From Stutzerimonas stutzeri (GTDB taxonomy: Bacteria; Pseudomonadota; Gammaproteobacteria; Pseudomonadales; Pseudomonadaceae): a stretch of 64,000 bases of DNA. Below the pieces are notes generated by a model. That model was not told where the DNA came from. It made no database searches and saw nothing but the letters and a program-made list of their open reading frames with translations. Positions 1 through 64,000 of this stretch are shown here, piece after piece. The DNA lies in contig NZ_JAMOHZ010000001.1 in the NCBI RefSeq assembly GCF_024448715.1, positions 682,001 through 746,000 of the forward strand, in the 5' to 3' direction. The stretch's first letter is position 1. Every line of letters starts with the position of its first letter. Position numbers and translations under genes: made by a program.

Positions 1-594
1 GTTCGCCGACGGTGCCAGCAGGCAGTTGAAGGCGACACCGCCGAGCAACAGCCGTGCGAACCAGATAAGTCCATAAAGACTCGATTTGAAATGCGGCTCC
101 AGCGACATGGACCAGTCGACCGCCGCCAGAGATGTGCTCAGCACCAGCGCAATCAGGCCGATCCCGGACGCGGCAGGACGCACGATCGCGGTCGGCAATA
201 TCCAGCGCGCCAGCGCAATCCACAGTGCCAGGTAGAGCACGCCGCGTATGGCGAAACTCGGCCAGGCAAGCCACAGACCGCGAAATCCGCCCGCCTCGGC
301 CCCGACCCACTCGTACAGCACGCCCGCACCGGCCAATACCGGCAGGGCCATCAGCGCCAGCACCGGCATGGATCGCCCGCTGACCACGGCCCAAGGCCAG
401 AGCTGATCGCGTGCGCTGCCGCTGACCAGCGCCAGGCTGAGCCCCAGGCACACGCCACCCAGCGGCACAGCGGCAAACCCAAGCAGGCTGGCGAGGCTGG
501 CCGCGACCGCTTCCCGGCTGGCGAAAACCAGGCACAGCAACCATCCGAGCAGGCCCAGCACGCCAGCCGCCGTCGCCGCTTTGCGTGCGCTCAT
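1..594 (-). CDS. actF: Alternative complex III subunit ActF (NrfD-like membrane subunit), 3' end cut by window edge
   Basis: Open reading frame entering from the left edge; 198 codons are visible from an ATG at 594. The N-terminal product is a polytopic membrane protein with several hydrophobic helices, and a segment reading SLAAVDWSMSLEPHFKSSLY resembles the NrfD-like quinol-binding subunits of alternative complex III. The ATG overlaps the actE stop (ATGA), so it is translationally coupled as the last visible gene of the operon. Family known: ActF pairs with ActC as a second NrfD-type subunit anchoring the complex. The C-terminus lies outside the window. Confidence 0.82.
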   Translation of the reverse strand, partial: MSARKAATAAGVLGLLGWLLCLVFASREAVAASLASLLGFAAVPLGGVCLGLSLALVSGSARDQLWPWAVVSGRSMPVLALMALPVLAGAGVLYEWVGAEAGGFRGLWLAWPSFAIRGVLYLALWIALARWILPTAIVRPAASGIGLIALVLSTSLAAVDWSMSLEPHFKSSLYGLIWFARLLLGGVAFNCLLAPSAN

Positions 595-1121
595 GGCAAG
601 GTCTCCAGCGTCGCTCGGTCGGATTGCGGCAACGCGTTCAGCTCCGCGCGGCGGCTGAGTTGCAGCGCGCGAATGTAGCCGACGATGGCCCAGCGATCCG
701 CAGGCGCCACACGCGCTGCGTAGCTGTACATCTGTCCGTAGCCGTGGGCGATCACATCCATAAAATGCCGGTCAGGGGCGTCGATCAGCCTGGATTCGGT
801 GAAATCCGGCGGGCGTGGGAAACCACGGTTGACCACGGTGCCGTTGCCATCACCGGCGAGCCCGTGGCACGGCGAACAGAAGATTCGGTAGCGCTCTTCG
901 CCACGCTGCAACAGCGCCATCGTCATGTCCGGTCGCTGTGCCAGTTCGGCATCGCGGGCCAGATCGCCACGTGCGACGGTCCCGCCTGGAGGCGTCTGAT
1001 TGACCTTACCGTCGGCAAAGAAAACGCTGGACTCCTGTGCCCTGTCCCGCGGCTGGCGCGACATGTCATCGCAACCGGCAAGCAGCGCTGGCAGCAGCAC
1101 AGCGGTTATCCAGCGCCTCAT
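591..1121 (-). CDS. actE: Alternative complex III subunit ActE, monoheme c-type cytochrome lipoprotein
   Basis: 176 residues from an ATG that overlaps the actD stop (ATGA). An upstream in-frame ATG would add 30 residues without a signal and is rejected. The N-terminus is a lipoprotein signal with lipobox LLAGC, making Cys17 the likely lipidated residue. One heme c motif, CSPCH, is at residues 82-86, and Met residues in the C-terminal half could be the distal ligand. It is expected to sit on the periplasmic face and pass electrons from the ActA/ActB module to a cytochrome c or oxidase. Placement between actD and actF is the usual ACIII order. Confidence 0.88.
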   Translation of the reverse strand: MRRWITAVLLPALLAGCDDMSRQPRDRAQESSVFFADGKVNQTPPGGTVARGDLARDAELAQRPDMTMALLQRGEERYRIFCSPCHGLAGDGNGTVVNRGFPRPPDFTESRLIDAPDRHFMDVIAHGYGQMYSYAARVAPADRWAIVGYIRALQLSRRAELNALPQSDRATLETLP

Positions 1122-1645
1122 GCCGGCACCTCGCTGACCGACACCGCTCGCTCCGCCAGCCACAACGCCGTCCCGGTGCGTTGGTACAACGGATCGTCGG
1201 CACGGATACACAGCAGGAAGCGGTCATCGCTGGCACGGCCGAAGGCCTCGACCCCATGCAGCGGATGCCAAAGCAGCGGCAGCCGGCACCGCCAGAGCAG
1301 ACCGAACACGGCGAACAGCGTGGCGCTGCTGACCATGATCAAAAAGGTGACGATGCTGAACGATTGCAGTGCGATCAGTGGACGGCCGCCAATTTCCAGC
1401 GGATAGCTGAGGTTGGCGTAAATCTGCATGCCGAGGCCGAGCGCAACACCGAAGAGCGCGCCGACCACGCCGAACCAATAGACGCTGTTGCTGCGGTGTT
1501 CGAGTATCTCTTCCAGCCCCTCCAGCGGAAACGGGCTGTAGGCTTCCAGCCGCTTGTAACCCGCCTCACGCGCTGCGCGGGCCGCGTCGAGCAGCGCCTC
1601 GGGCTGAGCGAAATCGGCGAGCAGGCCGTAGTGATGCTCAATCAT
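1118..1645 (-). CDS. actD: Alternative complex III subunit ActD (DUF3341 family)
   Basis: 175 residues starting MIEHHYGLLADFAQPEALLD. A soluble N-terminal part (to about 60) is followed by two hydrophobic helices (roughly 58-80 and 98-120) and a cytosolic tail. This is the DUF3341 layout of ActD, a small membrane subunit without cofactors. It overlaps actC by 8 bases and actE by 4, which indicates tight translational coupling. Confidence 0.88.
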   Translation of the reverse strand: MIEHHYGLLADFAQPEALLDAARAAREAGYKRLEAYSPFPLEGLEEILEHRSNSVYWFGVVGALFGVALGLGMQIYANLSYPLEIGGRPLIALQSFSIVTFLIMVSSATLFAVFGLLWRCRLPLLWHPLHGVEAFGRASDDRFLLCIRADDPLYQRTGTALWLAERAVSVSEVPA

Positions 1646-2993
1646 CGGCGCCTCCGCGATAGCGGTGCAGCACTTTCTTGACCTCGAACGTCGAGACCAT
1701 CGGCAAGAAGCGCATGAAAAGCGAAAACGGCACGAGGAACAGGCCGAAGGTGCCGACGAACAGCGCCCAATCCCAAAACGATGGGCTGTATGGCTGCCAG
1801 CTCGACACCAAATAGTCCCGCGTCGGCGGCTGGACGATGAGCATATAGCGCTCGCACCACATCCCTACCAGCACGCCGATGGCGATCGCCAGCATCGCCC
1901 GGCCGTTGCGCCGCACCGCAGGCCACCACAGTGCCTGCACCACCACCAGATTGAAGAAGATCGCCAGCCAGAAACTCCAGGCGGTCGGTCCTGCCATTCG
2001 GTTGAGGGTGACCAGAATTTCATGTTCCTTGCCCGAGTAGAACGCGATGAACGGCTCGAGAATGTAGCCGTAGCCGGTCATCCAGGCACTGGCGAGCAAC
2101 AGCAACCCGAGCTTGTTCAGGTGGGCGTCGGTGATCAGATCCTGCCAACCAAAGAAACGCCGCAGGCCGAGCGCGATGACGATGACCATGGCGAAGCCGG
2201 AAAACACCGCGCCGGCGACGAAATACGGCGGGAACACGGTGGAATGCCAGCCGGTTTCGGGAGCGAGATCGAGCAGGAACGAATAGCCGCTGGATACCGA
2301 GAACACCAGCGGCACCGCTAGCAGCGCGATGAAGCGGTAGGTCCGGCGCCAATGGCTCCAATGCGAGGCTGCGCCACGCCAGCCGAGGGCAAGCAACCCG
2401 TAGAAAACCTGATAATGCCGCTTCGTTGCCCGGTCGCGCGCCGATGCGAAATCCGGGATCGAGCCCACGTAGAGAAACAGCAGCGACACGCCGAGATAGC
2501 CGAGCACGGCGAAAAAATCCCAGGCGGTCGGGCTCTTGAACTGTGGCCACAGTTCCATGGTGTTCGGGTAAGGCGCCGTCCAGAAGAACAGCCAGGGACG
2601 CCCCAGATGCAGGATCGGGTAGATGCCGGCGCAAACCACGGCCATCAGCGTCATCAGTTCGGCCAAGCGGTTCAGTGAATTGCGCCAGGGCCGGTTGAGC
2701 AGCAACAGCAGCGCGGAAATAAAGGTGCCGGCATGCCCTATCCCAAGCCACCACATGTAATTGATGATGGCAAAACCCCAGTTGACCGGAATGTTGTTGC
2801 CCCAGACGCCAACGCCGTTCCATAGCACCACGGTCGCAGCGGCGAGAAATACTCCGAGCAGCAGGCAGCCACAGAGAAACAGCACCCACCAGGCGCGGCG
2901 GTAGCGATTGAAGTGCACCGGGACGTCGAGCACTCGTGCAGACACTTCACCCAGCGGCAAGTCGCGGCGCAGGAAATGCGGTGTGTCAGCCAT
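1638..2993 (-). CDS. actC: Alternative complex III subunit ActC (NrfD/PsrC-like quinol-binding membrane protein)
   Basis: 451 residues with about ten hydrophobic helices, starting near residue 30 and spread to the C-terminus. It belongs to the polysulfide reductase NrfD family; in alternative complex III this subunit carries the quinol oxidation site and couples to the iron-sulfur subunit ActB. The start ATG lies 8 bases inside actB, in the same operon. No cofactor motif is expected or seen. Confidence 0.9.
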   Translation of the reverse strand: MADTPHFLRRDLPLGEVSARVLDVPVHFNRYRRAWWVLFLCGCLLLGVFLAAATVVLWNGVGVWGNNIPVNWGFAIINYMWWLGIGHAGTFISALLLLLNRPWRNSLNRLAELMTLMAVVCAGIYPILHLGRPWLFFWTAPYPNTMELWPQFKSPTAWDFFAVLGYLGVSLLFLYVGSIPDFASARDRATKRHYQVFYGLLALGWRGAASHWSHWRRTYRFIALLAVPLVFSVSSGYSFLLDLAPETGWHSTVFPPYFVAGAVFSGFAMVIVIALGLRRFFGWQDLITDAHLNKLGLLLLASAWMTGYGYILEPFIAFYSGKEHEILVTLNRMAGPTAWSFWLAIFFNLVVVQALWWPAVRRNGRAMLAIAIGVLVGMWCERYMLIVQPPTRDYLVSSWQPYSPSFWDWALFVGTFGLFLVPFSLFMRFLPMVSTFEVKKVLHRYRGGADD

Positions 2994-5937
2994 CGCGCTC
3001 CCCTTTCGCCGATTCCAGATCCAGCGGCGCCGCCTCGCCCGGCAATACGGGTGCGTCTTCGACCAGGCCGAGGTAGGTGGTCTTGGGTCTGGTGTTGAGT
3101 TCTTCGAGCAACGCGTAGTGGCGCCGGGTGCGGCGCTCGCGGTTGACCTCGGCTGCCGGATCGAGCAGGTTGCCGAAGACGATCGCCTGGGTCGGACAGG
3201 TCTGCTGGCATGCAGTTTTCACCTCGCCATCGGCGATTTCCCTGTCTTCGATTCGAGCGGCGATGCGCGCCTCGCTGATGCGCTGGACGCAGTACGTGCA
3301 TTTCTCCATCACGCCGCGGCCACGCACGGTGACATTGGGATTGCGCTGCGCCTGCAATGCTGGCGGGTCGTCTGCCGTGAGGTTGTACCAGTTGAATCGA
3401 CGGACCTTGTACGGGCAGTACGACGAACAGGTGCGGGTGCCGATGCAGCGGTTGTAGATCTGCTCGTTCAGCCCATCGGGGCCGTGCACCGTGGCGTTCA
3501 CCGGACAGCCGACCTCGCACGGTGCCTGATCGCAATGCATGCAGGGCACGGGCTGAAATGCCGACTTCGGCTCGCGCGGATCGCCGCCGTAATAATGATC
3601 GACCCGCAGCCAGTGCATCTCGCGGCCCATCCGGACCTGTTCCTTGCCGACCACAGGAACGTTGTTCTCCGCCTGGCATGCGACCACGCAGGCATTGCAA
3701 CCGATGCATTGGTCCAGGTCGATCACCATGCCCCAGGCGGTATCGCTTTTTGCCTGCGGCGGGTACAAGGTCGGTTGCGCGGGTTTCGGCGGCTCGTACC
3801 GGTATGCCTCTTCGCGCGGCAGGCTGCGGATCAGTTCCTTGCCTGCCAGCACGTGGTGCGGCTGGGTTGAAGCCAGCTCGATTCGGCCCTCCAGACGCGT
3901 CAATGCGGCGCCGGGGCGCATCCAAGGCTCATTTGCCGTGCGCAGTGGCGCAACGTTGTAGCCAAGGCCATCGCCCACCCGGCCGGCACGGCTGCGCCCG
4001 TAACCGCCGAACAGGCTGAGCGTGGCGTCAGCCTGGCCGGGCATCACCCAGGCCGGACCTTCGATGTACGCGCCATCAATGGTGACCTGCAGCCGGTCGC
4101 CACTGCTAATGCCACGCCGCTCGCTCAGGCTTGGGGAAATGCCGATGACGTTGTCCCAAGTCAACTTGCTGATCGGCTTGGGCAGTTCCTGCAGCCAGCC
4201 GAGATTGGCGAAACGGCCGTCCCAGACGCTGGGATCGGGTCGGAACAGCACAGTCAGTCCCTCTTGCGGCTCCACCGAATCCCAGCGTGGCGGCTTTACG
4301 GTCACTTCAACCGGGTCGTATGCCGAGGCGCAGATAAAGCCTCGCTCCAACGCTTCACGCCAGGCGTGGTCGTCCAGGCTCTGCCAAGTCTGACGCACCA
4401 TCGCGCGGGCGTCCGGCGTCAGTTGACCCTGAAGCAACGCGAGGATCTCGTCCGGCGAACGGCTGCTGTAGAACGGGCGCACCAACGGTTGTGCCAGACA
4501 AACGCTGCCGTCCGCGGCGCGCATATCGCACCAGCCATCGAGCGCATGGCTCAACGGCAAGTGCCAGTGGCTATGAGCGGCGGTCTCGTCGTAGTAGAGG
4601 CCGGCATGGATACGCAGCGGGACCTGCTGCAGTAAGCGCTCGAACTCAAGGTTGCCCGGCGCAGTGTGTACCGGATTGCAGTCGAGCATCAGCAGGGCCT
4701 CGACCTCGCCGTGTTCCATCGCGGTCGTCAACGCTGGGAGATCATCCAGACGTCTGCCGCCGGCTTCGATCCAAGTTATCGGCTGGGTGTATTCGAGGGT
4801 GTGGCCGATATTGCCGAGGCGCTGATTTAGCCAGTGCACCGCTGCCTGCACGTCGAGCGGTGCGAATTCGCCAGCGGTAATCAAACAACGCCCCCGACGC
4901 GCCTGCAGCCCTTCCGCCAAGGTCTCGATCCAGCGTTGCGCATCGCCTGGAAGCGGCGGTGCAGAGCTCTCGCCGAGCGCTGCGGCCAATGCCTGAACAT
5001 AGCCGTGCAATTCGGCCGGCTCGACACGCCGTCGCTCCGAGGCCTTGGCGCCGGTCACGGTCGATAACGCTTCGATGACAAACAGGCGGGCCTCGCCCTC
5101 ACCTCGCGCTGCCCGCCGCTTGCGCTCGCTCCAGCCCAGCGCGTGGGGCAGTTCGTGCGGGCCTGCGCCAAGCCAGTCATGTTCGAAGCTCAACACCCAC
5201 TCGGCATTTTCGAAACGGTAATGGGTTTCCAATGGCTGGCCGGTCGCCTGTTCGGTAGCCGCGTAAGCGTCGCCATGCCAGGGCTCGAAGCGATACAGGC
5301 GCGCTTCGGGCCAACGCTTCAGCAATTCGGCGAACTGCCGCTGCAGCGTTGGCGAACTGCTCGCCCCGGCCAGCAGATGCAGGCCGCGCCCGCCGCTGGC
5401 GTCCCACTTGGCCGCACGTTCGAAAGCCACCGTCTGGAAGGCATTCCAGGTGGTGCCGCGCCCCTGATAACGCGGCGCTTGCGATCGATCCGGGTCGTAC
5501 AGTTGAAGGATAGCGGCCTGGGTGAACGCGGTGGCTGCGCCGAGGCTGGAGGGGTGATTGGGATTGCCTTCCAGCTTGGTCGGGCGGCCAACATGGGTGC
5601 GACCCAGCACAGGCTGGGCGTAGCCGGCGAATGGAACTGCGGTGGCGTACCAACGCGCCTCACCGGGAATCACTTTTTCGGGCTGCACGACGTAGGGCAC
5701 ACCATGTTCGGGTTCCTGGCCGCACCCGGCGAGACCGGCCATAGCCATCGAGGCGCCCATCAGTTGCAGGAAACGCCGTCGATCCATCGCAGGCGCAATG
5801 CCCGGAAACTCCGCATCGACGAACTCGACGAACGCCGGCTCATCGGCCAGCTGCTCCAGGCTGCGCCAATAGCGCGGCCCATGCTGGCCTTCGAGGCGCT
5901 GGCGAATAACCGAATAGTCGAGTGGCGTGCGTTCCAT
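2986..5937 (-). CDS. actB: Alternative complex III iron-sulfur subunit ActB (molybdopterin-like plus ferredoxin domains)
   Basis: 983 residues. A short N-terminal segment precedes a twin-arginine-type signal (RRRFLQLMG at residues 53-61, ending LAGCG). The central ~600 residues resemble a molybdopterin oxidoreductase fold, which in ActB is known to lack the cofactor. The C-terminal part, from about residue 740, is a ferredoxin-like module with clustered cysteine motifs CIGCNACVVACQ, CMHCDQAPCEVGC, CIGTRTCSSYC, CTYC and CQQTC, enough for the expected [4Fe-4S]/[3Fe-4S] chain. It carries electrons from ActC to the hemes. It lies 4 bases downstream of actA. Confidence 0.92.
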   Translation of the reverse strand: MERTPLDYSVIRQRLEGQHGPRYWRSLEQLADEPAFVEFVDAEFPGIAPAMDRRRFLQLMGASMAMAGLAGCGQEPEHGVPYVVQPEKVIPGEARWYATAVPFAGYAQPVLGRTHVGRPTKLEGNPNHPSSLGAATAFTQAAILQLYDPDRSQAPRYQGRGTTWNAFQTVAFERAAKWDASGGRGLHLLAGASSSPTLQRQFAELLKRWPEARLYRFEPWHGDAYAATEQATGQPLETHYRFENAEWVLSFEHDWLGAGPHELPHALGWSERKRRAARGEGEARLFVIEALSTVTGAKASERRRVEPAELHGYVQALAAALGESSAPPLPGDAQRWIETLAEGLQARRGRCLITAGEFAPLDVQAAVHWLNQRLGNIGHTLEYTQPITWIEAGGRRLDDLPALTTAMEHGEVEALLMLDCNPVHTAPGNLEFERLLQQVPLRIHAGLYYDETAAHSHWHLPLSHALDGWCDMRAADGSVCLAQPLVRPFYSSRSPDEILALLQGQLTPDARAMVRQTWQSLDDHAWREALERGFICASAYDPVEVTVKPPRWDSVEPQEGLTVLFRPDPSVWDGRFANLGWLQELPKPISKLTWDNVIGISPSLSERRGISSGDRLQVTIDGAYIEGPAWVMPGQADATLSLFGGYGRSRAGRVGDGLGYNVAPLRTANEPWMRPGAALTRLEGRIELASTQPHHVLAGKELIRSLPREEAYRYEPPKPAQPTLYPPQAKSDTAWGMVIDLDQCIGCNACVVACQAENNVPVVGKEQVRMGREMHWLRVDHYYGGDPREPKSAFQPVPCMHCDQAPCEVGCPVNATVHGPDGLNEQIYNRCIGTRTCSSYCPYKVRRFNWYNLTADDPPALQAQRNPNVTVRGRGVMEKCTYCVQRISEARIAARIEDREIADGEVKTACQQTCPTQAIVFGNLLDPAAEVNRERRTRRHYALLEELNTRPKTTYLGLVEDAPVLPGEAAPLDLESAKGERDG

Positions 5938-5941
5938 TGAG

Positions 5942-6598
5942 TTACCTGTGGCAGATGTAGCAGTCGGTCAGGTTTTGCGTCTCGATGTGGTTCTCCCGAA
6001 TCAATCGCTCTCCCAACTGTTGACGGTCATGCGAGGTACTCCAGCCCATCTCTGTGACCGCATCGCGGGGACGCAACCGTGGCGCCGGGTTCTGGTGGCA
6101 ATCCAGGCACCAGCTCATGGTGAAGGTCTCGGCCCGGTACATCAGCGGCATGGTGTCCACCTGACCGTGGCAGGTTTCGCAACCGACCCCAGCGTTCACG
6201 TGGACGCCATGATGGAAATAGACATAGTCGGGAAGCTCACTGACCCGGTTCCAGCGCAGCGGCTCTTGCCGTGCGAGGCTCTGGCGCACCGGCGCGAGCA
6301 TCTGCGCACCGGTCCATATCTGCGAATGGCAGCTCATACAGGTATAGGTTGGCGGCAACCCAGCGACTGGGCTGACTTCGACGCTGTCATGGCAGTAGCG
6401 GCAGTCAATTTTTAGCGCCCCAGCATGATGTTCATGACTGAACGGCACCGGTTGCTGCACTACCCACCCTTTATCAGTGATGTAGTCGGAGCGATCCAGC
6501 ACCACCAGCGCAGCGAACAGCGCAAAAAGTCCACCTATCAAGATGAACAAGGCCAGACGCAGCCACATATCAGCCGAACGCGGGAAAACCTGAGCCAT
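5942..6598 (-). CDS. actA: Alternative complex III pentaheme c-type cytochrome ActA
   Basis: 218 residues from the ATG at 6598, which begins MAQVFPRSADMWLRLALF. A longer in-frame start 20 codons upstream lacks a membrane signal and is less likely. One N-terminal transmembrane anchor (about 12-34) precedes a periplasmic domain with five CXXCH heme motifs: CRYCH, CMSCH, CETCH, CLDCH and CYICH. The last is only two residues from the C-terminus. This matches the pentaheme subunit of alternative complex III. It is the first gene of the act operon; a promoter is proposed at 6832-6860. Confidence 0.92.
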   Translation of the reverse strand: MAQVFPRSADMWLRLALFILIGGLFALFAALVVLDRSDYITDKGWVVQQPVPFSHEHHAGALKIDCRYCHDSVEVSPVAGLPPTYTCMSCHSQIWTGAQMLAPVRQSLARQEPLRWNRVSELPDYVYFHHGVHVNAGVGCETCHGQVDTMPLMYRAETFTMSWCLDCHQNPAPRLRPRDAVTEMGWSTSHDRQQLGERLIRENHIETQNLTDCYICHR

Positions 6599-6680
6599 GG
6601 CCCCTTCGGAGTCGTTTGTATCAATCTGTTTCGGCCGCGAAGCGCGCCGGGAGTTCACTAACGAACTGCCACTGACCAGA

Positions 6681-6722
6681 AGCCAGGAGCCAGGAGCCAG
6701 GAGCCAGGAGCCAGGAGCCAGG
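6681..6722. repeat. Six perfect tandem copies of AGCCAGG
   Basis: The heptamer AGCCAGG is repeated six times without a mismatch (42 bases). It lies between the proposed act promoter and the actA start codon, inside the predicted 5' untranslated leader, 83-124 bases upstream of the actA ATG. No coding frame is evident. Perfect heptamer tracts can slip during replication, so copy number may vary between strains (inference). Confidence 0.95.
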
Positions 6723-6831
6723 ATTGGTCGGCAGTATGTTTGAGCGAAGCGGCAGCAAAAAAATAATCGAGCGATGTTGAACTGCTACTTCTATCGTTTC
6801 AGCAAAAATAATGATTAAAGAAATAAATATT

Positions 6832-6860
6832 TTTATATGCAGCTACTAAGTGTCGGACAA
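6832..6860 (-). promoter_or_regulatory. Candidate sigma70 promoter of the actABCDEF operon
   Basis: Read on the minus strand: -35 TTGTCC, a 17-base spacer, then -10 TATAAA. It lies in the AT-rich part (6740-6907) of the 366-base gap between the KGG-protein gene and actA, which otherwise holds only the heptamer repeat and a terminator. Transcription would start near 6825 and give a leader of about 225 bases. Confidence 0.6.
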
Positions 6861-6907
6861 TGAGTAGCTATATATGCACTAATATGGCTATCAGCCAGTT
6901 ACTCATA

Positions 6908-6941
6908 AAAAAGCGGGGCCCGCGATGCGAGCCCCGCTTTT
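6908..6941. terminator. Bidirectional rho-independent terminator after the KGG-protein gene
   Basis: A GC-rich inverted repeat (AAAAGCGGGGC ... GCCCCGCTTTT), flanked by an A-run on the left and a T-run on the right, so it works in either direction. It lies 24 bases beyond the stop of the KGG-repeat gene (minus strand) and insulates it from act expression. Confidence 0.85.
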
Positions 6942-6964
6942 CTAACTAGCAATAGGCTACTTCA

Positions 6965-7276
6965 TCAGGAGCTACGCCCACCGCCATGGCTGTTCTCGCC
7001 ACCCTTCTTGCCAGCTTCGGAGGCCTTTTCGCGGTCATTGGCAAAGTTGCCGCCGCTATTCTGGCCGCCTTTCTTGCCTGCTTCGGAGGCTTTTTCACGA
7101 TCATTGGCGAAGTTGCCGCCACTGTTCTGACCACCTTTTTGGCCAGCCTCAGATGCGCGCTGCGGATCGTTGGCAAAGTTGCCGCCGCTGTTGTGGCCGC
7201 CTTTCTGCCCAGCTTCTGAGGCCTTTTCGCGATCGTTGGCAAAGTTACCCGGATTTCCGCTCTTATCATTCGACAT
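6965..7276 (-). CDS. KGG-repeat stress-induced hydrophilic protein (con-10/GsiB/YciG-like)
   Basis: 103 residues, extremely hydrophilic and Gly/Asn/Lys rich, almost entirely four ~22-residue repeats of the form NFANDREKASEAGKKGGQNS. The EAGxKGG core defines the KGG stress-protein family, whose members are induced by starvation, desiccation or osmotic stress and are largely disordered. The start is supported by CTGGAG a few bases upstream. It is a single-gene unit with its own terminator. The four repeats are also close copies at DNA level (about 66 bases each), so the gene can gain or lose units by recombination. Confidence 0.88.
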   Translation of the reverse strand: MSNDKSGNPGNFANDREKASEAGQKGGHNSGGNFANDPQRASEAGQKGGQNSGGNFANDREKASEAGKKGGQNSGGNFANDREKASEAGKKGGENSHGGGRSS

Positions 7277-7709
7277 GAGATCACTCCAGTTACTTGGTAA
7301 AAAATGGCGACTGCACTACAACCGCCTCACTATCTCGGAGGGCAACAAGCGCGCAGGAGTTCACTAAAAGTTATAACTGACGATGAACGGTTAATTGGCA
7401 CAGCAACAAGCTAAACGGCTGTATTAATAAAAAATCCATCACACACGTAGTTGCGTTTCGATAGCAACGAAACGGCAAAATCCAATGGTTTCAGGCTTAC
7501 GCCATAGTTTGAAATCTAATGGCGAAACAAACGAACGCACCGCTGAATCTCGGCTGAACCGTTCATCCGGCTTGAAAATCATGCCGCCATTGTCAACAAG
7601 CTGTAACTCGCCCCAGGCAATCTCAGCTCCATGGAAAGCCGCGACGGCTGGCGCAAGGACGCGACTATCTCAAGACCACCAACCACTCGATCGAGCTATT
7701 GGAGGCCGT
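7277..7709. other. 433-base stretch without a convincing gene
   Basis: Contains the upstream region of the KGG-protein gene and then sequence with only weak coding character. A frame ending at 7713 (…TTNHSIELLEAV) whose stop overlaps the ATG at 7710 looks like the tail of a decayed gene, but no intact start or family match is recognised. Confidence 0.5.
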
Positions 7710-7877
7710 ATGAACAGCAAAACCTTGGAAAACCTGGTCAAGCATTCCGATCTCAGCGTCACGCAGCCGCTGGAACTCTGGAAGCAACTGCACCGAGACA
7801 AGCGCGACTACCGACCAAGCGCCGCCGCCTTGGCGCGGCGCGCATCGTTCGATATCGGGTTTTGCACCAGCCGGTAG
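7710..7877 (+). CDS. Small hypothetical protein, possibly part of a decayed gene pair
   Basis: 55 residues starting MNSKTLENLVKHSDLSVTQP, preceded by GGAGGCC at a good Shine-Dalgarno distance. The start overlaps the stop of an upstream frame (GTATGA), a pattern typical of coupled genes, but that upstream frame is not intact. Downstream, another frame reads QTSWLDALLAAIDYETPAL, which also looks protein-like. The whole 7600-7965 segment may be a frameshifted remnant. No family recognised. Confidence 0.35.
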   Translation: MNSKTLENLVKHSDLSVTQPLELWKQLHRDKRDYRPSAAALARRASFDIGFCTSR

Positions 7878-7964
7878 CGTTCAGGCCGGTCGGCGCCTGA
7901 AGGACGTCAGCAGACGTCCTGGCTGGACGCTCTCCTGGCCGCCATCGACTATGAAACACCGGCG

Positions 7965-9155
7965 CTAAACAGCCTCCGCTTTGCGCTCCTGCTTGAGCAG
8001 CAGCCACACAATCGCCAAGCTGGCAACGGCCATGGCCGCTGCGCCGAGAAAGATGCTCTGCATACCAATGTAGACGGCCAACACTCCCATGATTGCCCCG
8101 GACAGCCCCAGCGCCAGATCGAAGAACATAGCGAAGACGCTGAGCCCCGAGCTGCGGTTGGCGACTCCGACCCGGGAAACCACGCCGACGCCCAATGCCG
8201 GATAGAGCAAGGATAGTCCGCACCCGGTCAGGGCTGATCCGGCCAGCGCAACACCCGGAGCCTCGGCGAGCCAGAGCATGACCAGGCCGAGAATTTCCAC
8301 CACCAGACAGATCACCGCGACCGAGTAGCCGCCTACCCTATTGATCAAGTTGGGGAACAGAAGGCGTGTTCCGATGAAGGCAAAGGCGAAGGCGGTCAGG
8401 CACCAGGCGGCCCCCTCCCAGCCACGCGCGTCGTAATACAACGCGATAAAAGCGGTCAGCGTCCCGTAACCGATGGTCGCTAATGCCAAGCTGATACCGG
8501 GCGGAGCGACTTTCCAGAGCACCTTGCCAAACGGCAGCCGTTCGCCAGGATTGAGCGGCGCGTCGCCCCGTCGCCAAGCCAGCGCCAATCCGATCGTCGC
8601 CAGCAGCATAGTCACCGCGCCAAGGCTCCACAATCCCAGCGATTGCGTTAGAAGCACGCCCAGCGGTGCGCCGATACCGACCCCACCGTAAGCAGCGACG
8701 CCGTTCCAAGAAATCATCCGCGCCGTGCTTTCCGGTCCCAGACGACTAATGCCCCAAGTGATTGCGGAAATACCGATCAGGCTCTGCGTGAAGCCAAGGA
8801 TCAGCCGGCTCACCAGCATCACGCCGATGCTCGCCATCGGCCAGGATTCGAGCAATGCAGAGATCAGCAACAGCAATCCACTGACCAGGCTGGACGCCAT
8901 GCCGATCAGCACGGTTTTTTTTGCGCCACGCTCATCCGCCAGCCGCCCGGCGAGGGGGCGGCAGAGCAAGGTGGTCAGGTATTGCGCACCGATAACGATG
9001 CCCGCTATGGCGGTGCTGAAACCGAGGCTTTCATGGATATAACCCGGCAGAGACGCCAGCGGAATACCAATGGAAATGAAGGAAATGAAGTTGAAGACCA
9101 CCAGCGACAAAATGAAAAAGGTGTCGTTGGTAGCAGGTGTTTTCGCAGCGGGCAT
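7965..9155 (-). CDS. Major facilitator superfamily transporter, YfcJ/YhhS-like
   Basis: 396 residues from an ATG at 9155 (MPAAKTPATNDTFFILSLVV) preceded by AGGTG. An upstream start at 9230 adds a cysteine-rich tail and is not preferred. About twelve hydrophobic helices. The MFS loop 2-3 signature appears as GRLADERGAKKTV after helix 2. The opening helices and the GYIHESLGFS segment resemble the YhhS/YfcJ efflux-type branch (UPF0226). Substrate unknown. Monocistronic; the next gene on the same strand is about 180 bases upstream. Confidence 0.8.
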   Translation of the reverse strand: MPAAKTPATNDTFFILSLVVFNFISFISIGIPLASLPGYIHESLGFSTAIAGIVIGAQYLTTLLCRPLAGRLADERGAKKTVLIGMASSLVSGLLLLISALLESWPMASIGVMLVSRLILGFTQSLIGISAITWGISRLGPESTARMISWNGVAAYGGVGIGAPLGVLLTQSLGLWSLGAVTMLLATIGLALAWRRGDAPLNPGERLPFGKVLWKVAPPGISLALATIGYGTLTAFIALYYDARGWEGAAWCLTAFAFAFIGTRLLFPNLINRVGGYSVAVICLVVEILGLVMLWLAEAPGVALAGSALTGCGLSLLYPALGVGVVSRVGVANRSSGLSVFAMFFDLALGLSGAIMGVLAVYIGMQSIFLGAAAMAVASLAIVWLLLKQERKAEAV

Positions 9156-9334
9156 CGGTACACCTGTCGATGTGATGAAATGCAAATTGACTGCGCCGGA
9201 GCAGCGGCACCCCGGCGCGAGCAGGAACAACCCGCCATGTACCTTTCATGGATTATGACCACAGCCGAACGGTTTCGCTCTTGGTAAAGCGAGCACTCAT
9301 CATACAACCGCGATGCGACCGCAGCATTAGCGAT

Positions 9335-10240
9335 TCAGACAGGCTTCGCTGCGACAGCCGCTTTCGGTCTGCGCCACTGTGGCAACCCGATCAACACCAC
9401 GGCACTGACGATCACCGTCATCGCCAGCCATTCCACCGCACCAATCCGCTCACCGGCGAAGCTGATACCCAGCAGCACCGCGACTACCGGATTAACGTAG
9501 GCGTAGCTGGTGGCCGCAGCGGGCCGCACATGCTTGAGCAGATAAAGATAGGCACTGAAGGCAACGATGGAGCCGAGCAGCGTTAGATAAGCAAGGGCAA
9601 GCCAGCCGGCAAGATCGGGCATCTGCTGCATGCGCTCACCACTTGCGGCGCTGCCAAACAACAACACCACTCCACCAACCAGCATCTGCGCTGAGCTGGC
9701 CATGGCGCCACTTGGCAGGCTGAGATGTCGGCTCCACATCGAACCGAGCGCCCAGCTCGCCGCCGCGAGCAATACCAGTACCGCACCCAGCGGACTCGCC
9801 TGCAGGTTATGACCGAGGTTAAGCAGGCCGATCCCGATCAGCCCGAGCAAGATGCCGCCCCACTCCAGCCCGGTGGTGCGCTGACCCCAGATCAGTCCGA
9901 ACAACAGCGCAAACAGCGGAACCGTGGCAATGGCTAGCGCCGCCACTGCCGATGCCACGCCAAGATGCTCGGCAAGGGTCACGCCGCCATTACCGCAGCT
10001 GAGCAACAGAAACCCGACGATGGCACACGACCGCCACTCCTTCGCTGTCGGTACAGGTACATCGCGCCAGCGCAGCCAGGCAAACATCAGGCTGCCGGCA
10101 ATGACGAACCGCAATCCGGCAAGCAGCATCGGCGGCCAGGATTGCACACCAACCTTGATGACGAAGTAAGTGGAGCCCCAGATCAGATAGAGCGCGAGGA
10201 AAGCGCCCACGAGCAGCAACGGAAAGCGGCGCGAAGACAT
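9335..10240 (-). CDS. yedA: EamA/DMT-family inner-membrane transporter, YedA-like
   Basis: 301 residues with ten predicted hydrophobic helices arranged as two EamA repeats. The opening LYLIWGSTYFVIKVGVQSWP and following PPMLLAGLRF are hallmark DMT sequences and closely resemble E. coli YedA. Members export metabolites or drugs; the substrate here cannot be inferred. It stands alone, with no partner gene nearby. Confidence 0.82.
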   Translation of the reverse strand: MSSRRFPLLLVGAFLALYLIWGSTYFVIKVGVQSWPPMLLAGLRFVIAGSLMFAWLRWRDVPVPTAKEWRSCAIVGFLLLSCGNGGVTLAEHLGVASAVAALAIATVPLFALLFGLIWGQRTTGLEWGGILLGLIGIGLLNLGHNLQASPLGAVLVLLAAASWALGSMWSRHLSLPSGAMASSAQMLVGGVVLLFGSAASGERMQQMPDLAGWLALAYLTLLGSIVAFSAYLYLLKHVRPAAATSYAYVNPVVAVLLGISFAGERIGAVEWLAMTVIVSAVVLIGLPQWRRPKAAVAAKPV

Positions 10241-10458
10241 GGGACAGACCCGAGTGGGAAATGGGACCGATCATTCTAGGCAGGTCGCCAGTAGGGCAAT
10301 AAGCACAGTCAGGTTTTTGTTTGCCGGTGCAGTTTGTCGCACCACCTGGTTTGCTGCAGCTGTCCAAGCCAAGGGACTGTTGAGCATGGACATTTCACAG
10401 TTGCCGTCGGACCTTGCCGCACACCTCTGTTTACGTTTGCCACTATTGGGCCTTTATC

Positions 10459-10560
10459 GAGCTTGAAGCTGTCGAGAAACGGTTTGGACAGAACTGCCTG
10501 CCGCCCCGATTCAATGGCTCAGCGATAACGGCTCGGCGTACACCGCTGAACAAACGCGGC
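10459..10560 (+). pseudogene. Remnant of an IS3-family transposase (OrfB catalytic core fragment)
   Basis: Within the 326-base gap between the transporter and the chemotaxis receptor, two adjacent frames read LEAVEKRFG and then, after a shift, APIQWLSDNGSAYTAEQTR. The second resembles the region around the second catalytic Asp of the DDE integrase core in IS3/IS2-type OrfB (consensus …WLTDNGSxY). Both ends are missing and the frame is broken, so this is a relic. The rest of the gap (10241-10458) shows nothing recognisable. Confidence 0.6.
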
Positions 10561-10566
10561 TGTCGC

Positions 10567-12450
10567 TCAGACGACGCGGAATTTTCCGGTGCGTTCGCTG
10601 AGTGCTTCGACCTGCGACTGAAGCCCCTGAGTATGTGTATCCAACGTCTGGCGCAAGGTACGGGTTTCGCCGGTGTGGGTATTGATGTCCTCCATTTTCA
10701 TAGCGATGTCGTCGGTGGTTGCGGAAATCTCTTCCACTGCCACCACAACCTGACTCATCTCTGCGGTCAGGGTTTCTACCGATTGGGTGATGTCGCCAAT
10801 AGCGCCGGCCACCTCACCAGCATCGGTTTCGCTCTGCTGAGCGAGTGATAAACCGCTGCCGATCAGTTCGTCCATCTTGCGCGTCTGGCGGTCCAGCTCG
10901 CTGACGATCGCGGCGATGTCGGTCGTGGCGGCTACCGTCTTCTGTGCAAGTGAGCGTACTTCGTCGGCAACCACCGAGAAGCCGCGACCAGCCTCGCCGG
11001 CACGGGCAGCCTCGATGGCAGCGTTGAGGGCAAGCAGGTTGGTCTGTTCCGCCAGGCCATTGATTACGCCGATGATGCTATTGACCTGCTTGCCGCTCTG
11101 GGTCAGCGATACGACCTGTTCGTGCGTGGTCCGAATCAGACCGGACAGACGGCGAATATTGTCGACGCTGGAGCCGATGATCTGGCTGCCGACCTGCGCA
11201 GAGTTGCAGGCGGACTGGGACGCGGTGCCGACCTCATTGGTCCGCCGCGCTATCTCGCTAACCGTGGCGGAGATCTGGTGCGAGGCCGACGCTGCCTGCT
11301 CGGTCTGCTGCTCGACCTGCTCGCTGTTGACCTCAAGGCGGTTCATGGCTTCCTTGAGGTGAGCATACAGGCGCTCCATATCTCGGTTGCCATCGGCCAC
11401 CTGACGAATCAGGCCGCCGACACGCTGAATCATGTCGTTGGTGGCGATACCCAGCTGGTTGAATTCGTCCTTGCGGTTGTTGCCGATGGCCAGTTGCCCA
11501 GTCAGGTCTCCAGCCGCCACACGGGCGAGCAGGTCGGTAACGCGCTTCAATTGGCCGAACAGTGCGCCAGATGCGCGCCCCAGAGTGATCATCAGGAATA
11601 TCGAGCCACCAAGGAAGGTCAGCCCCAAAATGATCAACGTCGACTGCCGAGCCTGTTCCACTTCCCGGCCGGTGCTGGCGACGATGCCGTTGGCGAGCGC
11701 GGTGTCTAGCTCGTCAACCGTCGTTTCGATCGTTGCCGCCTGGGTCTTCATCTGCTCCTGCACATCGCGGATCTGACCGATCAGTGCATCGGCCAGGCCG
11801 AATGTTTGCTCATACTCACGCACGCTCTCGCCGACTTTGCTGTCTTGCCAGTCGAGCTCGATGATCTGCTTTTGCATGGCGGCGATCGCCTCCCGCGCGT
11901 TCGCGGCGAAGGAGGGATCGAACGTTGACAGGTAGTCGCGCTGCTTGGTGAGCGCGGTCGCGACGAACGGCTGTATCAAACCGATATTGATCTTTTCCAG
12001 CTCCGCAGCGGCGAGAACAAGAGACTGACGCAGCTTGTCCGTCGCGCGCAGGCCGAGGCTCTGATTGAGCTCGAGCCACTGCCGCTGCAAAGTCAGGTCA
12101 CTGTCGAGCAAGGCAGCGATCTTTTCAGCGCGCTTGATGGTGGGTTCGTCATTCAATTGGCGAGACGCTTCGGCGAAGGCCTTGGCGCTGACCTCTAGGG
12201 AGCTCAGTTGCTCGCCGAAGCGTTCGACTGTCTCCGGGGTGAGCTGGGCACGTAGATTGCGCAGGCGCAGCCAGTCATTGAGCAACTCGGTCGACTGCGC
12301 CTGGAAATCGGTCGCAACCTGCTGTGCATGAAACGCGCTCGCGAGCCGCTCGTTGACCCAAAGAGCGGAGCCCGCCATTACGGCCAAGCCGAGCAGGCAA
12401 ATCGCGATCAACCAGCGGAATTTTTGTTTCCAGGAAAGCTGAAGGGGCAT
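10567..12450 (-). CDS. Methyl-accepting chemotaxis protein
   Basis: 627 residues from the ATG at 12450 ([18 protein letters not shown]). A longer frame upstream adds 39 residues without a signal. Transmembrane helix 1 is at about 13-32, followed by a ~235-residue helical periplasmic sensor domain without a recognisable ligand motif. Helix 2 is at about 270-292, then a HAMP domain and the cytoplasmic signalling domain. The highly conserved hairpin tip, [20 protein letters not shown], is near residues 470-490. No terminal CheR-tether pentapeptide is visible. Ligand unknown; stand-alone gene. Confidence 0.92.
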
Positions 12451-12611
12451 AACAGGCTCCATTGTTGTTTTTATATACGACGTGTCAATGCATCGGCCGG
12501 GCTGCTTATTTCTTGAACGCGTCGGATCGCCGTAAATGGATCGCCCCGGGTTTCGTGGAGGTTTCAACTCTAGATGAGGCCATGACAGGTCTATGGCCCG
12601 GCCAGCTGTAG

Positions 12612-12637
12612 AAAAGGCCGGTCAAGACTGACCGGCC
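12612..12637 (-). terminator. Rho-independent terminator of the pirin gene
   Basis: A perfect 9-base inverted repeat (GGCCGGTCA / TGACCGGCC) with a 4-base loop, followed on the minus strand by TTTTC. It lies 30 bases past the pirin stop. Confidence 0.85.
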
Positions 12638-12666
12638 GCTCGTTCACGGCATACAGAGGCCCACCG

Positions 12667-13395
12667 CTACACCCTTGGTCGGTCCATCGGGCGAAGGTCG
12701 AACACCAATACCTCAGCATTTTCACCATGGGAGAACTCAAGCGTGTCGGCGTCACGGATCTTCAACCCATCTCCTTCGTTCAAGCGTTGTCCGTTCACGC
12801 TCAACGATCCTGCGACCACATGGACATAGGCATTCCGCAACGCAGGCAGCGCCAGCGAAGCGCGTTCGTCACCATCGAACAGTCCCGCATAGACGCGGGC
12901 GTCCTGATTGATGGTCAACGACCCATCATCCCCATTTGGCGAGAGCACTAGGCGCAGTTGCCCACGCTTATCCGCTGCCGAAAAGTTTTGCTGCTGGTAG
13001 CGCGGAGCGATGCCTTTTGCAGCCGGCACTATCCAGATCTGCAGAAAATGGACGGGCCGGGTCGAGCTGGCGTTGTATTCGCTGTGGGCCACGCCGGTAC
13101 CGGCACTCATCAACTGTACGTCGCCTGGGCGAATTACCGACCCAGTGCCCAGGGTGTCCTTGTGCTCCAGCTCTCCATCGAGCACATAGGAAAAGATCTC
13201 CATGTCGCGGTGCGGGTGTTTGCCGAAGCCACCGCCAGCGGCTACCCGGTCATCGTTGATCACAAGCAGGTCGGAAAACCCCACATGCTCCGGATCGTAA
13301 TAGGAAGCGAAGGAAAAGCTGTGGCGCGACTTCAGCCAGCCATGATCGGCCAGACCACGCTCAGATGCCTTACGGATTTCAGTCATGCTGGTCAT
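12667..13395 (-). CDS. Pirin-family bicupin (YhhW-like, quercetinase-type)
   Basis: 242 residues starting at 13395 with AAGGAG six bases upstream. The N-terminal cupin carries the metal ligands expected for YhhW-type pirins: His60 and His62 in GKHPHRDMEIFSY, then His104 and Glu106 in GTGVAHSEY. The C-terminal half is a second, metal-free cupin. YhhW/pirin proteins bind iron or other metals and some show quercetin dioxygenase activity; the physiological role is usually linked to redox stress. It sits immediately downstream of doxX and opposite a LysR regulator, a common pseudomonad trio. Confidence 0.9.
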   Translation of the reverse strand: MTSMTEIRKASERGLADHGWLKSRHSFSFASYYDPEHVGFSDLLVINDDRVAAGGGFGKHPHRDMEIFSYVLDGELEHKDTLGTGSVIRPGDVQLMSAGTGVAHSEYNASSTRPVHFLQIWIVPAAKGIAPRYQQQNFSAADKRGQLRLVLSPNGDDGSLTINQDARVYAGLFDGDERASLALPALRNAYVHVVAGSLSVNGQRLNEGDGLKIRDADTLEFSHGENAEVLVFDLRPMDRPRV

Positions 13396-13440
13396 GCGTT
13401 TCTCCTTGAATCAGAAAGGTGGCCGCCTAGGCTGTTTTGG

Positions 13441-13857
13441 TCAGACGATCGCGTGAGTTGGCTTTGCTTTGCGCAAATGATCGAGGCTGAAAGCGCCAGC
13501 GCCAAAGGCCGCCACCTGCACTAAACCACCTACGATCGACAGGTTTTTCAGGAAGTGAATCAGCTGGCCCTGGTCACCGAGCTGGTTGTGGAACACCACG
13601 GCCGTGATCAATGTGAACAGCGCCATTACGGAGGCGACGAGCTTGGTGCGGTAGCCCACCAACAGCGCCGCGGCGAAGCCCAGTTCGATGACCAATGCGC
13701 CAGCCAGCGCCACTTCGGGCAACGGCAGGCCAGTGCTGGTGATATAACCGATGGTTGCGCTCGGTGCGGCCAGTTTGCCGAAGCCGCTTACCAGAAACAG
13801 CGAAGCCAGAAGTGCACGGCCGGCAAGGGTTGCGCTCGCATGTGAAATGGTAGTCAT
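13441..13857 (-). CDS. DoxX family inner-membrane protein
   Basis: 138 residues from the ATG at 13857, with AAGGAG 6-7 bases upstream; the longer frame upstream is rejected. Four hydrophobic helices and the DoxX pattern RALLASLFLVSGFGKLAAP followed by LPEVALAGALVIELGFAAAL. DoxX/YphA-type proteins are small quinone-associated membrane proteins of unclear activity, often induced with pirins by electrophiles. Probably co-transcribed with the pirin gene (45-base gap). The promoter should lie in the 115-base divergent region shared with lysR. Confidence 0.88.
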   Translation of the reverse strand: MTTISHASATLAGRALLASLFLVSGFGKLAAPSATIGYITSTGLPLPEVALAGALVIELGFAAALLVGYRTKLVASVMALFTLITAVVFHNQLGDQGQLIHFLKNLSIVGGLVQVAAFGAGAFSLDHLRKAKPTHAIV

Positions 13858-13972
13858 CGAAATCTCCTTGAGGTTTGAAGGGCTGTGTTCAGCACCGTGG
13901 AAACAGATTACTGTCCGCTCCTGTATCGATAAATCACTTGAAAAGCGTTTGATCGTCCACCAGGAGGAGACA

Positions 13973-14938
13973 ATGAGCCAATTCGAGGACATGCGCCTGT
14001 TTGTCAGCGTGCTGGACTGCAAGAGCTTCACGGCAGCGGCGGAAACGCTGGGCCTGTCCAAGCAGTTCGTGAGCCGCCGGATGACGGCGCTGGAAGCGCG
14101 GCTAGGGGTGCGTCTGATCAACCGCTCTACACGGAAGCTGAACGCGACTCCGGTCGGCCTGGCCTATTACGAACGAGCACGGCGGATACTTGATGACGTT
14201 GATGAGGCCGAGCATCTGGTTACCCTGCAAAGCAACTCCCCGCGCGGTTTGCTGCGGCTGTCTGCACCCATGTCGTTCGGGACCCTGCACCTGAGCCCCT
14301 TGCTGCCCGGTTTCCTGCAGCGATACCCCGACGTAAGCATCGAGCTGGACCTCAGCGATCGGGTGATCGACCTGCTCGAAGAAGGCTATGACATGACCGT
14401 GCGAATCGGCGTACTGGAGGACTCAACGCTGGTCGCGCGGCAAATCGCGCCGCTGGAAACCGTCACCTGCTGCAGCCCTGATTATTTGCGCCTACGGGGC
14501 GCGCCACAGCTCCCCTCGGACGTCCGCGCCCATGATTGCCTGTTGTATGGGCACGGCAAAGCTGTTGACTGGAGCTATTGGATCGATGGGCGAGTCGAGC
14601 GAATCGGGGTTCGGGGTCGGCTGCGGGTGAATAACGGCGAGCTGGTCCGTGATGCGGCCGTTGCAGGGCTTGGACTCGCCATGCTGCCAACCTTTATAGT
14701 CGGTACGGCGCTTGAGGCAGGAACCCTGGTTCGCGTGTTGCGCGAATACGAGTTGCCGTCGGCGAAGGTATACGCCGTCTACCCGCAGCATCGACAAGCA
14801 AACGTGCTGGTCCGCTTACTGATTGACTATCTTGTGAGGAGGTTTTATGTTTGGCACAGGGGGGAGAGTCGGTGGGATGAGCCGGGACAAAGCGGGAGGA
14901 CCTGGGCAGGCCAGGCGCGGCGCGGGCTCGTTGGGTGA
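13973..14938 (+). CDS. LysR-family transcriptional regulator with a prophage-altered C-terminus
   Basis: 321 residues from an ATG at 13973 with a strong AGGAGGAG. N-terminal winged helix-turn-helix (MRLFVSVLDCKSFTAAAETL … LGLSKQFVSRRM, residues about 5-60) and a periplasmic-binding-like effector domain. Typical length is about 300. The recognisable domain stops at about residue 291 (LLIDYLVRRF). The last 30 residues are Gly/Arg/Trp-rich and unlike the family, and the shift coincides with the proposed left end of the Mu-like prophage (14848). Divergent from doxX-pirin, which it probably controls. Likely still folded, but with an altered tail. Confidence 0.85.
   Translation: MSQFEDMRLFVSVLDCKSFTAAAETLGLSKQFVSRRMTALEARLGVRLINRSTRKLNATPVGLAYYERARRILDDVDEAEHLVTLQSNSPRGLLRLSAPMSFGTLHLSPLLPGFLQRYPDVSIELDLSDRVIDLLEEGYDMTVRIGVLEDSTLVARQIAPLETVTCCSPDYLRLRGAPQLPSDVRAHDCLLYGHGKAVDWSYWIDGRVERIGVRGRLRVNNGELVRDAAVAGLGLAMLPTFIVGTALEAGTLVRVLREYELPSAKVYAVYPQHRQANVLVRLLIDYLVRRFYVWHRGESRWDEPGQSGRTWAGQARRGLVG
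14848..14859. repeat. Candidate left-end terminal/transposase-binding repeat of the Mu-like prophage
   Basis: TGTTTGGCACAG, the exact reverse complement of CTGTGCCAAACA at 51304-51315, about 36.4 kb away. It starts with TG, as Mu-like left ends do, and lies where the LysR homology breaks off. A related sequence, GTGCCAAAGCAGCG, follows near 14954. The flanking 5 bases at the two sites do not match, so the precise phage terminus is not proven. Confidence 0.5.
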
Positions 14939-14995
14939 GCCGACGGGCGGGCCAGTGCCAAAGCAGCGCTAAGCAATATCCGGCCGATCTCAAGC

Positions 14996-15022
14996 AAGAG
15001 CCCGCAATTTAGCGGGCTCTTT
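14996..15022. terminator. Rho-independent terminator at the prophage left end
   Basis: Inverted repeat AAGAGCCCGC / GCGGGCTCTT around a 6-base loop, with T or A tails on both sides. It can stop repressor transcription running leftwards and host transcription entering from lysR. Confidence 0.8.
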
Positions 15023-15050
15023 GGCATCCGGTCACTCACCGTTTAGTGAG

Positions 15051-15770
15051 TCAGATCAGCCAGCCGCCGGCCCATACCGCTCGACCAAGAATTTGCAACT
15101 CATTCACCCTGGCTTTCGGCACCACCATATCGCGGTAGTCCTTGTTGTCACTGATGATGTGGATCGCCCCGTCGAACTGACGCTGCAGGCGTTTGGCGTA
15201 TAGGTGCTCATCCAGCAGAACGACATAAACGCCCTCACCCTCCAGGCTGTTCCTGCTCTCATCGATCATGACCGTGTCACCGTCCTCGATCGTGCCCGAC
15301 ATTGAGTCGCCATCGTTGCGCAGCGCCGACAGGTTGCCCGGATTCAGGCCTTTCTTACGCAACGAGTATCGAGTGAAGGCCAACCTGGCTAATACCTTAC
15401 AGCGCTCGTTCCAAGAGCCGTGGCCAGCGCTGCAACGGGCGTCGTAAAGCGGGATATATGCGTACGGATCATCCGCATCGTCCGAAACGCCCCCCGGCGC
15501 GTTCCGGTACATGCTGCCGGAACCGGTGGCAACCCAGTCCAGCGATACGCCTTTGTCGTAAGCGAGACGCGCAACCGAATCGATCGCAGGCGTTCCCTCT
15601 TCAGCGATCCACCGCTGCAGCGAAGACAACGCAACCCCAGCAGCCTGAGCAGCCCGTTTTCGGGACGGGTATAGGTCAGCCAGCAACGATATTCGGGTTC
15701 CCATTCCCTCTATAGCAAACGGAACTGCCTGTTCCGATGGCGAATCTTGTTCCGATTCTTCGTATGCCAT
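15051..15770 (-). CDS. Prophage CI-like repressor (HTH plus S24/LexA-type peptidase domain)
   Basis: 239 residues. The N-terminal helix-turn-helix is at about 24-80 (RKRAAQAAGVALSSLQRWIAEE). The C-terminal S24 domain has the cleavage-type sequence CSAGHG near residue 112, the serine motif GDSMSGTI, and a Lys in YAKRLQR. This is a LexA/CI-type self-cleaving repressor, unlike the classic Mu c protein, so the prophage is probably inducible through RecA and DNA damage (inference). The start is supported by AGGA six bases upstream. Divergent from ner across a 158-base control region. Confidence 0.9.
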   Translation of the reverse strand: MAYEESEQDSPSEQAVPFAIEGMGTRISLLADLYPSRKRAAQAAGVALSSLQRWIAEEGTPAIDSVARLAYDKGVSLDWVATGSGSMYRNAPGGVSDDADDPYAYIPLYDARCSAGHGSWNERCKVLARLAFTRYSLRKKGLNPGNLSALRNDGDSMSGTIEDGDTVMIDESRNSLEGEGVYVVLLDEHLYAKRLQRQFDGAIHIISDNKDYRDMVVPKARVNELQILGRAVWAGGWLI

Positions 15771-15928
15771 TGATTTTCCTAGTAAATCTCAAAAACGAGA
15801 GGCGAGCACGCAAAAAAAGGAATCGGAACGCCCGAATTCGGCTTGCTTGTTCCTATTTACGGGACGATACTATTCCCAAGAACAGGTTAGAAACCCGAAA
15901 ACGGTAAGCCCGAAACTTGGAATCAGGC
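15771..15928. promoter_or_regulatory. Divergent early control region between repressor and ner
   Basis: A rightward promoter is proposed: -35 TTGCTT (15843-15848), 17-base spacer, -10 GATACT (15866-15871). Short repeated half-sites of the type GGAAC/GTTCC and GGGA/TCCC occur several times between 15820 and 15890 and are candidate operators for the repressor or Ner. No coding sequence. Confidence 0.5.
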
Positions 15929-16294
15929 ATGAAAAAGTCAAAAGTTCCCCACGACCCGCTGAAGCGCTGGGAGTGGATCAAATGGCAGCTGCGATCCAAC
16001 AACAGCTCACTAGCAGAACTCGCTCGCGGCCTGGGCGTGGTTCGCAATGCCATGAACAACGTGAAGCGACAGCCCTACCCACGGATGGAAAGAGCTATTG
16101 CAAAAGCGCTAGGCCTCCGTCCGATCGACATATGGCCGGATCGTTGGGTGGATGAAGCAACTCCTAAACGCGAGCGTCCGAGCCGGGCCGAAACCTCCGC
16201 TTTCTATGCACCTGTGCATGAGCCGATTTATGCGCAAAAGCATAACGCAATGCGTGAGCTTGAACACGTTAGCAAGAGCAGAAAGGAAGACTGA
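15929..16294 (+). CDS. ner: Ner-like DNA-binding protein (Mu Ner / SfsB-Nlp family)
   Basis: 121 residues starting MKKSKVPHDPLKRWEWIKWQ. The first ~75 residues match the Ner/Nlp fold: WIKWQLRSNNSSLAELARGL, then a helix-turn-helix, then ERAIAKALGLRPIDIWPDRW. In Mu, Ner is the first early gene and turns down both repressor and early transcription. A C-terminal ~45-residue extension is basic and unassigned. A TTG start 12 bases upstream is possible but less likely. Confidence 0.85.
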   Translation: MKKSKVPHDPLKRWEWIKWQLRSNNSSLAELARGLGVVRNAMNNVKRQPYPRMERAIAKALGLRPIDIWPDRWVDEATPKRERPSRAETSAFYAPVHEPIYAQKHNAMRELEHVSKSRKED

Positions 16295-16296
16295 TC

Positions 16297-18336
16297 ATGC
16301 GTAATTGGTACACAGCGCAAGAGCTGGCTGGGAAGCCAGGAATGCCCGGAACCGAGCGAGGTATACGCAAGCTTGCCGAGCGCAACGGCTGGGAAGGTCA
16401 ACGCCGCCTCGGCAGCAAGGCCATCGAATACGCCTTTGCCGTACTGCCGTCCGAAACCCAGGCCGCACTGATCGCCGCGTCAGTCGGCAGCGAGGCACCG
16501 CCGGTCGCAACCGACCAGCCTGAATCGACGCAGCGTGACGCGAAAAATGCGTCACGCTTGAGCGAAAAACAACGCTCGGTCATGACGGCTCGCCTCGCCT
16601 TCGTTCGTGAAATCGAGCGCATGAGCCAGACCATCAGCCAGCAGCGCGCCATTCTGGCCCTGGTGGACCTGGCCAAAAACGACCAGCTCAGCCCGTACCT
16701 GTCCGAACTGCTAGTCCGAGCCAACGACCGCAAGACAGAAGACCGCAGCCTTTCCGAGCGGACGCTCAAGCGTTGGCTGGGTGACTACCGCAAGCAGGGT
16801 GAAACCGGACTGGCTCCGGCGCGTGGCGGCAAGGATATGGGCGTACCGGATTGGGCGAAGGACTTCCTGCGCTGCTTTCAGCGCCCCACAAAGCCCAGCG
16901 TCGAAGCCAGCTATGCCGAGTTCGCGGCCAAGTGCCAGGGCGAGCGACCGAGCATCCACCAGGTGCGTCGTTTCCTCAACAAGCTGAGCCCGGAGGCACG
17001 CGAAGCCGGTCGCCGGACGCCGCAGGAACTCAAGGCGCTGCAGCCATTCCGCCGCCGCACCACCAAGAACATGTTCCCGTGCGACGTCTTCACGGCCGAC
17101 GGCCACAAGTTTGACGCCGAGGTTCTCAACCCACGCACCGGCAAGCCATACCGCCCGGAAACCACCACCGTCATCGACGTGGCCACGCGGCGGATCCTCG
17201 GCATCTCGATCGGCGAAGCCGAGTCGACCATCGGTGTGATGGACGCCCTGCGCGACGCCATCACACGCGGCGGCATGTTCGCCATCTTTTACGTCGACAA
17301 CGGATCCGGCTTCGCCAACAGCGCGGTGCGTGAAGTGGTCGATCGCCTCGGCGGCACAATGACCCATGCCCTGCCATACAACAGCCAGGCGCGAGGGCTG
17401 ATCGAGCGCGTCCACCAGACCATCTGGGTCAACGCAGCCAAGAAGCTCACCAGCTACATCGGCGCCGACATGGACAAGCACGCCGGCACCAAGGTGCACC
17501 GCGTCAGCCGAAAGCAGCTGCGCGAAACCGGCACCACCCGTTTGCTGCCCACGTTCAGCGAATTCATGTCGGGCGTCGAGTTCGAGATCGAGGCCTACAA
17601 CGACCGCCCTCACCGGGGCCTGGAAAAGATCCGCGACCCCGAGACCGGCAAGCTGCGGCACATGAGCCCGAACGAGGCCTGGGAAGCGGCCCGCGCCGAA
17701 GGCTGGGAGCCGATGCTCGCCCCGGCAGAGCTAGTCCACGACCTGATGCGCCCGCAGGTCATCCGCCCAACCCGGCGCGGCGAAGTGACCTGGGCCAACC
17801 AGCGCTACTTCCTCGACGCCCTGCGCGACCTGCACGGCGAAGAGATCCGGGTGGCATACGACGTTCGCGACGCCTCGCGCGTTTGGATCCGGACGCTAGA
17901 AGGCGAGCTGCTCGGCGAGGCACTGCTCGACGGCAATGCCAGCGACTACATGCCCAAGCCGCTCATCGAGCAAGCCTATGAGAAGCGCGAGCAAGGCCAG
18001 ATGAAACGCGCCATGGACAAGCTCGAAACGCTGACCGGCAAGCGCGTGGAAATGATCGCCCCGCCCTCGGCGCCATCCGCTCAGCTCAGCGGCGAGCAGA
18101 TGGCCGCAGCTCGCCAGTTCGCCATCGACCTCGCACCAACCGCCATCGACTTCCAACTGCCAGGCGACAGCGTAGCCCGCTATCGCCTGTGGAAGGAACT
18201 GGAAGCGAAGACCCAAACGGGCGCTGAGCTGACTAGCGGAGAAGCCCGCTGGCACGCGCATTACCCGAGCCGGCAAGAGTGGCAGTCAATGAAAGATTTG
18301 TTCGACGCGGACCCAAGCCAACAGGCCCGCGCGTAA
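16297..18336 (+). CDS. Mu-type DDE transposase MuA
   Basis: 679 residues (Mu A is 663). The N-terminal winged-helix end-binding domain begins YTAQELAGKPGMPGTERGIR. The integrase catalytic core has Asp268 in FTADGHKF, Asp334 in FYVDNGSGF and Glu370 in RGLIERVHQ, the DDE triad spaced as in MuA. A C-terminal region contacts MuB. It performs integration and replicative transposition of the phage. It starts 2 bases after ner with AAGGAAG upstream. All catalytic residues are intact, so it is likely functional. Confidence 0.96.
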   Translation: MRNWYTAQELAGKPGMPGTERGIRKLAERNGWEGQRRLGSKAIEYAFAVLPSETQAALIAASVGSEAPPVATDQPESTQRDAKNASRLSEKQRSVMTARLAFVREIERMSQTISQQRAILALVDLAKNDQLSPYLSELLVRANDRKTEDRSLSERTLKRWLGDYRKQGETGLAPARGGKDMGVPDWAKDFLRCFQRPTKPSVEASYAEFAAKCQGERPSIHQVRRFLNKLSPEAREAGRRTPQELKALQPFRRRTTKNMFPCDVFTADGHKFDAEVLNPRTGKPYRPETTTVIDVATRRILGISIGEAESTIGVMDALRDAITRGGMFAIFYVDNGSGFANSAVREVVDRLGGTMTHALPYNSQARGLIERVHQTIWVNAAKKLTSYIGADMDKHAGTKVHRVSRKQLRETGTTRLLPTFSEFMSGVEFEIEAYNDRPHRGLEKIRDPETGKLRHMSPNEAWEAARAEGWEPMLAPAELVHDLMRPQVIRPTRRGEVTWANQRYFLDALRDLHGEEIRVAYDVRDASRVWIRTLEGELLGEALLDGNASDYMPKPLIEQAYEKREQGQMKRAMDKLETLTGKRVEMIAPPSAPSAQLSGEQMAAARQFAIDLAPTAIDFQLPGDSVARYRLWKELEAKTQTGAELTSGEARWHAHYPSRQEWQSMKDLFDADPSQQARA

Positions 18337-18374
18337 CACAACCGGCCTCGGGGGAGGCCAAAAGGAGAGCAGTA

Positions 18375-19103
18375 ATGAGTGTTAGCAAAATCGTTGCACT
18401 AACAAACGTAGGGCTTCTGGCCAGCGCCATCGAGCGGGCTCAATCCCGGCCGATGGGGCTGCCGGGGCTGGTCGCCATGTATGGCGCGAGTGGACTCGGT
18501 AAGAGCGTCGGCGCTGCCTTCGCGGCCAACCGCTACCGCGCCTACTACGTCGAATGTCGCGACACCTGGAGCAAGAAGGCATTTCTGCAGGCCATCCTGC
18601 GCGAAATGTCAGTCCTGCCGGGCCGCACCCTGTCGGACATGGTCGACCAGGTCGCCGAGCAGCTGTCGCGCAGCGGCCGCCCCTTGATCATCGACGACGT
18701 CCAGTACCTGCTGGACAAGGCAGTGGCCAACGTCCTGACCGATATCTACAACGCGAGCCAAGGCACATTGGTACTGATCGGTGAAGAGCGCGTCCCCACC
18801 AGCCTGGCCAAGCTCGAGCGGCTGCACAACCGAGTGCTCGAATGGGTACCGGCGCAGCCAGCCACCCTTGAAGACATGCAGGCGCTCGCCGTCGCCAGCT
18901 ATCCCAAGCTGCAGATCGAAGATGCACTGCTGGAGGATCTGCGCAAAGCAGTCCACGGCTGCCTGCGGCGCGTGGCGGTCAACCTCTACCGCATCTACTC
19001 CGAGGCCGAAGCCATCGGCCTGGACGCCGTCGACCTGCAGCAATGGAAACAGCTCGGTCGAGGCTGGTTTACCGGCGAGGCGCCGGCTCGGAGGCGCGCG
19101 TAA
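18375..19103 (+). CDS. MuB-like AAA+ transposition target-selection ATPase
   Basis: 242 residues from an ATG preceded by AAGGAGAG; a longer frame into muA is rejected. Walker A GASGLGKS near residue 40 and Walker B LIIDDVQYL near 105, then a sensor region and a C-terminal helical domain. MuB binds target DNA and stimulates MuA. It is shorter than Mu B (312 residues) because the N-terminal helix-turn-helix domain is absent; the next gene encodes a separate winged-helix protein. Confidence 0.92.
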   Translation: MSVSKIVALTNVGLLASAIERAQSRPMGLPGLVAMYGASGLGKSVGAAFAANRYRAYYVECRDTWSKKAFLQAILREMSVLPGRTLSDMVDQVAEQLSRSGRPLIIDDVQYLLDKAVANVLTDIYNASQGTLVLIGEERVPTSLAKLERLHNRVLEWVPAQPATLEDMQALAVASYPKLQIEDALLEDLRKAVHGCLRRVAVNLYRIYSEAEAIGLDAVDLQQWKQLGRGWFTGEAPARRRA

Positions 19104-19714
19104 TGGCTGGTCGCAAGCCAATTCATTTGGAAATGAAAGGCTTGAAGAGCAATCGGCAGCGGATATGGGAAGTCCTGCGAGCCGAGCAAAACACTACTAC
19201 CTACAGCGATATTGCGGCCCGTGCAGATGTGGATATCGGCGCGGTTCGGAGCTACATCAAGGCTTTGGAAAAAGCCGGTTTTACGGAGCGGCTGACGGAG
19301 CGCGTCACCGGGGCGCCACTTATTCGCCTCGTCAGAGACTGCGGTGCGGAAGCCCCAGCCGTCACAAAAAGTGGAGAGCCAAGCAGCGCCGGCCGGTTAA
19401 ACGAAACGATGTGGCGCAGCCTTCGGATTCTCGGTGAAACGAGCGCAACTGAGCTGGCAGACCAGGCAGCAGCAGCCGCAGGAAAGGCCTCACTCGGAAC
19501 AGCCATTCAGTATCTGAAATGGCTGCACAGGGCGGGTTATCTGCTGCAAACGCAAGCAGCCCAGGGTGGCAAAAACGGTAGCCGAGCCCGTTATCGACTC
19601 GCCCCCGGTAAGTACACCGGACCGTTGGCGCCAATGGTGCAACGCGGTGGCCAACTGTACGACCCAAACCTCGGCGAAGTCGTTTACAGCCAGCTGGAAG
19701 GAGCCCAAGCATGA
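19103..19714 (+). CDS. Phage winged-helix DNA-binding protein, uncharacterised
   Basis: 203 residues, start overlapping the muB stop (TAATG). Residues about 15-75 read as a winged helix (RQRIWEVLRAEQNTTTYSDI … YIKALEKAGFTERL), and a second helix-turn-helix-like segment follows at about 105-160 (WRSLRILGETSATELADQ). The double HTH layout suggests a transcription or transposition regulator. The specific role is unknown. Confidence 0.75.
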   Translation: MAGRKPIHLEMKGLKSNRQRIWEVLRAEQNTTTYSDIAARADVDIGAVRSYIKALEKAGFTERLTERVTGAPLIRLVRDCGAEAPAVTKSGEPSSAGRLNETMWRSLRILGETSATELADQAAAAAGKASLGTAIQYLKWLHRAGYLLQTQAAQGGKNGSRARYRLAPGKYTGPLAPMVQRGGQLYDPNLGEVVYSQLEGAQA

Positions 19715-20103
19715 CCGCCATCCGCCAATCAGTAGAAGAAGCGTGGGGCGGCGAGCCGCCCTTGTGGGTCGGTCTGCTAACGGCCGAGGTCGAGCGCAGC
19801 AACATGACCGCTGCAGCCCGACGCATCGGCATGAACCGCGCCACCGTTAGCACCGTCCTGCGCAACTGCTACCCCTCCAACAGCACGGCCGGAGTCGAGC
19901 GCCGCGTGCTTGATGCGTTAGGGCAGCTGGACTGCCCGGCACTGGAATCCACGATCACGCTCATCCAGTGCCAAACATTCCGCGAAAGGCCCGCCCCGAC
20001 GCACAACCCGATGGCCATGCAGCACTGGCGCGCCTGCCAGCACTGCTCGAACAACCCTACCTGCAACAGCAAGGAGTCGGCCCATGCACGCCAGCACCAG
20101 TGA
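19711..20103 (+). CDS. Phage DNA-binding protein with N-terminal helix-turn-helix, unknown role
   Basis: 130 residues, ATGA overlap with the preceding gene. Residues about 28-60 (SNMTAAARRIGMNRATVSTV) form a clear helix-turn-helix. The C-terminal part has a CX2C-type pair of cysteines (WRACQHCSNNPTCNS) that may bind zinc. It resembles small regulators in Mu-like early operons; not assigned further. Confidence 0.7.
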   Translation: MTAIRQSVEEAWGGEPPLWVGLLTAEVERSNMTAAARRIGMNRATVSTVLRNCYPSNSTAGVERRVLDALGQLDCPALESTITLIQCQTFRERPAPTHNPMAMQHWRACQHCSNNPTCNSKESAHARQHQ

Positions 20104-20401
20104 AAAGCCGCTGAAAGTCCTAACGCCCGTGTTCGCAGGTTCCTTGCGCGCCTTCAATGACGCCGCTCGCATGCTGCGCCGCCTGGAGGTCCGCCTGAAC
20201 CACTTCGACCCGACCGGCAACCGCCTGACCATCGACGCAGATGGCGCCCGTCGGCTGCTTCAACAGCGCCTGGTGGACGGCTTCACTCGCTCCGCCAGCG
20301 CTGGCAGCACCAAGTACACCGTCCAGTTCATGGGCGTAACCCTCGAATGGCGCGAAGCCATCAGCTACACCCGCCCCGAAGAATGGGCAACAACACACTA
20401 G
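20084..20401 (+). CDS. Hypothetical phage early protein
   Basis: 105 residues overlapping the previous gene by 20 bases. Soluble, with a region predicted to alternate strands and helices (LRRLEVRLNHFDPTGNRLTI). No family recognised. It sits in an uninterrupted early operon with consistent codon usage, which is the main support for its being real. Confidence 0.6.
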   Translation: MHASTSEKPLKVLTPVFAGSLRAFNDAARMLRRLEVRLNHFDPTGNRLTIDADGARRLLQQRLVDGFTRSASAGSTKYTVQFMGVTLEWREAISYTRPEEWATTH

Positions 20402-20413
20402 GAGCTACACCGC

Positions 20414-21031
20414 ATGACCATTCAACAGATACCCGCCGGGTTCCGGCAAAACGGCCAGGGCCACCTGATCCCGGAAAGCATGATCAAGCCAATCGACCAG
20501 GAGCGCGACCGCCTGGTGCGTCACCTGGTCGATCGCGCCAGTGAGTTGAGCACCGAACTGCGCGATTTCAAGCAAGTCGCTTTCGGTGACATCAAGGCCT
20601 TCATCGAGATGAGCTTCGAAGAGTACGGCGCGCGCGTCGGTGGCAAGAAGGGCAACACCACCCTGCACAGCTTCGACGGCCGCTACAAAATCCAGCTTGC
20701 CGTGCAGGAAAGCATCGTCCTGGACGAGCGCCTGCAGGCCGCGCGTGCCTTGATCGATGAGTGCCTTCGCGACTGGACCGAGGGCGCGCGGCCCGAGGTC
20801 GTCACCTTGGTCAACGATGCGTTTCGCACCGACACCAAGGGCGAGATCCGCACCGCTCGCGTGCTTGCCCTGCGCCGCCTAGAGATCGGGGACGAGCGCT
20901 GGCAGCGCGCCATGAAGGCCATTGGCGAAGCCTGCCAAGTGGTCGGTTCCAAGTCCTACATTCGCATCTATGAGCGCGTGGGGGATACCGACCAGTACCA
21001 GCCCATCAGCCTCGATATTGCGGGGGTGTGA
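20414..21031 (+). CDS. DUF3164 family phage protein
   Basis: 205 residues. The middle segment (YKIQLAVQESIVLDERLQAA … RALIDECLRDW) and the end (SYIRIYERVGDTDQYQPISL) are characteristic of DUF3164, a family almost restricted to Mu-like phages and prophages, encoded in the early region. Function unknown. Preceded by AGGAG. Confidence 0.85.
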   Translation: MTIQQIPAGFRQNGQGHLIPESMIKPIDQERDRLVRHLVDRASELSTELRDFKQVAFGDIKAFIEMSFEEYGARVGGKKGNTTLHSFDGRYKIQLAVQESIVLDERLQAARALIDECLRDWTEGARPEVVTLVNDAFRTDTKGEIRTARVLALRRLEIGDERWQRAMKAIGEACQVVGSKSYIRIYERVGDTDQYQPISLDIAGV

Positions 21032-21032
21032 G

Positions 21033-21251
21033 ATGGCCAAGATCGAAGAACGCGAACCATATCGGCGCGGAAAACGGCCCGAGGATGGAATGGATCTGCC
21101 GGATGGCAAGACCTGCGGTGACTGCGTTCACTGCCGGCGCTGCACGGCGATATACGGGCATGTCCCGGCTGATGAGGTGTGCGACTGGTTTCCGTCTCGG
21201 TTCACCCCGCGGCGCCAGAGCGAAGCGGCAGACCTGAAGGGAGGATGCTGA
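21033..21251 (+). CDS. Small cysteine-rich phage protein
   Basis: 72 residues from an ATG overlapping the end of the DUF3164 gene. It contains four closely spaced cysteines (CGDCVHCRRC) and a fifth at VCDWFP, a probable zinc-binding knuckle. Similar small Cys-rich proteins are frequent in Mu-like early operons; no function known. Confidence 0.7.
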   Translation: MAKIEEREPYRRGKRPEDGMDLPDGKTCGDCVHCRRCTAIYGHVPADEVCDWFPSRFTPRRQSEAADLKGGC

Positions 21252-21252
21252 C

Positions 21253-21723
21253 ATGCAGGCACGGACTATTTGCGCGCTCCCGTCGCGCTCGCCCGAGCTG
21301 GAAGCCGAGAGCCAGCGGATCGCCGCCGCGACCGAAGCCTTCCTCGCCCGTGGCGGTGAGATCGAGCAGGTCGGCGCCAAGATGCTCGACGGCCCCGCGC
21401 CGTTCTTCATCAACCCGCGCCGCACCCCGGTCTATGCGCACCTGTTCGAGAAATCGCCGGCGCTTTCCGTCTTCCCAGCACCGATCGAGCCGTTGCCTGC
21501 CGTGGCAGCACAGCCAGCCGCCCAAGTGCCCGAGCAGTTGCCGGCTCCGGTCCCCGCTGCCGCGAGCGAGGCACCGCTGAGCGACGCACAGCTGGCCGGC
21601 CGCGTCATGGCCAAGGCCGCGCTGGGCAATCCGCCCAAGCAGATCGCCGGCCAACTAGGCCTGACCGAGAAGAAGGTCCGTCAGCTCTGCCGCGATTTCC
21701 ACATCACCGCCCGTCAACGCTAG
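21253..21723 (+). CDS. Phage protein with C-terminal helix-turn-helix
   Basis: 156 residues. The N-terminal part (1-75) is of unknown fold. An Ala/Pro-rich linker (about 76-105) leads to a C-terminal helix-turn-helix (NPPKQIAGQLGLTEKKVRQL). Probable early-operon regulator. It starts one base after the preceding stop. Confidence 0.65.
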   Translation: MQARTICALPSRSPELEAESQRIAAATEAFLARGGEIEQVGAKMLDGPAPFFINPRRTPVYAHLFEKSPALSVFPAPIEPLPAVAAQPAAQVPEQLPAPVPAAASEAPLSDAQLAGRVMAKAALGNPPKQIAGQLGLTEKKVRQLCRDFHITARQR

Positions 21724-21731
21724 GAGGCCCC

Positions 21732-21959
21732 ATGGCCGAGTACACCATCACCATCAAAGACGAAGAAGGCGGCGTGTCGATCCAAATGGCCGGCCCCGCT
21801 GCAGCAGACAGCACAGCCAACGCGCTTACCCAGGGCCTGCTCGGCATGGCGCCCCGGCTGCTGGCCAAGGTCGCGCTGCAGAAGCTGCAGGAATGCAACT
21901 GCGATAAGTGCAAGGCCGAACGCCAGGCGGCAACGCCACCCAACACCACGATCCACTAG
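21732..21959 (+). CDS. Hypothetical phage protein
   Basis: 75 residues: a short beta-like N-terminus (EYTITIKDEEGG), an amphipathic helix and a CNCDKC pair near residue 56. No family recognised. Its stop codon is the first element of the hammerhead ribozyme at 21959-22015. Confidence 0.65.
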   Translation: MAEYTITIKDEEGGVSIQMAGPAAADSTANALTQGLLGMAPRLLAKVALQKLQECNCDKCKAERQAATPPNTTIH

Positions 21960-22015
21960 CGAAACCGCCCCAGCCGGGGCGGTCTGCCGGGCGTGGTGGC
22001 CCGGTACTGATGAGC
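21959..22015 (+). ncRNA. Type II hammerhead ribozyme motif, copy 1
   Basis: All catalytic core positions of a hammerhead are present in circularly permuted type II order: GAAA at 21961-21964; stem III CCGCCCC/GGGGCGG with loop AGCC; U-C at 21983-21984; stem I UGCCGGGC/GCCCGGUA with a 6-base loop; then CUGAUGA at 22007-22013. Stem II is open and only 2 pairs long (GC at 21959-21960 with GC at 22014-22015). Predicted cleavage is between 21984 and 21985. It fills the space between a stop codon and the next gene's Shine-Dalgarno (GAGGAAG). Second copy at 23114-23177. Confidence 0.85.
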
Positions 22016-22028
22016 AGCCGAGGAAGCA

Positions 22029-22430
22029 ATGGAGCAAGAAGACTGGGACGCGTTGAAGGCGCAGATGGACAGCCCCTGGGGGCAAATGACGCTGCAGTGC
22101 GACGAATACGAGTTGACCCTGCAGCAGCAGACAGCGAACAAGAGTTGGTCGACGGCCGTATACGTCAATGGCGTATTCAAGGGTGCCTGGATGCATTCGA
22201 CCAGGGACGGCCAGCCAGTACACGAGGAAGCACGTCGTTTCCTCAGGAAATCGACACAGGCGCTGTACAGCCGCAAAGAGATCGAGCTGACTCGCAAGGC
22301 CTTTGGCAAGCGTGAAGCGGCGAAACGAGAGGCAACGAAAATCATCTTCTTTCAGCCCACCTGGAAGAGCTTCGCCTCACTGAAAAAGCAGCTTCTAGCC
22401 CACAACACCACCATCAAACGCATCCACTAG
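22029..22430 (+). CDS. Hypothetical phage early protein
   Basis: 133 residues, starting 13 bases after the ribozyme with GAGGAAG as the ribosome site. Mixed alpha/beta N-terminus (TLQCDEYELTLQQQTANKSW) and a basic helical C-terminus. No family recognised. Its mRNA would begin with the stem I hairpin if the ribozyme cleaves. Confidence 0.65.
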   Translation: MEQEDWDALKAQMDSPWGQMTLQCDEYELTLQQQTANKSWSTAVYVNGVFKGAWMHSTRDGQPVHEEARRFLRKSTQALYSRKEIELTRKAFGKREAAKREATKIIFFQPTWKSFASLKKQLLAHNTTIKRIH

Positions 22431-22438
22431 GAACCGAC

Positions 22439-23113
22439 ATGGACCGGCAAAAAGCACTGGAGAAGATCAAGAAGTGCCTGCGGCTCGCCGCGAGCAGCAA
22501 CCCCAACGAAGCGGCTGCCGCCATGCGCCAGGCGCGGGCGATGATGGAGAAGTACCGGATCGAGGACGCCGATGTGCTGATCGCCGACGTTATCGAAGCG
22601 TCAGCGCGCAGCGGCGCCAAGACCCGCCCCGTGGCATGGGAAGCCGGCCTGGCCGAAGTCGTCGGTAAGGCGTACTGCTGCAGTTTCCTGTTTTTGTCCG
22701 GCCGTGGTGAATACCGTTTCATTGGCGAGATGGCCGAAGTGGCCAGCTACACCATGACCATCCTGTTGCGTCAGGTCCGCCAGGCCAGGCGCGACTACAT
22801 CGCCGACCACCTGGCCCGCTGCAAAGCGAGCACCAAAACCAAGCGTGCTGACGTGTTCTGCAACGCCTGGGTGTGGAAGGTGCGTGGCAGCGTATGGGCA
22901 TTTGCCGGTTCGGAAGAACCGAGCGCAGCGGTGGCCACCTACATGGCCAAGCACTACCCGGAGCTAAGCAGCTTCCGCCCCGTCGACCGCAGCGGCGACA
23001 AGAAGCGCATGAGCCAGCGCGACTACCAGGACGCCGCGCGCGGCATTGAGGCCGCGAAGGGCGTTCAGCTCAACCACGGGGTCGATGGCCAGGCGCCGCT
23101 GGCATTGCACTGA
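22439..23113 (+). CDS. DUF2786 domain phage protein
   Basis: 224 residues. The N-terminal 40 residues (ALEKIKKCLRLAASSNPNEA … RQARAMMEKYRI) are the DUF2786 signature. The following domain includes YCCSFLFLSGRGEYRFIGE and is of the type usually fused to DUF2786 in phages. Function unknown; common in early regions of Mu-like and other phages. Its TGA lies one base before the second hammerhead. Confidence 0.85.
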   Translation: MDRQKALEKIKKCLRLAASSNPNEAAAAMRQARAMMEKYRIEDADVLIADVIEASARSGAKTRPVAWEAGLAEVVGKAYCCSFLFLSGRGEYRFIGEMAEVASYTMTILLRQVRQARRDYIADHLARCKASTKTKRADVFCNAWVWKVRGSVWAFAGSEEPSAAVATYMAKHYPELSSFRPVDRSGDKKRMSQRDYQDAARGIEAAKGVQLNHGVDGQAPLALH

Positions 23114-23177
23114 GCGAAACCTAGCCCCTTCACCGGGGCGATGGTCTGCCGGGCGTGGTTGCCCGGTACTGATGAGC
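23114..23177 (+). ncRNA. Type II hammerhead ribozyme motif, copy 2
   Basis: Same architecture as copy 1: GAAA at 23116-23119; stem III with CC/GG next to the core, an internal loop (UA versus GAU), then GCCCC/GGGGC and loop UUCACC; U-C at 23145-23146; stem I UGCCGGGC/GCCCGGUA (loop GUGGUU); CUGAUGA at 23169-23175. Stem II is again GC/GC. Predicted cleavage is between 23146 and 23147. Stem III differs in sequence and length from copy 1 yet still pairs, which argues for selection on RNA structure. It lies between the DUF2786 stop and the next Shine-Dalgarno. Confidence 0.85.
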
Positions 23178-23190
23178 AGCCGAGGACACG

Positions 23191-23412
23191 ATGCAACTGC
23201 TACGAAACCGAGCCGACTGGTGCAACTGGGCCGAAGGCCTGGCTGGCATCAGCATTCGCCACAACTACAACGTGCCGGCCGAGCCTGCCACTTATCCCTG
23301 CTTCGCTTACGCGGTCGCCGAGTGCCTACTTGGTGAAGTCGAGGCGCCTCGCTACCTGATGGGCTCGGAGCTCTGCGAGATGATGGCCGCGCTCCTGGAG
23401 GCGCATCCATGA
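23191..23412 (+). CDS. Hypothetical phage early protein
   Basis: 73 residues starting 13 bases after ribozyme copy 2, with GAGGA upstream. Contains the sequence WCNWAEGLAGISIRHNYNVP. No family recognised. Four-base overlap with the next gene (ATGA-type). Confidence 0.65.
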   Translation: MQLLRNRADWCNWAEGLAGISIRHNYNVPAEPATYPCFAYAVAECLLGEVEAPRYLMGSELCEMMAALLEAHP

Positions 23413-23690
23413 CCGAGCAAAGCAAGGCTGAACGGGTACGCAAGCAGAACGCTGCACGCCAACAATCGAAGCGCGACCGCACCCTGCTACACCGCGAAAA
23501 GGTCGGTGCCGAGAAGATCAAGTTCGAAATCTACAGCGGCACCCGCCGCGACCTCGACGCGATGCAACAGGTCGGCGGCTACACCGAAGCCGGTGAGGCA
23601 ATCACGCTCGCCATTCGCTACATGGCCGATATGGCCCGCCGAGATCCGGCTGCATTCGCCGAGGCAATGAACCCGAGGAACCCGTTGTGA
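23409..23690 (+). CDS. Small basic phage protein, possible DNA binder
   Basis: 93 residues. The N-terminal ~35 are highly charged and Lys/Arg/Gln rich. The rest (FEIYSGTRRDLDAMQQVGGY … AITLAIRYMADMARRDP) has the strand-helix-helix shape of ribbon-helix-helix-like proteins, though the family is not certain. Coupled to both neighbours by overlaps. Confidence 0.6.
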   Translation: MTEQSKAERVRKQNAARQQSKRDRTLLHREKVGAEKIKFEIYSGTRRDLDAMQQVGGYTEAGEAITLAIRYMADMARRDPAAFAEAMNPRNPL

Positions 23691-24088
23691 GCAGTCTTGC
23701 CAAGATCCACATCGCCAAAAGCCAGCTGGGCATGGATGACGACACCTATCGCGCGTTGCTAGCCCGAGTGGCCGGCGTTCGCTCAGCGAAAGACCTGAGC
23801 CCGCGCCAGATCGGGGCCGTGCTGGCTGAGTTCGTCCGTCTCGGCTTCCAGCCCAAGCCAGCAAAGAAGGCCGGCAGAGCGGTGCCAAAGCCCGCGCAAG
23901 ATCGAGCAGCACTGGTCGGCAAGATCGAAGCCTTCCTGGCCGAAGCAAACCGCCCCTGGGCATACGCCGACGCGATGGCGTTGCGTATGTTCAAGGTCGA
24001 ACGGGTAGAATGGCTCGATAGTGGCCAGTTGCAACGTCTGGTCGCCGCCTTTGTGTATGACGCCAAGCGCCACGGGAAGCCCACCTAA
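23687..24088 (+). CDS. gemA: GemA family phage regulatory protein (Mu gp16, DUF1018)
   Basis: 133 residues with a GTG start overlapping the previous stop (GTGA). The opening LAKIHIAKSQLGMDDDTYRA followed by LLARVAGVRSAKDLSPRQI is diagnostic of the GemA/gp16 family. In Mu, GemA affects host DNA topology and gene expression during lytic growth. It directly precedes mor, as in Mu. Confidence 0.9.
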   Translation: MSSLAKIHIAKSQLGMDDDTYRALLARVAGVRSAKDLSPRQIGAVLAEFVRLGFQPKPAKKAGRAVPKPAQDRAALVGKIEAFLAEANRPWAYADAMALRMFKVERVEWLDSGQLQRLVAAFVYDAKRHGKPT

Positions 24089-24516
24089 TGGAAATCGACC
24101 AGGTCAAAGAGCTGCTGCCAAAGCAACTGCTGGACATCGCAGAGGCCATCGGCCTGCCCGCAGCCCAGCGCCTGGTCGACGAGTTGGGCGGCACCACCTG
24201 GCCAGTCGCTAAAGGCGTGCGCCGGCTGGGCATCATCCGGCACGAAGCCTTGAAAGAAGTGATCGGTGAGCGTGCAGCCACCATCATGGCCGAGCAATGG
24301 GGCAGCGTGCCGCTGTACATCCCCAAGTGCGAAGCCGCTATCCGCCGCCTGCGTGACCTGGAGATCAACCGCCAGTACGTCCAGGGCGTGCGCGAGGGCG
24401 TGTCGGCCAATACCTTGGTCGCCGAGTTGGCCCGCAGCTACAAGCTGAGCGATCGGCGGGTCTGGGAGATCCTGAAGCAGCCCTCACCCGAGGCAACTGG
24501 CGACCTTTTTCACTAG
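24088..24516 (+). CDS. mor: Mor-family middle/late transcription activator
   Basis: 142 residues, start overlapping the gemA stop (TAATG). Contains the Mor/C dimerisation region (IAEAIGLPAAQRLVDELGGT) and a C-terminal helix-turn-helix (TLVAELARSYKLSDRRVWEI). Mu uses Mor for middle and C for late transcription. No second Mor/C-like gene is seen here, so this single protein may drive the late operons directly, including the matching leaders at 25199 and 34352 (inference). Confidence 0.92.
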   Translation: MEIDQVKELLPKQLLDIAEAIGLPAAQRLVDELGGTTWPVAKGVRRLGIIRHEALKEVIGERAATIMAEQWGSVPLYIPKCEAAIRRLRDLEINRQYVQGVREGVSANTLVAELARSYKLSDRRVWEILKQPSPEATGDLFH

Positions 24517-24564
24517 GCATCGACACTTAGGGCAAATGCATACATTCGCAAGGAGCGACCTTCG

Positions 24565-25161
24565 ATGATTTTCCTGATAATTTTTTTAGCCGTTTGGTTC
24601 GTTGTGGCTCTCTTCGCCAAGCGCAGACGATTGAGCGCCACCATCGCCATTGGCGGCGGCTTCATTACAGCAGTGATCGCAACCTCTGTTGTGTCTGGTG
24701 GTTACCTGCTGACAGAGCGCTACGCCAAGTACCAAAGCACGGCGTTCGAAAAGCAGCGAGGCGGAGCCCTGAGCAAATCTAAGCTATTGGCCGAATTGGG
24801 CGAATTCGCTCCGGTATTGAAAGCCGCGCCTGCCGATAAAGGAGAATTGAGAGAACTCGGTAAAACCCAAGGCGGTTCGACAGGCATACTGGAAATAAGT
24901 GGAACATCAGATGTCGTGGAGAAAGCTACGCTCGCTTTTTCGGCCGATCTGAACGATGAACAAATTCGAGCGCGAAACCTTGAGATGGCAACTCGCTACG
25001 TTCACGCTCTATTCCCTGAGTGGAATTCTCCCGAGGCGTGGCTAGCAGGCCTCGCTGATGCCGGCACGGAAACGCAAGTGATTGAGCGAGAAGGCAGACG
25101 GCTGATAGCCAAGCACTCCAACGAGCTAAGCCTCTGGTTCCTCACAGTAGAGAAACTCTAG
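24565..25161 (+). CDS. Uncharacterised membrane-anchored cargo protein
   Basis: 198 residues with AAGGAG upstream. Two N-terminal hydrophobic helices (about 1-17 and 27-48) and a soluble C-terminal domain rich in Glu/Lys. The codon usage is less GC-biased than in the neighbouring phage genes. It sits between mor and the late operon and is closed by its own terminator, the layout of a moron (an independently expressed passenger gene). Function unknown; superinfection exclusion is one possibility but is unsupported. Confidence 0.7.
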   Translation: MIFLIIFLAVWFVVALFAKRRRLSATIAIGGGFITAVIATSVVSGGYLLTERYAKYQSTAFEKQRGGALSKSKLLAELGEFAPVLKAAPADKGELRELGKTQGGSTGILEISGTSDVVEKATLAFSADLNDEQIRARNLEMATRYVHALFPEWNSPEAWLAGLADAGTETQVIEREGRRLIAKHSNELSLWFLTVEKL

Positions 25162-25167
25162 CCCTCT

Positions 25168-25195
25168 AAGCCCCGCCAAGTGCGGGGCTTCTTGT
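25168..25195 (+). terminator. Rho-independent terminator before the lysis/late operon
   Basis: AAGCCCCGC / GCGGGGCTT hairpin with a 5-base loop, followed by CTTGT. It separates the early/cargo transcripts from the late leader that starts at 25199. Confidence 0.8.
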
Positions 25196-25198
25196 ATC

Positions 25199-25254
25199 TA
25201 CTGAACCCCTTCAAGCTCCATTGATCTTCTGCCGCCGCCGAACATGGCGGCATG
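25199..25254 (+). promoter_or_regulatory. Late-operon leader, copy A (lysis side)
   Basis: The motif TACTGAACCCC (25199-25209) begins 53 bases before the ATG at 25252, exactly as in copy B at 34352. A hairpin GCCGCC/GGCGGC (25231-25236 with 25246-25251) ends against the A of the ATG. No Shine-Dalgarno is visible. Upstream TATCTACT could be a -10. The position corresponds to the Mu lysis-operon late promoter. Confidence 0.65.
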
Positions 25255-25602
25255 AAGAAACAAGCCACCCACACTCGCCCCCTTCGCCACGCGCGTGACT
25301 TCGCCCAGGCCATCGTCGATGCCTATGGCGACGTCGAGCGTCAGCGCGAAATCTTCACGGCATGCCCGGTCGAGCTACGTGGCCTCGCCCGTGAGATGGC
25401 CAAGTCGGGTCTGGCCAAGGCCGAGCAGCGCGCCAAGCAGCTGATCGCGCACCGCGAGATGCACCGCCGCGCCGCTGCGGTCGATCCGGCACCCCTGATC
25501 CCAACCAGACGTATCTCCTCCCTCCGCCAATCCAGCCCGGAGGTTGGTCGCGCGCGCCTGGCCGAGCTGCGTGCGGCCCTCGGCAATAAGGAAACGGCAT
25601 GA
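25252..25602 (+). CDS. Hypothetical protein, first gene of the late/lysis operon
   Basis: 116 residues, basic and largely helical (RHARDFAQAIVDAYGDVERQ), C-terminus rich in Arg. No family recognised. The start codon lies directly after the leader hairpin without a recognisable ribosome site. It overlaps the endolysin start (ATGA). Confidence 0.7.
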   Translation: MKKQATHTRPLRHARDFAQAIVDAYGDVERQREIFTACPVELRGLAREMAKSGLAKAEQRAKQLIAHREMHRRAAAVDPAPLIPTRRISSLRQSSPEVGRARLAELRAALGNKETA

Positions 25603-26078
25603 GCTCGCGCCAGCCTCGTGGCATTCGCAACTACAACCCCGGCAACTTGGAGCGCAACGGTACGCGCTGGCAAGGCATGGCCCTGAACCAATCAGCTGAC
25701 TCGCGGTTCATCGTGTTCAGCCATCCGGTATGGGGCATCCGCGCCATTGCTCGGACGCTGATCACCTACCAGGACGTACGCCGCGCCCGTGACGGCAGCC
25801 GCATCGACAGCGTACGAGAGATCATCGAGCGGTGGGCCCCAGCCCATGAAAACGACACCAGCGCTTATGCCAAAGCAGTCGCGAAATCGCTCGGGATTGG
25901 GGCGGATGACGAGACCGTCGACGTCTACGACTACGCCACGTCGACCGCCCTGGTGAAGGCCATCGTCCGTCACGAAAACGGCCAAGGGCCATTGCCCGGC
26001 GGCAACTGGTACGGCGACGCATTGATCGCCGAAGGCCTCGCCTTGGCGGGCATCCTGGAGGGGGTGCGCCATGGCTAA
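25599..26078 (+). CDS. Phage endolysin, P5-like lytic transglycosylase type
   Basis: 159 residues. The opening RGIRNYNPGNLERNGTRWQG and IVFSHPVWGIRAIARTLITY match the structural protein P5 / lytic transglycosylase family used as endolysins by many tailed phages of Pseudomonas. No signal peptide, so export would rely on the holin encoded next. It is coupled to the preceding gene by ATGA and overlaps the holin gene by 8 bases. Confidence 0.85.
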   Translation: MSSRQPRGIRNYNPGNLERNGTRWQGMALNQSADSRFIVFSHPVWGIRAIARTLITYQDVRRARDGSRIDSVREIIERWAPAHENDTSAYAKAVAKSLGIGADDETVDVYDYATSTALVKAIVRHENGQGPLPGGNWYGDALIAEGLALAGILEGVRHG

Positions 26079-26268
26079 CTGTAAACACTGGAGCCGTAGC
26101 AAAACGCTTTGGCTCAACGCCATCGTGGCCGCGCTGGTCGCACTGGAGGCCGGCACCGGCCTGCTGCAGCCACACCTGCCGGTCAGCCTCTATACCGTCG
26201 TGGCCGTCTCGCTGCCGGTCGTCAATGCCGTGTTGCGAGTGGTTACCACCCAGGGGGTGCGCGCATGA
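26071..26268 (+). CDS. Holin-like small membrane protein
   Basis: 65 residues with two hydrophobic helices (about 11-32 and 38-57) and charged ends. Size, topology and position between the endolysin and Rz genes argue for a class II holin. No sequence family claimed. Confidence 0.7.
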   Translation: MANCKHWSRSKTLWLNAIVAALVALEAGTGLLQPHLPVSLYTVVAVSLPVVNAVLRVVTTQGVRA

Positions 26269-26444
26269 TCCGCCGTCTCTGGGCCTTCCTCGATCACCTA
26301 TTCGGCACGCCGCGCATGTGGGTGCCGAACTGCCGGTACCAGACGCCACTGCCGCCTATACGCGTCGGCAAAACAGGTATCGCCGCAGCCCGCCGCGCCG
26401 CCCGCAAGGCACGCAACCGCCGGAGGGCCAAGCGCCATGCTTGA
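26265..26444 (+). CDS. Small basic protein in the lysis cassette
   Basis: 59 residues, start overlapping the holin stop (ATGA) and end overlapping the Rz gene by 8 bases. N-terminal amphipathic helix, C-terminus almost entirely Arg/Lys/Ala (ARRAARKARNRRRAKRHA). Unknown; possibly a holin modulator. Confidence 0.6.
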   Translation: MIRRLWAFLDHLFGTPRMWVPNCRYQTPLPPIRVGKTGIAAARRAARKARNRRRAKRHA

Positions 26445-27051
26445 ACGTCTCAGCTCACCGTTGCCCAGCTCGCTGACGCTGGGCCTGCTGGCTTGCATGG
26501 TCTGTGCGGCCGCCTCGGGCGGTATCGCCTACGGCTTCGGCTATCGGCACGCCGAAGCCCAGGGCGCGGCCAGTCTCAGCGCCCTTGTGGCCAAGCATGC
26601 GACCCAGGCCAGCACAACAGCCGAGGCAAACAGCGAGCGAATGCTGCAGCAGATAACTCGCGCCAGCGAAGCCGCTGGGCAGATGCTCGCCTTGCTCGCT
26701 CGCCTCGACACCGAACAGCAGCCCATCCAGGAACGCATCCCCCATGTCACTAGCACCTATCGGCCGGAGCCGGCCGCTGCGCCTGAGCCTATCCCTCGTT
26801 GCGTGTTCACTGTTGGCTGGTTGCGCGACTACAACACCGCCCTTGGTGTGCCCGGCGCCGCCATTGGTCCCGTTGCCGGCCCCGCTGGGCAAACACCCTG
26901 GGCCGCCCCCGGCGCTGACGCCGAATTATTGGAAAGCGGTGTTACACCCGCAGACATCCTCGCCCACGCCCAGGACTACGGCCGCTGGGCCCGTTCCCTT
27001 GCCAGCCAGGTGACCGGCCTGCTCACAGCCAGGGAGGCTGGCACGCCATGA
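26437..27051 (+). CDS. Rz-like i-spanin
   Basis: 204 residues: one N-terminal inner-membrane anchor (about 14-36), then a periplasmic helical domain with heptad-like Ala/Glu/Gln pattern (about 45-100), then a Pro-rich C-terminus. This is the layout of Rz proteins, which span the periplasm with Rz1 to fuse inner and outer membranes in the last lysis step. The Rz1 gene is nested inside in another frame. Confidence 0.82.
   Translation: MLERLSSPLPSSLTLGLLACMVCAAASGGIAYGFGYRHAEAQGAASLSALVAKHATQASTTAEANSERMLQQITRASEAAGQMLALLARLDTEQQPIQERIPHVTSTYRPEPAAAPEPIPRCVFTVGWLRDYNTALGVPGAAIGPVAGPAGQTPWAAPGADAELLESGVTPADILAHAQDYGRWARSLASQVTGLLTAREAGTP
26744..27013 (+). CDS. Rz1-like outer-membrane lipoprotein (o-spanin), nested in Rz
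   Basis: 89 residues in the +1 frame relative to Rz and fully contained in it. Lipoprotein signal ending LLAGC (Cys27) followed by a proline-rich stretch (TTTPPLVCPAPPLVPLPAP), the hallmark of Rz1. Embedded Rz/Rz1 architecture is established for lambda and many phages. Confidence 0.85.
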   Translation: MSLAPIGRSRPLRLSLSLVACSLLAGCATTTPPLVCPAPPLVPLPAPLGKHPGPPPALTPNYWKAVLHPQTSSPTPRTTAAGPVPLPAR

Positions 27052-27440
27052 CCATGGAGCTAGAAATAAGCCAGCTGATTGGATGGGCCACGGGGCTGCT
27101 CAGCATCTTCGTCGGCATCGTCACCGGCCTGGTCAAGCTGCTGCTCGGTCAGTTCGAGAAGCGTCTGGCCGAGCGCTTCGCCGCTCAGGATGCCGCCAGG
27201 CTAAGTGCCAGCCGCCACTGGGAGGAAAACTTCGCCAAGGTCCTGGAGCGCCAGGACAAAGACTCCGACGCAGTGCAGCAGTTGGAGCGCAGCTTCCTGC
27301 GTTTCCAGGCCGAGCTGCCACTGCAGTACGTGCGGCGCGAAGACTTCGTCCGCAACCAAACCATCATCGAAGCCAAGATCGACGCCGTTTTCTCCAAGCT
27401 CGAAGTTATCCAGATAAATGGAGCCCGTAACCATGATTGA
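27048..27440 (+). CDS. Membrane-anchored coiled-coil phage protein (Mu gp25-like position)
   Basis: 130 residues: N-terminal hydrophobic helix (about 10-33), then a charged helical stretch ending IEAKIDAVFSKLEVI. It resembles the small membrane/coiled-coil proteins (DUF2730-like) found between lysis and head genes in Mu-like phages; the match is by layout only. ATGA overlap with Rz. Confidence 0.65.
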   Translation: MTMELEISQLIGWATGLLSIFVGIVTGLVKLLLGQFEKRLAERFAAQDAARLSASRHWEENFAKVLERQDKDSDAVQQLERSFLRFQAELPLQYVRREDFVRNQTIIEAKIDAVFSKLEVIQINGARNHD

Positions 27441-27738
27441 TGCCGCCAAGATCCGCCGAGAGTCCATGCGCTGGTACATCCTGCTGACCCTCAACAATGC
27501 CCGCCCGGTAGACCCGCACGAAGTCCTGGTGCTCTCGACCATCCAGGGCATCTATGCCGATGCGACCCAGCATGAAGTCCGCCGCGAACTCGACTACCTG
27601 AAAGACCGCAGCCTGGTCACTCTCGACAAGCAGCCCAGCGGCGTCTGGATCGCCGGCCTGACCCACTACGGCGTCGACATCGCCGAGTACACCATCGAAT
27701 GTAACCCCGGCATTGCACGCCCGGCACGGTGCGTCTGA
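27433..27738 (+). CDS. Mu gp26-like phage protein (VpaChn25_0724 type)
   Basis: 101 residues from the ATG at 27433 (GGAG upstream). RWYILLTLNNARPVDPHEVL followed by ADATQHEVRRELDYLKDRSL is a winged-helix pattern conserved in this small Mu-like phage family, always next to the DUF3486 gene. Function unknown. Confidence 0.78.
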   Translation: MIDAAKIRRESMRWYILLTLNNARPVDPHEVLVLSTIQGIYADATQHEVRRELDYLKDRSLVTLDKQPSGVWIAGLTHYGVDIAEYTIECNPGIARPARCV

Positions 27739-27739
27739 C

Positions 27740-28252
27740 ATGCCGCCGCGCAGCAAGGTCGCCACCCTGCCGGGCGAGGTGAAAGCCTGGCTGGATCAGG
27801 CTTTGGCCGAGAACAACTTCAGCGACTACGAGGCCCTGTCCGCTGAGCTGACCGACCGCGGCTTCGCAATCAGCAAGAGCGCGCTGCACCGTTACGGTCA
27901 GAACTTCGAGGATCGCCTCTCCGCCTTGAAAGTGGCCAGCGAACAAGCCCGCGCCGTGGTGGCTGCCGCGCCCGATGAGGAAGGGGCCGTCAACGAAGCG
28001 CTGATGCGCCTCGTCCAGGAACACCTGTTCAAGTTGCTCATGAGCGAAGGTGGCCAGTTCGATCTGCCCAAGGTGGCCAAGGCTGTGGCCGAGCTGGGCA
28101 AGGCGTCGATTAGCCAGAAGAAATGGCAGGCCGAGGTCCGCGCCAAGGCCGAAGCGGCCGCCAGCCAGGTCGAGAAAATCGCCAAAAAAGGTGGTCTCGA
28201 CGCGGCCACCGTGGCTGAGATTCGGCGGGAGATTCTCGGGGTGGCGCGGTGA
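27740..28252 (+). CDS. DUF3486 / Mu gp27-like protein, putative small terminase
   Basis: 170 residues. N-terminal DNA-binding-like segment (LPGEVKAWLDQALAENNFSD … AISKSALHRYGQNFE), then a long helical region. DUF3486 proteins stand directly before the large terminase in Mu-like phages and are the proposed small terminase subunit. Here the two are separated by an inverted passenger gene. Confidence 0.85.
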   Translation: MPPRSKVATLPGEVKAWLDQALAENNFSDYEALSAELTDRGFAISKSALHRYGQNFEDRLSALKVASEQARAVVAAAPDEEGAVNEALMRLVQEHLFKLLMSEGGQFDLPKVAKAVAELGKASISQKKWQAEVRAKAEAAASQVEKIAKKGGLDAATVAEIRREILGVAR

Positions 28253-28257
28253 GCTGT

Positions 28258-28611
28258 TTAGAACACTATAAAAGGAATAGGGACCAAGTCACGATTGGGA
28301 ACCTTGTGTCCGCACTTCGGGCAGACCAGATAGTAAAGAAGACCCTGGTTCTTCTCAGTAAGTCCGTGCTGTTCCTTCCTCTTGAAGCACTCAGCACACA
28401 CAAACTCAGGATGTTTCGAAGTGTCCGCGTTAGCGGTGCGCTTGAAAACGATTCCGCCCTTCGCGGTAGCGAACTGTGTGTAGTGCCGAGCTACCGAGAG
28501 ACGCCAAAAGAGCACCCCGGTCAAATATCTCAGAGCCGTCCAGATTGCAGCGCCACAGTCTTTTATGGGCGCCCAGAGCTTGAGCACAAAATTCAGAAAC
28601 CAGCCGTCCAT
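28258..28611 (-). CDS. Antisense passenger gene (moron) encoding a zinc-ribbon membrane protein
   Basis: 117 residues from an ATG at 28611 with a strong GGGAGG five bases upstream. N-terminal hydrophobic/amphipathic helix (FLNFVLKLWAPIKDC … LRYLTGVLFWRLSVA) and a C-terminal ribbon with CX2C pairs (CAECFKRK and CPKCGH). It is the only leftward gene inside the late operon, with lower GC than its surroundings. Expressed from its own promoter, it is a lysogenic-conversion candidate. Family not recognised. Confidence 0.75.
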   Translation of the reverse strand: MDGWFLNFVLKLWAPIKDCGAAIWTALRYLTGVLFWRLSVARHYTQFATAKGGIVFKRTANADTSKHPEFVCAECFKRKEQHGLTEKNQGLLYYLVCPKCGHKVPNRDLVPIPFIVF

Positions 28612-28673
28612 CGAAACACCTCCCTGGTGCGCTTTTTTTGGCACCGCGAGCCTACCACCGAAGGGCTCGCAAC

Positions 28674-30215
28674 ATGAATCTGCCACCACTACTAGGCAAC
28701 ACCGCCGCTATTGATATACCCGCTGTTCTGCTCGATTACCAAAAGGACTGGATCGGCCTGCGCTCCCCGCTCAAGGTCGCCGAAAAGTCGCGCCGTATCG
28801 GCCTCACCTGGGCCGAGGCGGCGGATAACGTCCTGGTCGCCGCCGCCAGCCGCGAGGCCAAGGGGCAGACCGTCTATTACCTCGGCTACAACCAGGACAT
28901 GACGGTTGAATACATCCAGGCCTGTGCCATGTGGGCGCGCGCGTTCAACTACGCCGCCGGCGAGATCGAGGAAGGCATCTGGCCGGACGAGGATCCCGAC
29001 AAGCACATCAAGACGTACACCATCAGCTTTCCCTCGGGCTTCCGGATCACCGCATTGACCAGCCGCCCATCCAACCTGCGCGGCCGCCAGGGCGTGGTGG
29101 TGATCGATGAGGCCGCGTTCCACCAGGATCTGGCCGAGCTGCTCAAGGCGGCACTGGCGCTGCTTATCTGGGGCGGCGAGGTGCATGTCATCAGCACCCA
29201 CGACGGCACCGACAATCCGTTCAATGAGCTGATCGAGGAGATCCGCGCCGGCAAGCGAAAGGGCATGCTGTTCCGCTCGACCTTCCGTGAAGCGGTCGAG
29301 CAAGGCCTCTATGAGCGGGTCTGCCTGCGCAAGGGCATCCCCTGGACGGCAGAGGAACAGGCCGCCTGGGTTCAGGATGTGTATGACTTCTATGGCGATG
29401 CCGCCGAGGAAGAACTCGACTGCGTGCCCAGTCAGGGCGGCGGCGCTTACCTGTCGCTCGCGCTCCTGGAGCAACGCACCAATCGCGACGTCCCCGTGCT
29501 GCGCCTGGCCTATCCGCAGGGCTATGAAACCATTGCCGAGCACATGCGCCTGGCCGACTCGCTGTCGTGGTGCGAACGCGAGCTGTTGCCGCTGCTGGCG
29601 GCACTGCCGCGTGAAACGCGCAGCTTCTATGGCATGGACTTTGGTCGCAGCGGTGACCTGTCCGTCATCGTGCCATTGCTCCAGGAGCAAGATCTGCGCC
29701 GCCGCCAGCCCTTCCAGGTCGAGCTGCGCAACGTGCCGTTCAAGCAACAGGAGCAGATTCTGTTCTTCATCGTCGACCGGCTGCCCAACTTCCTCGGTGG
29801 CAAGAACGATGCCCGAGGCAACGGCCAGGCGATCGCCGAGGCGGCAGCGGTCAAGTACGGCCATAGCCGCATAGACCAGGTGATGCTCACCGAGGGCTGG
29901 TACCGCGACAACATGCCCCCGTTCAAGGCGGCGCTCGAGGACGGCACCCTGCACGACCTGCCGGCAGACAAAGACACCGTCGACGATTATCGCGCGCTCA
30001 AGGTCGTCAAAGGCGTGCCGCGCGTTCCGGATAGCCGCACCACGGAAAAAGGCGGCGGCAAGCGCCACGGCGATGCCGCCGTCGCTGGTGTACTGGCCTA
30101 CGCCGCCAGCCGCAGCCCGGCAGGCCCCATCGAATACACCCCCGCACCGCCCCGCGCCGATCGCTGGGCCGAACGCGACGACGATCAACCCGGCACCTGG
30201 CAAGGCGCCTGGTAG
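28674..30215 (+). CDS. Mu gp28-like large terminase subunit
   Basis: 513 residues from the ATG at 28674. ATPase domain: adapted Walker A KSRRIGLTWAEA near residue 30, Walker B VVVIDEAAFHQ near 140. Nuclease domain: FYGMDFGRSGDLSV near 320 supplies the first catalytic Asp. It packages phage DNA head-full from an integrated copy, as in Mu. It is followed directly by the portal gene. Confidence 0.93.
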   Translation: MNLPPLLGNTAAIDIPAVLLDYQKDWIGLRSPLKVAEKSRRIGLTWAEAADNVLVAAASREAKGQTVYYLGYNQDMTVEYIQACAMWARAFNYAAGEIEEGIWPDEDPDKHIKTYTISFPSGFRITALTSRPSNLRGRQGVVVIDEAAFHQDLAELLKAALALLIWGGEVHVISTHDGTDNPFNELIEEIRAGKRKGMLFRSTFREAVEQGLYERVCLRKGIPWTAEEQAAWVQDVYDFYGDAAEEELDCVPSQGGGAYLSLALLEQRTNRDVPVLRLAYPQGYETIAEHMRLADSLSWCERELLPLLAALPRETRSFYGMDFGRSGDLSVIVPLLQEQDLRRRQPFQVELRNVPFKQQEQILFFIVDRLPNFLGGKNDARGNGQAIAEAAAVKYGHSRIDQVMLTEGWYRDNMPPFKAALEDGTLHDLPADKDTVDDYRALKVVKGVPRVPDSRTTEKGGGKRHGDAAVAGVLAYAASRSPAGPIEYTPAPPRADRWAERDDDQPGTWQGAW

Positions 30216-30228
30216 CCTTCAGGAATAG

Positions 30229-31767
30229 ATGCCCATGGCAATCGTAGACATTCACGGCCAGCCCATCGAGCAGAGCACCCTGCGCGAATCGCAGACGTCC
30301 CGGCTCGCCCAGCTGCAGGAGGAATTCGCCGAGCACCCATCCAACGGGCTCACACCGCCCAAGCTGGCCGGCATCCTCCGGGCGGCCGAGCAAGGCGACA
30401 TCAAAGCCCAGTGCGAACTCTTCCAGGACATGGAAGAAAAGGACGCGCATCTGCTCGCCGAGATCGGCAAGCGCCGCCGCGCGTTGACAACGGTGGACTG
30501 GGCAGTGGTACCGCCACGCAACCCCAGCGCCGCCGAGCAGGCCGAGGCCGACTGGCTGAATGAAGTGCTCCAGGACCTGCCCGACTTCGAGGATCTGTTG
30601 TTCGACATGCTCGATGCCATCGGCAAGGGCTTCGCCGGCATCGAGCTGGACTGGGAGCGGTACGGCCGCGAGTGGATGCCCAAGGCGTTTAACTACCGCG
30701 AAGCGTCCTGGTTCCAGCTCGATCCAGCTACGCGCACCGAACTGCGGCTTCGCGATGGCAGCGTCGAAGGTGAGCCGCTGCAGCCGTTCGGCTGGATCTT
30801 GCATCAGCACAAGGCCAAGTCCGGCTATGTTGCGCGCGGCGGTTTGTATCGTGTGCTGGCCTGGCCGTACCTGTTCAAGAACTACGCCGTCCGAGACCTC
30901 GCCGAGTTTCTGGAGATCTACGGCCTGCCGGTCCGCCTGGGTAAATACCCAAGCGGCGCAACTGCAGACGAAAAAGCCACCCTGCTGCGCGCCGTGGTGA
31001 ACATCGGCCACAACGCGGCCGGCATCATCCCCGAAGACATGGCCATTGACTTCAAGGAAGCGGCCAAGGGCACCCATGATCCGTTCGACTGGATGGTGCA
31101 GTGGGCTGAAAAGAGCATGTCCAAAGCCATCCTCGGCGGCACGCTCACCAGCCAGGCCGACGGCGCCAGTAGCACCAACGCCCTCGGCAACGTGCACAAC
31201 GAGGTGCGCCACGACCTGCTCAAGGCCGATGCCAAACAGGTCGCCACCTCGCTGCGGCAGTACCTCCTCTATCCGCTCCTGGTGCTGAATAAGGGCGGCG
31301 AGCGCGACCCCCGTCGGTTGCCCCGTTTCCAGTTCGACCTGGTCGAAGCCGAAGACATGGCCACTTACGCCGAGGCTCTGCCCAAGCTGGTCGAGGCAGG
31401 CATGCAAATCCCGGTCAGCTGGGCGCACGACAAGTTGCGCATACCGCTGCCGGGCAAAGATGACGCCGTGCTTGGCACTGCCGTCCCGGCCGGGACGGTG
31501 ACTGCCGCCACCCGCGTGGCCGCGCTCAAGAGCAAGTCGGGCAACGACCCGATCGACGATCTGGCCGAGCAGCTCGCCAATGACTGGGAGCCAGTGGCCG
31601 AACTGGTCGCCCCGGTGCAGCAGCTGCTCGCCAGCTGTAAAAGCCTGGAAGAGTTTCGCGATCGGCTGCCCGAGGTCATCCCCCAACTGGACGCCGGCCA
31701 GCTCGCTGAGCTTATCGCCCAGGGCATGTTCGCCGGCACGCTGGCCGGCCGGACTGGGGCGGTCTGA
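30229..31767 (+). CDS. Mu gp29-like portal protein (DUF935)
   Basis: 512 residues from the first ATG; a second ATG two codons later (30235) is equally compatible with the AGGA site. DUF935 signatures include LLAEIGKRRRALTTVDWAVV, KNYAVRDLAEFLEIYGLPVR and SKAILGGTLTSQADGASSTN. It forms the dodecameric vertex through which DNA enters and to which the tail joins. Stop and next start overlap (TGATG). Confidence 0.93.
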   Translation: MPMAIVDIHGQPIEQSTLRESQTSRLAQLQEEFAEHPSNGLTPPKLAGILRAAEQGDIKAQCELFQDMEEKDAHLLAEIGKRRRALTTVDWAVVPPRNPSAAEQAEADWLNEVLQDLPDFEDLLFDMLDAIGKGFAGIELDWERYGREWMPKAFNYREASWFQLDPATRTELRLRDGSVEGEPLQPFGWILHQHKAKSGYVARGGLYRVLAWPYLFKNYAVRDLAEFLEIYGLPVRLGKYPSGATADEKATLLRAVVNIGHNAAGIIPEDMAIDFKEAAKGTHDPFDWMVQWAEKSMSKAILGGTLTSQADGASSTNALGNVHNEVRHDLLKADAKQVATSLRQYLLYPLLVLNKGGERDPRRLPRFQFDLVEAEDMATYAEALPKLVEAGMQIPVSWAHDKLRIPLPGKDDAVLGTAVPAGTVTAATRVAALKSKSGNDPIDDLAEQLANDWEPVAELVAPVQQLLASCKSLEEFRDRLPEVIPQLDAGQLAELIAQGMFAGTLAGRTGAV

Positions 31768-32888
31768 TGGTCGACCTGGTCGCGCTGCCACCGACGGAGG
31801 CCATCGAGTACTTCCGCCAGAAAGGCTTCGCTGTTGGCTTCGACTACCGCGACGTCTGGCAGGCGCAACATCAGTCCGCATTCTCCGTGGCCAAGGCCAT
31901 GCAGCTCGATCTACTGCAGGACATTCGCGCCGAGGTCGACCGGGCGCTTGCCGAAGGCACCACGCTGCAGGACTTCCAAAAGAGGCTGATGCCGACCCTG
32001 CAGGCGAAAGGCTGGTGGGGACGGCAGGATCGGCTGGATCCACTGACCGGTGAGGTGCGGGACGTCCAGCTGGGCAGCCCGCGCCGGCTCAAGGTGATCT
32101 ACGACACCAACCTGCGCACCGCCCACAGCGAAGGCCAGTGGCAGCGCATCCAGGATCGCAAAGCCGCGTTCCCCTACCTGCAGTACGACGGCGGCAACTC
32201 GGAAAACCCCCGCCTGCAGCACAGCGCCTGGGACGGCCTGGTGCTCTCGGTGGATGATCCGTTCTGGCAGAGCCATCTGCCAATCAAGGAATGGGGCTGC
32301 AAGTGCCGAGTCATCCCCATGACGGCGGGCCAGCTGCAGCGCCAAGGCATCGAGGTCAGCGAGTCGCCGAAGGTGCCCAGCGTCCCCTTCGTCAACAAGC
32401 GTACCGGTGAAGTGCAGCAGATCCCGAAGGGCGTCCACCCAGCGTTCCACTATCCACCAGGTGGACGCCGCGCGAGCCTGAGCCAGCACCTGGTCGACAA
32501 GGTAGCGGCAGCACCGACTGCGATTACGCGGGCCAGCATTGCCGATCTGGTCAGCGGTCCGGCGTTTGCCGAGTGGTATCGCAAGCCGGCAGGAGGCTTT
32601 CCCGTTGGGCTGCTGAGCCAGGAAAGCGCCGAGCGCGTCGGTGCCAGGACGTCGGTCGTCACTCTGACCGAAACGGTGTTGGCTGAGCAACTTGCCAGTC
32701 AGCCGACCATCCTCGTCGAGGATTACGCCTTGGTGCAGCTGATACTCGATCGTGCCACGCCCAACCTGCAGGCAGATGGCAGCCTGCTATACATCGATGA
32801 GCAGGCCGACGGCTCGGTAACGGTATTGACAGTCGAGATCTCGGAATCGGCCGTGGCGGTGCGCAGCCTGGTGAGAATGCTTCGGTAA
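31767..32888 (+). CDS. Mu gpF-like minor head protein, with possible C-terminal nuclease domain
   Basis: 373 residues. The SPP1 gp7/MuF domain covers about 1-195, with YDTNLRTAHSEGQWQRIQ and the conserved WGCKCRVIPM. After a linker, the C-terminal ~120 residues (GFPVGLLSQESAERVGARTS to the end) resemble the barnase/EndoU/colicin-like nuclease-type domains often appended to MuF proteins. That assignment is tentative. MuF proteins are packaged and may be delivered with DNA. Confidence 0.9.
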   Translation: MVDLVALPPTEAIEYFRQKGFAVGFDYRDVWQAQHQSAFSVAKAMQLDLLQDIRAEVDRALAEGTTLQDFQKRLMPTLQAKGWWGRQDRLDPLTGEVRDVQLGSPRRLKVIYDTNLRTAHSEGQWQRIQDRKAAFPYLQYDGGNSENPRLQHSAWDGLVLSVDDPFWQSHLPIKEWGCKCRVIPMTAGQLQRQGIEVSESPKVPSVPFVNKRTGEVQQIPKGVHPAFHYPPGGRRASLSQHLVDKVAAAPTAITRASIADLVSGPAFAEWYRKPAGGFPVGLLSQESAERVGARTSVVTLTETVLAEQLASQPTILVEDYALVQLILDRATPNLQADGSLLYIDEQADGSVTVLTVEISESAVAVRSLVRMLR

Positions 32889-33041
32889 CGCTAGGCCGCG
32901 AGCGTGGCCAGTGGCGATCTAGTTTGCTTGGTAGCTACCGTAGGAGGGGGTTGAACATTTTCGATGCCTAGCAGAGCGGCTAACGGGCTTCTAACGCACA
33001 TGTTTTGTATCATGCTTCGCGGCTTAAGCACGGAGCGGAAA

Positions 33042-33695
33042 ATGAAGCAGTTTGGAATCAGTTGTTTGCGGTGGACACGAGATCAACTAGGGCCGCTGTT
33101 GATAGCGCTTCTGACCATTGCATTGACGACTGACGTCTTTGATGGGGCGACTAGAGCTGTTACCGACTCAGCTGTCAGCTTCACGGTGTGGTTTACAGAG
33201 CCGATCCCAACTACTAGATGGCACATATTCGCCGTTGCTCTGGTAGCTGCGTCAAGTTTCACACTAGTAATCCATAAGCTCAGAACCATCCATCAGCGAC
33301 TGGCATCGCTGCAGTCCGAAAATGAAAGGTTGGCGGGATACCTTCTGAAAGCGGAGACAAAGGTCGCAGAACAAGTAATTCCCATGGCAAAAACCTCAGC
33401 ATCATCTTCCGCTATCCGATCCACTGCCCGGCGCCTTCCTCTCGGCGACGAGCTAACTTCCTTAGACAGAGCCCTTCTGGACCTCCTAGGAGAAGCCCAC
33501 CGAAAGAGAAAACGCCTAACGGCGCGAAATATCGCTGGCGCTGAAGACATTGACCTGTTGAAAGTAGAGCACAGCCTTACTCGGCTCGTTGACCGCCGAC
33601 TTGCTATCAAACAGTTGACTTCCGTGGGCTATAGCTTTGGCATAAGCACTAGCGGAATCGCACTGCTTGTGGAGCAACAAGATGGGGAAAATTGA
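33042..33695 (+). CDS. Cargo gene A: membrane, coiled-coil and winged-helix-like protein of unknown function
   Basis: 217 residues, GGAG six bases before the ATG. Two hydrophobic helices (about 18-34 and 62-80), a short coiled-coil (HQRLASLQSENERLAGYLLK), a Ser/Arg linker, then a C-terminal winged-helix-like domain (about 140-215: TSLDRALLDLLGEAHRKRKR … LVDRRLAIKQL). AT content is clearly above that of the flanking head genes. It overlaps the next gene by 14 bases. It has no counterpart at this position in Mu. A 153-base gap upstream may hold its promoter. Confidence 0.7.
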   Translation: MKQFGISCLRWTRDQLGPLLIALLTIALTTDVFDGATRAVTDSAVSFTVWFTEPIPTTRWHIFAVALVAASSFTLVIHKLRTIHQRLASLQSENERLAGYLLKAETKVAEQVIPMAKTSASSSAIRSTARRLPLGDELTSLDRALLDLLGEAHRKRKRLTARNIAGAEDIDLLKVEHSLTRLVDRRLAIKQLTSVGYSFGISTSGIALLVEQQDGEN

Positions 33696-34350
33696 CTCGT
33701 CGCCTCGGCCAGTACCTGAGGGGTGCCGAAACAGAACTACCGTTTCGCTGGACGAGAACCAGCGAGCCGAATTGAAGAGAAAGGTCTCTAGGGACGCTCC
33801 GTTCGCCGACCGGCTCAGCACGATTCTCGCAGTTAAGTTGGCGTTCCTAGAACCGTATCGATCCGAGTCACTCCATGTTCTCGATGAGCTGCTTTACATG
33901 GAGGGTCTGTCTAGACCTACGCAAACGAAAGACGCTACACCCTTTCGGCGCCCACCTTTGGTGGGTTTCTGGCATAAGCATTACTTCTCGGCGCGCCATA
34001 TGCCGACGAACATGATGGTTCGCTGGGGTATGGAGCAGCGAGGAAAGCAGCGCGACAATGGCATCGGAAACAAGGATCTGGATAGCTTGATGCAAGACTA
34101 TCTCAATCGGTACGAAGGCCAACTTGGAGAGGTTTGGCTTGGCGAGTTCATTCAGCAGATCTGCGTCGGCGCTTTCGAGGATCGCGCCGAGAGTCGACGC
34201 CTGACCGGCGATTGGATTGTGTTCGCCTTGCATGAAGGGCAGCGCTATTACCTGGACGTTGTGCCCCACTCCGCCAGCCAAGACAGCGAAGGGCTATTCA
34301 CTCACCTGAAGCAGAACACGGGTATCGAGTTCCCCTTCCTCTTCGCTTAG
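33682..34350 (+). CDS. Cargo gene B: uncharacterised soluble protein coupled to gene A
   Basis: 222 residues with GGAG seven bases before the ATG, which lies inside the 3' end of gene A. Predicted alpha/beta. A conserved-looking motif is VGFWHKHYFSARHMPTNMM in the middle, followed by YLNRYEGQLGEVWLGEF, and the C-terminal half includes GDWIVFALHEGQRYYLDVV. No transmembrane segment. Not recognised. Shared low GC and translational coupling suggest that A and B work together. Confidence 0.7.
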   Translation: MGKIDSSPRPVPEGCRNRTTVSLDENQRAELKRKVSRDAPFADRLSTILAVKLAFLEPYRSESLHVLDELLYMEGLSRPTQTKDATPFRRPPLVGFWHKHYFSARHMPTNMMVRWGMEQRGKQRDNGIGNKDLDSLMQDYLNRYEGQLGEVWLGEFIQQICVGAFEDRAESRRLTGDWIVFALHEGQRYYLDVVPHSASQDSEGLFTHLKQNTGIEFPFLFA

Positions 34351-34351
34351 A

Positions 34352-34407
34352 TACTGAACCCCCTCAGCCTGTAACCTCCAACCCATGCCGCCGACACTGG
34401 CGGCATG
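34352..34407 (+). promoter_or_regulatory. Late-operon leader, copy B (head/protease side)
   Basis: TACTGAACCCC (34352-34362) lies 53 bases before the ATG at 34405, the same spacing as copy A. The hairpin TGCCGCC/GGCGGCA (34386-34392 with 34399-34405, loop GACACT) includes the A of the start codon. No Shine-Dalgarno. TAGATACT just upstream is -10-like. The position matches the Mu late promoter before gene I. Confidence 0.65.
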
Positions 34408-35469
34408 AAGACACAACACGTCCCCACTTCTGCCATCGCCGCCTGCTCCTTCGAGATTCGCTCGGAGGGTGCCGCCATCCAGCTGTTCCCAGCCGGCACC
34501 TTCAAAGCGCGTGACGGTCGGCCGAGCGACGTAAAAGACGGCCATTGGCTGATCGACACCGATATCGCAGCCCGTCTATTAGCCAAGATGGCCACGCGCC
34601 TGACTGACGTGGTCATCGACTACGAACACCAAACTCTCAACAGCGCCGAGAACGGGAAAGAAGCACCCGCGGCTGGCTGGATCAAGGGTGTATCCCTGGA
34701 GTGGCGCGAAGGCGAAGGCCTGTTCGCCTCACCGGTCGACTGGACCGAACGTGGCGGCAATTACATCAAGGCGAAGGAATACCGCTATCTGAGCCCGGTA
34801 TTTGCCTATGACAAGCGGACCGGCGCGGTACTCGATCTGCTGCACGTCGGCCTCACCAATTATCCCGCTATCGACAACCTGCACCCGCTGCAGGCGATGG
34901 CGGCTGCGCGTTTCCAACTGGCCGACCCGGCCGCCACATCCGCAAAGGAGAACCAAAGTGTGAATAAAGAAGCGCTGATTGCACTGCTGGGTCTGTCCAC
35001 AGACGCCAGCGAAGAAGACATCCAGACCGCCCTGACGGCCCTCAAGGCCGACGCTGGCAAGGTTGACCAACTGCAGACCGCCTTGGCCGCAGCCAAGACC
35101 GAAGGCAAGCCGGACCCCGCCAAGTTCGTGCCCGTTGACGTCGTCGAGTCGCTCAAGCAGGACATCGCCGCGCTGAAAAGCATTCACGTCGACGGCGAAG
35201 TCGGTGAGCTGGTGAAAGCCGGCCTGGCCGATGGCCGCCTGCTGCCGGTTCAGGAGAAGTGGGCGCGCGACCTCGGCAAGAAAGACGTCGCTGCGCTCAA
35301 GACCTACCTGGAGCAAACCCCGGCGATCGCCGCGCTCAAGGGCCAGCAGACCCATCGCCACCAGCCCGAAGTCCCGACCACTGTCGATCAGCTCGATACC
35401 GAAGCCCTGGCCGTGTGCAAGGCCATGGGCGTCGAGCCGGCGGATTACCTCGCCACCCTGAAAGCCTAA
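34405..35469 (+). CDS. Mu gpI-like prohead protease with C-terminal scaffold
   Basis: 354 residues. Protease region about 1-180: VVIDYEHQTLNSAENGKEAP contains the Asp/Glu-His pattern of the family, and AKEYRYLSPVFAYDKRTGAV is conserved; the serine region follows near AGWIKGVSL. From about 186 the protein is helical and charged, the scaffold part. The start follows the leader B hairpin. An internal in-frame start makes the scaffold alone. Confidence 0.9.
   Translation: MKTQHVPTSAIAACSFEIRSEGAAIQLFPAGTFKARDGRPSDVKDGHWLIDTDIAARLLAKMATRLTDVVIDYEHQTLNSAENGKEAPAAGWIKGVSLEWREGEGLFASPVDWTERGGNYIKAKEYRYLSPVFAYDKRTGAVLDLLHVGLTNYPAIDNLHPLQAMAAARFQLADPAATSAKENQSVNKEALIALLGLSTDASEEDIQTALTALKADAGKVDQLQTALAAAKTEGKPDPAKFVPVDVVESLKQDIAALKSIHVDGEVGELVKAGLADGRLLPVQEKWARDLGKKDVAALKTYLEQTPAIAALKGQQTHRHQPEVPTTVDQLDTEALAVCKAMGVEPADYLATLKA
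34960..35469 (+). CDS. Internal in-frame start: head scaffold protein (Mu gpZ-like)
   Basis: 169 residues from a GTG in frame with the protease gene, preceded at 9 bases by a strong AAGGAG that the protease itself does not need. The product starts at NKEALIALLGLSTDASEEDI and is helical with a coiled-coil-like centre. In Mu the scaffold Z is also made from an internal in-frame start of I, so this is the expected arrangement. Confidence 0.78.
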   Translation: MNKEALIALLGLSTDASEEDIQTALTALKADAGKVDQLQTALAAAKTEGKPDPAKFVPVDVVESLKQDIAALKSIHVDGEVGELVKAGLADGRLLPVQEKWARDLGKKDVAALKTYLEQTPAIAALKGQQTHRHQPEVPTTVDQLDTEALAVCKAMGVEPADYLATLKA

Positions 35470-35478
35470 GGAGGCTCC

Positions 35479-35877
35479 ATGACCGCGCTCACCCGCGACC
35501 GTAATACCCCGATGAAGCACGCCGGGATTATCGGTGTGCCGGCAGCCGCCGGCGCCGTGATTCATGCCGGCGCCATTGTTGTGGCCAACGCCACCGGCTA
35601 CGGCGCGCCTGGCAGCACCGCCACCACCCTGACTTACCTCGGCCGCGCGGAAGAGTCGGTGGACAACACTGACGGCGCCGCTGGTGCCGCCACCGTCCTG
35701 GTGCGCCGCCTCAGTGCCTTCAAGTGGGGCAACGACGGCTCCATCACCCAGGCCCATCTGGGCAAAACCGCCTACATCGTCGATGACCAGACACTCGCTG
35801 CCACCGACGGCACCGGTACCCGTTCCGCAGCTGGGCGCATCGTCGGCGTCGAGCCCGACGGCGTCTGGATCGAATAA
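35479..35877 (+). CDS. Probable head decoration/cement protein
   Basis: 132 residues, Gly/Ala/Thr rich with beta character (NRTP-like NTPMKHAGIIGVPAAAGAVI; GKTAYIVDDQTLAATDGT). It sits between scaffold and major capsid genes, where Mu-like phages encode a small decoration or capsid cement protein. Family assignment is by position and composition. Confidence 0.7.
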   Translation: MTALTRDRNTPMKHAGIIGVPAAAGAVIHAGAIVVANATGYGAPGSTATTLTYLGRAEESVDNTDGAAGAATVLVRRLSAFKWGNDGSITQAHLGKTAYIVDDQTLAATDGTGTRSAAGRIVGVEPDGVWIE

Positions 35878-35891
35878 GGAGATATCCGAAC

Positions 35892-36800
35892 ATGCTCATC
35901 AATAAAGCAGCCCTCGCCGCCGTGTTCCTGGCGTTGAAGACAACCTTCAACAAAGCCTTCGCAGCGGCACCCAGCACCTGGCAGAAGATCGCCATGGAGG
36001 TTCCGTCCAACAGCGGGCAGAACGATTACACCTGGCTGAGCAACTTTCCGAAGATGCGCCGTTGGATCGGCGCCAAGGTCGCCAAGGCGCTGGAAGCCTA
36101 CAAGTACGTGGTGGTCAACGAAGACTTCGAGGCCACCGTCGAGGTCGACCGCAACCACATCGAGGACGATCAGCTCGGCATCTACCAACCGCAGGCGCAG
36201 ATGGCCGGCTACTCGGCGGCCCAGTTGCCGGATGAGCTCGTGTACGAGGCAGTCAACGGCGGCTTCGCCAAGCTCTGCTACGACGGCCAATACTTCTTCG
36301 ACACCGATCACCCGATGGGCGGGGCCTCGGTAAGCAACAAGATCACAGCGGTGCTTTCCAACGCCACCCTGACAGCGGCCAAGGCCGGCTACGGCACGGC
36401 CCGCACAGGCATGAAGAAGTTCAAGGATGAGGAAGGCCGGTCCTTGAATATCACGCCCAACGTGCTGCTGGTCGGCCCTGCGCTGGAAGACACAGCCCGC
36501 ATGTTGTTGACCAACGACAAGCTGGCTGACGACACCCCCAACCCCTACAAGGGCACCGCCGAACTGGTGGTAGATGGGCGGATCGAGTCGGATACCGCTT
36601 GGTTCCTGCTCGACACCAGCAAGCCGGTCAAGCCGTTCGTGTACCAGCCGCGTAAGAAGCCGGTATTCGTCTCGCAGACCAACCCCGAAGCCGAAGACGT
36701 GTTCAACCTGAAGAAGTACAAGTTCGGCGCAGAAGCACGCGCTGCAGCTGGCTACGGCTTCTGGCAGCTCGCCTTCGGCTCCACCGGCACCGGCGCATAA
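35892..36800 (+). CDS. Mu gpT-like major capsid protein
   Basis: 302 residues. NDYTWLSNFPKMRRWIGAK, VVVNEDFEATVEVDRNHIED and DGQYFFDTDHPMGG are characteristic of the Mu major head subunit family. It forms the icosahedral capsid shell. Preceded by AAGGAGATAT, the strongest ribosome site in the late region, as expected for the most abundant virion protein. Confidence 0.94.
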   Translation: MLINKAALAAVFLALKTTFNKAFAAAPSTWQKIAMEVPSNSGQNDYTWLSNFPKMRRWIGAKVAKALEAYKYVVVNEDFEATVEVDRNHIEDDQLGIYQPQAQMAGYSAAQLPDELVYEAVNGGFAKLCYDGQYFFDTDHPMGGASVSNKITAVLSNATLTAAKAGYGTARTGMKKFKDEEGRSLNITPNVLLVGPALEDTARMLLTNDKLADDTPNPYKGTAELVVDGRIESDTAWFLLDTSKPVKPFVYQPRKKPVFVSQTNPEAEDVFNLKKYKFGAEARAAAGYGFWQLAFGSTGTGA

Positions 36801-36814
36801 GGGAGGGTTCTGAA

Positions 36815-37240
36815 ATGGCTAGAGCACCTGCCAAGCGCACGACCAAGCCGGCAACAAAGCCAACCCCGGCAAAGATTGTGGTGGTTAGCGGCGCCGAGCC
36901 CGAGCTGCTGGACGGTATCTTCGTCCGCAGCCTGCCGCCGACCTTCCGCCGCGCCGGTTTCACCTTCACCCGTGAAGGCATCGGCCTGCTCCTGGAGAAC
37001 CTGACTCAGGCTCAACTGGACGCGATCGAGGCCGAGCCAATGCTCAGCGTAACTCAGGCTCAGTTCCCGGCTACCGCCGAGGCTGACGCCAAGCTCGCCG
37101 AGTTGGCAACGGCTCAGGCCGCAACCGAACCCACGGAACCTGCTGCTCCGACTGCCGACGATGCCAAAGCCAATGCAAATTCGGCTGATGCCACCGGCGG
37201 CACTCAGGGTGACCAGGACAACACGGAAGGTAACGCCTGA
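36815..37240 (+). CDS. Mu gp35-like head protein (HI1506-type)
   Basis: 141 residues. Basic N-terminus, then a compact domain FVRSLPPTFRRAGFTFTREG … LTQAQLDAIEAEPMLSV, then an acidic, Ala/Thr-rich disordered tail. The middle domain matches the HI1506/Mu gp35 family seen directly after the capsid gene. Function unclear. Confidence 0.8.
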   Translation: MARAPAKRTTKPATKPTPAKIVVVSGAEPELLDGIFVRSLPPTFRRAGFTFTREGIGLLLENLTQAQLDAIEAEPMLSVTQAQFPATAEADAKLAELATAQAATEPTEPAAPTADDAKANANSADATGGTQGDQDNTEGNA

Positions 37241-37740
37241 TGTACGCCAGCGCCTCCCAGTTTCTGAAGCGCTACAGCGCCGAAGAGATCGCCCAGCGTG
37301 CCGACGCCAGCATCCCGCCGATGGTTTATGGCGAGCTGCTGACCAAAGCCGCTGCCGGTGATGACCTGTCTGCCTATTCCCCCGAAGAGCAAACGGCCGC
37401 CGGGCAGGCGCTGGCCAGGGTCGATCGCGCCCTGCAGGACTCCGAACAGACCATCAACACCTACCTGGGCGGGCGCTACCAGCTCCCGCTCACCAGCGCG
37501 CCGGAGGTGCTCGAACGCATCGCCGGCCAGCTAGCCCGCTATTTCCTCTACGACGATGCGGCGACCGAGCAAATCACCACCCTCTACAAGGACTCCATCA
37601 AGTTCCTGGAGAGCGTGGCCACCGGCAAGGTGCAGCTCGGCCCGACCGACAGCGGCGCGATCGCGCAGCCCTCGGCCGGCGCGGAGATGGTCAGCGCCGG
37701 CCTGGTATTCGCCCGTGACAACAGCCGAGGCTTCATCTGA
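37240..37740 (+). CDS. Mu gp36-like protein (DUF1320), head-tail connector candidate
   Basis: 166 residues, TGATG overlap with the previous gene. MYASASQFLKRYSAEEIAQR, INTYLGGRYQLPL and LARYFLYDDAATEQI are typical of DUF1320/gp36, the family linked to the neck/connector. Confidence 0.87.
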   Translation: MYASASQFLKRYSAEEIAQRADASIPPMVYGELLTKAAAGDDLSAYSPEEQTAAGQALARVDRALQDSEQTINTYLGGRYQLPLTSAPEVLERIAGQLARYFLYDDAATEQITTLYKDSIKFLESVATGKVQLGPTDSGAIAQPSAGAEMVSAGLVFARDNSRGFI

Positions 37741-38252
37741 TGGCCGTCAGCATTCGCATCGCCCACAACCTGCCGCAGGTGCAGCGGTTGTTTCAGCAGA
37801 TCCGCCGCGTCGGCGGTGACCCGACGCCGCTCCTGCAGGACATCGCCTTTCTCGGTGAGAGCACCACCCGTGCCCGCTTTCGCAGCCAGACCGCCCCCGA
37901 TGGTCAGCGCTGGAAGCCGAGCCTGCGTGCACAGCTGAACGGCGGCAAGACCCTGACCAAGGATGGCCACCTGGGCGACTCTGTTGGTAGCTACGTCAAC
38001 CAGAAGTCGGCCGTCTGGGGCGTCAACCGGATCTACGCCGCCATTCACCAGTTCGGCGGCACGATCAAAGCCAAGGGCTCGGGCGGGCTGCGTTTCGCCA
38101 TTCCCGGCATCGGCTGGCGCACCGCTAAACAGGTCGAGATACCTGCGCGGCCATACCTCGGCCTTTCCGGTGATGACCGTCAGGACATCCTCGACCTGGT
38201 GAGCAATCACCTCAGCGATCTGGTGCGCCGTGGCGCGCCCGGAGGTGCCTGA
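37740..38252 (+). CDS. Mu gpG-like phage virion morphogenesis protein
   Basis: 170 residues. RARFRSQTAPDGQRWKPSLR and IYAAIHQFGGTIKAKGSGGL, then IPARPYLGLS, are conserved in the virion morphogenesis family (Mu gpG/P2 gpS-like tail completion). In Mu, G follows F directly; here it has moved to between gp36 and gp37. Confidence 0.88.
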   Translation: MAVSIRIAHNLPQVQRLFQQIRRVGGDPTPLLQDIAFLGESTTRARFRSQTAPDGQRWKPSLRAQLNGGKTLTKDGHLGDSVGSYVNQKSAVWGVNRIYAAIHQFGGTIKAKGSGGLRFAIPGIGWRTAKQVEIPARPYLGLSGDDRQDILDLVSNHLSDLVRRGAPGGA

Positions 38253-38842
38253 TGCTTGGCGATCTGGAGACCCAACTGGTCGCACTGCTCAAGGGCAGCG
38301 AGCTCGGCCTGCGCCTAAAGGTCGTCGACAGCCTGCCGGATACGCCTGACCGCGACCTGGTCCAGCGGTGGGGGCTCGACGCCCCGGCGGCCTACGTCGT
38401 CGCCGCTGACGGCACCCTGAGTCAGGCCATTGCCACACCGCAATTTGTCGTGGTCCTGGTCGCCCGCAACGCCCGTGGCCACCAGTCCGCCCGGCGCGGC
38501 GACGGCAAGACCATCGGCCTGTACGAGATGCTTGATGCGGCCATTGCCGAGCTGCACGGCGGCGAGACCATCGACGCCAGCTGGCAGGTCACTCGCTACC
38601 AGTTTCTGCATGACAGCCAGTTCCGCGACCAGGGCTTGCAGATCGCCCTGCTGCAGATCCAGGCCGACACCGACCCGCCGCAGAAAGACGCGACGAACCT
38701 CGGCGAGTTCCAGGAGTTTCACGCTGACTTTGACATCGAGCCCCTGGCCACGCCGGAAGATCGCGAGCGCTGGCTTAACGAAGATCACGCCGCCCCGGCG
38801 CCGGATCTGCAATCGCACATCAACCCGCAGGAGGGGATATGA
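38252..38842 (+). CDS. Mu gp37-like protein (DUF1834)
   Basis: 196 residues, TGATG overlap with the previous gene. Contains DRDLVQRWGLDAPAAYVVAA and TIGLYEMLDAAIAELHGGET, typical of DUF1834/gp37, a tail terminator-like protein that caps the contractile tail. Order gp36-G-gp37-gp38-sheath is consistent. Confidence 0.85.
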   Translation: MLGDLETQLVALLKGSELGLRLKVVDSLPDTPDRDLVQRWGLDAPAAYVVAADGTLSQAIATPQFVVVLVARNARGHQSARRGDGKTIGLYEMLDAAIAELHGGETIDASWQVTRYQFLHDSQFRDQGLQIALLQIQADTDPPQKDATNLGEFQEFHADFDIEPLATPEDRERWLNEDHAAPAPDLQSHINPQEGI

Positions 38843-39024
38843 GCAAACCCGTTTATCTGGTGCCGGCCGAGGGCCTCAAGGTCCGCCATCCACTCGGTGG
38901 CCACCTCAAGCCCGAAGGCGACCACGTGGTGCTGGACAGCTACTGGCGTCGCCGTATTGCGGACGAATCCGTAACCGAGGGCAAACCGCCCAAAGCCACC
39001 AAGCCTGCGGCAGCCAAGGAGTAA
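38839..39024 (+). CDS. Mu gp38-like small protein (DUF2635)
   Basis: 61 residues, ATGA overlap. YLVPAEGLKVRHPLGGHLKP and DSYWRRRIADESV match DUF2635, a small conserved protein encoded just before the tail sheath in Mu-like phages. Lys/Ala-rich tail. Role unknown. Confidence 0.87.
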   Translation: MSKPVYLVPAEGLKVRHPLGGHLKPEGDHVVLDSYWRRRIADESVTEGKPPKATKPAAAKE

Positions 39025-39027
39025 CCC

Positions 39028-40497
39028 ATGGCCGAGAATGTCAGCTTTAACGAGATCCCGGACAACATCCGCGTACCGGGCATCTATATCGAGATCGACC
39101 CCAGCAAGGCCGCTGGCGGCGGCGCGATCATGGAGCGCCGTCTGCTCCTGGTCGGCCAACGCCTGGTCAACGGTGACGTGCCGGCGCTGACCGCCACTCG
39201 CCTCGGCAGCCAAGCCGGTGATCAGGCCGCGAAGGCATTCGGGCAGGGCTCGATGCTCCACGGCATGGCCGCAGCAGCGCGCAATGCCGATGACTACGTC
39301 GACATCTGGGCGATCGCCTTGGATGACGATGCAGCCGGCGCTGCCGCCACCGGGACCGTCACCTTTACCGGCACACCGACCCTCACCGGCATCCTTGCGC
39401 TGTATATCGGGGGCGCCCAGGTGCGCATCGCCGTGGTTGCGGGAGAGTCCGTCGCGACCCTGGCAACCCGCTTGGCCGACACCGTCAACGCCAACGGCGA
39501 CCTGCCGGTAACCGCCTCGGCCGCGCTGGGAGTGGTGACGCTTACCTGCCGCTGGAAGGGCGAAACCGGCAACGATCTGGACGTGCGCGCCAACTACTAC
39601 GGCGAGCAGACCCCGGCCGGCATCACGGTGGCCATCGCCGCCATGTCGGGCGGTGCAGCCAACCCGAGCATCGTCTCGGTGATCGATGCCATCGCCGGCA
39701 CCCAGTACTACAGCATCGTCTGCCCCTACCTGGACGGCCCCAACCTGGTCGCCCTAGAAGAGGAAATGACCGATCGTTTCGGCCCCATGGAGCCGCTCAC
39801 CGGGCACGTGTTCAACGCCAAGGTGGGCAACCATGCCGCGCTCACCACCTGGGGCAACAGCCGCAACTCGCCGCACATCAGCACGTTTGGCATGTACGAC
39901 ATGCCCACGCCGCCGTGGGCCGTCGCGGCTGTCTGGGCGACAGTTGCCGAATCATCCGGTGCCAATGACCCTGCGCGGCCATTCCGCAGCCTGCCGCTGC
40001 CGGGTTTGCTGCCGCCGCCGGAGAAAAGCCGCTTCACCCGGCCGGAACGCAACCTGGCGCTGTTCGACGGCATCAGCACCTTCACGGTCGACCAGGGCGG
40101 CCAGGTGCTCATCGAGACCATAATCACCAACTACCAGAGCAACAGCTTCGGCCTGCCAGACATCAGCCTGCTGCGCCTGGAAACCAAGTGGACCGTCGAC
40201 CTGGTGCGCTTCCGCTTCAACGCGGCCGTGGCCCGTGACTACCCGCGCCACAAGCTGGGTGACGTCGCAGTGCCAGGCCAGGCCTACGCAACCCCCACCA
40301 CCGTGCGCGCCACTCTCATTGCCGAGGCGATCAAGCTCGCCACGGAGGATGGCCTGATCGAGGACGTCGCAGGCTTCAAGCGCGACCTGCTGATCAAGCG
40401 CTCCACCCAGAACCCCAACCGTATGAACGCCGTGCTGCCGCCGAACCTGGTCAACCAGTTCGACATCTTCGCAGCCGCCGTCCAGTACCGCCTGTAA
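39028..40497 (+). CDS. Mu gpL-like contractile tail sheath protein
   Basis: 489 residues. N-terminal IRVPGIYIEIDPSKAAGGGA, central variable domain with Ig-like Thr/Gly-rich segments (about 100-190), C-terminal sheath core ending FKRDLLIKRSTQNPNRMNAV … NLVNQFDIFAAAVQYRL. It is the contractile outer sheath, showing this is a myovirus-type Mu-like phage. Confidence 0.94.
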   Translation: MAENVSFNEIPDNIRVPGIYIEIDPSKAAGGGAIMERRLLLVGQRLVNGDVPALTATRLGSQAGDQAAKAFGQGSMLHGMAAAARNADDYVDIWAIALDDDAAGAAATGTVTFTGTPTLTGILALYIGGAQVRIAVVAGESVATLATRLADTVNANGDLPVTASAALGVVTLTCRWKGETGNDLDVRANYYGEQTPAGITVAIAAMSGGAANPSIVSVIDAIAGTQYYSIVCPYLDGPNLVALEEEMTDRFGPMEPLTGHVFNAKVGNHAALTTWGNSRNSPHISTFGMYDMPTPPWAVAAVWATVAESSGANDPARPFRSLPLPGLLPPPEKSRFTRPERNLALFDGISTFTVDQGGQVLIETIITNYQSNSFGLPDISLLRLETKWTVDLVRFRFNAAVARDYPRHKLGDVAVPGQAYATPTTVRATLIAEAIKLATEDGLIEDVAGFKRDLLIKRSTQNPNRMNAVLPPNLVNQFDIFAAAVQYRL

Positions 40498-40506
40498 GGA
40501 GGCCCT

Positions 40507-40851
40507 ATGAAGCATCACGGCCGCGCCACCATTAGCTACAACGGCAAGCGCCTGCGCACCAAGGAAGGCGCCACCCTCAATCTGGGCGGCACCGGGCGCA
40601 CCGCCGAGCCGCTCGACGACGGTTCGGTGGGTTACTTCGAAGCCACCACCGCGCCCGAGCTCAGCTGCGCCGTTCCGCTCACGCAAGATCTGGCCGTGCA
40701 GGAATTGCGCGACCTGGTCGACGCCAACGTGGTGTTCGAGAGCGACACCGGGCAGTCGTGGGTCATCCGCGAGGCCTTCACCACCAACACCATCAGCGTT
40801 GGCCGCGACGTGGCCATCACCATCAGCGGCCAGCCGGCCGAGCAGCTGTAA
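40507..40851 (+). CDS. Mu gpM-like tail tube protein
   Basis: 114 residues: GRATISYNGKRLRTKEGATL and LGGTGRTAEPLDDGSVGYFE are characteristic of the gpM tube family. It polymerises inside the sheath as the DNA conduit. AAGGAGG upstream. Confidence 0.9.
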   Translation: MKHHGRATISYNGKRLRTKEGATLNLGGTGRTAEPLDDGSVGYFEATTAPELSCAVPLTQDLAVQELRDLVDANVVFESDTGQSWVIREAFTTNTISVGRDVAITISGQPAEQL

Positions 40852-40860
40852 GGAGCATTC

Positions 40861-41205
40861 ATGCAACAGATCACTACCACCGGCACGCTGCCTCACGGCT
40901 TGGACATCACCGGCGTGCGTTACACCGGCTTTGTCATGCGCGAAGCCCTGTTGGGCGACATGATCGAAGCCGAGGTCGAGTCCGGCGGTGCCGGCAACCA
41001 AATCCACTACGCAGCACAGCTGGCCGTGCGTCAGCTGGTGAAGGTCACCGATGAGAGCGGCCGCGAGTTTGCGGGGCCATTCGTGGTTTCGATGATCCGC
41101 AAGCGTGCCGACTTCGTTGCCCTGCGCACCGCCCAGCTGGCTCTAGATAAGTTGGGAAACGCCGAGCCGATCGCCTCCGCCAGCACTGGGACGCCGTCCA
41201 GCTGA
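40861..41205 (+). CDS. Tail assembly chaperone, unshifted product (Mu gp41-like)
   Basis: 114 residues in frame 0. VRYTGFVMREALLGDMIEAE and FVALRTAQLALDKLGN resemble the gp41 family of tail assembly chaperones, which coat the tape measure during tube polymerisation. The frame ends shortly after the slippery sequence at 41154-41160. Confidence 0.87.
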   Translation: MQQITTTGTLPHGLDITGVRYTGFVMREALLGDMIEAEVESGGAGNQIHYAAQLAVRQLVKVTDESGREFAGPFVVSMIRKRADFVALRTAQLALDKLGNAEPIASASTGTPSS

Positions 41206-41300
41206 TTGCCCTGCGCCATGGCTGGTCTCGCGACCAGATCAATGCGCTTCCACCCCGTGAGTTCTTCCACTACCTCGGCAACCTGACGAAGAAAAAATGA
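40861..41300 (+). CDS. Tail assembly chaperone, -1 frameshift fusion product
   Basis: At 41154-41160 the sequence is G GGA AAC (frame 0 codons GGA AAC), a canonical X XXY YYZ slippery heptamer. Shifting -1 continues RRADRLRQHWDAVQLIALRH … FFHYLGNLTKKK to a stop at 41298-41300, giving about 146 residues. The extension has good coding character and its stop overlaps the tape-measure ATG (ATGA). Programmed -1 frameshifting in this gene pair is established for long-tailed phages. Confidence 0.85.
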
Positions 41301-43099
41301 GCACAACCGACCTCAACCTGGCCATGCGCATCAGCGCCGATGTCAGTCGCCTCATGGGCGGCCTGAACAAAGGCGAAGGTGGCCTGCGCAAGTTCGGCGG
41401 TGCAGCCAAGCGCGAGATGCAGATGCTTGGTCAGTTCGCTGGCTCGGTTGAAGGTAAGTTGGCTCAGTTGGGCATCGGCGTCTCAGCGATCGCCGCTGGC
41501 ATGCAGTCGGCACGGCTGGATAAAGACCTTAAGCAACTGCAACTCACCGCCGGGGCTACTGCAGACGAAGCCGGGCGCCTGCGTAAAGAGCTGCTCGGTG
41601 CGCAGACTGCCACCGGCCAGGGCGCAGACGAACTCAAGGGCGGCGTAGATGCGTTGATCGCGGGTGGCCTGAGCATGGCTGAGGCCACCGCTACAGTCGC
41701 TCCAATGTCCGAAACCCTGGCAGTGGCAAAGACCAACGCCGATGCGCTGGCCAAAGCGATGGGCGTGGCCGGTAAGCAGTTCGATATCGACCTGAGCAAC
41801 ACCGAAGAAGCCCGGCTGCTGCTGGACAAAATGGTGGTCGCCGGCCGCGCTGGCAACGCCGAGTTGGAGAACCTGCCAGATATCTTCGCCAGGATCGGCA
41901 GCAATGCCAAATCGTCCAATCTCAGCCTGGACCAGACACTTGCTCTGGTCGAGACGCTATCGCTGGTCGAGCCCAACGCCGAACGCTTGGCCACCCTGAC
42001 CGATAGCACCTTGCGTGTGTTCACCAACGCCAACTACATGAAGTCGGCGTCCAAGGCGACTGGCGTCAAGTTTTTCGATGCTGAGGGCACCCGCCGCGAT
42101 GCGTTGGAAGTGATCGGAGAGATCAAGGCCAAGTACGACAAGCTCGGCACCGATGCGCAGCGCTTCAAGTTCATCGACGCCGCATTCGGCAAGACCGATC
42201 TGGACACCCAGCGGGGCCTCAAAACCCTGCTCGATGGCGCCTCCCTGGGCAAACTCGGGGACGTATACGGCGACATCTCATCCGCAAGCGGGACCATAGC
42301 TCGCGACCTGCCGGAGGCGATCGGCAACGCGGTAGACCAGACCGGCCGCCTCAAGGGTGCCTTGCGCGAAGCGGCTGATGGCTTCGCCGCGCCAATCAAC
42401 GGAGCGGTTAGCGAAGCCATCAAGTTCGGTCTCGACAGCAAGCAAAACGGCGGCTTGGGCCTCGACGGCACCGACATCATGGTTGGCGGTGCTCTGGGCG
42501 CGGCCGGCCTATTTGGAGCGGCCCGCTACGGCGGCAAGGCCATCCAGGGGCTGGCCGGCAAGTTCGGTAGCACCGCTGCAGGCGTAGCGGCGGGCAAGGC
42601 TTTGGAGGAAGCGGCCGGTGTGCAGCCCGTGTTCGTCGTGAACATGCCCGATGCACTTGGCGGCAAGCTTGGCACAGCGGAGAAGGTAGCCGAGACCGCA
42701 GGCGATCTGGTTGGCCCGAAAACCTTCAGCAAACTGAAAACCACAATGGCGCTGCTGGGCGGCGCGCCGCTATCAGCCCTTCCATCCTTCGGGGCCGGTG
42801 CCATGGCCACAGCCGGCGCCGCTGTTGCAGGCGCGGGCGCGGCCGGCTACGGCGTCGGCACATTGCTCAACGATTACCTGATTGACGGCACCGCATTGGG
42901 CGATGCGATCGGCGAAGCGGTTGCGCACGCCATCTCCCCATTCAGCGAAAGCGCCCGAAGCGCGATCGCTGCGAATAAGGCCACGTCCGAACTCACCATC
43001 CGCATTGAGGGCGACCAGAAAGCCAGGGTCACCCAGCTCAAACCGCAAGATGATCTGGAAATGCGCGTGCTCACCGGCCGTACCGGAGCGGGCATCTGA
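41297..43099 (+). CDS. Tape measure protein (Mu gp42-like)
   Basis: 600 residues. Long helical N-terminal half of the TIGR01760 tape-measure type (KLAQLGIGVSAIAAGMQSAR … GADELKGGVDALIAGGLSMA). Gly/Ala-rich hydrophobic segments occur at about 390-410 and 495-530. It sets tail length and is ejected ahead of DNA. A rather short tape measure, predicting a tail of modest length. Confidence 0.92.
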   Translation: MSTTDLNLAMRISADVSRLMGGLNKGEGGLRKFGGAAKREMQMLGQFAGSVEGKLAQLGIGVSAIAAGMQSARLDKDLKQLQLTAGATADEAGRLRKELLGAQTATGQGADELKGGVDALIAGGLSMAEATATVAPMSETLAVAKTNADALAKAMGVAGKQFDIDLSNTEEARLLLDKMVVAGRAGNAELENLPDIFARIGSNAKSSNLSLDQTLALVETLSLVEPNAERLATLTDSTLRVFTNANYMKSASKATGVKFFDAEGTRRDALEVIGEIKAKYDKLGTDAQRFKFIDAAFGKTDLDTQRGLKTLLDGASLGKLGDVYGDISSASGTIARDLPEAIGNAVDQTGRLKGALREAADGFAAPINGAVSEAIKFGLDSKQNGGLGLDGTDIMVGGALGAAGLFGAARYGGKAIQGLAGKFGSTAAGVAAGKALEEAAGVQPVFVVNMPDALGGKLGTAEKVAETAGDLVGPKTFSKLKTTMALLGGAPLSALPSFGAGAMATAGAAVAGAGAAGYGVGTLLNDYLIDGTALGDAIGEAVAHAISPFSESARSAIAANKATSELTIRIEGDQKARVTQLKPQDDLEMRVLTGRTGAGI

Positions 43100-44400
43100 T
43101 GGCCTGGCGCGATGACTACCGGCCGGGCGCCTTCCGTGGCGTGCCGTTCCACCTGAAGAACAGCACCCGTACCGGCGGTCGCCGTACCGTGCTGGACGAA
43201 TACCCGCTGCGCGACGTGCCTAGCACTCAGGACATGGGCCGTAAGGCGCGCCAGTTCAACCTGTCCATGACGGTCATCGGTCCGGACTACATGGCCCAGC
43301 GCGACCAGTTGATCGAGGCGCTAGAAGCCTGGGGCCCCGGCACGCTCATCCACCCCTTCTACGGCGAACTGGATGTCATCGTCTTGGGCGATTACAGCGT
43401 CGAGGAAAGCACCGAACAGGGCGGCCTGGCCCGCATCACCCAGAACTTTGCCGAGGCCGGTGAGGCACCGCGCCCGGATAGCCAGGCGCTACCAGGTGCC
43501 GCAGTCAACGCCGCGGCTGACCAGGTGCAAGCGGAAGCCGTCGCCGAGTTCGAGGCCGAATGGAGCGTACTCGGTACGGCCGGCTTCATTGCAGACGAAG
43601 CGCTCACCATGCTGGGCGAAGCCAGTGGCGCGATAGGCGAAGCGTTCGAATACGCGCAAGGCATTGCTGGGCCCGCGATCGGAACCATTCAGGGTGCAAC
43701 CAGTACCGTAGCCAATGCCGGGGGCCTGCTCAGCGGCGCCGGCTCGTTCAACCTGCTGTTCACTCGGCTAACCGGCAGCGTCCAGCAGCTCATGCTCGCG
43801 CCAGGCAACCTCGGGCTCAGCCTGCTCGGCGTGGTGCGCGGCATCACCAGTGGCTCGAATCCCTTCGCTGCGTTCCAGGCGCAGACGGCACTCTTCAACC
43901 TCGGCAGCAAAGCCAAGCCGGTGCGCAGCAGTGGCTACGTCACCCCGGCCCGCGCACAGCAGGCCACTAACCAGGCTGCGGTCTATCGCCTGATTGAGCG
44001 TGTCGCAGTGACCGAAGCCACGCGCCTGGCCACCAGTCGTCCATTGGATAGCCAAGGGCAGGTTGTGCCCGGCCTGACCTATGAAAACCGTGATCAGGCG
44101 GTGGGCGTACGCGACCAGGTTGTCGCCGAGCTCGATCGCCAGCAACTCGCGGCCAGCCCGGAGCGCTATGCCGCCCTCGCAAAGCTCACGGCCGCGCTGG
44201 TCAGCGACATGAATCAGCGTTCCGTTGCTCTGGCACCGCTGGCTCGCTACCAGCCAAAGACCACCATGCCGGCACTGCTCATCGCCCACCAGCTCTACGG
44301 CGACGCCCGCCGCGCCGATGAAATAGTGGCTCGCAACCGCATCGCGCACCCCGGCTTCATCCAGGGTGGCCAGTCGCTGGAGGTGCTGAAGGATGCCTGA
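43099..44400 (+). CDS. DNA circularisation/baseplate wedge-hub protein (Mu gpN, gp43-like)
   Basis: 433 residues, TGATG overlap. The N-terminal DNA circulation domain (FRGVPFHLKNSTRTGGRRTV … YPLRDVPSTQDMGRKARQFN, about 8-95) is followed by an Ala/Gly-rich helical centre and a C-terminal helical domain. In Mu, N is a tail protein once linked to DNA circularisation of the infecting genome. Confidence 0.9.
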   Translation: MAWRDDYRPGAFRGVPFHLKNSTRTGGRRTVLDEYPLRDVPSTQDMGRKARQFNLSMTVIGPDYMAQRDQLIEALEAWGPGTLIHPFYGELDVIVLGDYSVEESTEQGGLARITQNFAEAGEAPRPDSQALPGAAVNAAADQVQAEAVAEFEAEWSVLGTAGFIADEALTMLGEASGAIGEAFEYAQGIAGPAIGTIQGATSTVANAGGLLSGAGSFNLLFTRLTGSVQQLMLAPGNLGLSLLGVVRGITSGSNPFAAFQAQTALFNLGSKAKPVRSSGYVTPARAQQATNQAAVYRLIERVAVTEATRLATSRPLDSQGQVVPGLTYENRDQAVGVRDQVVAELDRQQLAASPERYAALAKLTAALVSDMNQRSVALAPLARYQPKTTMPALLIAHQLYGDARRADEIVARNRIAHPGFIQGGQSLEVLKDA

Positions 44401-45433
44401 AGTCCTACTCAACGTCGGCAACCAGGAATGGGGTGGCTGGAAAAGCTACCGCATCGCCCTGGGCATGCAGCAGCTCGCTGGCCGTTTCGATTTGCAGTTG
44501 ACCGAACGCTGGGCGGGCCAAGCCCAGCGCCGCGAGATACCGGAAGGCGCCCCCTGCAGCTTGCACTACGACGGCGAGCTGCTGATCACCGGCTACATCG
44601 ATCGCGTCAGTCCCACCTACAACTCGCAAGAACACAGCGTCAGCGTCAGCGGCCGGGACAAGACCTGCGACCTGGTCGACTGCTCAGCACCGTCCACGCA
44701 ATGGATCGGTCGCGGCCTGGCCGATGTCGCCCGCGAGCTTTGCGCGCCCTTTGGCATAACCGTCATTGATCAGGTCGGTGCCAACGCACCGTTCAAGAGC
44801 CTCAAGCCCAACGACGGCGAGACCGTTTTCGAGATGCTCGACCAGGCCGCGCGGATCCGTGGCGTGCTGCTCATCACCGACGGTCGCGGCAATCTGATCA
44901 TCAGCCGCGCCGGCCAGGCCCGTACGTATGACGCCCTGGTGCTGGGCAAGAACATCCAGCAGGGCTCAGGCAACCGGGACCTGGTCGACGTGTTCAGCCA
45001 GTACACCCTCAAGGGCCAGGTCCAGGGTGACGACTGGCTGTCCGGCGAGCAGGCCAGCGGCGTGGTGGCGCGCGCGTCGGATTCGCGCATGAAGCGTCAT
45101 CGCCCCCTCACCCTCATCGCCGAAGGTCCCCTCGACGCAGCAGGCGCACGCCAGCAAGTCACCTGGGAGCGGAACGTGCGTTGGGGTCGTTCCCAGTCGC
45201 TCACGTACAGCCTGACCAGCTGCCGGCAGTCCAATGGCCATATCTGGCGGCACAACAGCCTGACCACCGTGCACGACGCCTACCAGTACCTGCAGGGCGC
45301 CGAGCGGCTCATCACCGACATCACTTACAGCCTCGACGACCAGGGCGAGCGCACCGAACTCACCCTCATGCCGCGCGAGGCATTCGACGTGCTGCAGCAA
45401 CCGGAACCGGAGGTCACCGATGCGTGGTATTGA
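44393..45433 (+). CDS. Baseplate hub protein (Mu gpP, gp44-like)
   Basis: 346 residues. WKSYRIALGMQQLAGRFDLQ, YNSQEHSVSVSGRDKTCDLV and VFEMLDQAARIRGVLLITDG are characteristic of Mu gpP/gpD-type hubs. It trims the tail tube to the central spike. Overlaps both neighbours. Confidence 0.92.
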   Translation: MPEVLLNVGNQEWGGWKSYRIALGMQQLAGRFDLQLTERWAGQAQRREIPEGAPCSLHYDGELLITGYIDRVSPTYNSQEHSVSVSGRDKTCDLVDCSAPSTQWIGRGLADVARELCAPFGITVIDQVGANAPFKSLKPNDGETVFEMLDQAARIRGVLLITDGRGNLIISRAGQARTYDALVLGKNIQQGSGNRDLVDVFSQYTLKGQVQGDDWLSGEQASGVVARASDSRMKRHRPLTLIAEGPLDAAGARQQVTWERNVRWGRSQSLTYSLTSCRQSNGHIWRHNSLTTVHDAYQYLQGAERLITDITYSLDDQGERTELTLMPREAFDVLQQPEPEVTDAWY

Positions 45434-45947
45434 CCGCATGCTGAGCCCGCTCCGTCGTGGCCTGGCGCATATCGTCAGCCGCGCTGTCGTCACCCTGGTG
45501 AGCGACGCCGCACGCATGCAAACCCTACAGCTGAGCCTGCTCGCCGATGAGCAGCTCGACGGAGCCGAACACTGGCAGCCCTATGGCTTCACCTACAAGC
45601 CGCACACCGGCGCCGAAGCTTTGGTGGTAGCAGTCGGTGGCCATCGCGCGCACAGCGTCGTCATCGCCTGCGCCGATCGCCGCTATCGCATCACCGACCT
45701 CGAGGACGGCGAGGTGGCCATCTACACCGATGAGGGCGACCGGATCCACCTCAAGCGCGGCCGCGTCATCGATGTGGAAACCGGCACGCTGAACATCAAG
45801 GCCACCAGCGCCGTGAACTTCGATACGCCTGTTATCACCCAGACCGGCCGCATCGAGTCTGTAGGCGACCAGATCGCGGCCGGCATCACCCAGACCAAGC
45901 ATCGGCACGCGCTACCAGGTGGTGGCATATCGGAGGTGCCGCAATGA
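45420..45947 (+). CDS. Baseplate central spike (Mu gp45-like, iron-binding tip)
   Basis: 175 residues. OB-fold-like N-terminal domain and a C-terminal beta-helical part with DEGDRIHLKRGRVIDVETGT. It ends with His161 and His163 in TKHRHALPGG, the HxH iron-binding motif of Mu gp45/P2 gpV spike tips that pierce the outer membrane. Confidence 0.92.
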   Translation: MRGIDRMLSPLRRGLAHIVSRAVVTLVSDAARMQTLQLSLLADEQLDGAEHWQPYGFTYKPHTGAEALVVAVGGHRAHSVVIACADRRYRITDLEDGEVAIYTDEGDRIHLKRGRVIDVETGTLNIKATSAVNFDTPVITQTGRIESVGDQIAAGITQTKHRHALPGGGISEVPQ

Positions 45948-46390
45948 CCGATATTGCCCTGCGCTGGAACGGCCGCGAAGCCGACATCGCCATCGAGAAC
46001 GGTGACCTGGTGCTAGATAGCAGCCTGCAGACGCCCGTCGTCATCAGCCTGTTCTCCGATCGTCGGGCCCGTGCCGATGACGCGTTGCCGGGAGATTCGC
46101 GCGACCTGCGGGGCTGGCCGGGTGATGCCTGGCCGGACGTTGCGGGCGACCAGATCGGCTCTCGCCTATGGCTGCTCAGCCGCGAAAAGGAAATCACCGA
46201 AACCCTGCGCCGCGCCCGTGAGTACGGCAAGGAAGGCGTTCGCTGGACGCTGGAAGACGGCATCGCTGCACGTGCCGAGGTCACCGCCTCAGTCCCTAAA
46301 CGCGGCTGGCTGCGCCTAGACGTCGCCATCCTGCGGCGCGACGGACGCACCGAGAATCACCAATACGACACCCTGTGGGAGAACCTGTAA
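45944..46390 (+). CDS. Baseplate wedge protein (Mu gp46-like, DUF/GP46 family)
   Basis: 148 residues, ATGA overlap. IALRWNGREADIAIENGDLV, LRGWPGDAWPDVAGDQIGSR and WLLSREKEITETLRRAREY match phage GP46. It binds between spike and wedge gp47 in the baseplate. Confidence 0.9.
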   Translation: MTDIALRWNGREADIAIENGDLVLDSSLQTPVVISLFSDRRARADDALPGDSRDLRGWPGDAWPDVAGDQIGSRLWLLSREKEITETLRRAREYGKEGVRWTLEDGIAARAEVTASVPKRGWLRLDVAILRRDGRTENHQYDTLWENL

Positions 46391-47451
46391 TGCCGTTCCC
46401 AATCCCCACGCTTGAGCAGACCCGGCAGCAGATCGGCAGCGACATCGAGGCCCACCTGCCAGGCACCGAGGCCAGAACCCGCCGCAGCACGCTCGGCGTC
46501 CTGGCGTTCGCCGAGGCCGGTGCGGTGCAGGGCTTGCACGCCCACATCGAGCACCGCTGGCGCAACATGCTGCCGGACGAACAGGCCGACGCCGAGGGCG
46601 TCGAGCGCTGGGCCCGTCGATACAAGCTCTGGTACCGCGATCCGATCGGCGCGGCCGGGCAGGTACAAATTGCCGGCGCGATCGGCGCCACCGTGCTGGC
46701 CGGCACCACCCTGCAGCACAGTCAAGACCTCATCTACACGGTTCGCGAGACGGTAACGCTGACCGCTTCGAGCGGGCTGATGACTGTCGATGCGCAGACG
46801 CTTGGTGCGGCTGGCAACCTCCCGGCCGGCACCCGCTTGACGTTCCTCAGTCCTGTGACGGGCATCCAGGCCGCCGCCACGGTGACTGAAGACCGGCTCA
46901 CCGGCGGCACCGATCTGGAAACGCTCGACGGGTTGCGCAGCCGCGTTCATCGCCGCATGGCTGAGCCGCCTCAGGGTGGCAGCCTTACCGATTACGAAAC
47001 CTGGGCGCTTGAATCCCACCCAGCCATTACCCGTGTCTGGGCGACCGAGCACGAGCAAGGCAGCGGCAGCGTGGTCGTCCGCATCGTCTGCGACAACCAG
47101 GACGATCCAATACCAAGCGCGGCGGTGCTGGAAGCGTGCGCGGCGTACATTGCCGTGCGCCGACCGGCCGGGCGCCGCTCAGTCTATGTCCTGCCGCCGG
47201 TTGCCGTTGCTCAGCAATATCAGATCCGTGCTGTGCCAAACACCGTGCAAGTCAAGGCCGCGATCGAGGCCGAGCTGCGTGACCTGCACCGCCGCGAGGC
47301 AGAGCCAGGCGGCTTGCTGCTACTGAGCCACATCCGCGAGGCGGTCAGCATCGCCACAGGCGAGCGCGACAACAGCGTGCTGTCACCTTCTGCTGATGTG
47401 CAGCTCACAACCGGCCAGATGGCCACCTTCGGTGGCATCACATGGGCGTGA
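46390..47451 (+). CDS. Baseplate J-like protein (Mu gp47)
   Basis: 353 residues from an ATG overlapping the gp46 stop (TAATG). Typical baseplate J features: LGVLAFAEAGAVQGLHAHIE, RWARRYKLWYRDPIGAAGQV, a Thr/Gly-rich beta domain (about 95-165) and GGSLTDYETWALESHPAITR. Wedge component of the contractile baseplate. Confidence 0.92.
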   Translation: MPFPIPTLEQTRQQIGSDIEAHLPGTEARTRRSTLGVLAFAEAGAVQGLHAHIEHRWRNMLPDEQADAEGVERWARRYKLWYRDPIGAAGQVQIAGAIGATVLAGTTLQHSQDLIYTVRETVTLTASSGLMTVDAQTLGAAGNLPAGTRLTFLSPVTGIQAAATVTEDRLTGGTDLETLDGLRSRVHRRMAEPPQGGSLTDYETWALESHPAITRVWATEHEQGSGSVVVRIVCDNQDDPIPSAAVLEACAAYIAVRRPAGRRSVYVLPPVAVAQQYQIRAVPNTVQVKAAIEAELRDLHRREAEPGGLLLLSHIREAVSIATGERDNSVLSPSADVQLTTGQMATFGGITWA

Positions 47452-48041
47452 CGGGCGACGACTACGGCCGGCTGCTGAGCCAGCTGCTACCGCCCGGCGC
47501 CGCCTGGTCGCAGGATCCGGATAGCACCCTGCAGGCGTTGCTGCGCGGCTTGGGTCAGCCGCTCGCTCGCGCCCATCGTCGTGCTGATGATCTTTACCGT
47601 GAAGCGGATCCAGCCGAGGCGTTCGAGACGCTGACCCGCTGGGAAGCGGCGCTCGGCTTGCCTGATGACTGCAGCGCGCAGGGCTCGCTCACGGTTCAGG
47701 AGCGGGTCAACGCCGTCGTTACGAAAGTTATCGGCCTGGGTGGCCAGAGCCGCGCCTACTTCCTCGCTCTGGCCGAGGCCATGGGCTACCCCACTGCCAC
47801 GATCACCGAATACCACGCCCGCCGCCACGGCCGCGCCCATATGGGCGAGGCATACGGCGGCGAGGATTGGGAAGACGTCTGGCGGCTCAACCTGCCGGAA
47901 ACCTTGATCATTGAGCGTCGGCATGGGCGCTCAGCCATGGGCGAGCCCTACCAGGCATGGGGCAACAACCAGCTCGAATGCGTCATGCAAAAGCGCAAGC
48001 CGGGCGGCTCAATCGTTATTTTCAGCTACGGAGACAACTAA
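47442..48041 (+). CDS. Mu gp48-like tail protein (DUF2313, YmfQ-like)
   Basis: 199 residues. [40 protein letters not shown] and the C-terminal [19 protein letters not shown] are diagnostic of the YmfQ/DUF2313 family, a baseplate protein connecting the fibre. Confidence 0.9.
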
Positions 48042-48781
48042 TGGATTACCCGATATCAGAGCCCGGCGTGGCTTTGCTCAACGGCAAGTTCACCGACGGC
48101 AATCCGCTGCTCGGCATACCCGCTTCGCGGGATCCGGCCAAGTGGGCCAATGACGTCACTGATGAGATCCTCGGCGTCATCGCCGAAGGCGGTCTGCAAC
48201 CGGACGAGGCAAACCCGGCCCAGTTGCGCGACGCGGTGAAAGCCATCGTTAACAAGGTCGCGCCAGTGGCAAGCGAGGACGAAGCCTTGGAGCTGCTGGA
48301 AGAGGATGCGGACAACACCAAGAGAATGACTCCGCTACGGGTGCTTCAGGCGATTAAGGCGCGCATGGTGGCGGCATCCCAGACGGTGGCGGGCATGTTG
48401 CGCGTCGGAACGCAGGCCGAAGTGAATGCCGGCGTCCTGGATAACGTAGCGGTGACCCCCAAAAAGCTGCGCTGGGGTTTTACGATAAGCCTCGGCGCGA
48501 ATGGCGCGATTTTCTTCCCGATATGGCTTGGCGGCCTTGTGCTTATGTGGGGCTCAGCGACGGTAAATACTGGCTCTGGCCAGCTCGTTACTTTTCCCAC
48601 GGCTTTTCCAAACGACTGCCTGTTCGCCACGCCGGGCATGGTGAACTCGCCGGGCGGCCAGGTCGAATATGTTCAGATTGTGGGCCGATCGGCCACCGGC
48701 CTCACCGGCGTCACCTATACGGATGTTGGCGGCCGGGTGCCTGGCTTGCTGACGTTCGACTACTTCGCCTTGGGCTATTGA
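48041..48781 (+). CDS. Short tail fibre protein
   Basis: 246 residues, TAATG overlap. N-terminal [20 protein letters not shown] and [20 protein letters not shown] are typical baseplate-attachment segments of Mu-like fibres. The C-terminal ~110 residues ([20 protein letters not shown] to FDYFALGY) look like the compact gp53-like receptor-binding domain. Much shorter than Mu S; no invertase or alternative fibre end is present, so host range is probably fixed. Confidence 0.83.
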
Positions 48782-48790
48782 GGATTGACC

Positions 48791-49300
48791 ATGCAGCGCT
48801 ACTACAGCCAATCGACTGGAACCACATACATTGAAGGGCGGCATTCCGTGATGCCTGCCGATGCAGTGCCGATGACTGAGGCCCGCTATCAGGAAGTCAT
48901 CGCCAATCCTGCCCCCGGTAAGATTCGCAGTCACGACGCCGAGGGCTTGCCGATCCTGATTGAGCGGCCGCCTATCGTCCCAACCCCCGAACAAACCGAA
49001 GCCGATCTGACAGCGGTGCTGAATCGGCATTTGGATTTGGTGGCAGGACAGCGCCGCTACGACAGCCGCTTTACCTGCTCGCTTCGTGCCGGCTTCCCTG
49101 GTCCGTTCCAAGAGGAAGGCAAGGTGTTCGCCGCTTGGATGGATGCTTGCAACATGACCGGTTATCAGTTGATGGCGGAGGTGAAGGCAGGGCGGGCTCC
49201 GGTGCCAAGCGAGGCCGATCTGATTGCCGCTATGCCCGTTATCGCGTGGCCTCCTTCACCGATCCCAACTGGCGCCGCTTTCAACAACGAAGAGGCGTAG
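48791..49300 (+). CDS. Tail fibre assembly-type protein
   Basis: 169 residues from the ATG at 48791 (GAGG upstream). Contains RRYDSRFTCSLRAGFPGPFQ EE-type and AWMDACNMTGYQLMAEVKAG sequences in the half that follows a Pro-rich linker. Position immediately behind the fibre and general composition suggest a fibre assembly chaperone or minor tail protein. Confidence 0.65.
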   Translation: MQRYYSQSTGTTYIEGRHSVMPADAVPMTEARYQEVIANPAPGKIRSHDAEGLPILIERPPIVPTPEQTEADLTAVLNRHLDLVAGQRRYDSRFTCSLRAGFPGPFQEEGKVFAAWMDACNMTGYQLMAEVKAGRAPVPSEADLIAAMPVIAWPPSPIPTGAAFNNEEA

Positions 49301-49302
49301 CC

Positions 49303-49818
49303 ATGGCAACGGTCCGCGTTCTATTTACCCGCCGTCACCACATCGGGAGCCAGGCCATTCGGCTTGGCACCTGGTCTGCCTGGTCGCATGTGGATCTAGT
49401 CGATGATCGCGGCGCTGTGCCCATGCTGATCGGTGCTGTCGCGCCGGCAGGCGTCGTCGTAGTGCCGATGGCCGAACGACTCTCCTTTGCCAGCCGTGCG
49501 GTCCTTGTCGAGTTCACCGTGCCCGATCGCGACGCCGTACTTGATGCCGCGCTGAGCCAGGTCGGCAAGCCATACGACTGGCTAGGAGTCGCCGGCATAG
49601 CGTTACGCGGAAGGGATTGGCAGGAAGACGATTGCTGGTTCTGCAGCGAACTGGTTGCCTGGGCGTTCAGCGAAGCCGGTTATCCGCTGTTCCGTTCTGA
49701 CGTACAGGGCCGCATTGTGCCGCAGCACCTATGGATGCTCGCCAACCCTTACCAACGACCAGAGCGGCCGCTTGAACTGCTATCGCTTTTTCGCCAGGCC
49801 GGTCACTCGACCATCTGA
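49303..49818 (+). CDS. Permuted papain-like (YiiX/NlpC-P60-type) cysteine amidase/peptidase
   Basis: 171 residues. A histidine in WSAWSHVDLV (His29) and cysteine in DDCWFCSELVAWAF (Cys114, with Cys111 nearby) are in the circularly permuted order of the YaeF/YiiX NlpC/P60 group. The segment LSQVGKPYDWLGVAGIAL is typical of the fold. Close homologues are common as the last tail-region gene of Mu-like prophages; the role may be cell-wall processing at infection. No signal peptide. Confidence 0.8.
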   Translation: MATVRVLFTRRHHIGSQAIRLGTWSAWSHVDLVDDRGAVPMLIGAVAPAGVVVVPMAERLSFASRAVLVEFTVPDRDAVLDAALSQVGKPYDWLGVAGIALRGRDWQEDDCWFCSELVAWAFSEAGYPLFRSDVQGRIVPQHLWMLANPYQRPERPLELLSLFRQAGHSTI

Positions 49819-50114
49819 AAGTCCTGGCGTGATCGAGGATCTGGCGTGCAGCCTTTCACATTTCCACACCTAAGCGGCGGGTGCTCAGGGATAAAAATCA
49901 GATTCTCTTGTTCCAGCCGGAACGCCAGAGCCTGAAGCGTCACGTCATTAAGGGGCGCGATCCCCTCCTCAAATCGCTGAATCGCGCTTAAGGAAACACC
50001 TGATCGTTGGGCTAGCTCGTCCTGCTCCCACCCGAGCATCGCCCGCGCCTGCCGGCAGTGCTCGGCGGTGATGTAATAGGTGAACAGCGGTGGAATCGTA
50101 ATTAAATCGCTCAT
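49803..50114 (-). CDS. XRE-family helix-turn-helix regulator
   Basis: 103 residues from the ATG at 50114 (MSDLITIPPLFTYYITAEHC). The HTH covers CRQARAMLGWEQDELAQRSG VSLSAIQRFEEG (about 22-55). It faces away from the methylase gene across an 86-base region holding a 9-base inverted repeat, its likely operator. It converges with and overlaps the peptidase gene by 16 bases. Probably autoregulates and controls the methylase. Confidence 0.85.
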   Translation of the reverse strand: MSDLITIPPLFTYYITAEHCRQARAMLGWEQDELAQRSGVSLSAIQRFEEGIAPLNDVTLQALAFRLEQENLIFIPEHPPLRCGNVKGCTPDPRSRQDFQMVE

Positions 50115-50147
50115 GGGGCTCCGGCTACTGAAGGAACTCAGACTCGG

Positions 50148-50175
50148 CAAATACTGATCATCCATACAGTATTTG
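50148..50175. promoter_or_regulatory. Palindromic operator between XRE regulator and methylase
   Basis: Perfect inverted repeat CAAATACTG (50148-50156) / CAGTATTTG (50167-50175), spacer 10 bases, one DNA turn between half-site centres plus spacer. It sits in the divergent promoter region, so one bound dimer pair could switch both genes. Confidence 0.7.
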
Positions 50176-50200
50176 GCAAGTGTTCATTAAGGCCAGTCCC

Positions 50201-50998
50201 ATGCAAAGCTCACCCATCATCCCTTGGCTAGGCGGTAAGCGCCGTCTCGCTGACCGCCTGCTCGCCCTGTTCCCGCCCCACGAATGCTATGTCGAAGTGT
50301 TCGCTGGCGGTGCAGCTCTGTACTTCCTCCGCCCCATGCCCGCCAAAACCGAAGTGCTTAACGACGTCAACGGCGAGCTGATCAACCTCTACCGGGTCGT
50401 ACAGAACCACCTCGAAGAGTTTGTTCGTCAGTTCAAGTGGGCACTCAGCAGCAGGCAGCTCTTCAAGTGGCTCCAGGACACCCGCCCGGAAACCCTCACC
50501 GACATCCAGCGCGCCGCCCGCTTCTTCTACCTACAGCAGCACGCCTTCGGCGGCCGCGTCGACGGCCAGAGCTTCGGCACCGCAACAACCGGCCCGGCAA
50601 TCAACCTCTGCCGCATCGAAGAGAACCTGTCAGCCGCCTACCTGCGCCTGGCCGGCACCTACGTCGAGAACCTGACCTGGCTCGACTGCGCCGAGCGATA
50701 CGACCGGCCGCACACATTCTTCTACATGGACCCACCGTACTGGCAGACCGAAGGCTACGGCGTCGACTTCCCGTTCGAGAACTATCAACGAATGGCCGAC
50801 TTTATGCGCCGCTGCAAGGGCAAGGTGATGGTCAGCATCAACGACCATCCCGACATCCGTGAGGCGTTCGCCGGCTTCCAGATCGAGCAGACCAGTCTCA
50901 AGTACAGCGTGGCGAACCAACGCCAGGGAGGACAGGCAGCCAGCTCAGAGCTGGTGATCATGAACTGGAATCCAGAGGTGATGGGCGGGTTATTCTAA
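50201..50998 (+). CDS. D12-class N6-adenine DNA methyltransferase
   Basis: 265 residues from the ATG at 50201. AdoMet-binding start IIPWLGGKRRLADRLLALFP and YVEVFAGGAALYF, catalytic motif DPPY at 177-180 (FYMDPPYWQ). Dam-like methylases of this class methylate adenine in short palindromes. No matching restriction enzyme is nearby, so it is an orphan methylase. It occupies the right end of the prophage, where Mu carries its own DNA-modification gene mom, suggesting an equivalent anti-restriction role (inference). Confidence 0.92.
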   Translation: MQSSPIIPWLGGKRRLADRLLALFPPHECYVEVFAGGAALYFLRPMPAKTEVLNDVNGELINLYRVVQNHLEEFVRQFKWALSSRQLFKWLQDTRPETLTDIQRAARFFYLQQHAFGGRVDGQSFGTATTGPAINLCRIEENLSAAYLRLAGTYVENLTWLDCAERYDRPHTFFYMDPPYWQTEGYGVDFPFENYQRMADFMRRCKGKVMVSINDHPDIREAFAGFQIEQTSLKYSVANQRQGGQAASSELVIMNWNPEVMGGLF

Positions 50999-51053
50999 GC
51001 TCGCCTGGTCGTGATGCGACGATGGGACTTCATTCCAGCGGAGCAACATCTTG

Positions 51054-51275
51054 ATGGCGAAGGTACAGAGACACTGCAAGCTAACCGACCGACTCATCAC
51101 CATCCAAGCCTCGGCGCCTATGCCTTATTGGGACGTCGACTCGGGTAGCGTCCACCATCTAATCGACCTGGCGTGCTTGCAAGAAGATACTTGCCAGCAC
51201 CGGTTCGACTCTAAGTGCGTCGCTCAAACCTGGCGCAATGCCAAAGACACTGCAAAAAAATCAGGCTCCGACTAG
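51054..51275 (+). CDS. Small hypothetical protein near the prophage right end
   Basis: 73 residues starting MAKVQRHCKLTDRLITIQAS, with cysteines at C8, C43, C48 and C56-type spacing that could bind a metal. No family recognised. It lies between the methylase and the terminal repeat cluster, so it is probably the last phage gene. Weak GGAG about 13 bases upstream. Confidence 0.5.
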   Translation: MAKVQRHCKLTDRLITIQASAPMPYWDVDSGSVHHLIDLACLQEDTCQHRFDSKCVAQTWRNAKDTAKKSGSD

Positions 51276-51281
51276 CCCCAA

Positions 51282-51357
51282 CTGTGCCAAATAGCGCGCA
51301 ACGCTGTGCCAAACAGCTCGCGCGCTTACACTAGCTTGGGACCAATCTGGGACCAGT
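51282..51357. repeat. Repeat cluster at the prophage right end
   Basis: Four short direct repeats of the form TGKGMCCAA: TGTGCCAAAT and TGTGCCAAAC (within 51282-51315), then TGGGACCAAT and TGGGACCAGT (51337-51357). CTGTGCCAAACA at 51304-51315 is the exact reverse complement of the left-end TGTTTGGCACAG at 14848. They are interpreted as transposase-binding sites of the right end. They could alternatively be arm sites left by a tyrosine integrase at the neighbouring tRNA gene. Confidence 0.5.
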
Positions 51358-51388
51358 TGTCTAGCCGTTTGCGTACCCCTGAAACGCC

Positions 51389-51413
51389 GAAGGCCCCGGA
51401 ATACGGGGCCTTC
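51389..51413. terminator. Terminator between the prophage and tRNA-Ser
   Basis: Perfect 10-base inverted repeat GAAGGCCCCG / CGGGGCCTTC with a 5-base loop, 12 bases from the tRNA 3' end. Most likely ends tRNA transcription (minus strand); it would also stop rightward readthrough. Confidence 0.75.
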
Positions 51414-51424
51414 ACATTGCGATA

Positions 51425-51514
51425 TGGCGGAGGAGGTGAGATTCGAACTCACGGAAGAGTTTCCCCTTCGACGGTTTTCAAGACCGTTGCATTCAACCGC
51501 TCTGCCACTCCTCC
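51425..51514 (-). tRNA. tRNA-Ser (anticodon UGA)
   Basis: Minus-strand cloverleaf: acceptor GGAGGAG/CTCCTCC, discriminator G, encoded CCA. Anticodon loop CTTGAAA, giving UGA. It has the long variable arm of class II serine tRNAs and a T-loop GTTCGAATC. Length 90 including CCA. Confidence 0.96.
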
Positions 51515-51567
51515 GCAGAGAGCGGGCGCAATAGTACCGGAACGAAACACACTGTCAAACTCTGTTA

Positions 51568-51596
51568 TTAGGTCGAAACAAAAGCTCTGCTATGAT
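51568..51596 (+). promoter_or_regulatory. Candidate promoter of yccA
   Basis: Extended -10 TGCTATGAT (TATGAT at 51591-51596) with a weak -35 TTAGGT 17 bases upstream. It lies between tRNA-Ser and yccA. Confidence 0.5.
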
Positions 51597-51644
51597 CCGA
51601 GGCAATTCACCTTAGGCTGAATTCATTTTTACAGGAGTATCGCC

Positions 51645-52313
51645 ATGCTCAAGCAACAGTATGCATCTACGCACACGCAGGTTGAACAACAGGAAGTTGG
51701 CCGCGTTCTGCGCAATACCTACGGCCTGCTGGCCATCACCCTGGGCTTCAGTGCCCTGGTCGCCTATATGGCGATGCAAGCCAACGCGGCCTACCCGAAC
51801 ATCTTCGTGGTATTGATCGGTTTCTACGGCCTGTTCTTTCTGACCGTCAAGCTGCGCAACTCGGCCTGGGGCTTGCTTTCCACCTTCGCGCTGACCGGTT
51901 TCATGGGTTACACGCTCGGTCCGATTCTTAATATGTATCTGGGCACCGCCAACGGCGGTGAGCTGATCGCTTCCGCACTGTCGATGACCGCCCTGGTGTT
52001 CTTCGGCCTGTCGGCGTTCGTGCTGATCACCCGCAAGGACATGAGCTTCCTCAGCGGCTTCATCACTGCCGGTTTCTTCGTCCTGCTGGGCGCTATGGTC
52101 GCTAGCTTCTTCTTCCAGATCAGCGGTCTTCAACTAGCGATCAGTGCCGGCTTCGTGCTGTTCTCCTCGGTCTGCATCCTCTACCAGACCAGCGCCATCA
52201 TTCATGGTGGCGAGCGCAACTACATCATGGCGACGATCGGTCTGTACGTTTCGCTGTACAACCTGTTCATTAGCCTGCTGCAGCTGATGGGCATCATGGG
52301 CGGCGACGACTGA
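51645..52313 (+). CDS. yccA: Bax inhibitor-1/YccA family membrane protein
   Basis: 222 residues, seven hydrophobic helices, AGGAG upstream. The family pattern includes [20 protein letters not shown] and the C-terminal [21 protein letters not shown]. coli YccA binds and modulates the FtsH protease; the wider family (TMBIM) forms pH-sensitive Ca2+ leak channels. Typically sits next to the tus genes in pseudomonads. Confidence 0.9.
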
Positions 52314-52330
52314 TAGCCGCCCGTTGAATC

Positions 52331-52352
52331 AGCCCGCTTCAGCGGGCTTTTT
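52331..52352 (+). terminator. Rho-independent terminator after yccA
   Basis: AGCCCGC TTCA GCGGGCT hairpin followed by TTTTTCG, 17 bases past the yccA stop. Confidence 0.88.
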
Positions 52353-52401
52353 CGTTTTTGAAGCTGGCGTATCATGTCGACCAGTAATTCAACGGTGTCC
52401 C

Positions 52402-52794
52402 ATGAAGTTCGCTATCGCTCTGTTTTCACCTCCCCATTCCCCTGCTTCGCGGCGTGCGTTGCGCTTCGCTGAGGCGGTGCTTGCGGGCGGGCACGAGATT
52501 GTCCGGCTGTTTCTCTACCAGGACGGCGTGCACAGCGCCTCAGTCAATACCGTTACCGCGCAGGACGAGCTTGATGTTGCTGAACAATGGAACCATTTCG
52601 TCAACCTCAACGGGCTCGATGGCGTGGTCTGCATCGCAGCCGGCTTGCGCCGCGGCGTGCTGGACGACTCGGAGGCTAAACGTCACGGGCGGCCCGCGGC
52701 CAACCTGGCGCCTGGCTGGGAGCTTTCGGGTCTAGGTCAGCTGCACGAAGCGGCTCAGCACGCTGATCGCCTTGTCTGCTTTGGAGGCCACTGA
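52402..52794 (+). CDS. tusD: Sulfurtransferase TusD (DsrE-like)
   Basis: 130 residues from the ATG at 52402; the longer frame runs into the yccA terminator and is rejected. DsrE fold with the sulfur-carrying cysteine in DGVVCIAAGLRRGVL. It is part of the TusBCD complex that relays sulfur from TusA to TusE for 2-thiouridine at the wobble position of Lys, Glu and Gln tRNAs. First gene of tusDCBE. Confidence 0.92.
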   Translation: MKFAIALFSPPHSPASRRALRFAEAVLAGGHEIVRLFLYQDGVHSASVNTVTAQDELDVAEQWNHFVNLNGLDGVVCIAAGLRRGVLDDSEAKRHGRPAANLAPGWELSGLGQLHEAAQHADRLVCFGGH

Positions 52795-53153
52795 TGGCCC
52801 GCTCGATGCTGATCATAAGCCGCCAATCGCCTTGGTCAGGCCCCTCGGCTCGTGAGGCCCTGGATATTGCTCTCGCTGGCGGTGCGTTCGAATTGCCGCT
52901 GGGGTTGCTGTTTCTAGATGACGGCGTGCTCCAGCTAGCCCCGACGCAGCACGCGTCAAAACTGCAACAGAAAGATCTGACAGCGAACCTGCAGGCGCTA
53001 CCGATGTTTGGTGTCGATTCGTTATTCGCAGCCAGACGCAGTCTCAGCGAGCGCGGGCTGGACGAGGCCACCCTATCGTTGCCGGTTGAAGTGCTCGACG
53101 ACGCCAGCCTCAGCGCCCTTATCAATCGCTATGACCATGTGATCACGCTCTGA
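52794..53153 (+). CDS. tusC: Sulfurtransferase complex subunit TusC (DsrF-like)
   Basis: 119 residues, TGATG overlap with tusD. RQSPWSGPSAREALDIALAG and FLDDGVLQLAPTQ are typical of TusC/DsrF, a structural subunit of the TusBCD heterohexamer. Confidence 0.92.
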   Translation: MARSMLIISRQSPWSGPSAREALDIALAGGAFELPLGLLFLDDGVLQLAPTQHASKLQQKDLTANLQALPMFGVDSLFAARRSLSERGLDEATLSLPVEVLDDASLSALINRYDHVITL

Positions 53154-53455
53154 TGGCCACTTTGCACCTGCTTTCACACTCCCCTTTTTCAGACGGTCGC
53201 CTGTCTAGCTGCCTGCGCCTGCTTGCGACCGACGATGCGGTTTTGCTAAGCGGCGACGCCGTCTACGCCCTGCAGGGCGGCACAGCCCAACGTCACGCGC
53301 TGGAGCTGATGCCCGATAGCGTGGCGTTGTTAGCGCTGGAAGAAGACGTCACCGCACGCGGCCTCGGCAACCTGCCCGAGCGCCTGCAATTGGTCAGCTA
53401 TCCGGGTTTCGTCGAGCTGTGCTGTCGCTACGCACGGACCAATTCCTGGTTATGA
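53153..53455 (+). CDS. tusB: Sulfurtransferase complex subunit TusB (DsrH-like)
   Basis: 100 residues, TGATG overlap with tusC. MATLHLLSHSPFSDGRLSSC, LLSGDAVYAL and VELCCRYARTNSWL match DsrH/TusB. Confidence 0.92.
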   Translation: MATLHLLSHSPFSDGRLSSCLRLLATDDAVLLSGDAVYALQGGTAQRHALELMPDSVALLALEEDVTARGLGNLPERLQLVSYPGFVELCCRYARTNSWL

Positions 53456-53787
53456 GCGCATTGATCGTGAATGGCATGAGCATTGCCATCGATCAGGAAG
53501 GTTTTCTGGTCGATCTGGACGAGTGGACCGAGCCCGTCGCCGAAGCGCTTGCCTCGGCGGAGGGGCTCAGTCTTGAGGCCGAGCACTGGGAAGTCCTGCG
53601 GCTGCTTCGCGAGTTCTATCAGGAGTTTCAGCTATCCCCGGCAACGCGGCCATTGATCAAGTACACAGCCCTGAAACTCGGCCCGGAAAAGGGCAACAGC
53701 ATGCACCTGAACCGTTTATTCAAAGGCACCCCCGCCAAGCTTGCCGCAAAGCTGGCCGGCCTGCCGAAACCGAGCAACTGCATATGA
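53452..53787 (+). CDS. tusE: Sulfur relay protein TusE (DsrC family)
   Basis: 111 residues from the ATG overlapping the tusB stop. DQEGFLVDLDEWTEPVAEAL and the DsrC-type C-terminus with penultimate Cys in KPSNCI, the residue that accepts sulfur from TusBCD and hands it to MnmA. A second cysteine of dissimilatory DsrC is absent, as expected for TusE. Confidence 0.93.
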   Translation: MSALIVNGMSIAIDQEGFLVDLDEWTEPVAEALASAEGLSLEAEHWEVLRLLREFYQEFQLSPATRPLIKYTALKLGPEKGNSMHLNRLFKGTPAKLAAKLAGLPKPSNCI

Positions 53788-54764
53788 GCCTAGTCACCCC
53801 TCCCGAACACCCGTTTGCCGTGTTCGTCCGCATTCTTGGCAAAGGCAAGCGCGGCGCCCGTGACCTCACCTGGGATGAGGCTCGCGAAGCCATGGGCATG
53901 TTGCTTGACGGCAAGGTCGAGGACACGCAGCTCGGTGCCTTCCTTATGCTGCTACGACACAAAGAAGAAAGCGCAGAGGAGCTTGCCGGCTTCACCGAGG
54001 CCGTCCGTGAGCGACTGCACGCACCGGCGATCGCCGTTGATATCGACTGGCCGACCTATGCCGGCAAGAAACGTCACTTGCCCTGGTATCTTCTTGCTGC
54101 GAAGTGCCTGGCGCAGAACGGGATTCGCATCCTGATGCACGGCGGCGGTGCGCATACGGCAGGACGGATGTACACCGAGCAGCAGCTGGATTTGCTCGGA
54201 ATCGCCCACTGCGAAGATTGGACTGCAGCCGCCGCAGCCCTGAACAGCACCAACCTTGCGTTTATGCCGCTCGGCGCCTGGATGCCCGGCCTGCAGCGAA
54301 TGATCGACCAACGCAACATCCTCGGCCTGCGCTCGCCAATTCATTCGCTGGCGCGCATTCTCAATCCGCAGGGTGCTCGCTGCGGCCTGCAGAGCATTTT
54401 CCATCCGGGTTATCAGGCCAATCACCGAGAAGCCAGCCGTCTGCTCGGCGATACGGCCATCGTCATCAAGGGTGAAGGCGGTGAGATCGAGGTCAACCCG
54501 GACGGTGTCGCGCACCTGTACGGAACCAGCGACGGCGAGGCCTGGGACGAGGACTGGCCAGCGCTCTCTCCACAGCGTCACGTCAAACCGGCGCAGCTTG
54601 ATCCACAGCATCTATTGGCCGTCTGGCAAGGCGCCGAGGACGCCTATGGCGAATTGGCGGTCGTGGCAACCATGGCGCTGGCGTTACGGGGGCTTGGCCA
54701 GTCGCGCGAGCCTGCATTCATACAGGCGCGGCAGTACTGGGCGCAGCGCAACCCATCGAACTGA
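53784..54764 (+). CDS. ybiB: Glycosyl transferase family protein YbiB (TrpD2-like DNA-binding protein)
   Basis: 326 residues, start overlapping tusE. The fold of anthranilate phosphoribosyltransferase is recognisable (AREAMGMLLDGKVEDTQLGA, LMHGGGAHTAGRMYTEQQLD, NPQGARCGLQSIFHPGYQAN). YbiB/TrpD2 proteins lack the biosynthetic activity and bind nucleic acids non-specifically; E. coli ybiB is LexA-linked. Operonic with tus in this group. Confidence 0.88.
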   Translation: MSLVTPPEHPFAVFVRILGKGKRGARDLTWDEAREAMGMLLDGKVEDTQLGAFLMLLRHKEESAEELAGFTEAVRERLHAPAIAVDIDWPTYAGKKRHLPWYLLAAKCLAQNGIRILMHGGGAHTAGRMYTEQQLDLLGIAHCEDWTAAAAALNSTNLAFMPLGAWMPGLQRMIDQRNILGLRSPIHSLARILNPQGARCGLQSIFHPGYQANHREASRLLGDTAIVIKGEGGEIEVNPDGVAHLYGTSDGEAWDEDWPALSPQRHVKPAQLDPQHLLAVWQGAEDAYGELAVVATMALALRGLGQSREPAFIQARQYWAQRNPSN

Positions 54765-54850
54765 GTGATGGGTTTGACCCGGGATTGCGACCCGTCCGTC
54801 GAACCTTGCCTCATAAACTGCCCCTAACTTAAAAGCGTGAGGAGGCAAAT

Positions 54851-55849
54851 ATGGGGCTCTTGGTCGATGGACAGTGGCAAGACCGCTGGTACGAAAACAG
54901 CAGTGACGGCGAATTCCAGCGTGAGCAGGCACAACGACGCGACTGGGTTACCCCGAACGGCGCACCTGGCCCGGATGGCCAACAAGCCGTCAAGGCGGAA
55001 GCCGGTCGCTATCACCTCTATGTGTCGCTCGCCTGCCCTTGGGCGCACCGCACCCTTATCTATCGCAAACTCAAGCAGCTCGATTCGTTGATCGATGTTT
55101 CGGTCGTCAGCTGGCTAATGGCGGAAGACGGCTGGACCTTCGATCAGCACACCGGATCAAGCGGTGATGCGCTGGACGGCCTGCGGTATCTGCACCAGCG
55201 CTACACCTCCGATGACGAGAGCTACACCGGTCGCGTGACGGTTCCGGTGCTCTGGGATCGACAGGAGCAACGCATCGTCAATAACGAGTCGGCAGAACTG
55301 ATCCGTATCTTCAACAGCGCATTCGACGGATTGACCGGCTCCAGGCTGGACCTGTACCCCGAGCCGCTGCGGGCCGAGATAGACAGCCTGAACGAGCGAA
55401 TCTATCCAGCAGTGAACAACGGCGTCTACCGTGCCGGTTTCGCCAGTACACAAAAAGCTTACGAAAAGGCGTTTGACGAAGTGTTCAGTGAGCTCGACCA
55501 GCTGGAACGGCGACTCGCAGAGAAGCGCTACCTGACGGGTGAATACCTGACCGAAGCGGACTGGCGACTATTCACCACGATGATCCGCTTCGACGCAGTG
55601 TATTACGGTCACTTCAAGTGCAACCTACGGAGAATCGAAGACTATCCGAACCTGTCGAACTGGCTGCGTGAGCTGTATCAATGGCCAGGGATCGCCGAAA
55701 CCGTCGACTTTACTCACGTCAAGAGCCATTACTACGCGAGCCATCGCCACATCAACACCAACGGCATCGTGCCCAAGGGGCCGCAGGTGGAGCTGAATCG
55801 CGCGCATGATCGCGAGCGGCTGCCTGCCAAAGGGATCTGGTCGCGCTGA
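54851..55849 (+). CDS. Glutathionyl-hydroquinone reductase (YqjG/Xi-class GST)
   Basis: 332 residues, GAGG upstream. Active-site motif SLACPWAHRT (catalytic Cys in CPWAHR) followed by the C-terminal helical GST domain with GFASTQKAYEKAFDEVFSEL and YLTGEYLTEADWRLFTTMIR. Family reduces glutathionyl-hydroquinones using glutathione. The upstream 86-base gap carries no obvious terminator. Confidence 0.92.
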   Translation: MGLLVDGQWQDRWYENSSDGEFQREQAQRRDWVTPNGAPGPDGQQAVKAEAGRYHLYVSLACPWAHRTLIYRKLKQLDSLIDVSVVSWLMAEDGWTFDQHTGSSGDALDGLRYLHQRYTSDDESYTGRVTVPVLWDRQEQRIVNNESAELIRIFNSAFDGLTGSRLDLYPEPLRAEIDSLNERIYPAVNNGVYRAGFASTQKAYEKAFDEVFSELDQLERRLAEKRYLTGEYLTEADWRLFTTMIRFDAVYYGHFKCNLRRIEDYPNLSNWLRELYQWPGIAETVDFTHVKSHYYASHRHINTNGIVPKGPQVELNRAHDRERLPAKGIWSR

Positions 55850-55881
55850 CACCTGTGAATGGCGGTTGATTGATAGCCGCT

Positions 55882-57279
55882 CTATTCGGCTTCGGGACTC
55901 CGACCCTCGAACCAGGCGAGCTTTTCGCGAAGCTGCACCACCTCGCCGACGATGATCAGGGTCGGCGCCTGAACCTGCTCGTTCGCAACCCGCTCGGCCA
56001 GATTGGCCAAGGTGCCGGTAAAGACTCTCTGGTTGCAGGTGGTGCCCTGCTGAATCAGCGCGGCGGGCGTATCGGCCTTGCGACCATGAGCGATCAACTG
56101 ATTGCAAATAACCGGCAACCCAACCAACCCCATGTAGAACACCAGGGTCTGACTTGGCGCCACCAGTTCCGGCCAGGGCAGATCGCAACTTCCATCCTTC
56201 AAATGACCAGTGACGAAACGAACCGACTGGGCATGATCACGATGCGTCAGCGGGATACCGGCATAGGCAGCGCAACCGCTGGCTGCTGTGATTCCGGGAA
56301 CGACCTGGAATGGAACGCCGTTGGCTGCAAGCTCTTCGATCTCCTCACCGCCACGACCGAAAATGAACGGGTCGCCACCTTTCAGGCGCAGCACCCGCTT
56401 GCCCTGCTTGGCCAGCGTCACCAGCAGTTGGTTAATCTGCTCCTGCGGTACCGCGTGATCGGCGCGCTGCTTGCCCACGTAAATCCGATCGGCATCGCGA
56501 CGGCATAGTTCAAGGATCGCCGGCGCAACCAGACGGTCGTACAGCACCACGTCGGCCTGCTGCATCAGGCGCAAGGCGCGAAAAGTCAGTAGGTCTGGGT
56601 CGCCAGGTCCTGCACCGACCAGATAGACCTCGCCCAGGCTCTTCGGCAAGGCGCCGGAGAGTTTTTCTTCCAATAACCGCTCCGCCTCATGCATCTGCCC
56701 TGACAGCGCCCGTTCGGCAATATTGCCTTGGAACACCTCCTCCCAGAACACCCGCCGCTGCTGCACATTTGGCAACTGCGCTTTGACCTGCCTACGAAAT
56801 CGCTTCGCCAAGCCGGCCAGTTGGCCATACACAGCGGGGATCCAGGTCTCGATACGAGCCCGCATCAACCGAGCCAAAACTGGCGCGTCACCTCCACTGG
56901 ATACCGCAACGATCAGCGGCGAACGATCAACAATTGCAGGAAAGATAACGGTGCAGAGATCGGGGGAATCCACCACATTGACCGGCATGCCGAGCGATTT
57001 CGCATCTTGCGACACCCGCGCATTCAATTGCTCGTCATCGGTGGCGGCAATGGTCAGCACGCAGCCGGAGAGATCGCTGGAAACATAGCCTCGAATCGCC
57101 ATCTCCCCGCCGCCTTGGGCAACCAGTTCGCTCAGCTGTGTCTCGATCTCTGGCGCAACCACCCGCAGCACCGCGCCGGCTTCGGATAACAAACGGGCTT
57201 TGCGCAGGGCAACTTCGCCACCGCCGACGACCAGTACCGTACGGCCCTTCAGATTGTGGAAAAGTGGCAGAAAATCCAT
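55882..57279 (-). CDS. cysG: Siroheme synthase CysG (trifunctional)
   Basis: 465 residues. N-terminal precorrin-2 dehydrogenase/ferrochelatase (NAD site [15 protein letters not shown], then [20 protein letters not shown]). C-terminal uroporphyrinogen-III methyltransferase ([52 protein letters not shown]). Makes siroheme for sulfite and nitrite reductases. Last gene of the minus-strand block; an unstructured 157-base gap separates it from serS. Confidence 0.95.
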
Positions 57280-57436
57280 GAGCGAGTCCTGATGACAATT
57301 TGAGTGGAGCCATCTCAGCCACTACGGCAGAGATGGCCCCTGTCGAGAATCAAATTCTGGACGGGTCGTTCAGCACCGTCGAGCATTCTTCGCTGATGCC
57401 AGCTCGACCCGCTCCGGCAGCACGTTACCGACGGAA

Positions 57437-58768
<1,332 letters not shown>

Positions 58769-58789
58769 TTACTGCGATAGTGGTCAGGT

Positions 58790-59164
58790 TCATAACCTGC
58801 CGAGGCTCAACCCAGCCCAGGCGGCCAGCAGACCGCCGAGCATGCTGATGCCGATATAACCGAAGGCCGTTGCGAATTGTCCACTTTCCAGCAACCGTAA
58901 TCCGTCCAGGGAGAAACTGGAGAAAGTAGTCAGAGCCCCGAGGAAGCCGATAATCAGCCCGGCGCGCAGTTCGGGTGAAATGTCCGGGCGCGCAAGGAAC
59001 GTCGCGTATAGATAGCCGATCAACAGACAGCCGAACAGATTCACCGCCAAGGTCGCGAGGTAGAAATGCCTGGGCCAGTGCGCCGATACCCAGGTCGAGA
59101 CGCTAAAGCGAATCATCGTACCGACCACACCACCAGCCGCTACGGCAAGCGCCATCCGTATCAT
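58790..59164 (-). CDS. crcB: Fluoride ion channel CrcB (Fluc)
   Basis: 124 residues, four hydrophobic helices, with the Fluc signatures [12 protein letters not shown] near the start, [14 protein letters not shown] and [20 protein letters not shown]. Exports fluoride as a dual-topology dimer. Start overlaps the rarA stop by 4 bases. No fluoride riboswitch was recognised upstream; it is embedded in the operon. Confidence 0.94.
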
Positions 59165-60486
59165 GTCTTTCTCCGTTGCCGTGGGCTTTCCCGATCGAGG
59201 CGGGTCAGATGCTCGAGTTTGTCGCGAATCTTGCTTTCCAGTCCGCGCGGCACCGGATGGTAGTACTGACGCGGTGCCATCGCGTCAGGAAAATAGTCTT
59301 CACCGGCGGCATAAGCGTCGGGCTCGTCGTGGGCGTAACGGTATTCGTTGCCATAGCCCAATTCCTTCATCAGGCGGGTCGGTGCATTGCGCAGGTGTAG
59401 CGGCACCTCCTGCGAGCCGCTATCCCGAACATCGCGCATCGCGGCATTAAACGCGCTGTAAACCGCGTTGCTTTTCGGCGCGCAAGCGAGATAGACGATC
59501 GCCTGGGCAACGGCTAGCTCACCTTCCGGACTGCCCAGACGCTCCTGAACGTCCCAGGCGGATAAACACAGGCTCAGCGCGCGCGGATCGGCATTACCAA
59601 CCTCTTCGCTGGCCATGCGCACCACACGCCGCGCGATATACAGTGGATCGCAGCCGCCGTCGATCATCCGTGTGAACCAATACAGCGATGCATCGGGGTT
59701 CGAACCGCGAACCGATTTGTGTAATGCCGAAATCTGGTCGTAGAAAGCCTCTCCGCCCTTGTCGAAACGCCGGCGGCTGTCGCCCAATAGATCCTGAAGT
59801 AGCTCGACACTGATTTCGCCACCCTCTTCGGCCAGGTCAGAGGCATTCTCGAGGAGGTTCAGCAAACGTCGGCCATCGCCATCGGCGGCCGCCACCAGAA
59901 TCTGGAAGCTCTCTTCGGGCAGGCTCAGATGCAGGTCGCCGAGCCCTTTGGACTCGGTCAACGCACGGGCAACCAACTTGCGCAGCGCAGCCTCATCCAG
60001 GCTTTTGAGTACGTAAACCCGTGCCCGCGAGAGCAAAGCGTTGTTCAATTCGAAGGATGGATTTTCGGTGGTGGCACCGATGAAAATCAGCGTGCCGTCT
60101 TCGACATAAGGTAGAAACGCATCCTGCTGGGACTTATTGAAACGGTGTACCTCGTCCACGAACAGAATAGTGCGACGGCCGTACTGGGCCGCCTGCTGTT
60201 TCGCAATTTCCACCGCCTGGCGGATTTCCTTGACCCCAGCCAGCACCGCCGAGACGGTTTCGAAATGAGCATCGGAAACCTTCGCCAACAACCGCGCCAA
60301 CGTCGTCTTGCCTACACCTGGCGGTCCCCAGAACACCATTGAGTGTAACGCGCCCTGCTCCAACGCCTCGCGCAGCGGCTTGCCACGTGCCAGCAAATGC
60401 TCTTGTCCGACATACTCGTCGAGGCTGGCAGCTCGCAGTCGAGCGGCTAGCGGTTGAGCAACAGGATCGCGGCTGAACAGGTCCAT
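59161..60486 (-). CDS. rarA: Replication-associated recombination ATPase RarA (MgsA)
   Basis: 441 residues. AAA+ domain: [18 protein letters not shown] (Walker A), [20 protein letters not shown] (Walker B), [20 protein letters not shown] (sensor 1). C-terminal clamp-loader-like helical domain (DDGCDP-type [20 protein letters not shown]). Acts at stalled replication forks with SSB and RecA. Confidence 0.95.
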
Positions 60487-60559
60487 TGAGGACGGCTACC
60501 TCTCATGCAAACGGCCTGCGGAAAGCAGGCCGTGTCGGTTGACGAAACGTCACTCGAAG

Positions 60560-61183
60560 TCACTCGGAGATGACATCAGTCCCTTCGGGGATTTCGAAGG
60601 TGAACAGGTCCGGCTTTAGCGGTTCGTTGAGCCTGACATTCTGAAACAGGATATTGGTGCGCTGGCCAACACCATCGATCATCTGCATGTCATTGATCAC
60701 ACCGCCGCGGAACGACAGGCGAAGGCTGTCGAACAATGTGTCCTTCGCTTTCGGCTTGAGGGTGAAATCAACCACTTCTCCCGCCTCCTGATGTGACACT
60801 TCGAAATTCTCGCTGATGGCCGAAACGTCCCCAGAGAGCAACAACGCCGGCGTATGGGTCAAACGTCGGTCCAGGGTCTGGATGGTCACTTGCTCCAGGT
60901 CCGGGTCATACAGCCAGACCTTCTTGCCGTCAGAAACCAGCAGTTGCTCCATGGGTTCATCGGTGTGCCAGCGAAACTTTCCTGGGCGCTGCAAAGCCAT
61001 CTCGCCGGAGGTTTCCTGCAGCTGGGTCCCGGTACCGTCGAGTGATAGCTGGGAAAAGCGGCCGGTCAGGGTTTCAGCTTTTTGCAGCAGCCCCGTAAGG
61101 CGCTCTGCAGAGGCTTGGTCGGCATGCGCAGGAACCAGCCAGAGCAGCAGAGCAGACGCGAATAGCAAGCGAATCAATTGCAT
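60560..61183 (-). CDS. lolA: Outer-membrane lipoprotein carrier protein LolA
   Basis: 207 residues with a Sec signal peptide ([16 protein letters not shown], cleavage about residue 21). LolA fold markers: [54 protein letters not shown]. Shuttles lipoproteins across the periplasm from LolCDE to LolB. Lies between ftsK and rarA, its standard pseudomonad location. Confidence 0.95.
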
Positions 61184-61199
61184 GTAACCTCGATGCGAC

Positions 61200-63602
61200 T
61201 CAATCGCGGATGGGAGGCGGCGCGAGCACTTCGCGCGAGCCGTTGGTATTCATGGATGTCACAACGCCGGCCATTTCCATGGATTCGATCATGCGGGCGG
61301 CGCGGTTGTAGCCGATCTTCAGCTTGCGCTGCACGGCGGAAATCGACGCACGACGGCTTTCGGTTACGAAGCGAACTGCCTCGTCGTACAGCGGATCGTC
61401 CTCGCTGTCTTCGCCGCTTCCGCCGTCACCACCACCATCAAAGCTGCTACCGGACTCTTCGGCGCCGACTAGAATCTCCTCAATGTAATCTGGGGCACCT
61501 CGCGCCTTCCAGGCCTCGACTACGCGGTGCACTTCGTCATCCGAGACGAAGGCGCCATGTACGCGGATCGGCAATCCAGTGCCCGGAGGCAAATAGAGCA
61601 TGTCGCCATGGCCGAGCAGTTGCTCAGCGCCGCCCTGGTCGAGAATGGTGCGTGAGTCGATTTTGCTCGATACCTGGAACGCCATACGGGTCGGAATGTT
61701 GGCTTTGATCAAACCAGTAATCACGTCAACCGATGGTCGCTGGGTGGCCAGGATCAAATGGATCCCTGCCGCTCGAGCCTTTTGTGCGATGCGCGCGATC
61801 AGCTCTTCAACTTTTTTGCCGACGATCATCATCATGTCGGCGAATTCGTCCACCACCACGACAATGGTCGGCAGCTTCTTCAACAGCGGCGCCTCGTCCT
61901 CCATGCTTTCGCGACGATACAGCGGATCGGTAAGCGGCGTCCCGGCCTCCTCCGCTTCCTTGACCTTACGGTTGAAGCCAGCCAGGTTGCGCACACCCAT
62001 GGCAGCCATCAGCTTATAGCGGCGCTCCATCTCGGCGACGCTCCAACGCAACGCGTTGGCTGCCTCTTTCATGTCGGTCACAACCGGACAGAGCAGATGC
62101 GGAATGCCTTCGTAGATCGACAGCTCGAGCATCTTTGGGTCGATCATGATCAGCCGCGCATCTTCTGGTGTGGACTTGAACAGGATGGACAGGATCATCG
62201 CGTTCACGCCAACCGATTTACCCGAGCCGGTGGTACCTGCGACCAGCAGGTGCGGCATCTTCGCGAGGTCGGCGATCACCGGTTTACCGCCGATATCATG
62301 ACCAAGCGCGATGGTTACCGGCGACTTGGCATCGTCATAAGGCGCAGACGAAAGGACTTCCGAGAACCGCACGATCTGCCGGTCCTCATTGGGAATCTCG
62401 ATGCCGACCGTCGTCTTGCCGGGGATGACTTCGACGACGCGCACACTGATCACCGCCAGCGAGCGCGCCAAGTCCTTGGCAAGGTTTGAGATGCGACTGA
62501 CCTTGACGCCAGCCGCCGGCTGGATTTCGAAGCGAGTAATCACCGGGCCGGGATGTACGGACTCGACGATGACTTCGACGCCAAACTCCTTCAGCTTGAT
62601 TTCGAGCAACCGCGACATGGCTTCCAGCGATTCGGGCGAATATTGCTTCTGCTGCTTTTCGGCGACGTCTAGCAACGAAAGTGGTGGCACACTGCCTTCG
62701 ATTAGCGGATCGACGAACAGGTTGGCCTGCTTTTCCTTCAGCGCTCGCTTACTCTGTTCAACCGGCTTTGGCGGTGCCGCTGGCTCAATCATCGGTGCCG
62801 GGCGCTTGTCGCGCTCGCTCATATGCTTGCTCAGGGATTCTTCGCGCTCGAGCAAGCGCTCCCTCACCTTTGCACGCTCACGTCGATCAGAGAGCGAACC
62901 TGCCACATCATTGACTACGTCGTCGGCTTCGCGGAGTTGCGCGACTATCTGCTTGCGTTCGTTACGGGCCGACCACCAACGACTGAAGAAGCTCTGGATC
63001 AGCTCGATCAGGTCGAGCGTAATCTTGCCGGTCAGGTCCATCACCTTGAACCAGGAAAGGTCAGTGAATACCGTCAGGCCGAACAGAAAGAACGCGAGCA
63101 GCAGCAATGTACTGCCCTGCACGTTGAGTGCAGCTTCGGCGAGCTGACCAAGACTCTCACCCAGCGCACCGCCAGCCGAAGCAGGCAGATTGTTGGCGAA
63201 CTGGAAATGTATATAGGCCAGCGCGGAGCCGGAGAGAATTAGAAATACGAGCCCGATCAATCGCCAGGAAAATAGCCAGCCGTTCCATGTCCAGGGCTGA
63301 TGACGGGCACGAAACACCTGCCAGGTCTTGATACCCAGTAGCAACGGAAACAGAAACGCAAAATACCCGAGCACCATGAACAGGACATCGGCGAACCAGG
63401 CCCCAGCACGACCGGCGGCGTTCTGTACCTGCTGAACGTTGCTGGTATGGGTCCAGCCGGGATCGGTCGGATCGTAGGTTAGCAATGCCATCCAGAGATA
63501 CGCGCACAATGCACCGAGTGCGATCAAGGCACCCTCTTTGAGACGGTACTGCAATTGCTGCCGCCAGACGGACGCTGGCGCGGTAGAGGAGGTATTCTTC
63601 AA
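61200..63602 (-). CDS. ftsK: DNA translocase FtsK
   Basis: 800 residues. Four N-terminal transmembrane helices (about 25-190), a short linker, then the RecA-like motor with Walker [17 protein letters not shown] and Walker [16 protein letters not shown]-terminal winged-helix gamma domain reads [20 protein letters not shown]. Anchors at the septum, pumps DNA toward dif guided by KOPS, and activates XerCD. The linker is shorter than in E. coli, as in other pseudomonads. Confidence 0.96.
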
Positions 63603-63806
63603 AACGCTTTATTTCCTGCGCCAGCGGCGCGCTCTATGAACCGTAGTCAGCTTGAATCTGGGCATTGTACGGGTTTGTCGATTCGATGGCATGCCGGTTC
63701 CGTGCCGGCTTGGGCTTTTCTCAATGCTTCGGTGTAGCATAAACGCCAGTTTTTTCAGCGTGGCTCGACTGGAGCACGCTTCTCTATTGGCAACAAAGGC
63801 TTATGA

Positions 63807-64000
<194 letters not shown>

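What the first reader, a model, noticed from the sequence alone, without database searches (positions are those of the whole stretch)
21959..22015. Type II hammerhead ribozyme bridging a stop codon and a Shine-Dalgarno in a Mu-like early operon
Seen: GAAA, stem III, U-C, stem I and CUGAUGA occur in the order of a circularly permuted type II hammerhead, with A15.1-U16.1, G10.1-C11.1 and H17=C all satisfied. The element begins on the last base of a stop codon and ends five bases before the next gene's GAGGAAG. Cleavage at 21984/21985 would split the early transcript, leaving the downstream mRNA with a 5'-OH and a capping hairpin (stem I). Established: type II hammerheads exist in bacterial and phage genomes. 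Inference: here it acts as an mRNA processing device that sets relative stability or translation of early genes. The 2-pair stem II is unusually short.
Basis: partly seen in the sequence, partly recalled or inferred. Interest (0 to 1): 0.93.

Follow-up and report, generated by a model that had tools for sequence, protein, structure and literature searches.

The report
Ribozyme pair fencing a phage gene slot
Two RNA motifs of a known self-cutting kind (hammerhead ribozymes) fence off two swappable genes in a Mu-like prophage and are predicted to cut the messenger RNA on both sides of them; laboratory phages such as DMS3 carry a copy too, so what such ribozymes do for a phage could be tested.

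Summary
They bracket two genes (133 aa; 224 aa, DUF2786/DUF7168) in a Mu-like early operon. The class, short stem II, pseudoknot and copies flanking prophage genes were published in 2011 (PMC3088659), and phage LESphi4 is annotated with RF02276 at the same place. So: new member of a known kind.

What I add: in 29 of 29 related loci with two ribozymes, one or both accessory genes lie between them and none of seven other mapped genes does. Where slot content differs, the left edge falls 4-21 nt past HHR1 in 11 of 13 pairs; the right edge falls at HHR2 in 4 of 13, mostly between slot genes otherwise. In 34 distinct copies ten core positions never change while free position N7 does; no decayed copies were found. 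Best explanation: both likely self-cleave, releasing the slot mRNA with hairpin-closed ends. Cleavage here is untested; the benefit is inferred.

The parts
21957..22023 (+). Type II hammerhead ribozyme, copy 1 (HHR1)
   Evidence: RF02276, 77.6 bits, gathering 37
21984..21985 (+). Predicted cleavage site of HHR1 (after C17)
   Evidence: Position from the alignment and hammerhead numbering; cleavage untested
21957..21959 (+). TAG stop of the upstream 75-aa gene; its G is the first base of stem II
21964..21983 (+). Stem III hairpin, would become the 3' end of the upstream product
   Evidence: 8 bp, loop AGCC; upstream product folds at -17.3 kcal/mol
21985..22006 (+). Stem I hairpin, would become the 5' end of the downstream product
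   Evidence: 8 bp, loop GUGGUG; downstream product folds at -17.2 kcal/mol
21994..22020 (+). Predicted pseudoknot, loop I UGGU (21994-21997) with tail GCCG (22017-22020)
   Evidence: In A1, 91.8% of cells pair at these columns; all 4 pairs form in 37 of 46 sequences
22020..22026 (+). Shine-Dalgarno-like GAGGAAG; its first base is the last pseudoknot base
22029..22430 (+). Slot gene B133 (133 aa, phrog_5671, function unknown)
   Evidence: present or absent between the ribozymes in relatives
22439..23113 (+). Slot gene C224 (224 aa, DUF2786 + DUF7168, phrog_421); its TGA stop abuts HHR2
23112..23185 (+).
   Evidence: RF02276, 59.3 bits
23146..23147 (+). Predicted cleavage site of HHR2
   Evidence: cleavage untested
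21732..21959 (+). Upstream 75-aa gene A75 (phrog_3652)
23191..23412 (+). 73-aa ORF D73 directly downstream of HHR2
   Evidence: same place in the relatives in which it was detected
23409..23690 (+). 93-aa ORF E93 (phrog_4093)
23687..24088 (+). GemA (Mu-like core gene)
   Evidence: PF06252, E 8.6e-27
24088..24516 (+). Mor-type activator of later genes
   Evidence: PF08765, E 8.9e-15
16297..18336 (+). MuA-like transposase
   Evidence: PF02316, PF09299
18279..19103 (+). MuB-like AAA protein
   Evidence: PF13401, PF05621

Best explanation
The window holds two type II hammerhead motifs on the coding strand of a Mu-like early operon, at 21957-22023 and 23112-23185, and they are predicted to cut the transcript at 21984/21985 and 23146/23147, which would free the two genes between them as a separate 1162-nt mRNA. 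Shown by sequence: both motifs, their family membership, their place directly after a stop codon and before the next gene's start, conservation of the core in relatives, and the fact that in relatives the ribozymes enclose a slot whose accessory genes vary. Inferred: cleavage in the cell, as in the published A. tumefaciens triple. Inferred from the permuted layout: the upstream product keeps stem III as a hairpin one base from its new 3' end, and the downstream product starts with the first base of the stem I hairpin, so both new ends would be closed; only the 2-bp stem II joins the halves, so products should part at once. Inferred function: each gene block between cuts gets its own mRNA with uniform, protected ends, so a gene swapped into the slot would be expressed independently of its neighbours, a natural counterpart of the engineered RiboJ insulator.
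For: RF02276 hits at 77.6 and 59.3 bits. Stems I and III covary: changes on both sides at 8 of 8 stem I pairs and 4 of 6 stem III pairs counted; over the whole structure 94.9% of cells pair against 29.8-46.1% with the partner slid, and the covariation score 0.646 is reached by 0 of 500 shuffles. Base pairing is kept on the RNA strand: 41 G-U against 7 A-C cells. In 36 loci, 34 fetched by protein or flanking DNA rather than by ribozyme, the model found 50 copies at 60 bits or more and otherwise only two matches at 11.8 bits; in the 34 distinct copies C3, U4, G5, A6, G8, A9, G12, A13, A14 and A15.1 never vary, a GUC is present in all, N7 varies (U 25, C 8, A 1), and C11.1 is U in 2. Placement: 158 of 182 distinct copies have the stop of an open frame of at least 50 codons within -12..+5 of stem II, control 521 of 5597 positions; 84 of 182 abut exactly, control 57 occurrences in 5597; 156 of 183 have an ATG frame within 30 nt downstream, control 1448 of 5553; 0 of 35 multi-copy loci mix strands. 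Slot: 29 of 29; breakpoints. No promoter- or terminator-like site was found in 21700-23500. Published: tandem hammerheads self-cleave in vitro, and an A. tumefaciens triple cleaves in E. coli (PMC3088659, passages). RiboJ, a hammerhead plus hairpin, raised mRNA about twofold and protein two- to tenfold in insulated reporter genes (PMC6206723, passages).
Against: No cleavage data for these copies. HHR2 is weaker and has an internal loop in stem III. 12 of 53 loci keep slot genes and the downstream junction but have only HHR1 (a thirteenth, L161, ends inside C224), so release of the slot as a separate RNA is dispensable there. One of the five measures of the structure count is not striking: 14 pairs with changes on both sides, against 12.5 in shuffles, reached by 24 of 500. 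A benefit for mRNA stability or insulation has no direct evidence in phages. A ribosome ending at the abutting stop would cover the GAAA strand (inference), so cleavage could be limited by translation.
Confidence: 0.66

Rival explanations
1. DNA-level reading: the repeated ribozyme sequence serves mainly as a short homology patch at which slot genes are gained or lost by recombination, and any RNA cutting is incidental.
For: D3112 and JBD24 are 97.9% and 96.8% alike on the two sides of 693 bp present in JBD24 in place of 4 bp in D3112; the left edge is the last base of the ribozyme tail AGCC. L132 (no slot gene, one copy) matches L067 HHR1 with its left flank at 97.65% and HHR2 with its right flank at 92.5%, overlapping over the ribozyme. 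L014 and L143 against L048: the right block starts exactly at the first base of HHR2.
Against: In 7 of 13 pairs with different content the right edge lies between slot genes, and in D3112/JBD24 it lies after C224 where no ribozyme stands; a left edge at the ribozyme is also what any conserved junction element would show. A homology patch needs identity, yet stems vary by compensatory pairs, and copies in one genome are no more alike (0.826) than copies 1 and 2 taken across loci (0.821). Core is fixed with N7 free, and G-U pairs exceed A-C.
Confidence: 0.13
2. Circular mRNA: the released slot RNA carries stem I and CUGAUGA at its 5' end and GAAA plus stem III at its 3' end, so the two halves could rejoin, alone or with a host RNA ligase, into a circle that encodes the slot proteins.
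For: Tandem same-strand copies with matching halves; the rejoined halves would make a full hammerhead (inference).
Against: PMC3088659 looked for spliced or circular products and was unable to detect either. Only 2 bp would hold the halves together. Of 53 loci, 24 show one copy only (one of them, L161, is cut short).
Confidence: 0.04
3. Translation-gated switch: a ribosome ending at the abutting stop, or one loading at the Shine-Dalgarno that overlaps the pseudoknot, blocks folding, so the ribozyme cuts only poorly translated transcripts and shifts the balance of early genes.
For: Stop codon shares a base with stem II and the pseudoknot shares one with GAGGAAG; exact abutment in 84 of 182.
Against: No measurement. 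Tight packing of phage genes alone would give the same spacing; 98 of 182 do not abut exactly.
Confidence: 0.12
4. Inert remnant: hammerhead-like sequence with no activity or use.
For: No activity data for these copies; RF02276 over its cut-off is rare in host genomes (3 of 97 relatives; 3 of 369 of the class; both with Infernal's stricter filters).
Against: No decayed copies beside the 50 intact ones; covariation; unchanged core; relatives of this family cleave (PMC3088659).
Confidence: 0.03

Closest known systems
Tandem hammerheads flanking genes in prophages (Perreault et al. 2011, PMC3088659; passages read)
   Same: Type II layout, short stem II, loop I to tail pseudoknot, several copies flanking single genes or short blocks whose identity varies; processing to gene-length mRNAs proposed.
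   Different: The main text has no occurrence of Pseudomonas or recombination, so it does not spell out this Mu-like slot, single-copy slot-less alleles or breakpoints; its figures and supplements were not seen.
Pseudomonas phage LESphi4 (OQ594957), ncRNA 'Hammerhead ribozyme (type II), RFAM RF02276'
   Same: Same family, same place: after the A75-like gene and before a small gene, GemA and Mor.
   Different: One copy; B133, C224 and E93 not detected; N7 is C.
Casadabanvirus phages D3112, DMS3, JBD30, JBD24
   Same: One intact copy at the same junction; 118 of 123 phage records matched by the D3112 element plus flanks cover at least 80% of the query.
   Different: No HHR2 seen; slot empty (D3112, DMS3, JBD30) or holding C224 (JBD24). 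None of these four records annotates the ribozyme in the stretches I fetched.
RiboJ genetic insulator (PMC6206723; passages read)
   Same: Hammerhead upstream of a gene that leaves a uniform hairpin at the 5' end.
   Different: Engineered from a satellite RNA ribozyme plus added hairpin and placed after a promoter; here natural, permuted, inside an operon and in a pair.
Regions of genomic plasticity in P. aeruginosa Mu-like phages (PMC4378225; passages read)
   Same: Accessory genes at fixed insertion sites, mainly in the left arm of D3112-like phages.
   Different: No occurrence of 'ribozyme' in its main text; I did not match its RGP letters to this slot.

Membership tests
Type II hammerhead ribozyme (RF02276) | Covariance-model score over the curated cut-off | tested here: met
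   77.6 and 59.3 bits against 37
Type II hammerhead ribozyme (RF02276) | Invariant core C3-U4-G5-A6-N7-G8-A9, G12-A13-A14, A15.1-U16.1, H17 (numbering partly recalled) | tested here: met
   Both window copies; ten of these positions unchanged in 34 distinct related copies, N7 free, GUC present in all 34
Type II hammerhead ribozyme (RF02276) | Permutation: stems I and III closed by loops, stem II open | tested here: met
   Alignments to the family structure
Type II hammerhead ribozyme (RF02276) | Stems kept by compensatory change | tested here: met
   Stems I and III; stem II never varies in A1, so it says nothing
Type II hammerhead ribozyme (RF02276) | Loop I to 3' tail pseudoknot (common, not universal) | tested here: met
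   91.8% of cells paired; changes on both sides at 2 of 4 pairs only, and the tail was fixed in the search pattern that brought in most rows, so covariation is weak
Type II hammerhead ribozyme (RF02276) | Self-cleavage after H17 giving 2',3'-cyclic phosphate and 5'-OH ends | not testable with these tools
   Needs in vitro transcription and end mapping
Mu-like transposable phage | MuA/MuB-type transposition genes followed by GemA and Mor on one strand | tested here: met
   PF02316/PF09299, PF13401/PF05621, PF06252, PF08765
RiboJ-like insulator | Downstream gene's expression made independent of upstream sequence | not tested
   Layout fits; no expression data
Circular RNA-forming paired hammerheads (retrozyme/viroid style; recalled) | Circular RNA product | not testable with these tools
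   PMC3088659 was unable to detect circular products

The most novel reading that the evidence does not exclude
Mu-like phages carry a ribozyme-fenced plug-in slot: a natural insulator in which any gene that recombines in behind HHR1 is cut out of the early transcript as its own hairpin-capped mRNA, so that mosaic gene exchange does not upset expression of the essential neighbours. The same short element would serve at two levels, as a homology patch at which genes are exchanged in DNA and as the scissors that isolate them in RNA. This would give bacterial hammerheads, whose use has been open since 2011, a concrete role.
Probability: 0.3. Interest if true: 0.8.

Novelty: new member of a known kind. 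Interest (0 to 1): 0.52.

Why it matters
What phages and bacteria use hammerhead ribozymes for is unresolved. Here the motif sits at a fixed place in Mu-like phages, beside a slot whose content changes between close relatives, and an intact copy lies in well-used laboratory phages (D3112, DMS3, JBD30). That makes the question directly testable: natural alleles with no, one or two slot genes, and with one or two ribozymes, already exist. If the insulator reading holds, mosaic phage operons have a built-in way to accept new genes without disturbing the old ones.

Tried and rejected
Concerted evolution of the two copies in one genome: rejected. Mean identity within a locus is 0.826, HHR1 to HHR2 across loci 0.821, HHR1 to HHR1 0.853, HHR2 to HHR2 0.832 in 24 loci with distinct pairs.

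Terminator or promoter at the junctions: 0 of each found in 21700-23500; shuffles gave 2.2 terminator-like and 0.2 promoter-like sites on average.

Widely spread host gene: rejected. In 97 genomes drawn as relatives only 3 (own included) have RF02276, each with two copies on one strand. The same 3 are the only ones with a GemA at 95% identity or more; a fourth genome has a 45% GemA and no RF02276 match.

E93 and B133 as bait in viral contigs gave one relative each, A75 six, so those sets are small. The E-value scan of the 401-bp stretch listed four other families far below their cut-offs: chance.

Published link between hammerheads and D3112-like phages: none seen in the listings (titles, starts of abstracts and term counts only; several lists were cut, e.g. 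25 of 359 papers and 15 of 23). The one paper listed that holds both 'hammerhead ribozyme' and JBD30 (PMC10651486) was not opened.

Mended after a check against the calls: I had first written that the outer stem II pair is present in 185 of 185 copies; the finder fixes its 5' G, so that count is dropped. I had counted L161, which ends inside C224, as lacking HHR2. I had written that breakpoints in general fall at ribozyme edges; right edges do so in 4 of 13 pairs. For that last reason the odds of the novel case went from 0.33 to 0.30 and of the DNA-level rival from 0.15 to 0.13.

Limits of the sets. Model search of those loci used L007-L106, 100 of 120. A1 used 46 rows: 45 of the 50 representatives (L001 entered as the window copy; five left out) plus the second window copy. 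One search left out L130, L133, L035 and L167 and used default filters, which can lose weak matches. The loci (all then held) include overlapping stretches of one contig; HHR sequences were made distinct, loci were not. Of the 53 loci, 33 came by protein or flanking DNA and 20 by a search that included the ribozyme; several are near-identical (for example L140/L146, L144/L145, L014/L103), so counts are not independent. My finders require core bases; the less biased check is. One search dropped matches downstream of GemA; the one such match (L152, 5930) is not supported by the model. In one search the HHR2 product folds were cut one base off and the interval ends assume 64-nt ribozymes.

Full report
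OBSERVATION. Rfam RF02276 (Hammerhead_II) matches 21957-22023 on the + strand with 77.6 bits against a cut-off of 37. These are the only two matches at E <= 0.001 in the 4.6-Mb genome (150 of 1840 first-look candidates were scored). Cleavage would fall at 21984/21985 and 23146/23147, 1162 nt apart. The 2-bp stem II is ordinary: the Rfam model has two stem II pairs, and PMC3088659 says stem II commonly has as few as two.

SETTING. The operon is Mu-like: MuA-type transposase (16297-18336), AAA/TniB protein (18279-19103), then small genes, GemA (23687-24088) and Mor (24088-24516). Between the ribozymes lie B133 (22029-22430, phrog_5671) and C224 (22439-23113, DUF2786 + DUF7168). HHR1 shares one base with the TAG stop of A75; stem II of HHR2 begins right after the TGA stop of C224. 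No promoter- or terminator-like site lies in 21700-23500.

IS IT A WORKING RIBOZYME BY SEQUENCE? In an alignment of 46 diverse copies, stem I has changes on both sides at 8 of 8 pairs and stem III at 4 of 6; over the whole structure 94.9% of cells pair, against 29.8-46.1% when partners are slid. Four of five measures are reached by 0 of 500 shuffles; the number of pairs with changes on both sides (14, shuffled mean 12.5) is reached by 24 of 500. G-U cells outnumber A-C cells 41 to 7, which points to selection on the RNA of the coding strand; the cells are not independent, and one stem I pair supplies 18 of the 41 G-U cells. The less biased test used loci fetched by protein or flanking DNA: supplied 34 of the 36 loci. 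The model found 50 copies, all at 60 bits or more, and otherwise only two matches at 11.8 bits. Of the 36 loci, 22 have one copy and 14 have two. Among the 34 distinct copies, C3, U4, G5, A6, G8, A9, G12, A13, A14 and A15.1 never change, and a GUC is present in all; N7 varies (U 25, C 8, A 1); C11.1 is U in two, which still pairs with G10.1. That N7 is the free position of CUGANGA is recalled; the passage seen shows only the end of the position list and defines N as any nucleotide.

PUNCTUATION. In 182 distinct copies with enough upstream sequence, 158 have the stop codon of an open frame of at least 50 codons within -12..+5 of stem II, against 521 of 5597 control positions in the same loci; 84 abut exactly (offset -1 or 0), against 57 such occurrences in the 5597 controls. 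Downstream, 156 of 183 have an ATG frame of at least 30 codons within 30 nt, against 1448 of 5553. None of 35 multi-copy loci mixes strands. The extreme case is L030, with 11 RF02276 matches in a row on one strand; in 8 of its 10 intervals the longest ORF ends within 6 nt of the next ribozyme.

A SLOT BETWEEN RIBOZYMES. I mapped nine reference genes and the ribozymes in 53 loci. Of the 29 loci with two ribozymes, 29 have B133 and/or C224 between them (C224 15, B133+C224 8, B133 6), 0 have either outside, and 0 have any of the other seven mapped genes between; unmapped stretches do lie between in some (for example L032, L048, L150, L152). Of the 24 with one ribozyme, 0 have B133/C224 upstream of it; 13 have them downstream (L161, cut short inside C224, cannot show HHR2, so 12 are informative) and 11 lack them. 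Loci with none: 0 of 53, but 20 of the 53 were fetched by searches that included the ribozyme. All 23 loci fetched with C224 alone as bait have HHR1 upstream.

BREAKPOINTS. I compared 16 pairs; 3 have the same content (L150/L032, L144/L128, L021/L062). In 11 of the 13 with different content the left block ends 4 to 21 nt past the stem II end of HHR1; L143/L048 share B133 and part later; L141/L127 gave only an 85-bp match. A left edge there is expected of any conserved junction element. The right edge lies at HHR2 in 4 of 13 (exactly at its first base in L014/L048 and L143/L048; within 6 nt in L140/L062 and L132/L067), between slot genes in 7 (a gene added in front of C224 without a ribozyme of its own), after C224 in D3112/JBD24, and is unreadable in L141/L127. 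D3112 (slot empty) and JBD24 (C224) are 97.9% and 96.8% alike on either side of 693 bp in JBD24 that replace 4 bp in D3112; the left block ends on the last C of the ribozyme tail. At N7 D3112 has U and is followed by the E93 gene; JBD24 has C and is followed by C224. L132 (slot empty, one copy) matches L067 (C224, two copies) twice: left flank plus ribozyme to HHR1 at 97.65%, ribozyme plus right flank to HHR2 at 92.5%, overlapping over the ribozyme. That is what recombination between two tandem copies would leave, or what its reverse would start from.

MECHANISM. Published for the family: tandem prophage copies self-cleave in vitro, and an A. tumefaciens triple cleaves in E. coli (PMC3088659); cleavage after H17 is recalled. 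From the layout: cutting a type II hammerhead leaves stem III as a hairpin one base from the new 3' end, and stem I as a hairpin starting at the new 5' base; only stem II, two pairs, holds the products. Median hairpin energies are -14.0 and -14.0 kcal/mol for stems III and I in 185 copies. Such ends should resist end-dependent decay (general knowledge; not tested here). RiboJ shows that a hammerhead leaving a 5' hairpin raised mRNA about twofold and protein two- to tenfold in reporter constructs; its authors offer higher mRNA stability through the terminal hairpin as a possible cause (PMC6206723). I therefore read the pair as a natural insulator around an exchangeable gene slot. Cleavage here is likely; insulation is inference.

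RESULTS AGAINST. HHR2 is absent in 12 informative loci that keep slot genes, so the pair is not essential for them. HHR2 in the window has a broken stem III. Copies are not homogenised within a genome, so frequent exchange between the two is not supported. Most right edges are not at HHR2. The C224 to E93 junction of JBD24-type loci has no ribozyme. RF02276 over its cut-off is rare in bacterial genomes sampled: 3 of 97 and 3 of 369, with two members shared.

WHAT IS KNOWN. PMC3088659 already reports type II hammerheads, the short stem II, the pseudoknot, and multiple copies flanking genes of changing identity in prophages, with mRNA processing proposed and circles sought but not detected. LESphi4 is annotated with RF02276 at this junction. 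118 of 123 phage records matched by the D3112 element plus flanks cover at least 80% of it. A study of accessory genes in this phage group does not contain the word ribozyme in its main text (PMC4378225). The window is thus a new member of a known kind; the exchangeable slot enclosed by ribozymes in Mu-like phages is the part I did not find in print in the searches listed under Tried and rejected.

Noticed in passing
L030 (IMGVR_UViG_3300017605_000570), 2817-6749, - strand: Eleven RF02276 type II hammerheads in a row, about one per small gene; in 8 of 10 intervals the longest ORF ends within 6 nt of the next ribozyme.
   Followed up: partly
L011, L101, L102: Eight, nine and six RF02276 hammerheads per contig piece, several of a variant with a GGC...GCC stem II and shifted pseudoknot tail.
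   Followed up: no
L157/L158, end of the C224 gene: The C224 to E93 junction lacks a ribozyme but reads TGAGCG...GTCCGGT...GATGA, possibly a deletion remnant of HHR2.
   Followed up: no
window 21253-21723: 156-aa early protein with a SutA RNA-polymerase-binding domain (PF20661, E 2.5e-8): a possible phage factor acting on host RNA polymerase.
   Followed up: no
L003 1209-1499 and L004 1202-1492: An HU-like gene sits between A75 and HHR1 in several relatives but is absent in the window: a second variable position just upstream of the ribozyme.
   Followed up: partly
L104 4697-4759, L094 4535-4601, L017 4198-4258: Weak model matches (31.4, 23.2 and 36.8 bits); possible diverged or decayed copies outside the slot context.
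   Followed up: no
window 51428-51514, - strand: tRNA gene found by the Rfam scan (59.4 bits).
   Followed up: no
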